From: Bolinopsis microptera
Taxonomy: Eukaryota > Ctenophora > Tentaculata > Lobata > Bolinopsidae
Length of the DNA stretch: 62,000 bases
Assembly: GCF_026151205.1 (NCBI RefSeq)
Contig: NC_087078.1
Location: 2,880,175-2,942,174 of the forward strand
Reading direction: 5' to 3'
Every line of letters starts with the position of its first letter. Position 1 is the stretch's first letter. Of the stretch, positions 1 through 62,000 are shown piece by piece. The translations under genes were made by a program, and so were the position numbers. The notes under the pieces were generated by a model, which was given only the letters and a program-made list of their open reading frames with translations, had not been told where the DNA came from and searched no databases.

Positions 1-342
1 ATGTGCATTGGAACACAATAGATCAATAGATTGGTTACAGAGCTGCTCCCCTTGAACATTTGTACATTTCTTTAGTTTTCTCAACAAAGTGTACCCTATT
101 CTCCTAGTTTCTTGGTATGAATCTTGTATATCGCTATTTTTTCGCAGTTTAGTCTCAAATCTTGAATCTATAAGTAGCTTAGTTCTATAAATAGTTTGGT
201 TCTAAATCTGATAGTTTAATAGTTTACCACCTGCTTGTTTGTATAATTAGCTTGGTGATAAAGTTCTGATAGTTTTAATACTTCACTAATTTACCACCAA
301 TTTACCACCTGCCCGCCAGTCATTTCTCCTATTCTTCCTACG

Positions 343-1121
343 ATGTCCCGGAGCCTACTGCTGATCACGCTGTGCCTCATTTTATTAATGCTGGTTAATC
401 CAGGTGACTTTATTTAGTTAATTTACATATTACGAAAGTCAATTCTAAGGGGTAGAGAGTTTGGAATTTCAACACAATATATTTTTAAAGTGGTGGATCG
501 GAGTGGGGTCTCAAATGACAAAAATCTGGTTTATGTAATGTGAGAATGTGTGAACTATCCCCTTAAATTTCTGACGCAAATTTTGCACTTGTAATTGGAA
601 TATTAATTATTAAATAAGTGTCTAATTAATATTCTCCTTCAAAATGTATCATTCCGCAAAAGTTTATCAGCGTCCTATTTCGTTTCTAAAAACAATTTGA
701 CAATTCACACTGACAAGCAGTTTTTCCTTTCAGGACTATCAAAGAAAAACAAAAAAAGGAGAAACAAAAACAGATATGATGTAAGAAATTTTAAGATAAA
801 TAATCCTTCAATATTACAGTGTACTATATATTAGCTGGTTTATTCACTTTGCCTCAATGAACCATTATAAATCAAAATGTTAAAGACATCACTTTTCAAA
901 TCAAAACATCCGCAAACAAATTTAGTCCAGTTTGTAATCGTTATACGAACATCATGATCTCTTCATGGAAATTAATTAAACTTCAATTAATAAAAGAATA
1001 AATAAGCTGTGATCTCCACAGAATCTGACAACCTGCTCAGGACATCAACTACGGGGCATGACCTGCGAGTGTTTAGCTTCCAACTATAATATGAGGGGGT
1101 GTCCTGATGATTTAAAAAAAG
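343..1121 (+). CDS. Small secreted, basic, Cys-containing protein (spliced exons)
   Basis: Three exons join in frame: 343-403 (ATG, ends phase 1 before gtgact), 734-780 (after a pyrimidine-rich cag, ends phase 0 before gtaaga) and 1022-1121 (after tccacag, ends phase 1 before gtaata). Exon 1 encodes a classic signal peptide (MSRS, then a run of Leu/Ile, ending LVNPG). Exon 2 encodes a highly basic stretch (SKKNKKRRNKNRYD). Exon 3 has four cysteines in the pattern C-x10-C-x-C-x9-C. A possible last exon is 2232-2257: after tttacag, phase 1 gives about eight residues ending GWWP and a TGA. I do not recognise the family. The chain of compatible phases, signal peptide and splice sites is the evidence. 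The 3' end is uncertain because the following intron holds repeats. Expected to be secreted; function unknown. Confidence 0.6.
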
Positions 1122-1150
1122 GTAATATACTTTTTGTACATAAAATGGTA

Positions 1151-1427
1151 AACTTGTAACCTTGTAACTCGGTAACCTGGTAACCTGGTAACCTGGTAAC
1201 CTGGTAACCTGGTAACCTGGTAACCTGGTAACCTGGTAACCTGGTAACCTGGTAACCTGGTAACCTGGTAACCTGGTAACCTGGTAACCTGGTAACCTGG
1301 TAACCTGGTAACCTGGTAACCTGGTAACCTGGTAACCTGGTAACCTGGTAACCTGGTAACCTGGTAACCTGGTAACCTGGTAACATGGTAACCTGGTAAC
1401 CTGGTAACCTGGTAACCTGGTAACCTT
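1151..1427. repeat. Octamer minisatellite CTGGTAAC
   Basis: About 33 near-perfect copies of the 8-bp unit CTGGTAAC run from about 1155, with a few degenerate units at the left edge. Each junction makes GGTAACC, a palindromic heptamer. The array lies in the putative last intron of the secreted-protein gene. Reading frames through it are repeat translations, not genes. Related octamers recur at 2096-2156 and 8851-9180. Confidence 0.95.
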
Positions 1428-2061
1428 TAACCTCATAGTATTGAATCCTACCTCTCCCGCCTAGGTTCCAAACAGTGCATCCACTATGAAACCTACTGCA
1501 AAAGCTCTAAACTATCAGCAGCAAAACAGGGTAAAATGTGTTGTCAAGCTATCCTTTGCAATATCAACCTTAAAAACTGTTGATTTGACGAGTTGGGAAT
1601 ATAAACGGTAGTGGAAGTACTGTGGAAGTACTACCAATACCATAACTTCATAATGTAGCAATGTTGAGTTAATTACTGATTACGTAATTTATAGACAATA
1701 ATTTTGAGCCGCTTTGGAATTTCTTGGAAGAAAAATTACATAATCGAGATCCTGATCAATGATGATTTATTCACAATAACATTTTGAAGATTTCATAAAC
1801 GTGCGATTTTATAAAAGTGTTCAATTAACAAATATATACTTTGTAAATGTAATATTAGAAATATAAGTGTTTGAAATGTTGTTTATCTAATGTATGTGAA
1901 AAAGTTTACACCGTGTTGACGTATTGCAGAAAGATTGTATATTGCAACAAACATAACGCAGACACACGTTAAAATTGTATTTTAACTTATCCCGCGACGC
2001 GCAGGACACTGATAAGTAGATAACAATCCAAATAAATAAAAGTGGTAAACTTGTATCAATT
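1428..2061. other. AT-rich intron/intergenic stretch, nothing recognised
   Basis: I see no splice-compatible coding exon, RNA gene or inverted repeat here. Open frames are short and AT-driven. Confidence 0.5.
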
Positions 2062-2192
2062 AGACGACTACGACCCCGCATTAACAGCAAGTTTTTTGAC
2101 CTGGTAACCTGGTAACATGGTTACCTGGTAACCTGGTAACCTGGTAACCTGGTAACTATCAGACGTCTAGGACCCCGCATTTACAGCAAGTT
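2062..2192. repeat. Second CTGGTAAC array flanked by a direct repeat
   Basis: Seven or so octamer units (2098-2156) sit between two imperfect copies of a roughly 33-bp sequence containing ACCCCGCATTAACAGCAAG (2062-2094) and ACCCCGCATTTACAGCAAG (2160-2192). The flanks look like a local duplication around the octamers. Confidence 0.75.
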
Positions 2193-2387
2193 TGTGTCGT
2201 GGAACTGTTTTCGTTTTGACACTGTTTACAGGTCCAAGAGTAGGATGGTGGCCCTGAAACAAATGTTTGTGTATAATTAATAATCAGTTATTAGAATATA
2301 TATTCACGTGATATCATTATCAGTGCAGTGTGTACAACACCAACTACACCGATCAATTGCCAATCTGCGAAACATTTAATTATTATT

Positions 2388-2636
2388 ATCACTTCGAGAT
2401 GGCAGGGCCTACTCTCATGCTGTCTATAGGTGATGATTGATTCTGAAAAACTAGGGACAACTGGGGAATGATCCTAGAACCTCGACATATCGCGTGTCTT
2501 GCTCTACCTATTGAGCTACTGACCCTGATTCTCAGAGCGAAATCATCTGGGATCATTCCCCAGTTGTCCCTAGTTTTTCAGAATTAATCATCACCTATAG
2601 ACAGCATGAGAGTAGGCCCTGCCATCTCGAAGTGAT
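2388..2636. mobile_element. Foldback MITE with about 87-bp arms around a tRNA-like core
   Basis: 2388-2474 and 2550-2636 are reverse complements with only one or two mismatches, so the transcript would fold into a long hairpin. The loop (2475-2549) reads on the minus strand like a tRNA. No transposase is present, so the element is non-autonomous. Flanks are AT-rich (taattatt / ataattaatt), so the target duplication cannot be fixed. Confidence 0.85.
2470..2536 (-). pseudogene. tRNA-like sequence in the loop of the foldback MITE
   Basis: Minus-strand reading gives a D-arm/A-box segment TAGCTCAATAGGTAGAGCA, then a weak anticodon stem (AGACA/TGTC with loop CGCGATA) and a degenerate B-box-like GGTTCTAGGATC. 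The A box is good. The T-arm is eroded and U33 is missing, so this is a tRNA-derived relic and not a working tRNA. The anticodon assignment would be unsafe. Confidence 0.6.
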
Positions 2637-2699
2637 ATAATTAATTACCCGTTCATATAATATAGTGTCCGTGCCGTATACACAGGCTAACTGGTACAC

Positions 2700-2835
2700 A
2701 TACTTTAATTCGACAGGCACTCAAGTTGAAGTTCGATGCACGTACTGTAGTTCGACAAACCTAAAGTTCGACTTTGTCGAACTAAAGTGCGCTACCTGGA
2801 CCTAAGTTCGACACGTACTAAAGTTCGGCAAGAGA
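2700..2835. repeat. TTCGAC-rich repeat, copy 1
   Basis: This stretch carries many TTCGAC/GTCGAA motifs. Its right half (2776-2832) matches 3491-3545 in direct orientation with about 85% identity by eye (GTCGAACTAAAGTGCGCTAC versus GTCGAACTAGAGTACGCTAC). It may be an edge of an unidentified element spanning 2.7-3.55 kb. Confidence 0.6.
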
Positions 2836-3487
2836 ACTTCGACTGGATGAGAAGGACATTCTTAAAGATAATATTTTTAATTCAGAATATCTTTTCAATT
2901 TGGATTTTTATCGAATAATTTTGAGTCTCATATGAAATTTGATAAAGTTCCGTGAGCCAGAAGTAACGGTAATATTTGAGGACATGCACGTTCTCATGAG
3001 TTCTATAAACTCAAAAATTCGAACATTTTCAGGACCCCCGACTGGAGACCCCTGCGGTTTGCTTTCCACTTATCTCATGCTGTTTAACTAATATGCAATA
3101 ATGTGTGTAATGTGCACATTGTCATTATGTAATTTTATTGGGAGCTTTTTGAGACAATTGATAATGATAACTTCTTTACAATCTGGTGCTAAGCTGACCT
3201 CAGACTCAATTGTTAGTTAGCACAATTGTAGACTAAACGGTGCCCCAGGTAACTCGTACTCCGTTTTATAGATCGATATTGTAGATTAAGTTTGTAAGGT
3301 AGGAGAATTACAATTAATATTATTGATTATACTGAATGGTTCTGAAATTTGCAACTGCTGGTTGCTTGATATCAGAAAATAGTTTATAAGATTACCTAAA
3401 CTTAATTTCTGATCTCGTGCACCTGTTATTGAACCATGTGATCCTATGATAAGGACCTGCAATAGCCCATGGATCACAAGCAGGAAC
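2836..3487. other. Non-coding spacer between the TTCGAC repeats
   Basis: I see no convincing coding exon or structured element. The short minus-strand frame at 3286-3477 has no recognisable feature. Confidence 0.4.
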
Positions 3488-3560
3488 TATTTGTCGAACT
3501 AGAGTACGCTACATGGACTTTAATTCGACACGTACCGGAGTTCGAGAGTTGTCGAACCAA
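3488..3560. repeat. TTCGAC-rich repeat, copy 2
   Basis: Direct repeat of 2776-2832, followed by further TTCGA motifs. The two copies are 715 bp apart. Confidence 0.6.
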
Positions 3561-3721
3561 GCTATGCTTGGTGTAGCTCGTTAGAATAGTATAGGAATTC
3601 TAATTCCTATAAGTTGGGAATAAGGTAATTATCTGTTCACAGATAAACCTCTAAACCTACAAGGAAATATTTCCTATAGATTCTCGGTATATAAGCAACA
3701 TTTGATAGAGCATCTTGTGGT

Positions 3722-3830
3722 GTGAGCTATATGTGGTCAGCCTTGGCGACTCGGTGGATGTCCTTGCTGTACGGCGGCGTTAAACAAGGAACTGAAACCG
3801 AGGGGTTACGTTCAGGCCTAGTTTCTGTCT
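3722..3830 (+). repeat. SINE-like structured repeat, copy 1
   Basis: This contains TGTACGGCGGCGTTAAAC, resembling the tail segment common in invertebrate SINEs (recalled, not searched). It is related to 35105-35200 over about 100 bp. A nested hairpin is visible: outer CTCGG (3750-3754) with CCGAG (3798-3802), inner CCTTG (3762-3766) with CAAGG (3785-3789). Confidence 0.65.
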
Positions 3831-3856
3831 GGTTCTAATATACCTTTATAATAATG

Positions 3857-4190
3857 ACTTTAATATACAATGAGAGAATGGGATACGCAAGCGACCGATT
3901 TCATTCTTGGTATCATTTCGTTCTCGGTATCATTTCATTCTCGGTATCATTTCATTCTCGGTATCATTTCATTCTCGGTATCATTTCATTCTCGGTATCA
4001 TTTCATTCTCGGTATCATTTCATTCTCGGTATCATTTCATTCTCGGTATCACTTCATTCTCGGTATCATTTTATTCTCGGTATCATTTCATTCTCGGTAT
4101 CATTTCATTCTCGGTATCACTTCATTCTCGGTATCATTTCATTCTCGGTATCATTTTTCATTTGCGGATGGTCATTCAAATACTATTTAC
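3857..4190 (+). repeat. Dispersed repeat with an internal 17-bp minisatellite
   Basis: About 15 copies of the 17-bp unit CATTCTCGGTATCATTT occupy 3902-4158. The flanks (GAATGGGATACGCAAGCGACC on the left, a TTTGCGGATGGTCATTCAAA-like right end) match 20811-20880, where only one unit is present. The array is therefore an in-place expansion inside a dispersed repeat. All three plus frames stay open through it because the unit lacks stops; they are not genes. Confidence 0.85.
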
Positions 4191-4295
4191 TTTTTTAATG
4201 TGGGCTGTCGTACATACATACAGACGTACAGGTTGGTTTCTGGTTTGAGCAGCATTTCATTTATCATATTATCATGCTCTATTTGACCTCCAATA

Positions 4296-4368
4296 ATGGT
4301 AGTTATGATGTCAATTGTCAGTGTGTGGTTAGCAAAATGTTTCACCTCCTCCAGTAAAATCTTTAACG
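4296..4368 (+). CDS. Possible signal-peptide exon
   Basis: ATG at 4296 opens a hydrophobic N-terminus (MVVMMSIVSVWLAKC). The frame reaches an AACG/gtgaga donor at 4368 in phase 1, the phase used by the other secreted-protein first exons here. Alternatively the frame reads on to 4511, with a Gly-rich and triple-Cys tail and an AATAAA at about 4525. I found no decisive partner exon. Confidence 0.25.
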
Positions 4369-5067
4369 GTGAGAATCAGCAACTTCCATCAAAACCACAC
4401 ATTATAAGTTTATACGACCAATTTAGCCCTGACTCCTCGGGCGGATATGATATGGGCGGATATGGGTGGAAATGCTGCTGTGAGATTCGTTTAAGCTCTT
4501 TAAACTTTTAAAGCCTGCGAATCAATAAAACTTGAGTACGAGTGCCTACAAAGCAGATAAGTGTTCACCAATCTGGTAACCTGGCAACCTAGCGAACCAG
4601 ACAAGTTTCCACCGATTAATAGTTAGTGCTCACATACACGGTCAGATCGCTTCCTCTTAACCTGAAATAAGTGAAATAAGTGGATTTGTTTTGACTAGTT
4701 TGGGCTTGTTGCGGTTTCCTTTTCCAGTTGCTGACTAGTTGCTTTTGCAGTTATAGCATTATATTATTGTTTTTACAAGATCTGTGGTCTAATAATTATG
4801 AAATTAGTCTGTACGTGACCACTAATTAGAGCAAATAATAACATATATAGAGGGATAGATCAGGGATAGAGGACACGTGACTAGTAGAAACTGTAGTAAT
4901 GTGTATGTGAGCACTTAACAGTCCGTATCAGCAGACACGGAGAGCACTTAACAGAGTGATAACAACGTGAAGGCACTCCTCGAGCTCTTCGGTTGGTCAA
5001 AGTAACCGATTTACGTGACGCCGGGGTTTTCATTGGCCAAGTCTCAGGTTTGTATACATTATACAAC
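4369..5067. other. Intergenic stretch, AATAAA near 4525
   Basis: Apart from a polyadenylation-type AATAAA at about 4525 and one isolated CTGGTAAC pair near 4575, I see nothing I can support. Confidence 0.4.
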
Positions 5068-5070
5068 TCC

Positions 5071-5079
5071 TTTAAATAC
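5071..5079 (+). promoter_or_regulatory. TATA-like box of the TSP1 gene
   Basis: TTTAAATAC lies about 120 bp upstream of the ATG at 5192, a fitting distance for a short 5' UTR starting near 5105. Assigned by position and sequence only. Confidence 0.4.
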
Positions 5080-5191
5080 CGAGCACCGAGGACTTTACTT
5101 TTCAGTTGTTATGATCCAGTAGTTCCGCTGAACAGATAAATATTTCACCTTCTTCAGAGGAGATTATCGCTGTGTAATTGTTGGGTTAATC

Positions 5192-8100
5192 ATGAGGATT
5201 GCCAACTTCTTCTGGTGAGTGATGGGTTGCTACTTAATTGCTTAAAGTTTAATTAGATTAATATTGTTAAATGTCCATAACTATCATCGACTGTACAGTG
5301 TACTGATATACAAATTATAGATTATTTTATTTTCAGGATTGTGCTGCTATTTCAGCTGTTCACCGTCTCCTATCAAATTTGTAAGTACAGGGTGGCCCAT
5401 AAGTGACTACCCACACGCAACCTCTTAATAACTCACGTAATTCGTCTCCAAATTGCACCAAAATTTCAGAGATTATAGATATGGGTCAAACTTAGATTTC
5501 CTGAAAGTTTCGTAAGCCACGCCCAATTACAGTGGGCGTGGCGTGACACTCCCTCTTTTTCACTATTGTCTTCATAAAATGAGAACGCTTTAAGCTAAGA
5601 ACTCAAAAATTTTTGCACACATTTGGCTTGATAATTGAAAACCTTTCCCAAAGTTTCAAGTTCATTGGTTAAAATATGGCTAAGTTATGACCATTTCAAA
5701 ACTCATCGGATACGTGATCCGAGCACTCAGTCAGTGATCTCGTCACTTGGTTAATGGCATGTTTGGCTCACATGCACCGCTTGATTGGTTGCAGCCTGCT
5801 TATGGGCCGGCCTATACAGCTGACTGCACCTAAAACGCTATCACACGAATTTATGGTGGTGTCACCATTTCAGGGCTTGTTAGCCCTGCTAGTCACAGGT
5901 TCCTTACAATCAATAAAAAGGAATGAACCATCCATTGAATCATCGAACCGGGCCTACCGAATCACAAAGAAACACAAACTTTTGGACCGTGATTTCCAAT
6001 CGAGGATAGATTTCGCCAACACATTCCTGTCCAAGCAGAATGTGGATCCCTACTTTGAGGACGAAATCTGGTACAGCGACAAGGCCATATAAACGGATTA
6101 TATGTCAACTCCCAGAATGCAATTCACTGGGGCTTTACTAGACCGGATGAAGTGGTGGAGAGAACGGCTTTTCCTGAAAAGTCACGATCTGGTTTTTATC
6201 CTAAAAATTTGTGTTTCCCTTTCTAGCAAAGTCATCATCGGTATCCAATCAAAGCCTAATGAACCTCATTAATACACGCTAACGCCTTACTCTTGATCAG
6301 ATTGGGTGACGAGATCACTAATTGAGTGCAAATATCACTGACTGAGTGCTCGGATCACGTATCCGATGAGTTTTGAAATGGTCATAACTTAGCCATATTT
6401 TAACCAATGAACTTGAAACTTTGGGAAAGGTTTTCAATTATCAAGCCAAATGTGTGCAAAAATTTTTGAGTTCTTAGCTTAAAGCGTTCTCATTTTATGT
6501 ATTATCCAATAATTGCGTTAATAGGCTTATCTGTTGTTCCTTAGGCCAAATAAATACCAAACAAAGTTTGAAGCTTCAACTCCAACCGGAACCACCCCAA
6601 CATGCCACGCCCATTTTTTTCATCAATTTTTTCACATCTATAAACTAATAACATTATCGCATTATCGGTCCTAATTTGTGAAATTTTCAACTAGCCCGAC
6701 CATTAAGGTTAGACATTAGGGTAGACATTAGGGTTAGACATTATGGTAGACATTAGGGTAGACATTAAGGGTAGACATTAGGATTTAGGCTAGACATTAG
6801 GTTAAACATTAGGTTAGACATTAGGGTAGACATTAAGGTAGACATTAATGGTAGATATTAATGGTAGACATTAATGGTAGACATTAGGGTAGACATTAAA
6901 GGTAGACATTAGGGTAGATATTAATGGTAGACATTAGGGTAGACATTAATGGTAGAAATCAATGGTAGACATTAGGGTAGACATTAAAGTTGGACATTAG
7001 GGTAGACATTAATGGTAGACATTAAGGGTAGACATTTGGGTAGACGGAAATATGATCGGAACTAGGGAAGATGTAGTTATATTATCTATGTTGTAACATC
7101 TTTGTAACAAACTTCGTACTGTTAATAACTTATACGTGGGAAAATCAGTCACCAGCCTCAGCCAACGTGTGAATGGTCATCGCAGTAAATATTATGAGAT
7201 TTTAGAGGCGAGTAGTAAGGGGAATGTTGAGAGCCACAGAGATTTTGATGACGAGAATGTTTTAGGGGCACATCTTTTTTCAGTTCATAATTTGAGGGAG
7301 AGATCTGATTTCAATGAAAGTTTCCATTTTGATATTTTGTGTTCTACATCCCCAGATAATATTAGAAAGTCAGAACAGTTTTATATTAACAAATTGAAGA
7401 GACTTTATCCGTTTGACCTGAACAATGTGAATTCCGTTTCTGGAAGCTAATTTTTCATGGTGTCCCGAATTTTATTTTTAAATCGTCCATTTTTTGTTTA
7501 TATATGCAGTCTATCAATTTTTGAATTGCGTCTTTTTGATTTAATGAACTACTGCAGACTCCACATTATTATAGTATATGCCATTAATTTTGTTCCGATT
7601 TTAAACTATTCCATTTTGACGAGATGCTAAATACATTTTTTGAGACTTTACTACATTTTTGATGAGAATTTTTGACATTTTCAAACTGACCATTGATATT
7701 ATCAGATTATGTGACTGATTAAATGCTGAAGATAAAAGAAATATATTCATTTTGCTAAGATTATGTTTGCGTTTCATTGCTCAACAGCTGTTCAAAGGAT
7801 CAAATTTAAGATTGTAACATCTATATTATTTTATAAAATCACAACCTACCTACTCCCAACACTGCCAGGATTGCGAACCTGCGAATTTATTGGATTACAA
7901 AACAACGAAAATTACCTTGATCCAGGAAAATACAAATATTAATAAAATAACATTATTAAACTTTATCACAAGGGTTTTAATTAAACTCACGCTATTATAG
8001 TAAATGCAGCTATCATAATTGTTTTAAACTCTGGCTGCAACACTGCAACACTCCAACACTGCAACACTCCAACACTGCAACACTGCAACTAAAGATTGAA

Positions 8101-11100
8101 AACTCTGTAACACTCTGCAAGCAACGTACCACACAACACCGCTGGTATATATTCTGAGACTAGCACCCTTTTTAAAGGCAGCAAGAAAATAAATATTGTA
8201 ATAACATGGATATTTAAAGCTGCTTGATTATCACTCTATCACAATTCTCACCCATGGAAGTTTTAAGTACAAAAGATGCAGTTAACGTAGCAACTACGCA
8301 GTTATCATAGCAACTATGCAGTGTTGGATGCGTGCTTTTATTAAATGAGTTTGGTGGCCGGGGTTCGGGGGTTTTGTGCCCCCAAAATAATGTCACTCTG
8401 TGCGTGTGCAGTGTTATCTTGATAGATGTTGAGTTAATTTGGTAGCGGCTTCCATTAACAAAAAAATACATAATATGCGGCGTATTTTGTAATATGCAAC
8501 ATATTTTGATGGGTAAAGAGGAAGATTGTTTTTTGTTGTTTTTGTAATAGCTCCGTCTCCATGGCTCAGAGATTGCTGTGCTATTTTTAGTGTTGTTATT
8601 TTTAATGTTGTGTCCTGACAAAAAAAACAATCTTCCTCTTTTATAACCATTAAAATATGTTACATATAACAAAATACGCTCCATATTATGTATTATTTTG
8701 TTGTAAGTTGACATGGCCAGCTGCATTTCTGTAAGGTCAAGCTCGGAAAGGTCAAGTCTCGTAATAGCTAACATTTCATTTTGCGATCTTAAGGGACGCT
8801 TTAAAATAGCTATAGATATTTTGTTATAAAGTTATTTGCTGAGGCAAATAAACCTTGTAACCTAGTAACCTAGTAACCTAGTAACCTAGTAACTTAGTAA
8901 CTTAGTAACCTAATAACCTATTAACTTAGTAACCTAGTAACTTAGTAACCTAGTAACCTAGTAACCTAGTAACCCAGTAACTTAGTAACTTAGTAACCTA
9001 GTAACCTAGTAAAAAGTTATTTGCTGAGGCAAATAAACCTTGTAACCTAGTAACCTAGTAACCTATTAACTTAGTAACCTAGTAACTTAGTAACCTAGTA
9101 ACCTAGTAACCTAGTAACCTAGTAACCTAGTAACCTAGTAACCCAGTAACTTAGTAACTTAGTAACCTAGTAACCTGTTAAAAAGTTATTTGCTGAGGCA
9201 AATAAACCTTGTACATTAAATATTATAAAGGAGCAAATACCTCCCAAATAAACCTTGCGGTAGGAGCAACTCCCTCCGCAAGCAACCCTCAGGTAGGAGC
9301 TCACAAAGAATATTGGCTTGTATTTCACTCGCATAAATTCGTACGATAAGAAAAAAAAAACCTAGCCATGAACACTATAAATTTTCTAACTCTCTAACAA
9401 TAGAAACATGATAGATTGTGTTGATAACAACGGATCACGTGCATATTGTGTGATATAAACCCAAACTACATGCTTAAAAAATTCAAGAAGTCCTGCAATG
9501 TGTGTCAAGGTAACTTTATTAAAATTAGATAAATTGAATAGTATATATATATAAGCCCATTTCATATGCACTCCAACCATAAATTGAAATTCTGAAGTGT
9601 AAACATTAAACCATAATCCAGTCCCAAAACCTGCCACAACAATATAAAATAAGTTTTTTGTTTCTTTTTCAGTGAATGGTGGATGGAGCGAGTGGACGAA
9701 GTGCTTTGCCGTTTGTGGTGGTGGAATCAAGACTAGGAACCTGCACAGACCCCACCCCACTAGGAACCTGCACAGACCCCACCCCACTAGGAACCTGCAC
9801 AAACCCCACCCCATCCCACTAGGAACCCTGCACAAACCCCACCCCATCCCACTAGGAACCTGCACAAACCCCACCCCACCCCACTAGGAACCTGCACAAA
9901 CCCCACCCCATCCCACTAGGAACCTACACAGACCCCACCCCACTAGGAACCTGCACAAACCCCACCCCACCCCACTAGGAACCTGCACAAACCCCACCCC
10001 ACTAGGGACCTGCACAGACCCAACCCCACCCCACTAGGAACCTGCACAGACCCCAACCACTAGGAACCTGCACAGACCCCACCCCATCCCACTAGGAACC
10101 TGCACAGACCCCACCCCATCCCACTAGGAACCTGCACAGACCCCACCCACTAGAAACCTGCACAGACCCCACCCCATCCCACTAGGAACCTGCACAGACC
10201 CCACCCCACTAGGAACCTGCACAAACCCCACCCCACCCCACTAGGAACCTGCACAGACCCCACCCCACTAGGAAACTGCACAGACCCCACCCTACCCCAC
10301 TAGGAACCTGCACAGACCCCACCCCACTAGGAACCTGCACAGACCCCACCCCATCCCACTAGGAACCTGCACAGACCCCACCCCACTAGGAACCTGCACA
10401 GACCCCACCCCACTAGGAACCTGCACAGACCCCACCCCATCCCACTAGGAACCTGCACAGACCCCAACCCACTAGGAACCTGCACAGACCCCATCCCACT
10501 AGGAACCTACACAGACCCCACCCAATCCCACTAGGAACCTGCAACCAGACCCCACCCCACCTCACTAGGAACCTGCACAGACCACACCCAATCCCACTAG
10601 GAACCTACACAGACCCCACCCCATCCCACTAGGAACCTGCACAGACCCCACCCCACTAGGAACCTGCACAGACCCCACCGGCCCACTAGGAACATGCACA
10701 GACCCCACCCCATCCCACTAGGAACCTACACAGACCTCACCCCATCCCACTAGTAACCTGCACAGACCCCAACCCACTAGGAACCTGCACAGACCCCACC
10801 CCACCCCACTAGGAACCTACACAGACCCCACCCCACTAGGAACCTGCACAGACCCCACCCCACCACACTAGGAACCTACACAGACCCCACCCCATCCCAC
10901 TAGGAACCTACACAGATCCCACCCCATCCCACTAAGAAACTGCAAAGACCCCACCCTACCCCACTAGGAACCTGCACAGACCCCACCCCACTAGGAACCT
11001 GCACAGACCCCACCCCATCCCACTAGGAACCTACACAGACCCCACCCCACCCCACTAGGAACCTGCACAGACCCCACCCCATCCCACTAGGAACCTGAAA

Positions 11101-13430
11101 AGACCCCACCCCACCCCACTAAGAACCTGCACAGACCCCACCCCACTAGGAACCTACACAGACCCCACCCCATCCCACTAGGAACCTACACAGACCCCAC
11201 CCCAACCCACTAGGAACCTGCACAGACCCCACCCCACTAGGAACCTGCACAGACCCCACCCCACTAGGAACCTGCACAGACCCCACCCCACCCCACTAGG
11301 AACCTGCACAGACCCCACCCCATCCCACTAGGAACCTGAAAAGACCCCACCCCACCCCACTAAGAACCTGCACAGACCCCACCCCACTAGGAACATGCAC
11401 AGACCCCACCCCACTAGGAACCTGCACAGACCCCACCCCACTAGGAACCTGCACAGACCCCACCCCACCCCACTAGGAACCTGCACAGACCCCACCCCAT
11501 CCCACTAGGAACCTGAAAACACCTCACCCCACCCCACTAAGAACCTGCACAGACCCCACCCCACCCCACTAGGAACATGCACAGACCCCACCCCACCCCA
11601 CTAGGAACCTGCACAGACCCCTCCCCATCCCACTAGGAACCTGAAAAGACCCCACCCCACCCCACTAAGAACCTGCACAGACCCCACCCCACCCCACTAG
11701 GAACATGCACAGACCCCACCCCACCCCACTAGGAACCTGCAGAGACCCCACCCCATCCCACTAGGAACCTGCACAGACCCCACCCCACTAGGAACCTGCA
11801 CAGACCCCACCCCACCCCACTATGAACCTGCACAGACCCCACCCCATCCCACTAGGAACCTGAAAAGACCCCACCCCACTAAGAACCTGCACAGACCCCA
11901 CCCCACCCCACTAGGAACCTGCACAGACCCCACCCCACTAGGAACCTTCACAGACCCCACCCACCCCACTAGGAACCTGCACAGACCCCACCCCATCCCA
12001 CTAGGAACCTGAAAAGACCCCACCCCACCCCACTAAGAACCTGCACAGACCCCACCCCACCCCACTAGGAACATGCACAGACCCCACCCCACCCCACTAG
12101 GAACCTGCACAGACCCCACCCCATCCCACTAGGAACCTGAAAAGACCCCACCCCACCCCACTAAGAACCTGCACAGACCCCACCCCACCCCACTAGGAAC
12201 CTACACAGACCCCACCCCACCCCACTAGGAAGCTACACAGACCCCACCCCAATCCACTAGGAACCTGCACAGACCCCACCCCATCCCACTAGGAACCTGC
12301 ACAGACCCCACCCCATCCCACTAGGAACCTGCACAGACCCCACCCCACTAGGAACCTACACAGACCCCACCCCACCCCACTAGGAACCTACACAGACCCC
12401 ACCCCACCCCACTAGGAACCTGCACAGACCCCACCCCATCCCACTAGGAACCTGCACAGACCCCACCCCATCCCACTAGGAACCTGCACAGACCCCATCC
12501 CACTAGGAACATGCACAGACCCCACCCCACTAGGAACCTGCACAGACCCCACCCCACTAGGAACCTGCACAGACCCCACCCCACCCCACCCCACTAGGAA
12601 CCTGCACAGACCCCACCCCATCCCACTAGGAACCTGAAAAGACCCCACCCCACCCCACTAAGAACCTGCACAGACCCCACCCCACCCCACTAGGAACATG
12701 CACAGACCCCACCCCACCCCACTAGGAACCTGCACAGACCCCACCCCATCCCACTAGGAACCTGAAAAGACCCCACCCCACCCTACTAAGAACCTGCACA
12801 GACCCCACCCCACCCCACTAGGAACCTACACAGACCCCACCCCACCCCACTAGGAACCTACACAGACCCCACCCCACCCCACTAGGAACCTGCACAGACC
12901 CCACCCCATCCCACTAGGAACCTGCACAGACCCCACCCCATCCCACTAGGAACCTGCACAGACCCCACCCCACTAGGAACCTACACAGACCCCACCCCAC
13001 CCCACTAGGAACCTACACAGACCCCACCCCACCCCACTAGGAACCTGCACAGACCCCACCCCATCCCACTAGGAACCTGCACAGACCCCACCCCATCCCA
13101 CTAGGAACCTGCACAGACCCCATCCCACTAGGAACCTGCACAGACCCCACCCCACTAGGAACCTGCACAGACCCCATCCCACTAGGAACCCTGCAATATT
13201 CAGCACTGTCGAGGTAAACATCTTGTCGCTCTCACAGACAACAGTCAGGCCACTAAACTTAGAAAGCTAGAATTTAAAATATAGGATAATAAGTTTCAAT
13301 TAGTGACTATTTTGTAAGTATCTGAACATGTCTTGCAGATAAGTTAGAGCCAATCTTAGCAAGGATCTATCGGATAGTAGTAAGATTTTTAACGCAATCA
13401 TTTTCTTCATGTCCAGACGGCGAAGATTGA
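5192..13430 (+). CDS. Secreted single-TSP1-domain protein, TSP1 exon interrupted by a minisatellite
   Basis: Four exons fit in phase. Exon 1 (5192-5214, donor gtgagt) and exon 2 (5337-5380, acceptor ttttcag, donor gtaagt) together encode a 22-residue signal peptide (MRIANFFW, then IVLLLFQLF). Exon 3 starts at 9673 after ttctttttcag in phase 1 and reads LNGGWSEWTKCFAVCGGGIK, the start of a thrombospondin type 1 repeat (W-x-x-W, C-x-x-x-CGGG). The domain's C-terminal CNIQHCRG appears at 13190-13213, just before a gtaaac donor, also phase 1. A short last exon (13417-13430) would give DGED and TGA, with AATAAA at 13626. Between the two halves lies 3.4 kb of repeats. Read straight through, the frame stops at 9887, so this allele is either broken or mis-assembled. 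TSP1 domains bind glycans and matrix; the role here is unknown. Confidence 0.7.
5386..6620 (+). mobile_element. Tc1/mariner-like (IS630 superfamily) element remnant in intron 2
   Basis: The left end reads CAGGGTGGCCCATAAGTGAC, typical of mariner-like termini. Long inner inverted repeats pair about 5574-5740 with 6310-6499, almost perfectly (ACTCATCGGATACGTGATCC versus its complement). A decayed transposase lies between. The right end lacks a clear copy of the CAGGGTGG terminus, so the element is rearranged or truncated there. It starts six bases after the exon 2 donor dinucleotide. Confidence 0.7.
5754..6240 (+). pseudogene. Tc1/mariner-like DDE transposase fragment
   Basis: The frame ending at 6092 contains RIDFANTFL, then DPYFEDEIWYSDKA. 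This is the family's region around the first catalytic Asp (the SD of WxSDEA). After a stop/frameshift near 6090 the next frame continues with GLYVNSQN and HWGFTRPDEVVE, the expected following segment. N-terminal HTH and C-terminal catalytic parts are not recognisable. This is a short inactive internal fragment carried between long inverted repeats. Confidence 0.7.
6703..7046 (+). repeat. Degenerate TAGACATTAGGG minisatellite
   Basis: About 27 irregular units of 11-14 bp based on TTAGGGTAGACA. Many contain TTAGGG or TTAATGG. The units are too divergent and too mixed with TAGACA to be telomeric. Confidence 0.9.
7124..7450 (+). pseudogene. GIY-YIG endonuclease end of a Penelope-like retroelement
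   Basis: The frame reads LYVGKSVTSLSQRVNGHRS, then a middle segment, then SEQFYINKLKRLYPFDLN and a stop at 7450. This matches the GIY-YIG nuclease at the C-terminus of Penelope-like elements: an LYxGKT-type start, R-x(3)-HR, a catalytic E in the xEQFYIxKL segment, and PxxLN at the end. The first part of the fold and the reverse transcriptase are missing upstream, so the piece is 5' truncated, as is common for these elements. It lies in intron 2 of the TSP1 gene. Confidence 0.75.
7451..8030. other. Intron sequence, possibly Penelope 3' flank
   Basis: AT-rich, no recognised coding or structured feature. The first few hundred bases may be the 3' UTR of the Penelope-like fragment. Confidence 0.4.
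8032..8092. repeat. Short CTGCAACACTCCAACA tandem repeat
   Basis: Alternating CTGCAACA and CTCCAACA octamers, about seven units. Confidence 0.8.
8465..8694. mobile_element. Foldback MITE, about 72-bp arms
   Basis: AATACATAATATG at the left (8465) pairs with CATATTATGTATT at the right (to 8694). The arms stay complementary through AAGAGGAAGATTGTTTTTTG. About 80 bp of loop separate them. No coding capacity; the minus-strand frames over it are fortuitous. Confidence 0.8.
8831..9212. repeat. CCTAGTAA octamer arrays between three copies of a palindromic spacer
   Basis: GTTATTTGCTGAGGCAAATA occurs at 8831, 9016 and 9185 and contains the hairpin TTATTTG-CTGAGG-CAAATAA. The spaces between are filled with CCTAGTAA octamers and CTTAGTAA variants. 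The unit spacing (185, 169 bp) shows that the compound block was duplicated after the octamers had formed. Confidence 0.9.
9213..9672. other. End of intron before the TSP1 exon
   Basis: No element recognised. The polypyrimidine tract and cag acceptor of the TSP1 exon lie at 9656-9672. Confidence 0.5.
9733..13194. repeat. 3.4-kb minisatellite derived from the TSP1 exon
   Basis: More than 100 copies of ACTAGGAACCTGCACAGACC followed by CCACCCC, in a 27-bp form and a 32-bp form with an extra CATCC or CACCC block. Variants include GAAAAG for GCACAG and ACATGC for ACCTGC. Read in one plus frame the 27-bp unit is GTCTDPTPL, which matches the C-T-D-P segment expected in this very TSP1 domain. The 32-bp units shift frame, and one frame carries TAG in every unit. 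Minus-strand frames (VPSGMGWGLCRF) are shadows. Confidence 0.95.
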
Positions 13431-13625
13431 TCAGGTCATCCTCAAGATGGTCGTGTTAATTTAGTAGAACAACACATTTACGGTCCTGGAGTTGAAAAGC
13501 ATTACTTGAATAGAAATTTCATCCAGCAGGATGAAATTAACACCATTGAACTGGAGAGTAAACCGCTGTCAGATGGCTGATAAAGAAACACGTGAACTTT
13601 AACCACCTGCACTGTTATTGTTTGG

Positions 13626-13631
13626 AATAAA
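13626..13631 (+). promoter_or_regulatory. Polyadenylation signal of the TSP1 gene
   Basis: AATAAA lies 196 bp after the proposed stop codon at 13428-13430. Confidence 0.45.
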
Positions 13632-14050
13632 TCTTAAATTTCCCTTGAAGAGGTAGTCAGACTAAATAGATGGTGAAAGCATTTACGGATTTATTAGTTC
13701 ATGAGCCTGTGTTTGTTCCTGGACCTCAACACCAACTGGTGAGTAAAGAAGTGAAGCAGGCACGTGCAGCTCCACTGTACCTTTTGTTAAACTAACTTTC
13801 TCGGAACCGAATCCTGCCCTTCCCTAGAATCCGAACAATAGCGTTTTCATTAGTGAACATGCGCTCTAAGAATTTGCACGTGTTGAAGCATTATTCAAGA
13901 AACAAAGAGCTTTTATCAATAAACGCACCGCGGTGGTTTGAAATAGGCTGATAAGTTGACATGGTGTGGGGAGGCCCTGTGAAACAAGCTGCGCCGGTAA
14001 GACTGCTGTAGTCAGAGAGCCCTGTGGAGGCGGGATTGAGGAGATCAGTT
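13632..14050. other. Intergenic stretch
   Basis: No coding or repeat feature that I can support. Confidence 0.4.
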
Positions 14051-14054
14051 ACGA

Positions 14055-14064
14055 ATATTATATA
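14055..14064 (+). promoter_or_regulatory. TATA box candidate
   Basis: ATTATATAAGCAGCGG near 14055 is a good TATA box with GC-rich flank. It lies about 420 bp upstream of the signal-peptide ATG at 14477. A CACTATTCAG just before that ATG could be an acceptor following a 5' UTR intron. Confidence 0.4.
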
Positions 14065-14476
14065 AGCAGCGGTCTGAGGTCCAGATATCAGAAGGTAGCC
14101 TTAGTTTTATTGGACTCGTTATGACGTGTCAACTGTCTACCGGCAAGTTCCCATGCAAAAACAATCAGCATCGTGATTGAAGGGCAGGGTCCTTTTATAG
14201 TTGCTTGGTTTGTTACCTTACAGTTGTTATAACCCCAATTTAAAGTATTATAGATCTTTCTGTAACGTTCGGAATTTTGTTCAGTTTTAATCAGGGTTTA
14301 ACTGTATTCGGTCAAGAAAATTAGCTAATAGCTACCGTTTGACTACCAATGATTGGGTCCTCTTCTTGCTAATTTAAACAGACAAGTAATAATTAAACAA
14401 TTAGGGTTTAAGTTAAAATAAAAATCATACTTATAAATTATCAGTATTCACTATTCAGTAACCTTAAACCAGGATA

Positions 14477-14534
14477 ATGTTTTTGCAACTCCTAACAGCC
14501 CTGCTAGCCCTCCTTTGCACCATACCCACTTCCT
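14477..14534 (+). CDS. Orphan signal-peptide exon (possible GC-AG donor)
   Basis: ATG at 14477 gives MFLQLLTALLALLCTIPTS, a textbook signal peptide. The frame meets T/gcaagt at 14534, a good GC-AG type donor, in phase 1 like the other secreted-protein first exons here. Without splicing, the frame stops five codons later. A 2.75-kb foldback element is inserted 80 bp downstream, in the putative intron. I could not connect it with certainty to a downstream exon; 17866-18033 is the nearest candidate. It may be a disrupted gene. Confidence 0.4.
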
Positions 14535-14616
14535 GCAAGTTATTCTAACGTTTATTTTACCTCACTTCCGACGTTAATTATTAAAAATCTAAAGCATTAA
14601 TCAAAATTTTAAGGAT

Positions 14617-17364
14617 AGTACAGACAAATCCGTCTGAAAAAATCGATCTGCTGACACACGAAGCTTTCAGAGGATTTTTGACGTTTTTGAGTCCTAATAG
14701 GTGCCCTCTATGGCTGACCAACTTTTCCAAACTTTTCCACGTGTCTTAAGGCCACTTTTTGCCACTTTACCACTTTTTACCACCTTTCTTGTTTGTCAAA
14801 TATCTTTAGTTGTGAACATCTTAAAAGGTTGTGGATCAATTGAGTGTGTTCATATTACCATGAAGAAAAACTTTTGTTGTAACAATTTTTACGTCAGAGA
14901 ATCAGTTAATAGGATAATTATCAATTAGCTAATTAGCAAAATTCTAAAAAATTTTTATTGGCTCAAAATGATCGGAATAGCTTAAAACACGGAGAAAAGT
15001 AGTTTTTAGAAAAACTTTGAAAATTTTTCACTTACATTTTTTTTCGAGACTTTCCGCCAAAAGTGATCAAATTGCATGAAACGCGGAGAAAAATGCTTTC
15101 CAAAAAAAAACTTAGTGAATTTTTCGTTTCAAGAATACTTAAATCACCAATATTTGTAGTTGGAGTTCATTAAATCGCGGCAGATTTTAGTAATCAGGAA
15201 TTACTAAGTGGAAATGTCTGAAACTGAAAAACGTTTACCATACGATATAAGAGTTTCATAACTAATTACAATACAGCCTTATCGATTTTCACAGAAACTG
15301 CACCAATGGCACAGTCAAGATCGAAAGACGAAACGATAGCCTGCTCATGCTGTACTATCATTTTATTGATTTCAATGATGACTCAGTGTGGTTAAGATAA
15401 TCACATTTGTAATAAAAAAAACCTCTCTGTACCGTCAATTGTGCTAATCTAAACCGGCCTACCTGGATAACCAGACCTCTTCTTTTTCTCAACAATCAAA
15501 CCAAGTTGTTCATATCGCATTTGGTGGGCGATGTAAGTACATATCGAGCTGTATTCAATCACAATACGACACAATACGTGTATATTATATGGCTCTTAAT
15601 GAGGTTTATGAAACGCTTAATACCGTGAGAAACCCGGTATAGAGACGTTTTACAGTTAATCACGAAAAAGTATACTGGCCTCATGGCTCATTTACAGTTC
15701 GAAGAAGGCAAGAACAGACCAGGGAAACTAAGGAACAGCCAGGTGCAGGAAGCAAGTGTAAATACTCCTTCCGACATCTACTGTGACTTGTTTTGTATTG
15801 TACTGCATACCGCTTCATTTGCTATGCGGGATAAAATCACCCCCATATGTCAGGGTCGGCTAAAAGTAAAATCAACAAGGGTAACATACGGGCAAGGATA
15901 AGATTTAGATACGAGTGTCGGGCAAGGGGTGGTACTGGTAAAGAACCGGTAATAATTCATTCAGTGAAATGTTCCACGAGAGTCAGGATATTTTGGAAAT
16001 TGCTAATAGAGACAGATCCTGATCAGGAAGGATTGTTAATGTTATTGAGGATGTTGATTTGAAATCCGGACGTTGTGAAGTAAAAATACAGGTTCTTTCC
16101 GCACGATATTCGGGGCCCATGATGATCAGCTCGGGATCAATGTGGGACAGATCGAAGAGCATTGAAAAGAGCGAGTTGACATTTTAAGCTTTCTGGTATT
16201 TTCTTGCCTTCTTTGAGCTGTCAAAGAGTCATAAGGCCAAGTAGACGTTTTCGTGATAAACTGTAAAACCTCTCCATACCGGGCCTCTCACAGGAGAAAC
16301 GAGAAGTGTACGGTATAGAATGTTTCATATACCTCATTAACTTTAAGGGCCATAATATAATATACACGTATTGCATAGTGTCGTATTGTGATTGAATACA
16401 ACTCGATATGTACTTACATCGCCCACCAAATGCGATATGAACAACTTGGTTTGATTGTTGAGAAAAAGAAGAGGTCTGGTTATCCAGGTAGGCCGGTTTA
16501 GATTAGCACAATTGACGGTACAGAGAGGTTTTTTTTATTACAAATGTGATTATCTTAACCACACTGAGTCATCATTGAAATCAATAAAATGATAGTACAG
16601 CATGAGCAGGCTATCGTTTCGTCTTTCGATCTTGACTGTGCCATTGGTGCAGTTTCTGTGAAAATCGATAAGGCTGTATTGTAATTAGTTATGAAACTCT
16701 TATATCGTATGGTTAACGTTTTTCAGTTTCAGACATTTCCACTTAGTAATTCCTGATTACTAAAATCTGCCTCGATTTACTGAACTCCAACTACAAATAT
16801 TGGTGAACTTAAGTATTCTTGAAACGAAAAATTCACTAAGTTTTTTTTGAAAAGCATTTTTCTCCGCGTTTCATGCAATTTGATCACTTTTGGCGGAAAA
16901 AAATATTTTGAATTTTCGAAATTTTTCGAAGTCTCGAAAAAAAATGTAAGTGAAAAATTTTCAAAGTTTTTCTAAAAACTACTTTTCTCCGTGTTTTAAG
17001 CTATTCCGATCATTTTGAGCCAATAAAAAATTTTTAGAATTTTGCTAATTAGCTAATTGATAATTATCCAATTAACTGATTCTCTGACGTAAAAATTGTT
17101 AGAACAAAAGTTTTTCTTCATGGTAATATGAACACACTCAATTGATCCACAACCTTTTAAGATGTTCACAACTAAAGATATTTGACAAACAAGAAAGGTG
17201 GTAAAAAGTGGTAAAGTGGCAAAAAGTGGCCTTAAGACACGTGGAAAAGTTTGGAAAAGTTGGTCAGCCATAGAGGGCACCTATTAGGACTCAAAAACGT
17301 CAAAAATCCTCTGAAAGCTTCGTGTGTCAGCAGATCGATTTTTTCAGACGGATTTGTCTGTACT
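14617..17364. mobile_element. Foldback transposon with about 1-kb terminal inverted repeats
   Basis: The left arm (about 14617-15645) and right arm (about 16260-17364) are reverse complements with few differences. Ends are AGTACAGACAAATCCGTCTG and its complement. They are flanked by AGGAT on both sides (14612-14616 and 17365-17369), a 5-bp target duplication. The core (15646-16259) has short open frames on both strands, the best being a minus-strand run of about 60 codons at 15990-16170, but no recognisable transposase. A frame near each end (MPSMADQLFQ) is mirrored because the arms are identical. Long arms, AG ends and a short duplication recall Polinton-type or foldback elements, but 5 bp is not the usual 6, so I leave it unclassified. 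Confidence 0.9.
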
Positions 17365-17864
17365 AGGATGCTATATTCTATTCCTATCCTTGTTTTTAAA
17401 ACCCTGCTGAAATTGGCGAGGTTTCAATTCCATTTGTGAGCTGAAATTGGCCACGCCAGAAGGTTGGTTTTTGGTCGGTTTTCAGTGTTTTTTTCCCGTT
17501 GCCAGGTGTATAGATATTCCTATATCGTCTCATAATACGTGTGTTCATTGTTAGGCCTTCAACGTCAGTGTCAAATAATCGCCAATGTTCGTATCAATTA
17601 AGCAGGAGTACCCACTGCTTATGCAGTTCTTTCAAAAGCTCTACGTTAATTTCATTTCTCAGTTCTCCAATATAATATATTAATATATGATATGGACTGA
17701 ATACTGTTGTTTATTTCATCCTCAGAATCATTATTTTTAAGGTTTAATTTTGTTGACCAATTCATGACGCGCTGCTAGCTTGTATACATCAACATTTCTT
17801 AATCTCAGTTTAACTGAATAACTTTATTGCCATTTTATGACATCATAATTTGAGTATAATGGTA

Positions 17865-18033
17865 GTTTTATGGCAGACTTTATTGATGGAGCCAAAGACA
17901 CAATTTGTTTAAATAGGATGTGCGCAATATTCACGGTTATAAGGTGACGAAAGGAAATCACGTTGCTTTAAAGAATCGTTACAAGAAGCATGACCATTGG
18001 AAAGCAGTCAAGAAAGGCCGCTATAAACATTGA
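17865..18033 (+). CDS. Candidate terminal exon with a basic C-terminus
   Basis: After an aaatag acceptor-like site, 17917-18033 reads DVRNIHGYKVTKGNHVALKN and continues K/R/H-rich (RYKKHDHWKAVKKGRYKH) to TGA. An overlapping phase-1 frame after tatggcag at 17865 is also open for 23 codons. The composition looks like protein rather than AT-rich noise. It lies downstream of the foldback element and could be the remnant tail of the 14477 gene, but the phases do not join directly. Function unknown. Confidence 0.3.
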
Positions 18034-18210
18034 ACAGATGCCATGCAGTTTAACAACTATCTCAAATCACTGATCAATAAGTAACTTAGACATCATTACC
18101 AGACAGAATGATATATTTTTTAAATAATTAACAATACTAAAGTTTTAAGGAAACAAGTCATAAATCCTTTTGAATCCTGACCACTAGTACGAACAACCTG
18201 CATCTAAAAC
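18034..18210. other. 5' flank of the LamG gene
   Basis: Short AT-rich region, no clear TATA box. Confidence 0.3.
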
Positions 18211-19371
18211 ATGATTGCGTACAGAACCTCACTCATCATACTCCTCTTTCTGACGGCTGTGATCTCGGACAAACCCCACGTTGCTCTAAAGTTTGGTGAT
18301 GATAAATCAAGTTATATAATGATTGCCCCGGACATGTCCCCACTAGAGGAACAGGTGTCAATCTGTGCCTGGATAAAGAAACTGAGTCCCACTTCTAATT
18401 ATGGAGTGTGGCTTCATTACCACACTAGGGATAGTGAAACTGAGATACTCTTCTCTGAAAACTTTAACTACGCTTATTTCATGTCTGGCAACATTCCAAA
18501 GAGTCAGACTCACGTACATTCAGAGTGGTACCATATTTGCATTACATGGTCTTACAGCAGCGGGAAGAAGACCCTCTTCTACAATGGCGTGCAGATTGGG
18601 ACTGCCTCGTCGCGCTCTGGACGGAAGTTATCTCTCGCAACCGGCTATCTCGTTATCGGACAATATCATATCACCTACAAGATGGAGGCTTGGTTTAGGA
18701 ATGGTAACTCATTCGGAGGTGAAATCACAAAGTTGAACATCCTGAAAAGAGAACTGACCGAACAAGAGGTAGCCAAAATGTACAAGTCAGGGATCTGTTC
18801 CAGCTTTGAAGAAACACTTGAAACTGACACCCATCTTTCGTGGGAGATGCTACTTTCCGATGATACCGAAAAACATGGAAACATTGTGAAGTTAAACTTG
18901 ACCTGTCCGGATCACACACACGAGCCAACCACTGGGATTCCTACCACGGCTGTACCAACCACTGCTGTACCAACCACTGCTGTACCAACCACTGCTGTAC
19001 CAACCACGGCTGCGCCAACAGAAGAATCTGAGGGGGGCTGCAACAACCGCTGGGCAATCCTCCGACTGTCTGAGTTCTATAATAAGGTGAAGATAATATT
19101 ATGAGTTGTAGTAAATTAGTAAATAATTAATCGGGGTTTATTTATTTCATCTTGTTATACCAACAAAATGAATATATGGGGTATGGTTTGTGCTGAAGAT
19201 TGTAGGAAATTACAGATTATCTTTAATGATTTTTTTCAGGAAGTGACAGCCACCATGATGCAAGATTTGAGGGAAAGATGGGAACTTTTAGCTGAGTTTG
19301 AAGGGCATGTCATAGATGATAGCTTAATATCCCACCTGAAGGAACATCACTGTACCAACGAACAACAATAA
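18211..19371 (+). CDS. Secreted LamG/pentraxin-like protein with mucin-like linker (two exons)
   Basis: Exon 1 (18211-19086) and exon 2 (19240-19371) join in phase 0 across an AAG/gtgaag donor and a ttttttcag acceptor, giving 335 residues. Without splicing the frame ends at 19104 with a meaningless tail. Residues 1-19 are a signal peptide. About 22-195 is a concanavalin-like LamG/pentraxin fold: VSICAWIKK, EWYHICITWSY, KTLFYNGVQIG and GGEITKLNILKRELTEQEVAKMY are the usual strands and closing segment. Then come a Cys-bearing linker and five PTTAVPTTAV-type repeats (about 248-268), likely O-glycosylated. The tail is Cys-containing and helix-prone (DLRERWELLAEFEGHVID). Such proteins bind glycans or matrix outside the cell. 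AATAAA lies 48 bp after the stop. Confidence 0.85.
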
Positions 19372-19418
19372 CTCTCGCGGTACCTAGTCTGTTGTCATTT
19401 TTAGGTTTTGGGCGTTAA

Positions 19419-19424
19419 AATAAA
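19419..19424 (+). promoter_or_regulatory. Polyadenylation signal of the LamG gene
   Basis: AATAAA 48 bp past the exon 2 stop, supporting the two-exon model. Confidence 0.6.
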
Positions 19425-20356
19425 ACGATATAGTTTTTAGTGGCATTGTAAACCTTAATACTAGAAAAATAAATAACGCAGAAGGCTATCTTTTCATTTA
19501 CCACCTGATAAAACCTAAATATTCACCACTTCTTAAAAGGATATATTTGTCACCTTAACATATTATTCTCTCCCTGCAGATTTACGAAACCAGGAAAAGA
19601 CACAATAATACGGAGCTCAAGATGAGGATTTATTAAGCTAGTGACATTTCTGACTTCACTGGTGACATTATGTGAACATTCTATGAACGATATACATTTT
19701 TATAATGAACTCAACGAAACAGCGTAAAGAATCTATTAGATTAATTTCTGGTTTTAATTACTTTAAGTTTAACTTAATCATTACGGTTTGATGAACTCTT
19801 ATTGATGCGGTCAACTATAATACACAGCTTCGTATAGCTGTATAGTGTTATAAGAGTTAACAATTTTAAAAATAAGATACAACTTATTTAGCTAGTAAAA
19901 CTTCACTGGTGACATAATGCGAACTTTCTCTAAGTCTAAATAATATTTTAGTATTAACGGTTTCTGATTTTATAATGAACTAATTTATAATTTACAATTA
20001 ATTTGGGGATATATTTTTGATTCACGTGAGTTACGACGTTAAATTAAATAATTTTTGTTTTAGAATATGAATGAATCGATTAATAACAGTTGGAAATATT
20101 TCTCCTAAATTTCGTTTCTTCATTTTGATACTTTAAACCCTAATCAGGAGTAAAAGACCACTTTCCTAAATCAGTCCAATAACGTTTTAAGTACAATAAA
20201 CGGCAGTAATGTGTAATAATAGTTCATAAATTACGGACCTGATTTTATACAATCAAAAAATAGCCACATGTATATTGAGTCGCACCCACCAAACCTTACT
20301 GGCTGGCCGTGTTACTAGAATTGGATTAATTTACGTGAATGAGAGGTAAATAGGGT
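19425..20356. other. AT-rich intergenic region
   Basis: No gene, repeat array or inverted repeat recognised. Confidence 0.5.
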
Positions 20357-20803
20357 GAAAAATTTTGCGAAATAGGGTGTTTTAGACGACATTTGGCATT
20401 AAAGAAATTTGTAGGACAGCAATAAACTGGGATTGAAAAGAATCAAGTACTTACGTAAATTTGGTAACTTCACAACAGTAATCTGTATTCTCCAATCAGA
20501 ATTTACGACTTACTCAGGCCTCATCGTCTTAAGATTTTGACATTTCCTACGGTCTAGGGGACACTATTGACTATATATAGAAGTTTTCTAGAATGTTTGC
20601 TTGGATCTTATGAGTCTGACAGATATTTACTAATTTACAGTTCAAATCTTGACTGACTGCAGTCATTAACACAGCCCAGGTACCAGGCGACCATCGGGAC
20701 TAGGGTGCTTATCTTTTTTTCTGGGATTCTATTTTTTCTGGGGGGGGGGGGGGGGGGGGGGGGGTGCAGAAACCCTAGCTCCCCCCTGGCTAAGTGTCTA
20801 TAG
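20357..20803. mobile_element. hAT-type MITE, diverged copy
   Basis: About 440 bp match the element at 38854-39465 (GTTTTAGACGACATTTGGCA through CCCCCTGGCTA), including a G-run near the right end (20741-20764). The GC-rich left part of the other copy is missing here, and the right terminus has decayed (CTGGCTAAGTGTCTATAG). A 5'-truncated or internally deleted relative. Confidence 0.8.
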
Positions 20804-20945
20804 TGAATGAATGGGAAAAGCAAGCGACCTATTTCATTCTCGGTATCATTTTTCTTTTGCGGACGGTCATTCAAATTAATATCATCTCCTTTTGTTTGGA
20901 AAAGAGAGACACTGGCAGCGGTCCACTCTACCCATGATTATGGGT
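20804..20945 (+). repeat. Dispersed repeat, single-unit copy
   Basis: GAATGGGAAAAGCAAGCGAC through GGTCATTCAAA matches the 3857-4190 repeat but with one CATTCTCGGTATCATTT unit instead of about 15. The tail has three GAAAT copies. Confidence 0.75.
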
Positions 20946-21225
20946 TTTGGTCAAATATAATATGAAATGAAATGAAATATTAATATATATGATAAAACTT
21001 TCAACTAAGTGGCCAAACAGCACCTGTGTGGGTGAGAATAGTATCATTTATATTATTATGCTGTTCCACCATCAAGAAAGACACTCGTAGGTCTTATTGA
21101 CCCAGTTGATCGATTTAAGAAGTTAAATCAACGTACAGGAGTAATGACCAAAATATAACATGTTTTTATACTAATATTTGTAAAAGTTTGACAACATTAT
21201 ATTTAATTAATCAATTTTGTGATCC
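20946..21225. other. AT-rich spacer
   Basis: Nothing recognised, apart from a lone TTGACCCAG at 21098 that may belong to the palindrome family to the right. Confidence 0.4.
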
Positions 21226-21690
21226 TAGTGGGTCGCTAATGACCCATTTAACCGATTTTTCGCAGTTTATGATGATAATCACTTGCTGAGAGGCGATTTT
21301 GCACTTATGATGTCATGTTTTAGGCTGAATTCAAGAAGTTACATGGACATATGTAGTAATAAGTAAGTGAGCCGAGTGGGTCGTTAATGACCCGAATTCT
21401 CTATTTAAAAAAAGTTAGAGTCACACAGTATTGACCATATGTTTTTAACTTATGCTACAGTTTTTATTTTATCCTAACGTCTTTGTTTCAGAAGTTAAAG
21501 CCGAAAAACCGTGATGGGTCGTTTGCGACCCGGACGAGTGGGTCGTATGCGACCATAGCTGTATCTTTTAAAGTAAACGAGATACAGATTAGCTTTTTTG
21601 GATATCTCATTTTTGCTGTAAAGTGACCTAGTGTGTTAAACGGCATCAAAATCGGCAAACTTTAAAACTCGTCGTCCCTAATGGGTTAAG
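21226..21690. repeat. Region with four TGGGTCG-N-CGACCCA palindromes
   Basis: TGGGTCGCTAATGACCCA (21229-21246), GTGGGTCGTTAATGACCCG (21376-21394), GGGTCGTTTGCGACCC (21515-21530) and GTGGGTCGTATGCGACCAT (21538-21556) are imperfect palindromes in one 330-bp block. The block ends in CTAATGGGTTAA, which would fit a piggyBac-type end with a TTAA target. No matching left end was found. Confidence 0.6.
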
Positions 21691-21836
21691 TTAAGGTTGC
21701 TGTTGGACGATAGATTTTGAGGATGTTTCAAGTTGTTATGGTGAAAAAATAAAGGCCGAGCATTGGTGAGACATCGTATTAACGAAAAGGATCAATAAAT
21801 CAGCTATAAGAAGATAAGACAATGTATAAGGGGATC

Positions 21837-22270
21837 AAGTGTGTAATTGTACACGTGTGTAATTGTACACGTGTGTAATTGTACACGTGTGTAATTGTAC
21901 ACGTGTGTAATTGTACACGTGTGTAATTGTACACGTGTGTAATTGTACACGTGTGTAATTGTACACGTGTGTAATTGTACACGTGTGTAATTGTACACGT
22001 GTGTAATTGTACACGTGTGTAATTGTACACGTGTGTAATTGTACACGTGTGTAATTGTACACGTGTGTAATTGTACACGTGTGTAATTGTACACGTGTGT
22101 AATTGTACACGTGTGTAATTGTACACGTGTGTAATTGTACACGTGTGTAATTGTACACGTGTGTAATTGTACACGTGTGTAATTGTACACGTGTGTAATT
22201 GTACACGTGTGTAATTGTACACGTGTGTAATTGTACAAGTGTGTAATTGTACGCGTGTGTAATTGTACAC
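21837..22270. repeat. 16-bp minisatellite ACGTGTGTAATTGTAC
   Basis: About 27 units, nearly all identical. Each contains one CACGTG E-box inside the palindrome ACACGTGT. The last two or three units are degenerate (ACAAGTG, ACGCGTG, ACGTTTG). The minus-strand frames (YNYTRVQLHTCTITHV) are open in every register because the unit has no minus-strand stops. Confidence 0.95.
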
Positions 22271-22527
22271 GTTTGTAATTGACAATTGTACACGTCATGT
22301 GTACCATACTGTTCTCTGAATAATTTAATTTCTAATGCGTGTGTTGTATTAAAAGTATCGCCGGACCCATCGTCTCATCGTATACTAAGCGGGGGGGGGG
22401 GGGGATGCACTTAGGGGAGGGGGTGGTGCACTTAGTGGTTGCAGGTTGTGTAATGTGGTTATTTTGTTTAATTTTTGAATTGCGCAATATTGTTCAGTTA
22501 TACCATTTACAGCAAAATCTATTTCAG
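22271..22527. other. Spacer with a G-run
   Basis: G-run at 22390-22403. The polypyrimidine-poor acceptor TATTTCAG at 22520-22527 precedes the next candidate exon. Confidence 0.4.
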
Positions 22528-22732
22528 AGAACTACGAGATCGAGAAAAGAGAACAATAAAAAACCATAATAATTTATTCCTCTGCTATCCTATACCTGGG
22601 GATTGTAAGCTGGATGTTTACAAACACACGAACACACAAACAAACACCCGAATGAAGAATTGGCGGAATGACAGCTGTGACCATGTTCCTAAGATGCGAC
22701 AATGTCGCCTAAAATGCGACAATGTCGCCTAA
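22528..22732 (+). CDS. Candidate terminal exon, Cys-containing
   Basis: After ctatttcag a frame stays open for 68 codons to TAA at 22730. It reads ELRDREKRTIKNHNN, then LCYPIPGDCKLD, NDSCDHVPKMRQCRLKC: five cysteines and a basic start. The sense is protein-like, but the required phase (2) has no partner upstream that I can identify. A 20-bp unit (AAAATGCGACAATGTCGCCT) is repeated three times at 22692-22748, across the stop, so the C-terminus may have been altered by duplication. Unrecognised family. Confidence 0.3.
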
Positions 22733-23353
22733 AATGCGACAATGTCCTGTAGGATGCCTATTTAACTTAATTAAAACTGCATTGTTTATTTGATACGTGG
22801 TTATTAGGTACTGCTTTTCAGCTAATTTCTAAAACTGTGTTTTACAGTCAGAGGATATAAATTATAAAGAATCAAGCTAGAGGGTCATTTTAATTCTCTT
22901 GTCAACTAAAACTATTTGTGGGTAATCGTTGTTTCTCAGAAGAGCAAGGTATGAATTTTTATAAGAAAATTTAACTTTAGAAACAAAATATAAGATAAAC
23001 ATTCTATGCTAACGGTTTATTACATAACTGACAATGATTCAAAATTATAAAAATAAAGAAAGCGTGTCGTTTGATTCAGTTTCTTATTTCAATCACGGCA
23101 TTCGAAATGATGTTGCAATAAGCCTCATTAAAATATAAAGGAGTTCCTTCTTGAAAAGATAACTCCAAGGTTTTTAAGATTCTTTGCTTAGTCAGAGTCG
23201 CATGTTTTCCGTGATTTCGATCGAGTTGAGATTCTGAAAGACATAGGAATTGGCTACTTTGTCAATTTTAAATAAGTAAATATATTGATTACATAATTTC
23301 TAACCTTCAAGGCTAAAAGAAAAATGGTCAATGGAATTGGTCAATAACATACT
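22733..23353. other. Intergenic, 3' flank of the minus-strand gene
   Basis: AT-rich. A minus-strand AATAAA occurs at about 23015. Nothing else recognised. Confidence 0.4.
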
Positions 23354-23835
23354 TTATAAACGAAGGACGGCCATGAGAAGAGGAACTGCGGCGATTGACA
23401 TGCTAAGTGCACTACTGTCATCATCACCTTCACCTTCACCTCCAGCATCTTCACCTCCAGCATCTTCACCTCCAGCATCTTCACCTCCAGCATCTTCACC
23501 TCCAGCATCTTCACCCCCAGCATCTTCACCTCCAGCATCTTCACCTCCAGCATCTTCACCTCCAGCATCTTCACCTCCAGCATCTTCACCTTCTGAGCCT
23601 GAAATCAATTAGGTTCATGGTAATAATTTGTATTGCAGTTATCCAAATTGATTTATCCTGGTCTTCAGTAGAAGCGTCTAATACCTCCTCTGTACAAAAC
23701 ATTCGCAATGAATATATTAATTAGAAAATGCCAGTAGAAGTATATTATTATCAACATATTGAATTATAGTTTAGTTAACTTACGGATCCCAACAACCATC
23801 AGGCCCATGAGGATAGCGAGGAGGAAGAATTTCAT
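23354..23835 (-). CDS. Short GPI-anchored-type protein with acidic EDAGG repeats
   Basis: On the minus strand exon 1 (23835-23784) encodes a signal peptide (MKFFLLAILMGLMVVGI) and ends in phase 1 at ATCC/gtaagt. Exon 2 begins after gatttcag at about 23598 and stays in frame: RSEGEDAGG, about ten EDAGG pentapeptides, then EGEGDDDSSALSMSIAAVPL and a hydrophobic end (LMAVLRL) to a stop at 23354. An N-terminal signal, a low-complexity acidic ectodomain and a small-residue (DSSA) site before a C-terminal hydrophobic tail are the hallmarks of GPI attachment. The total is about 98 residues. The opposite strand is also open (PPASS repeats) but lacks splice and signal features. Function unknown; a surface acidic spacer or ion-binding role would be inference. 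Confidence 0.65.
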
Positions 23836-23873
23836 TTTGATTATCTTGATAATTTTAAGTGTTAAATTAACAG

Positions 23874-23882
23874 TTATTTATA
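23874..23882 (-). promoter_or_regulatory. TATA box of the minus-strand gene
   Basis: Minus-strand TATAAATAA, about 40 bp upstream of the ATG at 23835, implying a very short 5' UTR. Confidence 0.55.
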
Positions 23883-24116
23883 GAAAACGAAACCTAACTG
23901 CTTGACAGAACAAAAATGTATAAAACACAAGGAAAGTCAAGGCTGATTATCAAACTAAATGAATCTCATAACACTATAAGACTTGTCAGCTGTCATGATC
24001 GTGAAGAACGGACCAGTAAACGGTAAACTGAGTAACACTGATAACTGACCACTGGAGCAGATGTTTATAGGCGCTGCGTTCTCACGCGTCTTCTAGAATA
24101 TCGGTAGCTGCAGGCG

Positions 24117-24180
24117 TGTCACGTGATACGACACGTGTCACGTGATACTACAATTGTCACGTGATACGACACGTGTCACT
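24117..24180. promoter_or_regulatory. Cluster of five CACGTG E-boxes
   Basis: GTCACGTGATACGACACGTG occurs twice with a CAATTG-containing spacer, giving five CACGTG cores in 64 bp, about 290-345 bp upstream of the minus-strand gene start. TCACGTGA is a typical bHLH-Zip (MITF/TFE/USF) site. Regulatory role inferred from position. Confidence 0.5.
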
Positions 24181-24337
24181 GTCAGAACGTGCTACATCAG
24201 AACATGGAATAATGCGTCATTGATGTGACCTTAGTGCAGATCGGTTTCTCTTTGTCCGAGTAGAACTAACAAGATATCCTGATCATTAGCTATGAAAACA
24301 AAATGAAGTCAAGCTTTCCTCTAACAGCCAGTGTAGT

Positions 24338-24679
<342 letters not shown>

Positions 24680-24767
24680 ATATTTTCTGTGTAGCTGAGT
24701 TGAGGCGGGTCACTTGACAGCTGACCTATATTGAAAGCCTCCAGAGTAGGAATTGAGGTAATTTATA

Positions 24768-24830
24768 TCGGTTTCTCTTAAGATTGGTTTCTCTTTAGAT
24801 CAGTTTCTCTTTAGATCGGTTTCTCTTTAC
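24768..24830. repeat. GATCGGTTTCTCTTTA tandem repeat
   Basis: Four imperfect 16-bp units. A further unit stands alone at 24239-24256, on the other side of the GA array. Confidence 0.8.
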
Positions 24831-26402
24831 TGGTGTTGATGGAGAAAGAGATTACACTTTACTCCATTATGTTGTATGGAACTAGCAGGATCGCTTGCTA
24901 AATAAACATTCCTCTTCAATCGTTAATCTGTTTAGACTCTGGAAGTCTAAAGTCATTAGTCAACAATCAACAATCATCCTACTGCGGTGCTAACTAAACA
25001 TTCCTCAATATGTTACCCTCTACCTTCCACTACCAGTGTCGGTTTAGGGTACGGACTACAGCATGCCATCTGCAAAGCAACAACTCTCAAAAATAAAACA
25101 CGGCGGTGGTATAAGACTCAACGTATGGGTACTGACTTTCGCCTGTGTCAGGGAGATTAATATAGATCTCAATTACATACAAATCGGTAACGGACTATAA
25201 CTGCGAATTGATTAAAAAAACAGTACACGTGCAGTTGAAAGAAAAGCAGACAATTGAACTTTTGTAGTACAAACTTCCACAGATTTACCAAAAAAATTAA
25301 AATTTATGAATGGTAACCGAACATCCGAGTCATGTGTCCAATGGCGTTAAAAACAATGCACTAAAAATGCAAATGCTTATGTCTTTGAAACCAATCCGAA
25401 TACAAATTTTTGTTAGTCCAAGAGTTGAAAAGTTAAACATCAGGTGCTGAGAAAATAATCTCCTATTGAGCACAATTCTAGGAGTGAGGTGAGAAACTAA
25501 GCTAGTTAATTTTCCGAGCCTCTACTTGAAGAATCGTAATCGACAATTTGATCTCCTTTTTGCCGTAATCATTGTCTTTGAAAACCATGTTTTCAGCCAC
25601 ATGAGTACCATTGGCATTGCCGAAGCTGGGGATAATTTTCCAAAAACCGTTTATGGATGAAAATTGTTCCCAATTTTCGACTAATGATCGAGCGTGCTAA
25701 ATCACTCTACAGTCGATCTTCGAGATTAATTAATCATAATATATCGTCAACTTTAAATATTTACAATGCAAAAATTCATTAATCTGTAAACACGCGTACT
25801 CCAGCCCCTAAACGCATAAATTGTTATGCGGCGCGGCTCAAGCCGCGCACGCACGTATTATTTTATACTGTTTGCTTTCTAATAAATATCGTGCCAATGT
25901 GTACGTCTAAATTGTAAACGTTCATGTTTTGTGTAAAGTGAATCCAATTGGGACTAGTGACAATAAAATGATGAAATATCTAACACGATATAATATAACC
26001 CAGCAATAGCTTCGAACGTATAATATCAAAAAATGTAGGGCCGAAATAACACAAGCAACTAAAAACTGTGCACAATTCACTGAGACGCTCAATTTTTACA
26101 ACAAGTTGTTTGATGTCCGAAATATGCGCGGCGTAATTAAATCTTCAATTTTGATAGGACAATCTGTGAAATGCATTTCGTTGGCAAATTTATTATTTCT
26201 GTTAAGGGTTGTTAGTATAGTTGTTAATATTATATATATAGTATAGGGGTCGTTTGACGGATGTTACTCGTCTAAATTTCTTCAAAGTAGCGCGCGCCGC
26301 TTTCTTCGATGGCAAGTGCTACGAAGTAGCGCGCGCCGGGCCAAATCATTAACAATGGTCAAAGGGGTCGTTCACATATTATTTATTATGTAATCACTTT
26401 TT
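24831..26402. other. Intergenic stretch with small GC-rich hairpins
   Basis: CACTCTACAGTCGA occurs at 25703-25716, one of five in the window. GCGCGGCT/AGCCGCGC makes a tight hairpin at 25831-25848. AAGTAGCGCGCGCCG is repeated at 26285 and 26324. No coding feature seen. Confidence 0.5.
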
Positions 26403-26502
26403 ACGGTCGCGCTAAATCACTCTACAGTCGATTCTTCCATTTTCACCACTTTTAGTTTCGCATTGGATAAGCACATGTTATACGCGCGCGTTACGTGTCA
26501 AT
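26403..26502 (+). repeat. 100-bp inverted repeat, left partner
   Basis: ACGGTCGCGCTAAATCACTC through GTTACGTGTCAATC is the reverse complement of 34176-34277 with about one mismatch. It contains CACTCTACAGTCGA at 26418-26431. The pair brackets 7.7 kb including the whole LINE. Confidence 0.9.
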
Positions 26503-27353
26503 CATATTTGATCCCGATTTCTTACTTTGGGTTTCAAACTTGCTTGTCGAGTTTTCGTCAATAATCAATTATCATCCATGATTCATCATTACCACTTGTG
26601 TAATACCTTGAAATCCTATAAGTTGAATGAATAGGTTTTAAAATTGTTGACATAGCATAGAAGGACTGTTGTCAGAATGTAGAATGATACAGAGCCGCCT
26701 TCAGAAGTTAAAATTGTTGAGCCTTATTTTCTAGTGTACTGTTTCGTATGACATATGAGTCGAGGTACAAATAGAATTTTTCGCTGGATCAAAATGCTGA
26801 GATTTTAATATAAAGCAAAGCCAAGTATCAATAAGCTAGTTTAGATTACGCCTGATTGCTTGAGTCCTATTTAAAAATATTTTTGATATGTCATCCTAGA
26901 AGTAGAATCACAAATTTTGCATTCGTTTTAATTGTGTTTTTTTTTATGCGAAGAGCATATATTGTTTTTCCTTAAGCCAGCTGATCCAGCTATTGTAAAA
27001 GTCTACGGTCTAAAATGCTGCTTACTTTAGAAACACTGCGCTTCTTATTGAATCATTAAATCTAGGCTGCATAAAATGATAGGTTTTCGGATTTTGACCT
27101 GAGCAGCCGAAACTGATATTATTATTATTGTTATCCATATAATATACTATTATCGATGTAGTTTAATAGACTATAAATTTATTATATAACCTGGTTTTAT
27201 TTCCATAGAAGTGTTTTTACCAGTTACTTTAGTAAATTAACAAAATGTACGTCTCCACTCTGCAGTTCCGAGTTCCGACTGCAATTCGAACTTTGCCGTC
27301 TAGAATCTAGTGTGAATATTATAGATATTTACAACAAATATTTTAATTATCAG
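26503..27353. other. AT-rich stretch
   Basis: No element or exon recognised. Confidence 0.4.
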
Positions 27354-27395
27354 GTTCATCAGCATGGGACAAGTTGCAGATCAACCGCCATATAG
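27354..27395 (+). CDS. Possible 42-nt phase 1-1 microexon
   Basis: It is bounded by attatcag and a strong gtacgt donor, with a frame SSAWDKLQINRHI in phase 1-1. A possible terminal exon follows a ccttccag acceptor at 27662: 26 open codons to TAA, with AATAAA near 27808. No first exon identified, so this stays tentative. Confidence 0.25.
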   Translation, partial: VHQHGTSCRSTAI

Positions 27396-27879
27396 GTACG
27401 TACTACAAGTGTTCATTTATGACTCAGTAATACAATTAAACAACAAGTTAACTTAAGAGTTGCAATTTGATTGATATACAATATCATGCGATAGTTTATT
27501 AAAAAACTTCGAAGGCTTTTAACTTGAATAACAATATCATTTTTAAAGCAAGGTTTGTAATTGAAGGCAAGCATATCGGTCTGTACTGATGTAAAGGATT
27601 TTTGTTCTCAGTTTCTATGAAATTGTACCATGTACATATTTTTACCTCGTTCACCCTTCCAGCTCATGCATCAAGGCTGATTCTTCATCCTCACACTTAC
27701 ACGCCTTCAATTAGTCACCACCTGGAACTTTATCATATATAATTATAATCACGTCATCGCCCCATCATCCCTTATAGTCGAAGACGATAACATATGCATA
27801 TTTTTAATAAAACAAATATTTTTAATAAAACAAATATTTATTTTTACGGCACAATCAAACAATATCAATAATAAATAAA

Positions 27880-27975
27880 TCAGGGGAGGTTTGAAGAGGT
27901 TTCAAGTGCCGAAGGCCACTGCTTATCTTTAGGATTTGAGAGTGACCTGTGCTTGAAACCCCCTCAACCATCCAC
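27880..27975 (-). other. 3' UTR stem-loop of the LINE
   Basis: GGTTTCAAG and CTTGAAACC pair about 60 bp apart, with a further internal pairing of GGCCACT with AGTGACC. This lies just upstream of the tandem 3' tail. In this LINE group the reverse transcriptase recognises a 3' stem-loop; that role here is inference. Confidence 0.55.
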
Positions 27976-28199
27976 TACGTCAATATAAAACTTATTATAC
28001 AAATATAGAAAAATATAATTATCTAAGCTAAAATTGCTTATTGGTCTAGTTTGGTGACATAGGAGAGCCCAGTTGAGTTTTAGTTTAGGTTTATGTTTTA
28101 AATCATAGTTTGAAAGGTTAGCCATGTTTCATGGCAGAGAGAGATATCATGTGTGCAGAGCCGTACCAGATGTAGAATTTGAGATATAATATAGATTAG

Positions 28200-30460
28200 T
28201 TACCATATATTAGGGTCACCTCGATTTTGGAGGGATAGCAAGTGCTTTTTAAGGTTAGATTTAATAATACCTGACGAGGCTGATAAGTCTGAATTTTTGG
28301 AAGACCCCGGGATTATTATCCCATCTACATTAGCATCACATATTTCGAATACATAGGGGATGAGATCATTCCATATTTTCGTAGAGGTGTACAAAAAGTT
28401 CTGTTGGGAGATATCTAACCTCAGTAATGGGACAATCAGACGAAGTTTTTCATTTCTAGGACAGAACTTGAAAAGATCTTTAATCGACTGGGGGACATCA
28501 AATTTAAGAATTTTGAATAGCTCCATAAATGTATGGTACATGTGCAGATTCTCCAGGTTCATAATTTTCTGCTCAGTGAATAGCGGTTTAGTGTGTTCAA
28601 GACAGTAGTTCTTTTTAGCCATATGTTCGTTATAAGGTCTTGAACGTGCACAGGTTAAGTAGTATTCTTTATGATCAAAATTGGGAATGTTACCAAATAG
28701 CAGTCGTATACATCGTTTTTGAATAGCAAAGATTTTATTCAGCTTATGTTTAGGGATCCCACCCCAGCAACTTATACAATAGCTAAGATGTGACATAAAA
28801 AGAGCATTGTATAGTTTCAAATATTCAGATTTGGGAATGAATTTGCAAATTCTCTTAATCGATACAATACTGGAGTTCAGCTTTAAAGATAAATGATTAA
28901 GATGTGGTTCCCAACATAGCTGTTCGTCTATTATCACCCCAAGAAATTTGTACATTGAACTTTTTCTAGCTTTTTGCCATCTATTGAAATCGTTAGATTC
29001 CTGTTAAAGGGCCGTGTTCTAGCACAGGTCTGTGTTGCTCTTGACAAACCTTGCTGAAAATGCATAAAACAACTTTTCCCTGCATTTATATGTAACTTGT
29101 TAGACTCCATATAGTTACTGACCTGTTTCATTACATGATTAGCTTTTTCAAAAGCTTCCTGTGCTGAACGACCTATCACAAAAATATTTGTATCATCAGC
29201 AAACAGGACGAATTCAGCCAAACTTGAGGAGCTCACAATATCATTTATATAAATCAGAAATAGTAGAGGTCCTAACACTGACCCCTGGGGTACACCATAC
29301 TCATCTGAACACTTGTCCGATTTTTCAGTTTGAAAGAAGTTACTTGGCTACGGTTTGTTAGATAGCTAGCAAGAGTTTTTAGTGCAATACCTCTTACTCC
29401 ATAGTGTTCAAGTTTATGCAGGAGTTTATCGTGCTCAATTGTGTCAAATGCTTTACTTAGATCAATAAATATTCCAATTACATGATTTTTCTGTTCAATC
29501 TCATTAAGTATTTTATTGACAGAATAGTTTACGGCATGAGATGTTGAGTGTTGTTTTCTAAAACCAAATTGTCGATCATAAATCACGTTCATAGCACTGA
29601 GGTAATTATATAACCTATTATAAATTATTTTTTCAAGTATTTTGCCAAATATCGGTAATGTAGAAACAGGTCGATAGTTATCAAGGCATCGTGAGTCTCC
29701 TTTTTTATAAATTGGTGTAATAGAGCCCGTTTTAAGCTTGTTTGGAAAGACCCCATTGTCCAAGAACCAATTAAAGAATCTAGAGATATGACCAGACAGA
29801 TAATTTACACTCTTTTTCAAGACTTTAACAGAGATATCACTTGCCTTCCATTTTCAAGGCTACCAATAATTTTACTTATCTCTTCCTCGTCACAGGGGCT
29901 GAGAAAAAAAGAGTTCACTATTCTTTCTCTGCCCTTGAGGTATTGTTTAAACTTCGTTTTATTGAAATTGCCATCAGTTACCGTACGAGATGGTACAGAA
30001 GATGAACTTTTGAATTAAGATTACGAGCAATAGACGAGAAGTAGATGTTAAATCCGTTGGCAATCTCACGGCGTTCAGTTACAATTCTACCATCAATTAA
30101 GAATGATGCTTTTATATCTTTTTTAGATTTACCCCTGAGTTCGTTGATCAATTCCCAGGTTTTTTTAATATTTCCTTTAGCAAGTTCAAATTTTTTCCCA
30201 TAGTGGGCTTTTTTCGCAGATTTTATAGCTTTGTTTAAGATAGAACGATACTCCTTATACTTAAGATATAAAGTTTCCTCACCTAATGGGTGATTTTGGT
30301 ACACGAAGCCTTCCATCGCTTGTAGTGAAAGCCTTTAGTAAACACAGATTTAATTAACGCAGAAGTGATCCATGGATTCATCAATCTATTGCGTTTTGAT
30401 TGAAAACCAGCAGTACAGTCCACTTTGAAATTCTGTTCGATTTTTTCGTGGACAGTTTCG
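28200..30460 (-). pseudogene. LINE ORF2, linker and reverse transcriptase
   Basis: Minus-strand blocks: a linker with NPWITSALIKS (about 30370); fingers with ITPIYKKGDSRCLDNYRPVS; catalytic motif A FIDLSKAFD (Asp120 of the 29272-29820 frame); motif B in the frame carrying VPQGS next to LGPLLFLIYINDI; motif C FADD (first Asp at 29195-29197); then MYKFLGVIID and a thumb/C-terminal domain with WGGIPKHKLNKIFAIQKRCI, ending at 28200. Frameshifts lie near 29330, 28950 and about 30000, and two adjacent stops are at about 30480. All three catalytic Asp residues are retained although the frame is broken. Confidence 0.9.
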
Positions 30461-30539
30461 ACAAATTTTTCAAACCTTCCTCATCATACGAAAAGTTCGA
30501 TTGGTAGATATCCTTTCCCAATATCATTAAGGAAACTTT

Positions 30540-31615
30540 CTATATTAGACTCACAGTAATCATACTTAGGTTTAAGTTTGGCAGTATTTGAACTCTCTTT
30601 AATATTACACGATATGAAACAGAAGAGGGGTTATGATGGGAAATCTTGGATTCAAGAATTCCAGATCCTAACACACGCTCAGTAGAGTTCACTAAAATAT
30701 TATCAATTAAGCTTTCATTGCAACCCGGCTTGGCATGGGTGGCAATCGATATCAAAGGGATTAAATTGTTACTGTAGATAGTTTGTTCAAATTCAGCTAT
30801 GTTTCGTCCCTGGGCCAAAAGATCAACATTGAAGTCACCTGTCAAGGCTACATTATTAGACGGTTAGAAATTTCATCAACACATCAAGCTCAGCAAGTGC
30901 ATCTTGAATATCACCACTAGGGGGCCTGTAAACAACACCAGCAATCTGTGGAACCTCTGTGTTAGTGATCTCAACGAAAAGTGTTTCAAGATTGTCAGAG
31001 CATTTACATAACTTTTCGATTCGGCTGTATTGGTACTGATTGTCAATATATATACCAAGGCCACTACCTTTCTTTTTCCCATCAGTTTTAGAGTTGTACT
31101 CACTGCTGTAACCATCAATTTTGTATAGATCTTTATTTTCCTCATTAATGTTTGTTTCAGCTAGCGCAATAACTGCAAATTTCTCATCATATTGACTCAT
31201 ATCAGTAATAAAGCTGTCAAAGTTAGATGCGTTCCCATCAATGTTGTTAAACACAATAGATATAAACGGCTTGTTATGGTTAAGTATGTTTTTTGACAGC
31301 CGGTTGAAATTTGTCATGTTATAATACCTACAGTCTTTTAGAATGTTTGAAATAGTCTCCATATCCTCGTCTCTTTCTACAGTGTTGGGATCATATTTGT
31401 CATAAATAATTGAGTTAAAAGGATTGTACCTTTGGGATTTGAAGGCGTCTAACACTGACTGCAGTGCCACATTTGTTTAACATGATCAAATTTAAAACTC
31501 TGTTCAGAACATTTGGCATGATATATTGTATCGCAACTCTCACATATTATGATTTTATGATGGCTTTGTACATTGCTATCACAACCTGGACATCTCTCTC
31601 TTGTAATATTGAAGT
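30540..31615 (-). pseudogene. LINE ORF2 N-terminus: PHD finger and APE-type endonuclease
   Basis: About 31480-31610 encodes ERCPGC, IIICESCD, YHAKC and WHCSQC, a C4HC3 PHD finger, separated by one frameshift from the endonuclease frame (30856-31470). The endonuclease shows FNNIDG, LAETNI, GSGLGIYI and VVYRPP. After a frameshift near 30865 come TGDFNVD and LIDNILVN. The last motif reads SHHNP instead of SDHxP, so the catalytic Asp is replaced by His. The domain normally nicks target DNA to prime reverse transcription; this copy would be dead even with the frame intact. Confidence 0.85.
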
Positions 31616-33780
31616 TTATTGAGGTCTTATCGGTAAGATATCACCCGTACTACCCCTACTTAGGGCACTCCTATAGTCACCATTTCCACCTTTAAATCTT
31701 TCCGTGGACTGACTTCCACCACGTTGTACAATACACCGTTTTATGTTCATACAAAATATTTTCAGGCCTTCTCTCCCGAGATGAACAACATCATTGACCA
31801 ATGGTGTGCCATCACGTGAGAATCTACCATACTTAGAGGGCATACATCCGTTAACAGAACCTAGTACAGAGTTATCTATAATAAACATGTTTTTCCTATT
31901 ATAAACCATGTCGACAATTAAACTGTTTAAACTCCCCTATACGTGAGTTAACAAACTGTGATTTGGTGGCAAGAGTAAACTAATATGAACTTTACTATTA
32001 GGATAAAATTGCTGAATTTCACAACATTTCTTCTTAAGCTTAGCAATAAGTGTTCTAGTGGATGGTCTGTTGGAATCATCTCGAATATCATTGATTCCGT
32101 ATGTATAACAATGTTCCGAAAGGGGCCTATGTCTTTGGGAGCAGGAATATCGTCGATTTTAGCAGCCCACATTCGCTTACCGGGAACCCATTTTCCTAGA
32201 GTTCCAACATCTTTACCAAATTTAATGTACTTAGTGTTTGAGTCTCCAATTAACACTGTGCTATTTTTGTAGAAAGGCGCAATATGCCTAAAGGTAAAGC
32301 TGTACCTCACAGAAGTTTTCTCTTCAGATTCCTCGCCATCTTCTTCATTAGCGAGGGGTTCAATACCATGATTCCAGATTTCTTGGGACATTCTGAACAT
32401 CACGTATACACTTCCATCTTTGAGCTTTAAGGACTTTTCAGTCGACTTATGTGTGAACTTTATTGTGCGTTCTTCACCAAGGGACACAGTGACTATTATC
32501 GATTCTGGGTCAATAAGAACCTCATTGTCGCAGTGTTGGGGGATATGGCTACTATTGCCTGTATATCTTGTAACAAGGCAAGAGTTCAGCCAGCTCTTCC
32601 TATTGGGGAGAGAGGGACGCACACAGTCCAAAAGATCTTGTATCTCCGGTGGAGTTTCCTTTGCCTGATGATAGGCTCCTGTGTACCAGTATCCATGTTC
32701 ACCAAAGTAGACAACATCCCTGCTGCCACCAACCGAAGAAAAATCCGCACTATTGTCCTCCAGCAGCTTTATAAGTTTGCTGTGAAGCTCAACAGGCACT
32801 ATATCTTCCTGATAAGTTAGATAAGGGTCACATGCAGGGCCTTCAGGAATTTGAGATGCAGCAAAGTGAGGAGAAGTAGTGTTAGGGGTCATAAGGATAG
32901 ATTCATTGTAACGTAGTTCACCTTCATCAAAGTTCTGTGTGGACGTTGAGGGACATACATGATCATTGATCTTTTCCAATTGCACTTTGATCTGGGTCAT
33001 CAGGTTGTCAACATGATCGAAAGTACTGCTGTTAGTCGGAGGTTGCTCTGTCATAGGTATATTTTTGAGAGAGTCCTTCAGGCCATCAATCTCCTGTTTG
33101 AGAGAGTTGCTGGTTGTCTCAAGAGCTGAGCCACTCTCCTTTACTTTCGTAAGTACACCCTTGATAGAAGCTATGTCTTCAGTGATATCTTCAATTCCAG
33201 TCACTAATCGTTCTGTTCTTTTGGAGTGTTCTTTGAAACAACTGTCCTCCTTGAGTATGAGGTGTTTGATATGCTCGTTGAAGAACTCTATGGTTGTTGT
33301 ACTTTCTTTGAGTTCCTCATTACACTTTGATATCTTAGAAATATTGCTAAAGAATTCTGTTAACGCTTTGGATTTTTCCTCCTCCTTCAATCTTCTTGTG
33401 TAAGGAAAGATAAAGCAGTCCGGGCACTTCCAGGAAGTGCTGAGCTTCTTTAGAGAAGTTGCTGTGAGGCCAGCAAGGTTAACACAGTTAGAATGGAAGG
33501 TCTGCTTACAAGTAACACATAAGATTGCAGGGTTCTTTGACTCTACAAAGCAGGGACACTTAGAGAGTAGCGTTCCTGGGATCGATGCTGGTTCGTTGCT
33601 CTCTACATCTACAAAGTCTCCATCAGATGTTAGATCTGCATCTGGCTCTGTGTTCCTATTATGTATTCTGCTAATACATATTGTATAATTCTGCAAAATA
33701 AAACATGTTTTATTACTTATAGGATGATAATTAATCACTCTACAGTCGACTGTCACGTGACGAAAACGCCGTGATTTCAT
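31616..33780 (-). pseudogene. LINE ORF1: PHD finger, coiled coil, AlkB-like dioxygenase, SGNH esterase
   Basis: The open frame 33780-31948 gives 610 residues. Residues 75-122 are a C4HC3 PHD finger (C75, C77, C88, C91, H96, C99, C119, C122). About 130-275 is charged and heptad-like. About 326-500 is an AlkB-type 2OG-Fe(II) dioxygenase: H416-x-D418 and H471 to bind iron, R492 and R498 (R-x5-R) for 2-oxoglutarate, with TVSLGEER and SFTFR strands. Residues 509-516 (VLIGDSNT) start an SGNH esterase. A one-base deletion near 32104 breaks the esterase before its N-D block; the D-x-x-H block (NDVVHLG) is in the 31616-31909 frame. The first ~20 codons lie in the neighbouring dispersed repeat, so the true start is unclear, and a ttttgcag there could be an acceptor. 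Confidence 0.88.
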
Positions 33781-34278
33781 TGGTTAACCTGATAACGCGC
33801 CGCAGATCTCTATAAACACAAATTATTCATCGCGCGTGCAGTAAACTCAAATTAAGTCCTAATTTGTTACCGAAATTTGGCAACTATCAACATCATGGCA
33901 CAATTAAGTCGCATGCCCAGTAAATTGCTAATCAAATGTACGGCACTAATACTACAGTCTACACTTACAGTGTATGAATTTATGAACGAATTTATTAAGG
34001 CAGATTGGTAGAACAACGATCGTAAATGATAATTTGTATTAACAGTGCGAAAGTGTTCTTAAGAGTTAAGGGAGACTGTTGTGCAGCCATGTCGGGAGTT
34101 ATAAAACACCGAACACGTCATTAAAGACACTTTCCAACTACAAAACTTAACCACAAAACCAGCTCTGAGCACTATTGATTGACACGTAACGCGGGCGTAT
34201 AACATGTGCTTATCCAATGCGAAACTAAAAGTGGTGAAAATGGAAGAATCGACTGTAGAGTGATTTAGCGCGACCGTT
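33726..34278 (-). mobile_element. Dispersed repeat with CACTCTACAGTCGA termini
   Basis: About 33726-34175 is the reverse complement of 41797-42258, and 34176-34277 is the reverse complement of 26403-26502. The 14-bp motif lies at both ends (33736-33749 and 34249-34262), giving a 527-bp unit with terminal inverted repeats. Inside is a 57-bp piece of the 119-bp satellite monomer (34118-34175). It has no coding capacity. It lies directly 5' of the LINE, so it is either an insertion neighbour or supplies the LINE's 5' leader. Confidence 0.8.
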
Positions 34279-34509
34279 ACTTATATGTTTGAACCAACTC
34301 CCTATCCCCTCCTAGATTATCAATTTTTCTCAATTTTTGCTACTTTTCAAAAGTTCAAAGAATCTTTTAATAAGCTTGAACCTCCCATAATATCTCTGGA
34401 CAGCATAATGTATGTGTCCGGTGAACGAATCAATTCTCTCTCAAATTATATGTGTTCACTGTTCACTGTTCACAGTTTATTTGCGAAAAGTTTCTACTAT
34501 CAGCTAATT
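34279..34509. other. AT-rich spacer
   Basis: Nothing recognised. Confidence 0.4.
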
Positions 34510-34784
34510 TAATTTAATTACAACTTGTTTTATTTAACCTTCCCCAGTTTGGCTATGAAATAATTGATATCACCAAATAAAATCAGCCCACGTTAAGATT
34601 CACCGTTAATAAGTACAAAAAATGCATACTCACATTCCTACTCAGTGCACACTTGTATAATAACTGTTGCCAGATAAAACATTCAATGAGTTGCTTTAAT
34701 TACAATTAATAAACGATGTGCAATGTATAATATTATATATAGATAATACTATATATAGATAGCTTATAACTACATGTTTCCATG
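34510..34784 (+). repeat. Direct repeat, left copy
   Basis: AACCTTCCCCAGTTTGGCTATG through CATGTTTCCATG matches 36515-36782 in the same orientation at roughly 85-90% identity by eye, with a short TATA-rich insertion here. The copies flank 1.7 kb of tandem repeats. Confidence 0.8.
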
Positions 34785-34807
34785 GTAAAATGGTTGGGCG
34801 ACAATTA

Positions 34808-35036
34808 ACCCTGACCCTGACCCTGACCCTGACCCTGACCCTGACCCTGACCCTGACCCTGACCCTGACCCTGACCCTGACCCTGACCCTGACCCTGACC
34901 CTGACCCTGACCCTGACCCTGACCCTGACCCTGACCCTGACCCTGACCCTGACCCTGACCCTGACCCTGACCCTGACCCTGACCCTGACCCTGACCCTGA
35001 CCCTGACCCTGATCCTGATCCTGATCCTGACCCTGA
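34808..35036 (+). repeat. (CCCTGA)n hexamer array
   Basis: About 38 units, with three GATCCT variants near the right end. On the other strand this is (TCAGGG)n, a one-base variant of the TTAGGG telomere unit. Confidence 0.95.
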
Positions 35037-35089
35037 CTTTAAACTTTCCAGATAGTTACATGGCTATATATGAATATATGAAACATTTG

Positions 35090-35215
35090 ACATGGAGTTG
35101 TAGAGTGAGTTATGTGCCTCGCCGGGCTAAAGTAGTGGATGTCCTTGCTGTACGGCAAGTTAAACAAGGAACTGAAACTACTTAGTTCCGTACAGACTCA
35201 ACTCTGCACCCATGT
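35090..35215 (+). repeat. SINE-like structured repeat, copy 2
   Basis: Homologous to 3722-3830 around GTGGATGTCCTTGCTGTACGGC. Hairpin: outer AGTAG (35131-35135) with CTACT (35178-35182), inner CCTTG (35143-35147) with CAAGG (35165-35169). The outer stem differs from copy 1 on both sides yet still pairs. Confidence 0.65.
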
Positions 35216-35415
35216 CAATATGTTCATTATATGCAAGCCTCTTGATTTATAAGACGGATAATCTGAGCAAGTTTGGGCAAATTTCTATGTGCCAAACTTG
35301 AGATATGACTTCAAACACATTAAAATATCTCAAATTGGCGGTTTTGGTACGATATTTGACGAAAGTCGATTATCTCAAGATCTAACTGATAGAATTTCTT
35401 TAAACTTTCCAGATA

Positions 35416-35833
35416 GGGGGGGGGGGGGGGGGGAGCCAAGTAGATTTTTGTAGATATTTGGATACGTTAATTCACCACTTTTTTTCGTGAATTATCCATT
35501 ACAATAATCTACAAATATCTACATTTATCTACAAAAAATGTATATCTCAAATATGTGCCCAGAAATTCTACTGAATTTTTGGAGATAAATGTATAAATTT
35601 GTAGAATTTGTAGAATTTTCGTGAATTATCCATTGACAATAATCTACAAATATCTACATTTATCTACAAAAAATGTAATCTCAAATATGTGCCCAGAAAT
35701 TCTACTGAATTTTTGGAGATAAATGTATAAATTTGTAGAATGTCAACCACTTTTTTCGTGGATTATCCATTCTACATTAATCTACAAATATCTACAAATA
35801 TCTACTTGGCTCCCCCCCCCCCCCCCCCCCCCC
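35416..35833. mobile_element. MITE with G-run terminal inverted repeats
   Basis: It begins with about 18 G then AGCCAAGTAGAT and ends with the complement ATCTACTTGGCT then about 22 C. It is flanked by AGATA on both sides (35411-35415 and 35834-35838), extendable to CCAGATA if the C-run is counted. A roughly 105-bp segment is duplicated inside (35512 and 35637). It is inserted in one unit of the 178-bp array. Confidence 0.85.
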
Positions 35834-36514
35834 AGATAGTTACATGGCTATAAGACGATTAATCTGAGCAAGTTTGGGCGAATTTATATGTGTCAAACTT
35901 GAGATATGAATTCAAACACATTAAAATATCTCAAATTGGCAGTTTTGGTACGATATTTGACGAAAGTCGATTATCTCAAGATCTTACTGATAGAATTTCT
36001 TAAAATGTTTCCAAATAGTTACATGGCTATAAGACAGACAATATGAGCAAGTTTGAGCGAATTTCTATATGCCAAATTTGAGATATAACTTCAAACACAA
36101 GAAAATATCTCAAATTGGTGCGTTCTAGCGGAACGCAGGCATATATTTTGAGATCTGACTGATAGAATTTCTTTAAACTTTCCAGATAGTTACATGGCTA
36201 TAAGACAGATAATCTGAGCAAGATTTGGGCAAATTTCTATGTGCTAAACTTGAGATATGACTTCAAACACATTAAAATATCTCAAATTGGCGGTTTTGGT
36301 ACGATATTTGACGAAAGTCGATTATCTCAAGATCTAACTGATAGAATTTCTTTAAACTTTCCAGATAGTCACATGTCTATAAGACGGATAATCTGAGCAA
36401 GTTTGCGCGAATTTCTATGTGCCAAACGTGAGATATGACTTCAAACACAAGGAAATATTTCAAATTCTATCAGTTAGATCTTGAGAAAATCGAAAATAAC
36501 CGTCAGCTTATGTA

Positions 36515-36782
36515 ATGTAATCACAACTTGTTTAAGTTGACTATGAAAACCTTCCCCAGTTTGGCTATGATATAATTGATATCTCTAAATAAAATTGGCC
36601 TACGTTAAGATTCACCATTGAGCGAGCTACAAAAAATACACAGTACACACTCACATTCCTACCCAGTGCACACTATAACTGTTGCCAGATAAAACATTCA
36701 ATGACTAGCTTTAATTACAATTAATAAACGATGTGCAATGTATAATATAGATAGCTTATGACCACATATGTTTCCATGTATA
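36515..36782 (+). repeat. Direct repeat, right copy
   Basis: Partner of 34510-34784. Both include AGATAAAACATTCAATGA and AATTAATAAACGATGTGCAA. Confidence 0.8.
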
Positions 36783-36991
36783 TTCAGTAGTCAATGACTA
36801 GACAGTGTTATTGAAAATTACAAAGAATAAAATGGCGTCTGGACTTGGGACCAGCTCATAGTACATTTCATTAATGCCCTCTGAAAACCATTCTGCTAGC
36901 TAAAAAATGATATTTTTAGGTAAAACGTACTGAAAATTAAAATTAAGATCAAAAATTGAAAACGAACTAACAAAAAGAATGACACGTCATG
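36783..36991. other. Spacer, likely flank of the Penelope fragment
   Basis: No feature recognised. Confidence 0.3.
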
Positions 36992-37245
36992 CTAAAATAC
37001 ATATTCCGAAGTAAGATTAATCCCAGAATAATTTTTAGCAACTTTCAGACACGTTTTCAAACATAATCCAACAGCTACAGACAACTGCTGCAAGGAACTA
37101 TTTCTTCCAGATGTAATGAATCGAAATTTAATAGGGTCCTTGTGCATTTTTGTCGTACCATACAGATATGGAAGCTTTCTATTCTCAGACTTGATTTTAA
37201 TTCCATGAGACTTGAGGAAGTCTACATGTCTGAGAATGATTTCAG
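36992..37245 (-). pseudogene. Penelope-like reverse transcriptase fragment
   Basis: The minus-strand frame has no ATG near its start, so simple start-to-stop ORF calling misses it. It reads VDFLKSHGIKIKSENRKLPY, then LYGTTKMHKDPIKFRFITSG, then LQQLSVAVGLCLKTCL, ending at a stop at 36992. The LPxLYGxxKMHKxPxxxRFI core and the following LSxAV segment are characteristic of Penelope-like retroelements. A frameshift at about 37225 separates further upstream coding (NKYVEDINLNKILKSF). The palm motifs are missing. A second Penelope piece, the GIY-YIG end, lies at 7124-7450 and cannot be the same copy. Confidence 0.75.
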
Positions 37246-37377
37246 GATCTTGTTAAGGTTGATATCCTCAACATATTTATTAGTGTACTGAAAAACCATG
37301 TAATTGTTAATTTTAGGTTGACTCTTCTTTGACCAAACGTATTTACATCGATACAATTAGTATAATGTAAACAAACA

Positions 37378-37460
37378 AAACCCCGATTTACCACGAACCC
37401 CGATTTACCGCGGATGTTTCCTTTCCCCCAAACTCCGCGGTAAATCGGGGTTTTACTGTA
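37378..37460. mobile_element. Small pogo/Tigger-like inverted-repeat relic
   Basis: ACCCCGATTTACCGCGGA pairs with TCCGCGGTAAATCGGGGTTT across a short loop, and the right end is TTTTACTGTA. CAGTAAAACCCCGATTTA-type termini are typical of pogo/Tigger elements (family knowledge). Only the ends remain. Confidence 0.6.
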
Positions 37461-38394
37461 TTTAAAAAGTTTCGATTCCGCAATAATTTCCGTTCACAAA
37501 TTAGGTGGGATCATGATTCATACATATCAAATTCTGCATACATGTATATATTGATATTGTATAACTCAATCTATAGCATATAATAAGACGGGTGTACTCA
37601 TCAATTAATTTGGTTTAAACACTACTTAATTTAGCTCCTTATTATATTTGAAATCCGAATTGAATATTATTTATGAGAGTCAAATTTCTGTTGATCCCAC
37701 GTTTGATTACGATGTTGTCACATTGAAACGTTGAATAATTCCTTTCCTCCTTATTTTATTTTTCATAAATATCTTATCATAAATATCTTATCAGGAGCAA
37801 AGAAAAACAGTCCTGGCTGTCCAAGAACCCTAACAGGGCCGGAACACACAACCAGTGATAGCAGGAAATACAACAAGCAGTGGCGTAACAACAAAAAGAA
37901 CTAGAGGGATAGAACAGGTTACCACTTCCTGCAAAGAAGAAGAATAAAAAACATTCCCCCCATCTCACGTGCAGGCAGATTAAAAATCTTACTGTTATCT
38001 ATATTTTGAGACCTCATGTGGCGTGTTTTTCTGCTTTTTATACTTATAATACTAAAGATTCTGCAGTCTTAACTCTTATACTTTTCAAGTAAAAATAATT
38101 GACTTCGGTAAAATTGTAATATGCCGACTCGCTATAAAGGTTTAAAACATGAGTGATTGTTGGTTGTAAAGTGCTAAGTATTTTTCCTTCTTAAATGGCT
38201 ATATAAAAAGGCTTGTTATATTAGCCGGAGTTTAGCAGCTCTGAAACAACGTTATGATAGAGCGCACAAATATAGAGCAGCTGTTATGATCAGTCAACTA
38301 ATAGCCATTTAACGGCCGTGATCATGTCGTTACGATATTACATATTAGCCGTCTCAGCTTTTTAGCCGGTTAATTAGTTTACCGGCTTACGCAG
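37461..38394. other. AT-rich stretch left of the 119-bp satellite
   Basis: No coding feature. TTAGCCGTCTCAGC near 38347 resembles part of the satellite monomer and may be a decayed edge unit. Confidence 0.4.
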
Positions 38395-41300
38395 TGGGAG
38401 ATTTATAATTCGCATCGTTTTGTCGTTTTAGAACCTGGAAATAGTGCTCAAAGCTGGCTTTGTGGTTAAGTTTTGTAGTTGAAAAGTGTTTTTAATGTAG
38501 AGTACTGGGAGCTCTGAGGATTTATTATTCGCATCATTTAGCCGTCTCATAACCTAGAAATAGTGCTCAGAGCTGGTTTTGTGGTTAAGTTTTGTAGTTG
38601 GAAAGTGTTTTTAATGTAGAGTACTGGGAGATCTGAGGATTTATTATTCGCATCATTTAGCCGTCTCATAACCTAGAAATAGTGCTCAGAGCTGGTTTTG
38701 TGGTTAAGTTTTGTAGTTGGAAAGTGTTTTTAATGTAGAGTACTGGGAGCTCTGAGGATTTATAATTGGCATCATTTAGCCGTCTCATAACCTAGAAATA
38801 GTGCTCAGAGCTGGTTTTGTGGTTAAGTTTTGTAGTTGGAAAGTGTTTTTAATCAGGGATGTAGCCAGGATTTTGCTTTGAGGGGGGCTGTCGGCGAGCG
38901 AAGCGAGCCTACGCGTCCAATCAAGCTGCGCAGCGATCGAAGCGAGCAAGCTGTGGCAGGGGTCTGGGGGCGCAGCCCCCAGCGGGGTCCAGGGGCGGAG
39001 CCCCTTGGCGGGGGCTAGGGGGGCGCAGCCCCCCGGAAATTTTTTGCGAAACAGGGTGTTTTAGACGACATTTGGCATTAAAGAAATTTGTAGGACAGCA
39101 ATAAACTGGGATTGAAAATAATCAAGTACTCACGTAAATTTGGTAACTTCACAACAGCAATCTGCATTCTCCAATCAGAATTTACGACTTACTCAGGCCT
39201 CATCGTCTTAAGATTTTTACATTTCCTACGGTCTAGGGGACACTATTGACTATAATTATAGAAGTCTTCTAGAATGTTTGCTTGGATTTAATGACATATA
39301 TTTACTAATCCACAGTTCAAATCTTTGACTGACTGCAGTCATAAATACAGCCCAGTTACCAGGCGACCATGGGGACTAGGGGGCTTATCTTTTTTCTGGG
39401 GTTCGATTTTTTCCGGGGGGGGGGGGCTGCCGCCCCCCTAGCCCCCCCCCCTGGCTACGTGCCTGTTTTTAATGTAGAGTACTGGGAGATCTGAGGATTT
39501 ATTATTCGCATCATTTAGCCGTCTCATAACCTAGAAATAGTGCTCAGAGCTGGTTTTGTGGTTACGTTTTGTAGTTGGAAAGTGTTTTTAATGTAGAGTA
39601 CTGGGAGCTCTGAGGATTTATAATTGGCATCATTTAGCCGTCTCATAACCTAGAAATAGTGCTCAGAGCTGGTTTTGTGGTTACGTTTTGTAGTTGGAAA
39701 GTGTTTTTAATGTAGAGTACTGGGAGCTCTGAGGATTTATAATTGGCATCATTTAGCCGTCTCATAACCTAGAAATAGTGCTCAGAGCTGGTTTTGTGGT
39801 TAAGTTTTGTAGTTGGAAAGTGTTTTTAATGTAGAGTACTGGGAGATCTGAGGATTTATTATTCGCATCATTTAGCCGTCTCATAACCTAGAAATAGTGC
39901 TCAGAGCTGGTTTTGTGGTTAAGTTTTGTAGTTGGAAAGTGTTTTTAATGTAGAGTACTGGGAGATCTGAGGATTTATTATTCGCATCATTTAGCCGTCT
40001 CATAACCTAGAAATAGTGCTCAGAGCTGGTTTTGTGGTTAAGTTTTGTAGTTGGAAAGTGTTTTTAATGTAGAGTACTGGGAGCTCTGAGGATTTATAAT
40101 TGGCATCATTTAGCCGTCTCATAACCTAGAAATAGTGCTCAGAGCTGGTTTTGTGGTTAAGTTTTGTAGTTGGAAAGTGTTTTTAATGTAGAGTACTGGG
40201 AGATCTGAGGATTTATTATTCGCATCATTTAGCCGTCTCATAACCTAGAAATAGTGCTCAGAGCTGGTTTTGTGGTTACGTTTTGTAGTTGGAAAGTGTT
40301 TTTAATGTAGAGTACTGGGAGCTCTGAGGATTTATAATTGGCATCATTTAGCCGTCTCATAACCTAGAAATAGTGCTCAGAGCTGGTTTTGTGGTTACGT
40401 TTTGTAGTTGGAAAGTGTTTTTAATGTAGAGTACTGGGAGCTCTGAGGATTTATAATTGGCATCATTTAGCCGTCTCATAACCTAGAAATAGTGCTCAGA
40501 ACTGGTTTTGTGGTTAAGTTTTGTAGTTGGAAAGTGTTTTTAATGTAGAGTACTGGGAGATCTGAGGATTTATTATTCGCATCATTTAGCCGTCTCATAA
40601 CCTAGAAATAGTGCTCAGAGCTGGTTTTGTGGGTAAGTTTTGTAGTTAGAAAGTGTTTTTAATGTAGAGTACTGGGAGATCTGAGGATTTATTATTCGCA
40701 TCATTTAGCCGTCTCATAACCTAGAAATAGTGCTCAGAGCTGGTTTTGTGGTTACGTTTTGTAGTTGGAAAGTGTTTTTAATGTAGAGTACTGGGAGCTC
40801 TGAGGATTTATAATTGGCATCATTTAGCCGTCTCATAACCTAGAAATAGTGCTCAGAGCTGGTTTTGTGGTTAAGTTTTGTAGTTGGAAAGTGTTTTTAA
40901 TGTAGAGTACTGGGAGATCTGAGGATTTATTATTCGCATCATTTAGCCGTCTCATAACCTAGAAATAGTGCTCAGAGCTGGTTTTTTGGTTACGTTTTGT
41001 AGTTGGAAAGTGTTTTTAATGTAGAGTACTGGGAGCTCTGAGGATTTATAATTGGCATCATTTAGCCGTCTCATAACCTAGAAATAGTGCTCAGAGCTGG
41101 TTTTTTGGTTAAGTTTTGTAGTTGGAAAGTGTTTTTAATGTAGAGTACTGGGAGCTCTGAGGATTTATAATTGGCATCATTTAGCCGTCTCATAACCTAG
41201 AAATAGTGCTCAGAGCTGGTTTTGTGGTTAAGTTTTGTAGTTGGAAAGTGTTTTTAATGTAGAGTACTGGGAGCTCTGAGGATTTATAATTGGCATCATT

Positions 41301-41851
41301 TAGCCGTCTCATAACCTAGAAATAGTGCTCAGAGCTGGTTTTGTGGTTAAGTTTTGTAGTTGGAAAGTGTTTTTAATGTAGAGTACTGGGAGCTCTGAGG
41401 ATTTATTATTCGCATCATTTAGCCGTCTCATAACCTAGAAATAGTGCTCAGAGCTGGTTTTGTGGTTAAGTTTTGTAGTTGGAAAGTGTTTTTAATGTAG
41501 AGTACTGGGAGATCTGAGGATTTATTATTCGCATCATTTAGCCGTCTCATAACCTAGAAATAGTGCTCAGAGCTGGTTTTGTGGTTAAGTTTTGTAGTTG
41601 GAAAGTGTTTTTAATGTAGAGTACTGGGAGATCTGAGGATTTATTATTCGTATCATTTAGCCGTCTCATAACCTAGAAATAGTGCTCAGAGCTGGTTTTG
41701 TGGTTAAGTTTTGTAGTTGGAAAGTGTTTTTAATGTAGAGTACTGGGAGATCTGAGGATTTATTATTCGTATCATTTAGCCGTCTCATAACCTAGAAATA
41801 GTGCTCAGAGCTGGTTTTGTGGTTAAGTTTTGTAGTTGGAAAGTGTCTTTA
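38395..41851 (+). repeat. 119-bp satellite, about 24 monomers
   Basis: Each monomer carries AGTACTGGGAGCTCTGAGGA, TTTAGCCGTCTCATAACC and GTGCTCAGAGCTGG. AGTACTGGGA recurs exactly every 119 bp (38501, 38620, 38739 and on). Two types alternate: GAGCTCT with ATAATTGGC, and GAGATCT with TTATTCGC. One hAT MITE interrupts the array. The last unit runs straight into the dispersed repeat copy at 41797-42258. Confidence 0.97.
38854..39465 (+). mobile_element. hAT-type MITE inserted in the satellite
   Basis: Ends are CAGGGATGTAGCCAGG and CCTGGCTACGTGCCTG, imperfect inverted repeats. TTTTTAAT is duplicated on both sides (38846-38853 and 39466-39473). An 8-bp duplication and CAGGG ends fit hAT. The left subterminal part holds GC-rich palindromes (GGGGGCGCAGCCCCC and relatives, 38960-39035) and GCGAGCGAAGCGAGC. 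No transposase. The frame starting at 38836 is chance. Confidence 0.92.
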
Positions 41852-42258
41852 ATGACGTGTTCGGTGTTTTATAACTCCCGACATGGCTGCAAAACAGTCT
41901 CCCTTAACTCTTAAGAACACTTTCGCACTGTTAATACAAATTATCATTTACGATCGTTGTTCTACCAATCTGCCTTAATAAATTCGTTCATAAATTCATA
42001 CACTGTAAGTGTAGACTGTAGTATTAGTGCCGTACATAAACATTTGATTAGCAATTTACTGGGCATGCGACTTAATTGTGCCATGATGTTGATAGTTGCC
42101 AAATTTCGGTAACAAATTAGGACTTAATTTGAGTTTACTGCACGCGCGATGAATAATTTGTGTTTATAGAGATCTGCGGCGCGTTATCAGGTTAACCAAT
42201 GAAATCACGGCGTTTTCGTCACGTGACAGTCGACTGTAGAGTGATTAATTATCATCCC
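41797..42258 (+). mobile_element. Dispersed repeat, copy joined to the satellite
   Basis: Reverse complement of 33726-34175, ending in TCGACTGTAGAGTG (42230-42243) and ATTAATTATCATCC. Its left side is the last 119-bp monomer, while in the other copy only a 57-bp monomer piece sits at that position. No second CACTCTACAGTCGA terminus was found left of the array. Confidence 0.85.
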
Positions 42259-44927
42259 ACTTTTTAGCCATGCCAATTTCAAATTGAAGGTTTATAACCT
42301 ACCAAGACGCGCGCTGAATTAGACGCGTCGACAGTCTTTAATATTAAAAAATATTTTACGAATGTCACTCGTTCAATTTTAAATCTGCTCCTTTCTCCCC
42401 TTCAGGGTTCGAAGCAAAAATAATAGTTCGCGCGGCGCGTCAAAGCCCCTAAAACTCAAACTCCCACTCGGCTGATTACATGTACATAATATATAAATAT
42501 GTAAACGTAGTATGCGAACAACTTATACTTATATTAGTAGAAAGCTACTTTTATATTATTGAATTGGTAAACATATTTAAAAATCGATTGCACGTATTAT
42601 TTTTACCACAATTACGATTTAATTGGATTTGCTTTATTCAAACGTTAATTAGTCTTAAATTCAAACAATTAAGTTTGTATTTGGAGGAGTGAGTGCTTAG
42701 GACGTTGCTGGTTCGAGGCGCCGCGCGAATTCGTAAAAAAGTTGTGTGTCAGATTTTTTAGTGCAGTTACATGTTCTTGCGAGGATCGAGCGCTATTGCA
42801 ATATCTTTCATATTTGGTTTTAGACGGTTTTGAAAATTATCACTGAAGCTTGAATCAAAATCAAACGTCAATTTTGAAATATTTGTGTAAGCCTGTACTT
42901 ATTGATTAACTAAAATTAATCGGTATTGCCTTTTTACTGGGAATTTAGTTTGGATCGTTTTTCCAAACTCGGTAATTAGGTGTTCCATCTTCACTTACAG
43001 TTTATTTCAATGTTACATACGATTAATTGTTTATGCTTACCCTTTGATTGGTCTTGTTTGACTTTTGATTAAATGATACATGTCGGCTTGTGACTTGTCG
43101 TCCAGAATATACATTAACAAATTGAGGTTACCCAAACATATAATTATGCTGGAGTTGCTTTGAATATGGTGTCAAGGATAACACTGAAATATCAGCCTTA
43201 AACAGGCAAGATACTTTGTTATTTTTTCCCGATGCATGACTCATTATCATATTATATCATAAAATAAAACACACGGCACTCAATTTAATTTTTGATAATT
43301 AGCAGCCAGCCCTTTTATTTTGGAAGTTAGTTTTAAAGTCGTTAGGAATTTTTCGTGTGGTACTGTGTATGATGTTTATAATGGGAGATGGGACTGATCC
43401 TGATAACATTACATGAATAGAATTAGGAAATTGTAAGATGCGCAATGAGCCATGGGCTGTTATCAGTAGGGTGGCAGTGAAATAGTGATTCAACAGTTTG
43501 CATAAATAGATAAGAAATTCTCTTGGATCCGATGATCTCTCTTTTACAGATAATTATGGTTTTGATATGATTTGATTTAAATTCTCAGGCTACTAATTAT
43601 TGTCAGGCTATTATTTCTTGTTTCATTGATTTATATAGCATACATATAGAGCTGAAAGCTTCTTCAGCTGAGTAATATTGCATTCATGACCATCAATGAA
43701 GTGTGGCTAGTAGTCACTTTTCTCTACCTCAAATCAAAACGTTTATCTGTTATTTTCTGTAACTCGGATTCTGCTCAAACTTGTTTTCTAAAAGCAGAAT
43801 ACATGTCAAAGACCAGTAGTCTGGTCTTAATTGCGATTATACTTATATACTTATACACTTATATATAAATTATTTAAGATATGTTTATTAGTGATCATAT
43901 GAGCCATATTTTGAAAGTTGGACCTTTTCTGAAACACAAACTCTAGGATAACTGCTCTAAATTTTAAGGGAGAATTACTGAGATTGAATTACCTGACCTG
44001 GCTTAGGCCCAAAAGGTGCACATGCGTAACTTTCTACCCAAACAAAGAATGTTATGAACAATACCCAATTGTGAGTTGTAATTATTAAAGTATTACACCA
44101 GAATGTTCATTATATGTGTCCTTAAACATTTCAATTTGTAAATTCTAGTTGGCAGCCACATAATTCACAACAATTACAGTAGTAAAGATGTAAGGATTGT
44201 AATAACTGAAAGAAAAGAAAGGGTTTAAACTGGCAAACGAGATGGAGAATTACTCTAAACCTCTGTCAATGAAGTTGTTCTCAACGTGGGAAGGAGAGCG
44301 CACTGCACCTCATTGTATACCTAGGTTTGTATACCCAGCTCCAGGTTTACTCAGGACTATTAATATCCTGGGATGCTAGATTTCAAGTTAACGTCAATAA
44401 ATCTATGAATCTGTCTAAAAACTTCTTTCCCTCAGAACTTGTACGTTTAAGCTACTGGAAGTGAAACTAGCAAAGCCGTTTGATACAGAGATCTCCAGTG
44501 TAACTATATGTGCTTCAATGAGTGTTGGGGTAGGTGCAGTATGTTTACGATAATGTCTTTGTAAAATTTTTATGCATGTTTATTGTTTATACATGTTTGT
44601 ATAAGTTTATAAAATGTTTACTACACTCTCTAAAAACTTTTATCCTAAGCCTGCTAGTTCTCAGTTGCAACTATCAAACATGTTCAAGTGTTGAGCATTA
44701 AATGTATGTAGAAGCTATACACCTTTGTAAGATGTGAGTTTTGCAGCAGTATTCGTTGCATTATGAATAACTACCATCATCTTATCTCCTCCTATGACCT
44801 AGGATGCTTGTTCATCTGGTTTCATTACTCATACATGATTTATGTTTAGTATCCATGGAAATCTTGGGCATCCATAATAAATAATGGGTTTCTCTGGATA
44901 GTAAGCAATATTCTGTCAAAAACCTCA
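42259..44927. other. Long AT-rich non-coding stretch
   Basis: I found no exon with matching splice sites, no inverted repeat and no array in these 2.7 kb. Short AT-driven frames (42480-42692, 43299-43493, 43686-43868) have no protein-like composition. Confidence 0.5.
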
Positions 44928-47900
44928 ATTTGGTCTCATACCATCCTCAGCTGAGTCAGTTAGCTGACTAATTGGTCACTGGGCAAATATTCCATCAAAT
45001 TTGTCAAAATTCTGTTCAGAAATCTTCGTATTTGAAAATGGGACAGAGATTGGAAAATATGAATTTTCGTTTTGTAAAGCTTTCTGTAGTAAGCTTCCTT
45101 GGACCGGAATCAAACTTCCAGCACATGAAATGTGTCATATGTCATCTATAGTTGACAAACTATTTGGTTTCTGGAGAAGAATTCGGTCAAAACTGTAAAA
45201 TTTCGGTCGGGGAAATTTCGTCTTCAAAAACTGAAAATGGGACAAGAAATGGGAGAATATGATTTTTTAGATTTGTCGGGGATTTTTACTTCCAGTACCT
45301 CAATTTGGTCTCATACCATCCTCAATTAGCTGACTTATTGGTCACTGGGCAAAAAAATCATCAAATCTGTCAAATTTAAGTCCAGAAATCTTCATATTTG
45401 AAAATGGGACAGAGATTGGAAATAATGTATTTTCGTTTTGTAAAGCTTTCTGTAGTAAGCTTCCTTGGACCGGAATCAAACTTCCAGCACTTTAAATGTG
45501 TCAAATGCCATCTATAGTTGACTAACTAATTGGTTTCTGGAGAAGAATTCGGTCAAAACTGTAAAATTTCGGTCGGGGAAATTTCGTCTTCAAAAACTGA
45601 AAATGGGACAAGAAATGGGAGAATATGATTTTTTAGATTTGTTGGGGATTTTTACTTCCAGTACCTCAATTTGGTCTCATACCATCCTCAATTAGCTAAC
45701 TAATTGGTCACTGGGCAAAAAAATCATCAAATCTGTCAAATTTAAGTCCAGAAATCTTCATATTTGAAAATGGGACAGAGATTGGAAAATATGTATTTTC
45801 GTTTTGTAAAGCTTTCTGTAGTAAGCTTCCTTGGACCGGAATCAAACTTCCAGCACTTCAAATGTGTCAAATGCCATCTATAGTTGACTAACTAATTGGT
45901 TTCTGGAGAAGAATTCGGTCAAAACTGTAAAATTTCGGTCGGGGAAATTTCGTGTTCAAAAACTGAAAATGGGACAAGAAATGGTAGAATATGATTTTTT
46001 AGATTTGTCGGGGATTTTTACTTCAAGTACCTCAATTTGGTCTCATACCATCCTCAATTATCTGACTAATTGGTCACTGGGCAAACATTCCATCAAATCT
46101 GTCAAATTTCTGTCCAGAAATCTTCATATTTGGAAATGGGACAGAGATTGGAAAATATGTATTTTCGTGCTGTAAAGCTTTCTGTAGTAAGCTTCCTTGG
46201 ACCGGAATCAAACTTCCAGCACTTTAAATGTGTCAAATGCCATCTATAGTTGACTAACTAATTGGTTTCTGGAGAAGAATTCGGTCAAAACTGTAAAATT
46301 TCGGTCGGGGAAATTTCGTCTTCAAAAACTGAAAATGGGACAAGAAATGGGAGAATATGATTTTTTAGATTTGTTGGGGATTTTTACTTCCAGTACCTCA
46401 ATTTGGTCTCATACCATCCTCAATTAGCTAACTAATTGGTCACTGGGCAAAAAAATCATCAAATCTGTCAAATTTAAGTCCAGAAATCTTCATATTTGAA
46501 AATGGGACAGAGATTGGAAAATATGTATTTTCGTTTTGTAAAGCTTTCTGTAGTAAGCTTCCTTGGACCGGAATCAAACTTCCAGCACTTCAAATGTGTC
46601 AAATGCCATCTATAGTTGACTAACTAATTGGTTTCTGGAGAAGAATTCGGTCAAAACTGTAAAATTTCGGTCGGGGAAATTTCGTGTTCAAAAACTGAAA
46701 ATGGGACAAGAAATGGTAGAATATGATTTTTTAGATTTGTCGGGGATTTTTACTTCAAGTACCTCAATTTGGTCTCATACCATCCTCAATTATCTGACTA
46801 ATTGGTCACTGGGCAAACATTCCATCAAATCTGTCAAATTTCTGTCCAGAAATCTTCATATTTGGAAATGGGACAGAGATTGGAAAATATGTATTTTCGT
46901 TTTGTAAAGCTTTCTGTAGTAAGCTTCCTTGGACCGGAATCAAACTTCCAGCACTTCAAATGTGTCAAATGCCATCTATAGTTGACTAACTAATTGGTTT
47001 CTGGAGAAGAATTCGGTCAAAACTGTAAAATTTCGGTCGGGGAAATTTCGTGTTCAAAAACTGAAAATGGGACAAGAAATGGTAGAATATGATTTTTTAG
47101 ATTTGTCGGGGATTTTTACTTCAAGTACCTCAATTTGGTCTCATACCATCCTCAATTATCTGACTAATTGGTCACTGGGCAAACATTCCATCAAATCTGT
47201 CAAATTTCTGTCCAGAAATCTTCATATTTGGAAATGGGACAGAGATTGGAAAATATGTATTTTCGTGCTGTAAAGCTTTCTGTAGTAAGCTTCCTTGGAC
47301 CGGAATCAAACTTCCAGCACTTTAAATGTGTCAAATGCCATCTATAGTTGACTAACTAATTGGTTTCTGGAGAAGAATTCGGTCAAAACTGTAAAATTTC
47401 GGTCGGGGAAATTTCGTCTTCAAAAACTGAAAATGGGACAAGAAATGGGAGAATATGATTTTTTAGATTTGTTGGGGATTTTTACTTCCAGTACCTCAAT
47501 TTGGTCTCATACCATCCTCAATTAGCTAACTAATTGGTCACTGGGCAAAAAAATCATCAAATCTGTCAAATTTAAGTCCAGAAATCTTCATATTTGAAAA
47601 TGGGACAGAGATTGGAAAATATGTATTTTCGTTTTGTAAAGCTTTCTGTAGTAAGCTTCCTTGGACCGGAATCAAACTTCCAGCACTTCAAATGTGTCAA
47701 ATGCCATCTATAGTTGACTAACTAATTGGTTTCTGGAGAAGAATTCGGTCAAAACTGTAAAATTTCGGTCGGGGAAATTTCGTGTTCAAAAACTGAAAAT
47801 GGGACAAGAAATGGTAGAATATGATTTTTTAGATTTGTCGGGGATTTTTACTTCAAGTACCTCAATTTGGTCTCATACCATCCTCAATTATCTGACTAAT

Positions 47901-49075
47901 TGGTCACTGGGCAAACATTCCATCAAATCTGTCAAATTTCTGTCCAGAAATCTTCATATTTGGAAATGGGACAGAGATTGGAAAATATGTATTTTCGTTT
48001 TGTAAAGCTTTCTGTAGTAAGCTTCCTTGGACCGGAATCAAACTTCCAGCACTTCAAATGTGTCAAATGCCATCTATAGTTGACTAACTAATTGGTTTCT
48101 GGAGAAGAATTCGGTCAAAACTGTAAAATTTCGGTCGGGGAAATTTCGTGTTCAAAAACTGAAAATGGGACAAGAAATGGTAGAATATGATTTTTTAGAT
48201 TTGTCGGGGATTTTTACTTCAAGTACCTCAATTTGGTCTCATACCATCCTCAATTATCTGACTAATTGGTCACTGGGCAAACATTCCATCAAATCTGTCA
48301 AATTTCTGTCCAGAAATCTTCATATTTGGAAATGGGACAGAGATTGGAAAATATGTATTTTCGTGCTGTAAAGCTTTCTGTAGTAAGCTTCCTTGGACCG
48401 GAATCAAACTTCCAGCACTTCAAATGTGTCAAATGCCATCTATAGTTGACTAACTAATTGGTTTCTGGAGAAGAATTCGGTCAAAACTGTAAAATATCGG
48501 TCGGGGAAATTTCGTCTTCAAAAACTGAAAATGGGACAAGAAATGGGAGAATCTGATTTTTTAGATTTGTCGGGGATTTTTACTTCAAGTACCTCAATTT
48601 GGTCTCATACCATCCTCAATTAGCTGACTTATTGGTCACTGGGCAAAAAAATCATCAAATCTGTCAAATTTAAGTCCAGAAATCTTCATATTTGAAAATG
48701 GGACAGAGATTGGAAAATATGTATTTTCGTGCTGTAAAGCTTTCTGTAGTAAGCTTCCTTGGACCGGAATCAAACTTCCAGCACTTCAAATGTGTCAAAT
48801 GCCATCTATAGTTGACTAACTAATTGGTTTCTGGAGAAGAATTCGGTCAAAACTGTAAAATATCGGTCAGGGAAATTTCGTCTTCAAAAACTGAAAACGG
48901 GACAAGAAATGGGAGAATATTATTATTTAGATTAGTCGGGGATTTTTACTTCCAGTACCTCAATTTTGTCTCAAACCATCCTCAGTTATCTGACTAATTG
49001 GTCACTGGGCAAAAATTCCATCAAATCTGTCAAATTTCTGTTCAGATTTCTTTTAAAACAACTTGACAGACATTC
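44928..49075 (+). repeat. 366-bp satellite with 1,098-bp higher-order repeat
   Basis: About 11 monomers. Marker positions (start of a GGGACAAGAAATGGTAG variant) at 45969, 46701, 47067, 47799 and 48165 give spacings 732, 366, 732, 366, so the pattern repeats every three monomers. Each monomer is itself a diverged dimer: AAATGGGACAGAGATTGG and AAATGGGACAAGAAATGG recur 199 and 168 bp apart with similar surroundings. The identical 68-residue frames in five units are satellite translations. Confidence 0.96.
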
Positions 49076-49997
49076 TGAAAATGTTTATTGTAAAATTTTA
49101 CTATTAATTCTAATGCTCACAACGTTTTCCAGAACTTCAGAAGATCACTGAGAACGGATGAAATTTACCTCAACAATGGACTAGCAGAATTGGATTACTG
49201 CTTCTCATTTCAGGTCTTATACTCATTTAGTTGTACGTTTTAAAATTTGTTCACTGTATGCCTTATTCACGTTTTTACTTCGTATATATTCAAACGACCT
49301 TCATTTGCTTCACAGTTCTTTCAATCTAGCTTAATTTTAGGCGAATTGGTATACGCATCCAAAATTGCATACCTTCTACCACCATATTTCCCTTCGGCTG
49401 TTATGTGTTTTGTAACTTTTTTCGTAAGCGTTTTGCCATTCGAAAGAAGCAATCGCACATTAATAGATATTAGATATAGGCTAACTGACACTAGCTCAAG
49501 TACGTGTTATGATTACACACTGCACAGTGCACACATGATGTGTATTCTTATTGGGATAATCGTACTTTGATGAATCTTTTTCTTGTCGTGTCATTACTTG
49601 GGTGTAGAGTCGCTTAAATATTGTGAGCCAATAAACTGTTATTGTTTTAAAACTATATTTATTACTAAACGGGTCTATAATCTTTAAATAGTAATGTCAA
49701 TAAGTTGGCTGCATAAGTGAGGAAAAAACGTGTGGCAAAGGTGATTACTTATAGGAACAGTGAACATCTATGGAATAGTGGACTGTAAAGTGTACGTAAT
49801 CATGTCGGTTTAAAGTAAGCTTTAAAAAAGCAACATATAACGAGTTACTTTCAGTGACACTGACCACACTCTCATAAAACTATCACACATCACGGTATGT
49901 AATCACACATCACGGTATATAAACTGTCAGTAACCGTGTTTAAATACGAGAGGCCATAAAGTTACGGTGAAATTTGCTATACTTCTTATACACTATA
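49076..49997. other. Spacer right of the 366-bp satellite
   Basis: A 107-codon frame (49247-49570) is hydrophobic and unrecognised, with no splice context. CACATCACGGTATGTAAT is duplicated near 49890. I do not call a gene. Confidence 0.4.
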
Positions 49998-50424
49998 AGG
50001 CCCCATGTAGCCGGTGGCCCCGACATGATACGACATATCTCGACACGTCGGGGTTTGTCGGGATATGTCGGGGTTTGTCGGGGTGTGTCGGGGTTTGTCG
50101 GGGTTTGTCAGGGTTTGTCGGGATTCGTTAATAATGGATGAAAAGTGATTAGAAGTTGCCTAAAGAAGATTGATCAATGGCAGTCACGCGCTGTTGATTT
50201 TTAAAAATTTTTAAAAATTTTTTAAAAATTTAAAATTTTTTAGTTTTTAATTTTTTTAAAATTTTTAAATTTTTTAATAATAATAAACAGCAAATACAAC
50301 CAGTGTACCGCTGTCATGTAGCCGGTGGGCCCGACATGATACGACATATCTCGACACGTTGGGGTTTGTCGGGATATGTCGGGGTTTGTCGGGGTTTGTC
50401 GAGCCTGGAGGCTACATGGGGCCT
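49998..50424. mobile_element. MITE with AGGCCCCATGTAGCC termini
   Basis: Perfect 15-bp inverted ends (49998-50012 and 50410-50424) flanked by ACTATA on both sides (49992-49997 and 50425-50430). The interior has two blocks of GGGGTTTGTC decamers and a duplicated GACATGATACGACATATCTC. It also holds a low-complexity A/T stretch. No coding capacity. Confidence 0.85.
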
Positions 50425-50589
50425 ACTATAGTAGTTTGTATTCTTCTAATGGGAGTACACTAATTGGAGGCATTCAGGCACTGGCCCCTAAAATGAGAAA
50501 AACTTTCAAAATTACGTCATTTTTGGGTTAATTTTGGTTGACCAGATTTTAATTTCTGTTGATTTGTCTGCTATTACTGCTCTTGATAT

Positions 50590-50775
50590 GTTATCTTCAA
50601 GGGTATTTCATGGTTAGTTTATAATCATGACAAAGGTAACTGTATTGCTGCATACTCCATTGACCGTTTTGCTCTTCAGTATCCACATTATTTGAAGAGA
50701 GAGGAAAAACATATTAAAGCTGAAATTTTCAAAGGGAAGAGATTTCAGAAAAAAACTATCCTGGGAAAATTTTAA
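50590..50775 (+). pseudogene. Unidentified protein-like open stretch
   Basis: About 60 codons are open with a protein-like reading (GISWLVYNHDKGN, AAYSIDRFALQYPHYLK, then K-rich) ending as the corrupted satellite begins. The SWLVY start recalls zinc-finger/hAT-type transposase N-termini, but not enough to assign. Confidence 0.25.
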
Positions 50776-53700
50776 AATTGGGCTTCGGGCTATCCCCCTC
50801 GCCCCAAGTCCCTTTTAAATTTTAAATTTAATATTAACAAAACCCAAAAAGAGGGTTTTTTAAAAACCCCTTTTTCTTTCAGCGTAAATTTCCCCAAAGG
50901 CCCTAACAACTCATGAATTTTTACTTTCTTTTAAATTTCCCTAGTAAATTTTTAAATTTTCCCACTGAATTTTAATTTTTAAAAATCGCCCCGTCCCAAC
51001 AAAAAATTTAACCCCTAAAATATAATTTTTTTACATAAAAAACCTTTTTTTCAATTAAGCAATGTCCCCAGAAGAAAAAGGGTTAAAAAATTGTTTGCAA
51101 AAGGGGCCCTTTTCCCAATTGCCTTGCGTTCAAAACTCTCCCCAAAAACGAACAAAAAAACATGGCGTCTTAAAAATTTTTGGTTTTTTAAAATAAAATT
51201 TCCCCTCCCCTTACGTGGGGCGGTACGGAACAGTACCGGGGCGGAAATTCGAAATAAATCGAGCCCGCGGCCCCCCAAAAAATTGTTTAGGAGCACGTTT
51301 TTCCTTTAATTTTTTTTTAGTGGATTTGGATCTTTTTACCCCGTAGTTTTTTATTTCCGGGGGAAAGGGGGACAAATTTTTTGTTTTAAAAAAGGGTTTT
51401 TTGGCCCGTCCCAAAACCAACATAAAAATCAAAGTTTGACCTCTCAAACCCCCCGGGGGACTTCCCCGGGCCAAAGCCCTCCCAAAATGGGCCGAAAAAC
51501 CAGCTAAAACCAACCTTTAAAAAACTTTAAACCCCCGTTGGTTTATGTTTCCGGGTAGGGGGGAAAAGTTTTTTTTTTAAAAAAAGGGGGTGCCCCCCCA
51601 AACCAACATAAAAATCAATTTCGACCTCCCCAACCCACTCCGGGGCCAAATCCCGGGGCCACGCCCATTCCAAAATGACCGAAATCCACAAAAACCCCGA
51701 CTTTAAAAACTTTTAACCCCCGTAGTGCTTTTTTTGTTTCCGGGGGAGGTTTGGGGCCCTTTTTTAGTTTTAAAATGGGGCCCGCCCGTCCCCCAAACCC
51801 CCAAAAAATCAAGTTTCGACCCTCCAAACCCACTCGGGGGCCCCTCCCCGGGGGCCCCCCCCAACCCAAAATGGGCCCCAAATCCAGCCCAAATCCAGAA
51901 AATTTTTAAAAACTTTTTCCCCCCCTTTTTGCTTTTAAATTTTCCGGGGGAGGGGGGGACCAAGTTTTAGGGTTTTTTAAAAAGGGTTTTTTTGCCTGTC
52001 CCAAACCATCAAAAAACAAGTTTCGACCTACACCCACCGGGGCCCCTTTCCCCGGGGGACCCCTCCCCAAAAAACCCCAAATCCAGCTAAAATCCCGACT
52101 TTAAAAAAATTTTCCCCCCTTTGTGGTTTATGTTCCGGGGGAGGTTGGGGCATGTTTTTGTTTTAAAAAAGGCTTCTTCCTGTCCCAAAACCCAAACATT
52201 TAAAAACAAGTTTTTGACCTCTCAACCCACCGGGGAAATTTCCCCGGGGCCCCGCCCATTTCCCCAAAAAACCGAAATCCAGCAAATCCCCGACTTTTAA
52301 AATTTGTTACCCCTGAATGCTTTTTTATTTCCGGGGAAGGGGGGGCATGTTTTTTGTTTAAAAATTTTCTGCCAGTCCCAAACCATCAAAAAAACAAGTT
52401 TTTGACCTCTCAAAACCCCCTCCGGGGGCCCCTCCCCGGGGGCCCCGCCCTCCCAAAAAAAACCGAAAACCCCGCTAAAACCAACTTTAAAAAACTTTTA
52501 AACCCCCTTTGGCTTTTATGTTTTCCCTTTGGGGACATGGGTTTTTAGTTTAAAAATGGGTTTCTGCCTGTCCCCCAAAACCCTCCAAAAAAAAAACAAA
52601 TTTCCCACCTTCAACCCCCCTCGGCCACTCCCCGGGGCCACGCCCTTCCCCAAAAAGAACCCAAAAACCAGCTAAACCAACTTTTAAAAACTTTAAACCC
52701 CCGAATGCTTTTATTTCCCCCGGGGAGGTGGAAAATTTTTAGTTTAAAAAAAAGGGTTTTCCCCGTCCCAAACCATCCCAAAAAAAAATAAAGTTTCACC
52801 TCCAAACCCCCTCGGGGCCCCTCCCCCGGGGGCCCCGCCCCACCCAAAATGACCGAAATCCAAACTAAATCCAGCTTTTTAAAATTTTTTAAAACCCCCT
52901 TTGTGCTTTTATTTCCCGGGGGATTTGGGAAAATGGTTTTTGTTTAAAAAAAGGGTTCGCCGTCCCCAAAACCCTCATAAAAACAAGTTTGACCTCTCAA
53001 ACCCACTCGGGGAACTTCCCGGGGGCCCCCCCAAACCCAAAATACCGAAATCCAGCTAAAACCCAAATTTAAAATCTTTTCCCCCGTAAATGGGTTTTAT
53101 GTTCCGGGGGAGGGGGGACATGTTTTTTGTTTTTTAAAAAAGGTTTTTGCCCAAATCCAAACCAAACAAAAAAATCATGTTTCGACCTCTCAACCCACTC
53201 GGGCCACTCCCAGGGCCACGCCCATCCCAAAATGACCGAAATCCAGCTAAAATCCAGACTTTAAAATCTTTACCCCCTGTAGTGCTTTTATGTTCCGGGT
53301 GTAGGTGGGACATGTTTTAGTTTAAAAATGGCTTCTGCCTGTCCCAAACCATCATAAAAAATCAAGTTTCGACCTCTCAACCCACTCGGGCCACTCCCAG
53401 GGGCCACGCCCATCCCAAAATGACCGAAATCCAGCTAAATCCAGACTTTAAAATCTTACCCCTGTAGTGCTTTTATGTTCCGGGGTAGGTGGGACATGTT
53501 TTAGTTTAAAAATGGGGTTTTTTGGCCCCCAAACCATCAAAAAAATCAAGTTTTTGAAACCCCTTTAACCCCAAATTTGGGCCACACCCCGGGGCCACGC
53601 CCCTCCCAAAAGAAAAGAAATCCCCGCTAAACCCCAAATTTAAAAACTTTTTCCCCTGTATGCTTTTTTGTTTCCGGGGGGGTGGGAAAATGTTTTAAAT

Positions 53701-56700
53701 TTTTTTTAAAAATTGGGGTTTTTGCCGTTCCCCAAAACCCCAAAAAAATCAAGTTTCGACCTCTCAACCCCCGGGGGCCCCCCCAGGGCCCCCGCCCAAA
53801 CCCAAAAAGACCGAAATTTCCCGCCCAAAATCCAGACTTTAAAATTTTTTTTTACCCCTTAGTGCCTTTTGTTTTCCGGGGGGGTGGGGCATTTTTTTAA
53901 ATTTAAAAATGGCTTTTGCCTGTCCCCCCAAAACCCTCCCTAAAAATCATTTCGACCTCTCAACCCCCTCGGCAAATCCCCGGGGCCCCGCCCATCCCCA
54001 AAAGACCGAAATCCCCGCTAAATCCCAGGGCTTTAAAAACTTTACCCCTGTAGTGCTTTTTTGTTCCGGGGTAGGGGGGACATGTTTTAGTTTAAAAAAA
54101 GGGTTTCCCGGGCCCGCCCAAACCATCAAAAAAACAAGTTTCGACCCTCCCAAACCCCCCGGGGGCCCCTCCCCCGGGGCCACTGCCCATCCCCAAAAAG
54201 AACCGAAACCCAGTAAATTTCCCAACCCTTTAAAAAAACTTTTACCCCGTAAATGCTTTTTTGTTTCCGGGTAGGGGCCCTGTTTTTGTTTAAAAATGGC
54301 TTCTGCCTGTCCCCAAAACCCTCAAAAAAAACAAGGGTTTTACCCCCTCAAAACCCCCTCGGGGCCCCTCCCAGGGGGCCCCGCCCCCTTCCAAAAGGCC
54401 GAAATCCACTAAAACCAACTTTTAAAAACTTTACCCCTGTATCTTTTTTTGTTCCGGGTATGGGACATGTTTTAGTTTTAAAAAAGGGGTTTTGCCATCC
54501 CCCCAAACCCAAAACATAAAAAAAAATTTTGACCCCCTCAAACCCCTCGGGGGCCCCTCCCCGGGGGCCACCCCATTCCCAAAAAAGACCGAAAACCCCC
54601 CTAAATCCAGACTTTTTAAAAAATTTACCCCCGTAGTGCTTTTTTGTTTTTCCCGGGGAAGGGGGGGACAAATTTTAGTTTAAAAAAGGGTTTTTGCCTG
54701 TCCCAAAAAACCCCCCTAAAAATCAAATTTCGACCTCTCAACCCCCCTCGGGGGCCCCTCCCAGGGGGCCCCGCCCCCTTCCAAAATGACCGAAAACCAG
54801 CTAAATCCAACTTTAAAAACTTTTCCCCTGTAGTGCTTTTATGTTCCGGGTAGGTGGGGCATGTTTTTTGTTTAAAAAGGTTTTTTTCCTGTCCCAAACC
54901 CCTCAAAAAAAAATCAAATTTTTTACCTCTCAAAACCCCCTTTGGCCACTCCCAGGGGGGCCCCGCCCCCCCCCAAAAAGGGCCGAAATCCAAACTAAAT
55001 CCAACTTTAAAAACTTTAACCCCCCTTTTGCTTTTATTTTTTCCGGGGGAGGTTTGGGGCATTTTTTGTTTTAAAAAAAAAAAGGGTTTTGCCTGTCCCC
55101 AAAACCCTCATAAAAAATCAATTTCGGGCCTCCCCAAAACCCCCCGGCCGGGGGCCCCTTCCCCGGGCCACGCCCCTCCCCAAAAAGACCGAAAACCCGC
55201 TAAAAAACCAGACTTTTAAAAAACTTTTTTCCCCCGTAGTTCTTTATTTCCCGGGGGAGGTGGGACAAAGTTTTAGTTTTAAAAATGGGTTTTTGGCCCG
55301 CCAAAACCCTCAAAAAATCAAATTTCGCTCTCAACCCACCGGGGAACTCCCAGGGGGGCCCCCAACCCCCAAAAAAAACCCCAAATCCACTAAAACCAGA
55401 CTTTAAAATTTTACCCCCGGAGTGCTTTTAATTTTCCGGGGGAGTTTTGGGCCCTGTTTTAGTTTAAAAAAAGGGGTTTTCCATCCCCCAAACCTTTATA
55501 AAAAAACAAGTTTCCCACCTCTCAACCCACTCGGGGGGCCCCTCCCAGGGGCCACGCCCCCTCCCCAAAAAGGAAACCCAAAATTCCCGCTAAAATCCAA
55601 AACTTTTTTAAAAAACTTTTAAACCCCCGTATGCTTTTTGGTTTTTCCCGGTTAAATGGGACATTTTAAGTTTAAAAATTGGCCCTTTTGCCCGTCCAAA
55701 CCACATAAAAATCAAATTTTCGACCCTCCAAACCCCCTCCTTCAACTCCCAGGGGCCCCCGCCCATCCCAAAATGCCGAAATTTCCGCTAAATCCCCAAA
55801 TTTTAAAAAATTTTTCCCCCCGTAGTGCTTTTTTGTTCCGGGTAAAGGGGGGGACATGGTTTTTTGTTTAAAAATGGGTTTTTGCCAGCCCAAAAAACCC
55901 CCAAAAAAAATCAAGTTTTGCCTCCAACCCACCGGGGGCCCCTCCCCGGGGGCCAAAGCCCCTCCCAAAATGAAACCAAATTTTAGCTAAATCCAAAAAT
56001 TTTAAAAAACTTTTCCCCTGTTAAATGCTTTTTTGTTCCGGGGAGGTGGGGAAATGTTTTAGGTTTAAAAAAGGTTCTGCCTGTCCCAAAACCCCCCATA
56101 AAAAACAAGTTTCCCACCTCCCAAACCCACCCGGGGGCCCCTCCCAGGGGGCCAAGCCCCTCCCAAAATGACCGAAAAACCCCGCTAAATCCAGACCTTT
56201 AAAAAACTTTTCCCCTGTAGTTCTTTTATGTTTCCGGGTGGTGGGGCAGTTTTAAATTTTTTAAAAAAGGGTTTTTTGCCGGGCCCAAACCATCAAAAAA
56301 ATCAAATTTCGACCCCTCAACCCACTCGGGGCCCCTCCAGGGCCACCCCAAAACCCCCAAAAAAACCGAAAAACCAGCTAAAATCCAGACTTTGAAATCT
56401 TTAAAAAAAACCCCCGTAGGCTTTTTTGTTTCCGGGGAGGTGGGGCCCTGTTTTTTGTTTTAAAAAAAGGTTCTGCCTGTCCCAAAAAACCTCATAAAAA
56501 TCAAGTTTTGACTCTCCAAAACCCAAATCGGGGCAACCCCCAGGGGGCCCCGCCCCCTCCCCAAAAAAAAAACCCAAATCCCCGCAAAAACCAGACTTTA
56601 AAAACTTTAAACCCCCTTTGTGCTTTTATGTTTCCCCCGGGAGGTTTGGGGCAAAGTTTTTTGTTTAAAAAAGGCTTCTGCCCTTTTCCCAAACCATCAT

Positions 56701-59700
56701 AAAAATCAAGTTTTCGCCTCTCAACCCACTCGGGCAACCCCCCAGGGGCCACCCCCATCCCAAAAGACCGAAACCCCCCCCAAAACCAAAAACTTTAAAA
56801 AACTTTACCCCCTTTTGTGCTTTTTGTTTTTCCGGGGGAGGGGGGGACTGTTTTAGTTTTAAAAATGGGGTTTCGCCAGTCCCAAAACCCTCATAAAAAT
56901 CCAATTTTTTGGGCCTCTCAACCCACTCGGGGCCCCTCCCAGGGCCAAAGCCCATCCCCAAAAGACCGAAAATCCCGCTAAATCCCAAATTTAAAATCTT
57001 TCCCCTGAAATGCTTTTTTTTCCGGGGGAGGGGGGGACAATTTTTAAAATTTAAAAATGGGTTTTTGCCTGTCCCAAACCCCTCATAAAAATCCGGGGTT
57101 TGTTCCACCCCCCCTAAAAAAAAAACCCCCTCGGGGCCCTCCCAGGGGGCCCCCCGCCCTCCCAAAAACGACCCGAAATCCAGCTAAATCCAGAAATTTA
57201 AAAAACTTTAAACCCCTGAAAAGCTTTTTGTTCCCGGGGAGGGGGGAAAATGTTTTAGTTTTAAAAAAAGGGGTTTTGGCTGCCTGTCCCCCAAACCATC
57301 ATTTAAAAAACAAGGGTTTGACCTCCAACCCCCCTCGGGGGCCCCTCCCAGGGGCCCCGCCCAACCCAAAAAGACCGAAAACCCGCAAAATCCAGACTTT
57401 TTAAATCTTAAACCCCCGTATGCTTTTTTTTGTTCCGGGTATGGGACTGTTTTTGTTTAAAAATGGGGTTCTGCCTGTTCCCCCAAAACCCTCAAAAAAA
57501 TCAAATTTCCCCACCTCTCAACCCACCCCGGGCCCAAAACCCCCCGGGGCCCCCCCCATCCCCCAAAATTTTAAAGCCCAAAAACCAGCTAAATCCGACT
57601 TTAAAATCTTTAACCCCCCGTATGGGTTTTTTTAAGGTTTCCCGGGTAGGGTGGGAACAAAAAATTTAGTTTTTAAAAAAGGGGCTGCCAGTCCCAAAAC
57701 CCTCAAAAAAAATCAAGGGTTTTGACCTCTTTAACCCACCCCGGGGGGCCACTCCCAGGGGGCCCCGCCCCCCCAAAATGACCCGAAATCCACTAAATTT
57801 TCCCGACTTTTAAAAACTTTACCCCCTTTTAGTGCTTTTTTGTTCCGGGGTAGGGGGGGAATGTTTTGTTTAAAAATGGGGTTTTGCCGTCCCAAAACCA
57901 TTTATAAAAAAAAAGTTTCCCCACCTCTCAAAACCCCCTCGGCAACTCCCCCGGGGCCACCCCATCCCCAAAAAGACGAAATCCAGCTAAATCCAGACTT
58001 TTTAAAATTTTTTACCCCTGTAGGCTTTTAAAGTTCCCGGGGTAGGTGGGAACCCCTTTTTTTTGTTTAAAAATGGGTTCTTTGCCAGTCCCAAACCCTA
58101 AAAAACAAATTTCGGGCCTCCCCAAAACCCCCTCGGGCCCCCCAGGGGGCCCCGGGCCCCTCCCAAAATACCGAAAAACCCCTAAATCCCCAAATTTAAA
58201 AAAACTTTACCCCTGTAAAATGCTTTTATGTTTTTGGGGGAGGTGGGCATGTTTTTTGTTTAAAAAAAGGGGTTTTGCCTGTCCCCAAACCACATTAAAA
58301 AAAAAACAAATTTCGAAACCCCTCAACCCCTCGGGCCACTCCCAGGGGGCCCCGCCATCCCAAAATGACCGAAAAACCAGCTAAATTTCCCCGAAATTTA
58401 AAATCTTTACCCCGTAGTGCTTTAATTTTTCCGGGGGTTAAGGTGGGGCAAAGTTTTAAATTTTAAAAATTTATTTTTCTGCGCCCCCAAAAAACCCTCA
58501 AAAAAATCAATTTCGACCTCTCAACCCCACTCGGGGAACTCCCAGGGGCCCCGCCCCTCCCCAAAAGAAACCCAAAAACCACTAAACCAGACTTTTAAAA
58601 AACTTTTCCCCTGTAGTGCTTTTTTGTTCCGGGGTAGGGGGGACATGTTTTAAATTTTAAAAAAAGGGGTTTTTTGCCAGTCCCCCAAAAAAAAAAAAAT
58701 CAAATTTCCCCACCTCCTTTTAAAAACCCCCTCCCCGGGGCCACTCCCCCGGGGGCCCCGCCCAAACCCCCAAAAAGACCGAAATCCAGCTAAATCCAAA
58801 ACTTTAAAAAACTTTACCCCTGTAAGTTGCTTTTTTTTTCCCTGGGGAGGGGGACCCTGATTTTAAATTTTAAAAAAGGGTTCTGCCCGTCCCAAACCAT
58901 CTAAAATCAAATTTCGACCCTCAAACCCATTCGGGGGGCCACCCCATGGGGAAAGCCCCTTTCCCCAAAAAACCGAAATCCCAAAAAAAATTCCCCGACT
59001 TTAAAATCTTTTCCCCTGTATTCTCTTTTATTGTTCCGGGGTAGGGGGGGGAAAATGTTTTAAATTTAAAAAAGGGGTTTTGCCAAGGGCCCAAACCATC
59101 AAAAAATTTAAGTTTTTTTGAAACCCACAAAAACCCCCTGGGGCCCCTCCCAAGGGGGCCAAACCCCCATTTTTCCCCAAAATTACCGAAAACCAGCTAA
59201 ATCCAGACTTTAAAATCTTTCACCCTTGTAGTTTCTTTTAAAATTTTTCCCGGGGGAGGTGGACATTTTTAAATTTAAAAAAAGGGTTCGGGGCCCCGGG
59301 CCCCCAAAACCCTCATAAAAATCAAGGTTTTGGGCCTCTCAAAAACCCCCTCGGGGCCCCTCCCCCGGGGGGCCAAACCCCCCTCCCAAAATGACCCCAA
59401 ATCCACTAAAATCCCAGACTTTAAAAAACTTTAACCCCCCGAGTGCTTTTTTGTTCCGGGGTAGGTGGGGGCATTTTTTTTGTTTTAAAAAAAAAGGGTT
59501 TTGCCTTTCCCCCAAAACCCTCATAAAAATCAAGTTTCGACCTCCCCAACCCCCTCCGGGGCCCCCCCAGGGCCCCCGCCCACCCAAAATGGGCCGAAAT
59601 CCCGCTAAATCCCGACTTTTTAAAAACTTTACCCCTGAAATGCTTTTATGTTCCCCCGGGGAGGGGACAAGTTTTTAATTTTTAAAAAGGGTTCTGCCTG

Positions 59701-62000
59701 TCCCAAACCAAAATAAAAATAAGTTTCGACCTCCAACCCCCCTCGGGGCCCCTCCCAGGGGGCCCCGCCCCTCCCAAAAAAGACCGAAACCAGCTAAATC
59801 CAAATTTAAAAAACTTTACCCCCGTATTTCTTTTTTTTTAAAGTTCCGGGGTAGGTGGGGGGGCAAGTTTTTTTTTGGTTTTAAAAAAAAGGGTTTTCTG
59901 CCTGGGCCCAAAACCCTCATAAAAATCAAATTTTTTGACCCCTCAACCCACTCGGCCCCTCCCCGGGGCCACGGGCCCCTTTCCCCAAAAAGACCGAAAT
60001 CCAGCTAAATCCAGGGCTTTAAAAACTTACCCCCCTATGCTTTATTTCCGGGGTTTGGGGGGACATTTTTTTTGTTTAAAAAAGGGTTTCCCCGCCCCGT
60101 CCCCCAAAACCCTCATAAAATCAATTTTTGCCCCCTCAACCCACCGGGGCCCCCTCCCAGGGGCCACGCCCCTCCCAAAAAAAAACCGAAATCCCAGCTA
60201 AAAACCAGACTTTAAAATTTTTTAAACCCCTGTTGTGGTCTTTAAATTTTTCCGGGTTTGTGGGCCAAAGTTTTTAGTTTAAAATGGGTTTTTGGGCCGT
60301 CCCCAAAACCCCTCAAAAAAATCAAGTTTCCCACCTCCCCAACCCACCGGGGGCCAAAATCCCCCCGGGGGCCCCGCCCATCCCAAAATGACCGAAATCC
60401 CCCTAAAATCCAGCTTTTAAAACTTACCCCGTTTGTGCTTTTTTTTTCCGGGGAAAGGGGGGACTTTTTTTTAGTTTTAAAATGGGTTTTTGCCTGTCCC
60501 CCCAAAAACCCTCATAAAAAAACAAAATTTCGACCCTCAACCCACTCGGGGGCCCCCCCAGGGGCCACGCCCCTCCCAAAAAGACCGAAATCCACAAAAA
60601 ACCCAAAATTTAAAATCTTTTACCCCTGTATTTCTTTTTTTGTTCCCGGTAGTTTTGGGGCATGTTTTTTGTTTAAAAATGGCCCTTTTGCCGTCCCAAA
60701 CCATCAAAAAAATCAAATTTTCGAAACCCCTCAAAACCCCCTCGGGCCCCCTCCCAAAGGGGCCCCGCCCAAACCCAAAAAAAAACCCCAAAATTCCCCT
60801 AAATCCAGACTTTTAAAAACTTTTCCCCTGTATGCTTTTAAAGTTCCGGGGGAGGTGGGGCAAATTTTTTGTTTAAAAAAAAGGCTTCTGCCAGGCCCCA
60901 AAACCCCCCCCTTTATAAAAACAAGTTTTTACCCCTCAACCCAATCGGCCACTCCCAGGGGCCCCGCCCCCCTCCCAAAAAGACCGAAAACCAGCTAAAT
61001 CCAGACTTTAAAAAAACTTTACCCCTGTAGTGCTTTTATGTTTTCCGGGGGAGGGGGACATTTTTTTGTTTAAAAATGGGGGCTGCCCCGTCCCAAAAAA
61101 CCCTCATAAAAATTCCCAATTTCCGACCCCTCCAAAAACCCCCTCGGGCCACCCCAGGGGGGCCCCGCCCATTCCCAAAAAAAAACCGAAAATCCCCGCT
61201 TAAAACCCAGAAATTTAAAAAACTTTAACCCCCGGTGCTTTTTTTTTTCCGGGTTAAGGGGGGAAAATGTTTTTTTTTAAAAAAAGGGGTTTTGGGCCCG
61301 GGTTCCCCCAAAAACCCTCATAAAAAACAAGTTTTGACCTCTCCCAAACCCCCCGGGCCCCTCCCAGGGGGGCCCCGCCCCTCCCAAAATGGAACCCAAA
61401 AAAAGCTAAAATCCAGACTTTTTAAAAACTTTACCCCTTTTAGTGCTTTTTTGTTTTCCGGGTAGGTGGGGCATGTTTTAGTTTAAAAAAGGGTTCGCCC
61501 GTCCCAAAAAACCCTCATAAAAATTCCCGTTTCGCCTCACAAAACCCCTCGGGCCACTTTCCCCGGGGCCACCCCATCCCAAAATACCGAAATCCACCCA
61601 AAATTCCAGACTTTAAAATCTTTTTCCCCTTTACTTCTTTTTTGTTCCGGGTAGGGGGGGACATGTTTTTTGTTTAAAAAAAGGGTTTTTGGGCCCGTCC
61701 CCAAACCCCTCATAAAAACAAGTTTCGACCTCTCAAAAACCCACTCGGGGCCCCCCCCCAGGGGCCACGCCCCCCCCAAAAAAGACCGGAAATTTCCCGC
61801 TAAATCCCCGACTTTAAAAAAACTTTAAAACCCCCGTAGTGCTTTTTTTGTTCCGGGGTAGGTGGGGCATGTTTTATAAAAAAAAATGGGTTTTTTGCCT
61901 GTCCCCAAACCATCAAAAATCAAGTTTTTGACCTCTCAACCCATCGGCCACCCAGGGGCCCCCGCCCATCCCCAAAATTTACCCAAAACCAGCTAAAAAC
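50776..62000 (+). repeat. About 187-bp satellite, low-quality sequence, runs off the window
   Basis: Around 60 units. The cleanest are at 53170-53510, with GACCGAAATCCAGCTAAATC, TAGTGCTTTTATGTTCCGGG, TTCTGCCTGTCCCAAACCAT, AAGTTTCGACCTCTCAACCC and CCAGGGGCCACGCCCATCCC. GACCGAAATCC recurs at 53234 and 53422. Elsewhere non-homopolymer bases are replaced by runs of AAA, CCC, GGG or TTT (for example CATAAAAATC to CAAAAAAAAC), unlike natural mutation. All open frames here are artefacts. The first 500 bp (50776-51300) are corrupted and may be another sequence. Confidence 0.9.

Follow-up and report, generated by a model that had tools for sequence, protein, structure and literature searches.

The window, the whole 62,000-nucleotide stretch analyzed here, contains a young copy of a LINE with two ORFs. 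In this element, ORF1 comprises a PHD-like finger, a middle region, an AlkB dioxygenase and an SGNH esterase. The AlkB domain appears to be older and wider than was supposed in an earlier note on this DNA: numerous LINE families carry it, and so do some Helitrons. An AlkB domain in a retrotransposon, and PHD or esterase domains in ORF1, were already known, whereas a conserved AlkB domain under selection seems to be new for a LINE ORF1 and for a Helitron protein. The parts of the window copy are given below, where A1 denotes an alignment of 16 AlkB domains of transposable elements (TEs) and L039 an intact copy of the same LINE.

27805..33673, minus strand: LINE insertion, 5′-truncated inside ORF1, defined by a single blastn match to L039.
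31948..33783, minus strand: reported open frame from the ORF listing, with the element portion starting from 33673 (truncation from the L039 alignment).
33415..33543, minus strand: PHD-like finger, residues 80-122 (Pfam PHD with an E-value of 8.7e-5 and 22.9 bits, the cut-off being 24).
32281..32889, minus strand: AlkB domain region (PF13532 at residues 362-498, our own profile, and alignment A1).
32527..32535, minus strand: H416-x-D418, Fe(II)-binding, invariant in 16/16 rows of A1.
32368..32370, minus strand: H471, Fe(II)-binding, invariant in 16/16 rows of A1.
32287..32307, minus strand: R492-x5-R498, both arginines invariant in 16/16 rows of A1 and aligned with R-x5-R of human ALKBH3 and ALKBH2.
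31627..32265, minus strand: SGNH esterase part, split by a frame break here, with GDS in the main frame and D-x-x-H in the frame 31616-31936; the 3′ limit is an estimate from the L039 alignment.
28200..31626, minus strand: ORF2 (endonuclease and reverse transcriptase) in several frames, from profile matches, with approximate limits.
27798..27839, minus strand: 3′ tail, a tandem 18-bp repeat of 2.3 copies, the array extending 7 bases beyond the L039 match.

The earlier note had placed the PHD finger, the AlkB residues and the GDS block in one frame without giving its strand; this frame was located on the minus strand at 31948-33783, with 611 codons from stop to stop. According to the L039 alignment, its first ~36 codons are flanking DNA, and the element begins at 33673. 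H416-x-D418, H471 and R492-x5-R498 stand at the positions claimed for them, as seen in the domain rows and A1, and the AlkB match sought within residues 326-500 was found as PF13532 (AlkB-type 2OG-FeII_Oxy_2) at residues 362-498, with an E-value of 4.4e-18. Of the three Pfam families expected for this frame, 2OG-FeII_Oxy_2 was recovered clearly (66.6 bits, where the cut-off is 31.2), PHD fell just short (22.9, where it is 24), and the SGNH part gave no Pfam GDSL match. The likeness of the frame to its relatives stops at about residue 562, and the remaining SGNH part, including D-x-x-H, lies in the other frame (31616-31936). Further downstream, the ORF2 profile matched six frames of the window, which lie between 28203 and 31476.

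The window copy (L029) was compared with L039, which is the same place in the genome as L030. Over 5878 aligned bases, blastn gave 99.54% identity with 11 mismatches and 14 gaps, for an insertion of 5869 bp. Each gap involves one or two bases and most of them lie within short base runs; therefore, the copy is young. The description of it as an otherwise decayed copy thus has to be withdrawn, and an old, decayed copy was rejected as an explanation on the same counts. The broken frames fit an assembly error or very recent damage. By alignment coordinates, the longest copies extend ~1.36 kb further in the 5′ direction than the window copy. A simple search for a target-site duplication returned just a 9-base match within the repeat-like tail, which was taken for chance.

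The intact copy L039 has an ORF1 of 750 codons, in which AlkB was matched with an E-value of 9.5e-19 (68.8 bits), and a complete ORF2 of 1147 codons, in which Pfam RVT_1 was matched with an E-value of 3.6e-39. The first ATG of this ORF2 overlaps the stop codon of ORF1 in the sequence ATGA. At six places (L030/L039, L033, L034, L035, L037 and L038), the ORF1 frame measures 749-750 codons from stop to stop; the truncated copies L031 and L032 have ORF1 frames of 737 and 744 codons, and both share less on the 5′ side. A search of the genome with the window ORF1 returned at least 80 rows. Of these, 40 showed 85-100% identity and were merged by hand into ~33 places. Pfam matches in the L039 ORF2 also included a weak PHD-like finger (E 0.001) and Exo_endo_phos below its cut-off (E 2.3e-4), the latter being above the cut-off in the relative L040 (E 8.8e-7). 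The best PDB matches of the window-family ORF2 were LINE-1 ORF2 proteins, with R2 proteins within the top eight. The element was classed as a LINE from the endonuclease and reverse transcriptase (RT) in an ORF2 downstream of ORF1, together with the 5′-truncated copies (the window copy, L031 and L032).

The tail of the window LINE is the 18-bp tandem repeat of 2.3 copies rather than poly-A, and CR1/L2 lineages carry a short tandem 3′ repeat in place of poly-A. The ORF1 domains and the tail, which are the basis of the assignment, suggest that the element belongs to the CR1/L2 lineages of the Jockey superfamily. Like the window LINE, CR1/L2-lineage LINEs are described in the available text of two papers as having two ORFs, an endonuclease-RT ORF2 and an ORF1 with a PHD or esterase domain (PMC4120745; the ZfL2-1 esterase, PMC3905857).

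The ORF1 domains other than AlkB are unevenly kept. The PHD pattern C-P-C...C-x2-C...H-x2-C...C-P-x-C was present in five of the 11 ORF1 variants (the window family, L024, L040, L041 and L042), and a sixth, L014, showed a weak Pfam PHD match only. Neither the pattern nor a Pfam PHD match was detected in L013, L026, L027 and L028, and L025 lacked the pattern in a pattern search alone. With a weak finger of such distribution, the suggestion that PHD steers the protein to chromatin does not hold as a general trait. The SGNH-like part follows AlkB in 11/11 main LINE rows aligned. Pfam GDSL gave no match in the window copy or L039, and a PDB search with the SGNH part alone gave none either; the assignment was based on the GDS, G-I-N-D and D-V-V-H blocks of L039 and on Pfam GDSL matches below the cut-off in its relatives L013, L014, L027, L028 and L041. 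All three blocks (GDS, G-x-N-D and D-x-x-H) are present in L039 and are split by the frame break in the window copy. Across the 11 rows, six have GDS as the serine block, L026 and L027 have TDS or HDS, and L013, L025 and L028 have SSS.

AlkB is far from confined to the window family. In a genome search with PF13532, the 150 candidates scored out of 587 yielded 151 matches. Joining the rows of PF13532, the window ORF1 and two further AlkB listings, with seeming repeat rows left out of two, yielded at least 369 distinct AlkB places, at least three of which are host-like genes. The distribution of AlkB relative to RT was then counted for the 150 RT matches scored (of 6502 candidates). Of these, 59 had a listed AlkB place on the same strand at a distance of 1.5-6.5 kb upstream, compared to one in the downstream control and two in the opposite-strand control, and the other 91 had no upstream AlkB among the matches listed. 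A count based on fewer AlkB listings had given 41 of the 150. For RT matches with an ORF2 frame of at least 1100 codons, the count was 30 of 46 among the matches listed. None of seven RT rows with a frame of 1181 codons had an upstream AlkB among the matches listed, and three rows with frames of 1169-1172 codons had one.

Twenty loci were fetched from the 150 PF13532 rows, picked to span frame lengths and scores rather than at random, and consisted of 11 LINE loci, six of Helitron type and three host-like. Every one of the 11 LINE loci has ORF2 or pieces of ORF2 beside AlkB, and no ORF2 match was found at the host-like loci L009, L010 and L011. In the AlkB tree, L009 clusters with human ALKBH2 (100/99), and L010 and L011 cluster with human ALKBH3 (85/88). 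The Helitron type comprises L012, L015, L017, L019, L020 and L022. In L012, L019 and L020, Pfam matched GDSL_2 (above the cut-off in one), AlkB, DUF6570 and Helitron_like_N within a single frame, Helitron_like_N having E-values of 2.6e-22 to 3.2e-22 in 3/3 frames; L015, L017 and L022 were called Helitron type from their AlkB sequence. SGNH precedes AlkB in all three Helitron frames scanned. Among 41 Helitron_like_N matches, seven have an AlkB place from the PF13532 listing at most ~4 kb upstream, six of these with an equal frame length in both listings. Both AlkB and Helitron_like_N also occur at a further place near 4.30 Mb of C10, which is broken. A scan of viral contigs with profile A2 gave 11 pattern matches, none of which was confirmed.

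The residues of the AlkB domain were compared in A1, which holds 16 of 35 domain rows; near-identical copies, host-like rows and L036, which has an internal stop, were excluded. H119, D121, E123, H174, R195 and R201 (alignment numbering), which include the iron and 2-oxoglutarate residues, are invariant in 16/16 rows, at 23-43% identity to the window row. Of the 35 domain rows, 34 show the iron triad H-x-D...H and R-x5-R, the exception being L036, cut by its stop. Several LINE families of A1, the window family among them, carry T or S in place of the asparagine of the N-x-Y motif. This asparagine contacts 2-oxoglutarate in E. coli AlkB, and the change calls for caution regarding predicted catalysis in these families.

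Selection on AlkB was measured as dN/dS by the method of Nei and Gojobori. Ratios of 0.04-0.28 were obtained in 21 of 22 measurable pairs, and five wider pairs, with saturated silent sites, gave no ratio. In the second LINE type (L016, L018, L021 and L023), the AlkB ratio was 0.04-0.05 in 6/6 pairs, alongside 0.19-0.39 for the remaining ORF1 (three pairs) and 0.06 and 0.10 for ORF2 (two pairs). For L013 and L025, AlkB and the segment before it gave an equal ratio of 0.14. The Helitron AlkB domains showed 0.13-0.28 in 14 of 15 pairs, the remaining pair giving 0.89 on four changes. These ratios support purifying selection on AlkB in families related to the window LINE. The earlier note had read the intact catalytic residues as a sign of selection in the family; that stands for the related families, while the window family itself, with four silent and two replacement changes summed over seven copies compared with L039, has too few changes for a ratio.

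The history of the domain was addressed with trees of AlkB and RT. With the cellular side as the outgroup and few cellular rows, the AlkB tree placed the main LINE and Helitron domains in one group (99/99), apart from the host-like ALKBH2/3, human ALKBH2/3 and cyanobacterial AlkB. Across ten families, AlkB and RT distances were correlated (Mantel r 0.78, p 5e-5), the test being made without L025, whose ORF1 and ORF2 have different histories, and without the second LINE type. L026 with L027 and L013 with L025 are well-supported pairs in both trees; L040 and L041 pair with good support in the RT tree and with weak support (82/35) in the AlkB tree; and the window family and L024 are paired in the RT tree (100/99), a pair left unresolved by the AlkB tree, which has L024 as the nearest row. 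Since the two distance tables agree, AlkB would mainly have travelled with RT, and the best explanation is that it entered a LINE lineage long ago and was largely inherited with the reverse transcriptase. A single recent gain in one family was rejected, as the families are many and diverged and their AlkB distances agree with those of RT. Exchange of ORF1 between LINEs also occurs. L013 and L025 differ by a silent distance of 0.05 in ORF2 and of ~1.7-2.0 in ORF1, and their DNA likeness drops near the ORF boundary. This agrees with PMC4120745, in which the Jockey superfamily is described as having a reticulate ORF1 history.

How far a common history extends is less clear for the second LINE type, whose RT is distant from that of the main LINEs (RT tree without L023). 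Its AlkB lies near the ORF1 start (by Pfam in L016 and by our own profile in the others), and all TE AlkB domains are joined, with this type included, at 74/45 only, so a single origin of all of them is weakly supported. Both observations would suit separate acquisitions of host-derived AlkB by Helitrons, main LINEs and the second LINE type, with no TE-specific history in common. We regard this as unlikely, though it keeps appreciable weight, because the main LINE and Helitron domains are united at 99/99 and separate from the few cellular rows in the tree. A wider reading, held tentatively and at somewhat less than even confidence, is that an old TE-specific AlkB lineage common to LINEs and Helitrons represents a general adaptation to long single-stranded intermediates. 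Each element would bring its own direct-reversal repair enzyme, and AlkB-SGNH would constitute an additional type of ORF1, possibly the prevailing one among the LINEs of this genome.

The likely activity was approached through solved structures. Against PDB, profile A1 gave ALKBH3 (E 1.9e-31), ALKBH2 (1.9e-26), ALKBH8 (2e-15) and E. coli AlkB (1.7e-11), followed by weaker matches. ALKBH5 and FTO were absent from the 38 PDB sequences matched at an E-value of 0.001 or better. The TE domains have the layout of ALKBH3 and ALKBH2, their best solved matches (H-x-D-[DN]-E, H and R-x5-R). However, they form their own group, sited in ORF1 or Helitron proteins, and in the tree fall outside the ALKBH2 and ALKBH3 groups of human and host-like sequences, even though ALKBH3 is the best match. 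ALKBH3 and ALKBH2 reverse 1-methyladenine and 3-methylcytosine, lesions that block copying, and ALKBH3 acts on single-stranded DNA and RNA. We lean towards AlkB being an element-borne repair enzyme that keeps single-stranded intermediates copyable, its substrate being argued purely from kinship. Repair is favored over removal of a regulatory mark because ALKBH3 and ALKBH2 are the closest solved relatives and because a related domain occurs in both LINEs and Helitrons.

In such a scheme, the ORF1 protein would coat the element RNA, and its AlkB domain would use Fe(II), O2 and 2-oxoglutarate to remove methyl groups, foremost those of 1-methyladenine and 3-methylcytosine, from single-stranded RNA. 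It might also demethylate the single-stranded DNA formed during insertion. As methyl lesions would block base pairing and halt the reverse transcriptase, AlkB would increase the number of full-length copies obtained. For Helitrons, the single-stranded DNA intermediate would be the target of this activity. Catalysis, substrate and benefit to the element are all points that we infer from sequence.

Alternatively, AlkB might strip a host mark, m6A on RNA or 6mA on DNA, and so allow the element to escape silencing. The nearest precedent points this way: in the available text of PMC9289625, Ty3/gypsy elements of the orchid Phalaenopsis carry an AlkB demethylase ORF, for which escape from silencing was proposed, and the protein of this retrotransposon was reported to bind RNA and to demethylate in vitro. 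Moreover, A1 touches structures named DNA N6-methyl adenine demethylase, although weakly (E 2e-4 to 5e-4). Against this, ALKBH3 and ALKBH2 lie ahead of the next human homologue, ALKBH8, by ~16 and ~11 orders of magnitude in E-value, and neither ALKBH5 nor FTO reached an E-value of 0.001, leaving an m6A eraser of the ALKBH5/FTO type unsupported. Helitrons move as DNA, and a mark on RNA only would leave their related domain unexplained. We therefore consider evasion by mark removal rather improbable compared with the repair function.

A purely RNA-binding or structural AlkB, serving in the ORF1 protein as a non-catalytic part, seems more doubtful still. ORF1 proteins are thought to package element RNA (available text of PMC3905857 and PMC4120745), catalytic blocks can change, as in the SSS serine block of L013, L025 and L028, and the asparagine of N-x-Y varies. 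Nevertheless, HxDxE, H and R-x5-R remained invariant in 16/16 rows despite the low identity to the window row. Finally, the broken frames of the window copy might have suggested an assembly artefact, or a host ALKBH that landed by chance in a single LINE copy, a possibility that the earlier note had weighed against a family-wide domain. Both are refuted by the ~33 same-family places, the at least 369 AlkB places and the 11 LINE loci of 20 with ORF2 or its pieces beside AlkB, and retain practically no probability.

Concerning precedents, no report of AlkB in a LINE or Helitron was found in the openly accessible full-text literature, and a prior notice in Repbase, preprints or subscription papers may exist; within the literature covered, the claim of a combination new to LINEs was upheld. 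The words AlkB and dioxygenase are absent from the available text of a survey of 448 Jockey-superfamily elements (PMC4120745), which finds the esterase ORF1 type in two vertebrate groups only, and from that of PMC3905857. Where AlkB is treated in PMC11294593 and PMC10161547, the subject is not transposons. The orchid Ty3/gypsy elements resemble the present LINEs as retrotransposons with an AlkB-type 2OG dioxygenase. They differ, as far as the available text of PMC9289625 goes, in being plant LTR elements, with the domain in an additional ORF, close to m6A demethylases and present in orchids only, whereas here it resides in LINE ORF1 and Helitrons, is ALKBH3/2-like and occurs in many diverged families. 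Bdelloid retroelements are comparable in that accessory enzyme domains occur across unlike classes; the enzymes are others, namely GDSL and DEDDy ORFs common to different element classes, and the words AlkB and dioxygenase are absent from the available text (PMC5408684).

AlkB also occurs in a selfish RNA replicon in plant RNA viruses. The AlkB-bearing plant RNA viruses are without a reverse transcriptase. They belong to the Alphaflexi-, Betaflexi- and Closteroviridae, where, according to the available text of PMC9289625, RNA demethylation was observed in vitro and a role in genome integrity was postulated.

The roles of LINE ORF1 beyond RNA packaging are poorly understood, and AlkB makes one answer testable, namely self-repair or unmarking of the template. 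The related Helitron domain would point to a common need, the single-stranded intermediates, rather than to RNA regulation alone. The elements also provide a large natural set of AlkB domains. Lastly, as 17 of the 20 sampled AlkB loci are transposons, ALKBH gene counts in such genomes should be taken with caution.

The ORF2 of two main-type LINE loci carrying the AlkB dioxygenase domain, L013 (6037-9500 within the locus) and L025 (255-3720), was almost the same, with a silent distance (dS) of 0.05, whereas their ORF1 were far apart, with a dS of about 1.7-2.0. This difference marks an ORF1 swap. Separately, SSS was observed to replace GDS at the serine block of the esterase-like SGNH part in the ORF1 of L013, L025, and a third main-type locus, L028, where the D-x-x-H block was nevertheless retained.

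In the second LINE type (L016, L018, L021, and L023), ORF1 spanned 777-851 codons with AlkB close to its start, and AlkB was the part of this ORF1 under the strongest constraint among the pairs measured. SGNH, AlkB, DUF6570, and Helitron_like_N were joined in a single open frame in the Helitron-type proteins of three loci (the codon counts are frame lengths from the genome-wide PF13532 scan):

L012, 4303-9900, + strand, 2459 codons
L019, 3383-9901, + strand, 3388 codons
L020, 1-6618, − strand, 3321 codons

The window itself contained the following features:

18208-19104, + strand, 298-codon frame (Laminin_G_3, E 6.7e-14; Pentaxin, E 4.1e-12)
34808-35037, 38 tandem copies of a hexamer, (ACCCTG)n, with 99% matches
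35482-36466, two more tandem arrays with 134-bp and 179-bp units

The first is perhaps an exon of a host gene. The hexamer array, lying ~1.1 kb past the LINE 5′ end, was open in several frames encoding dipeptide repeats.
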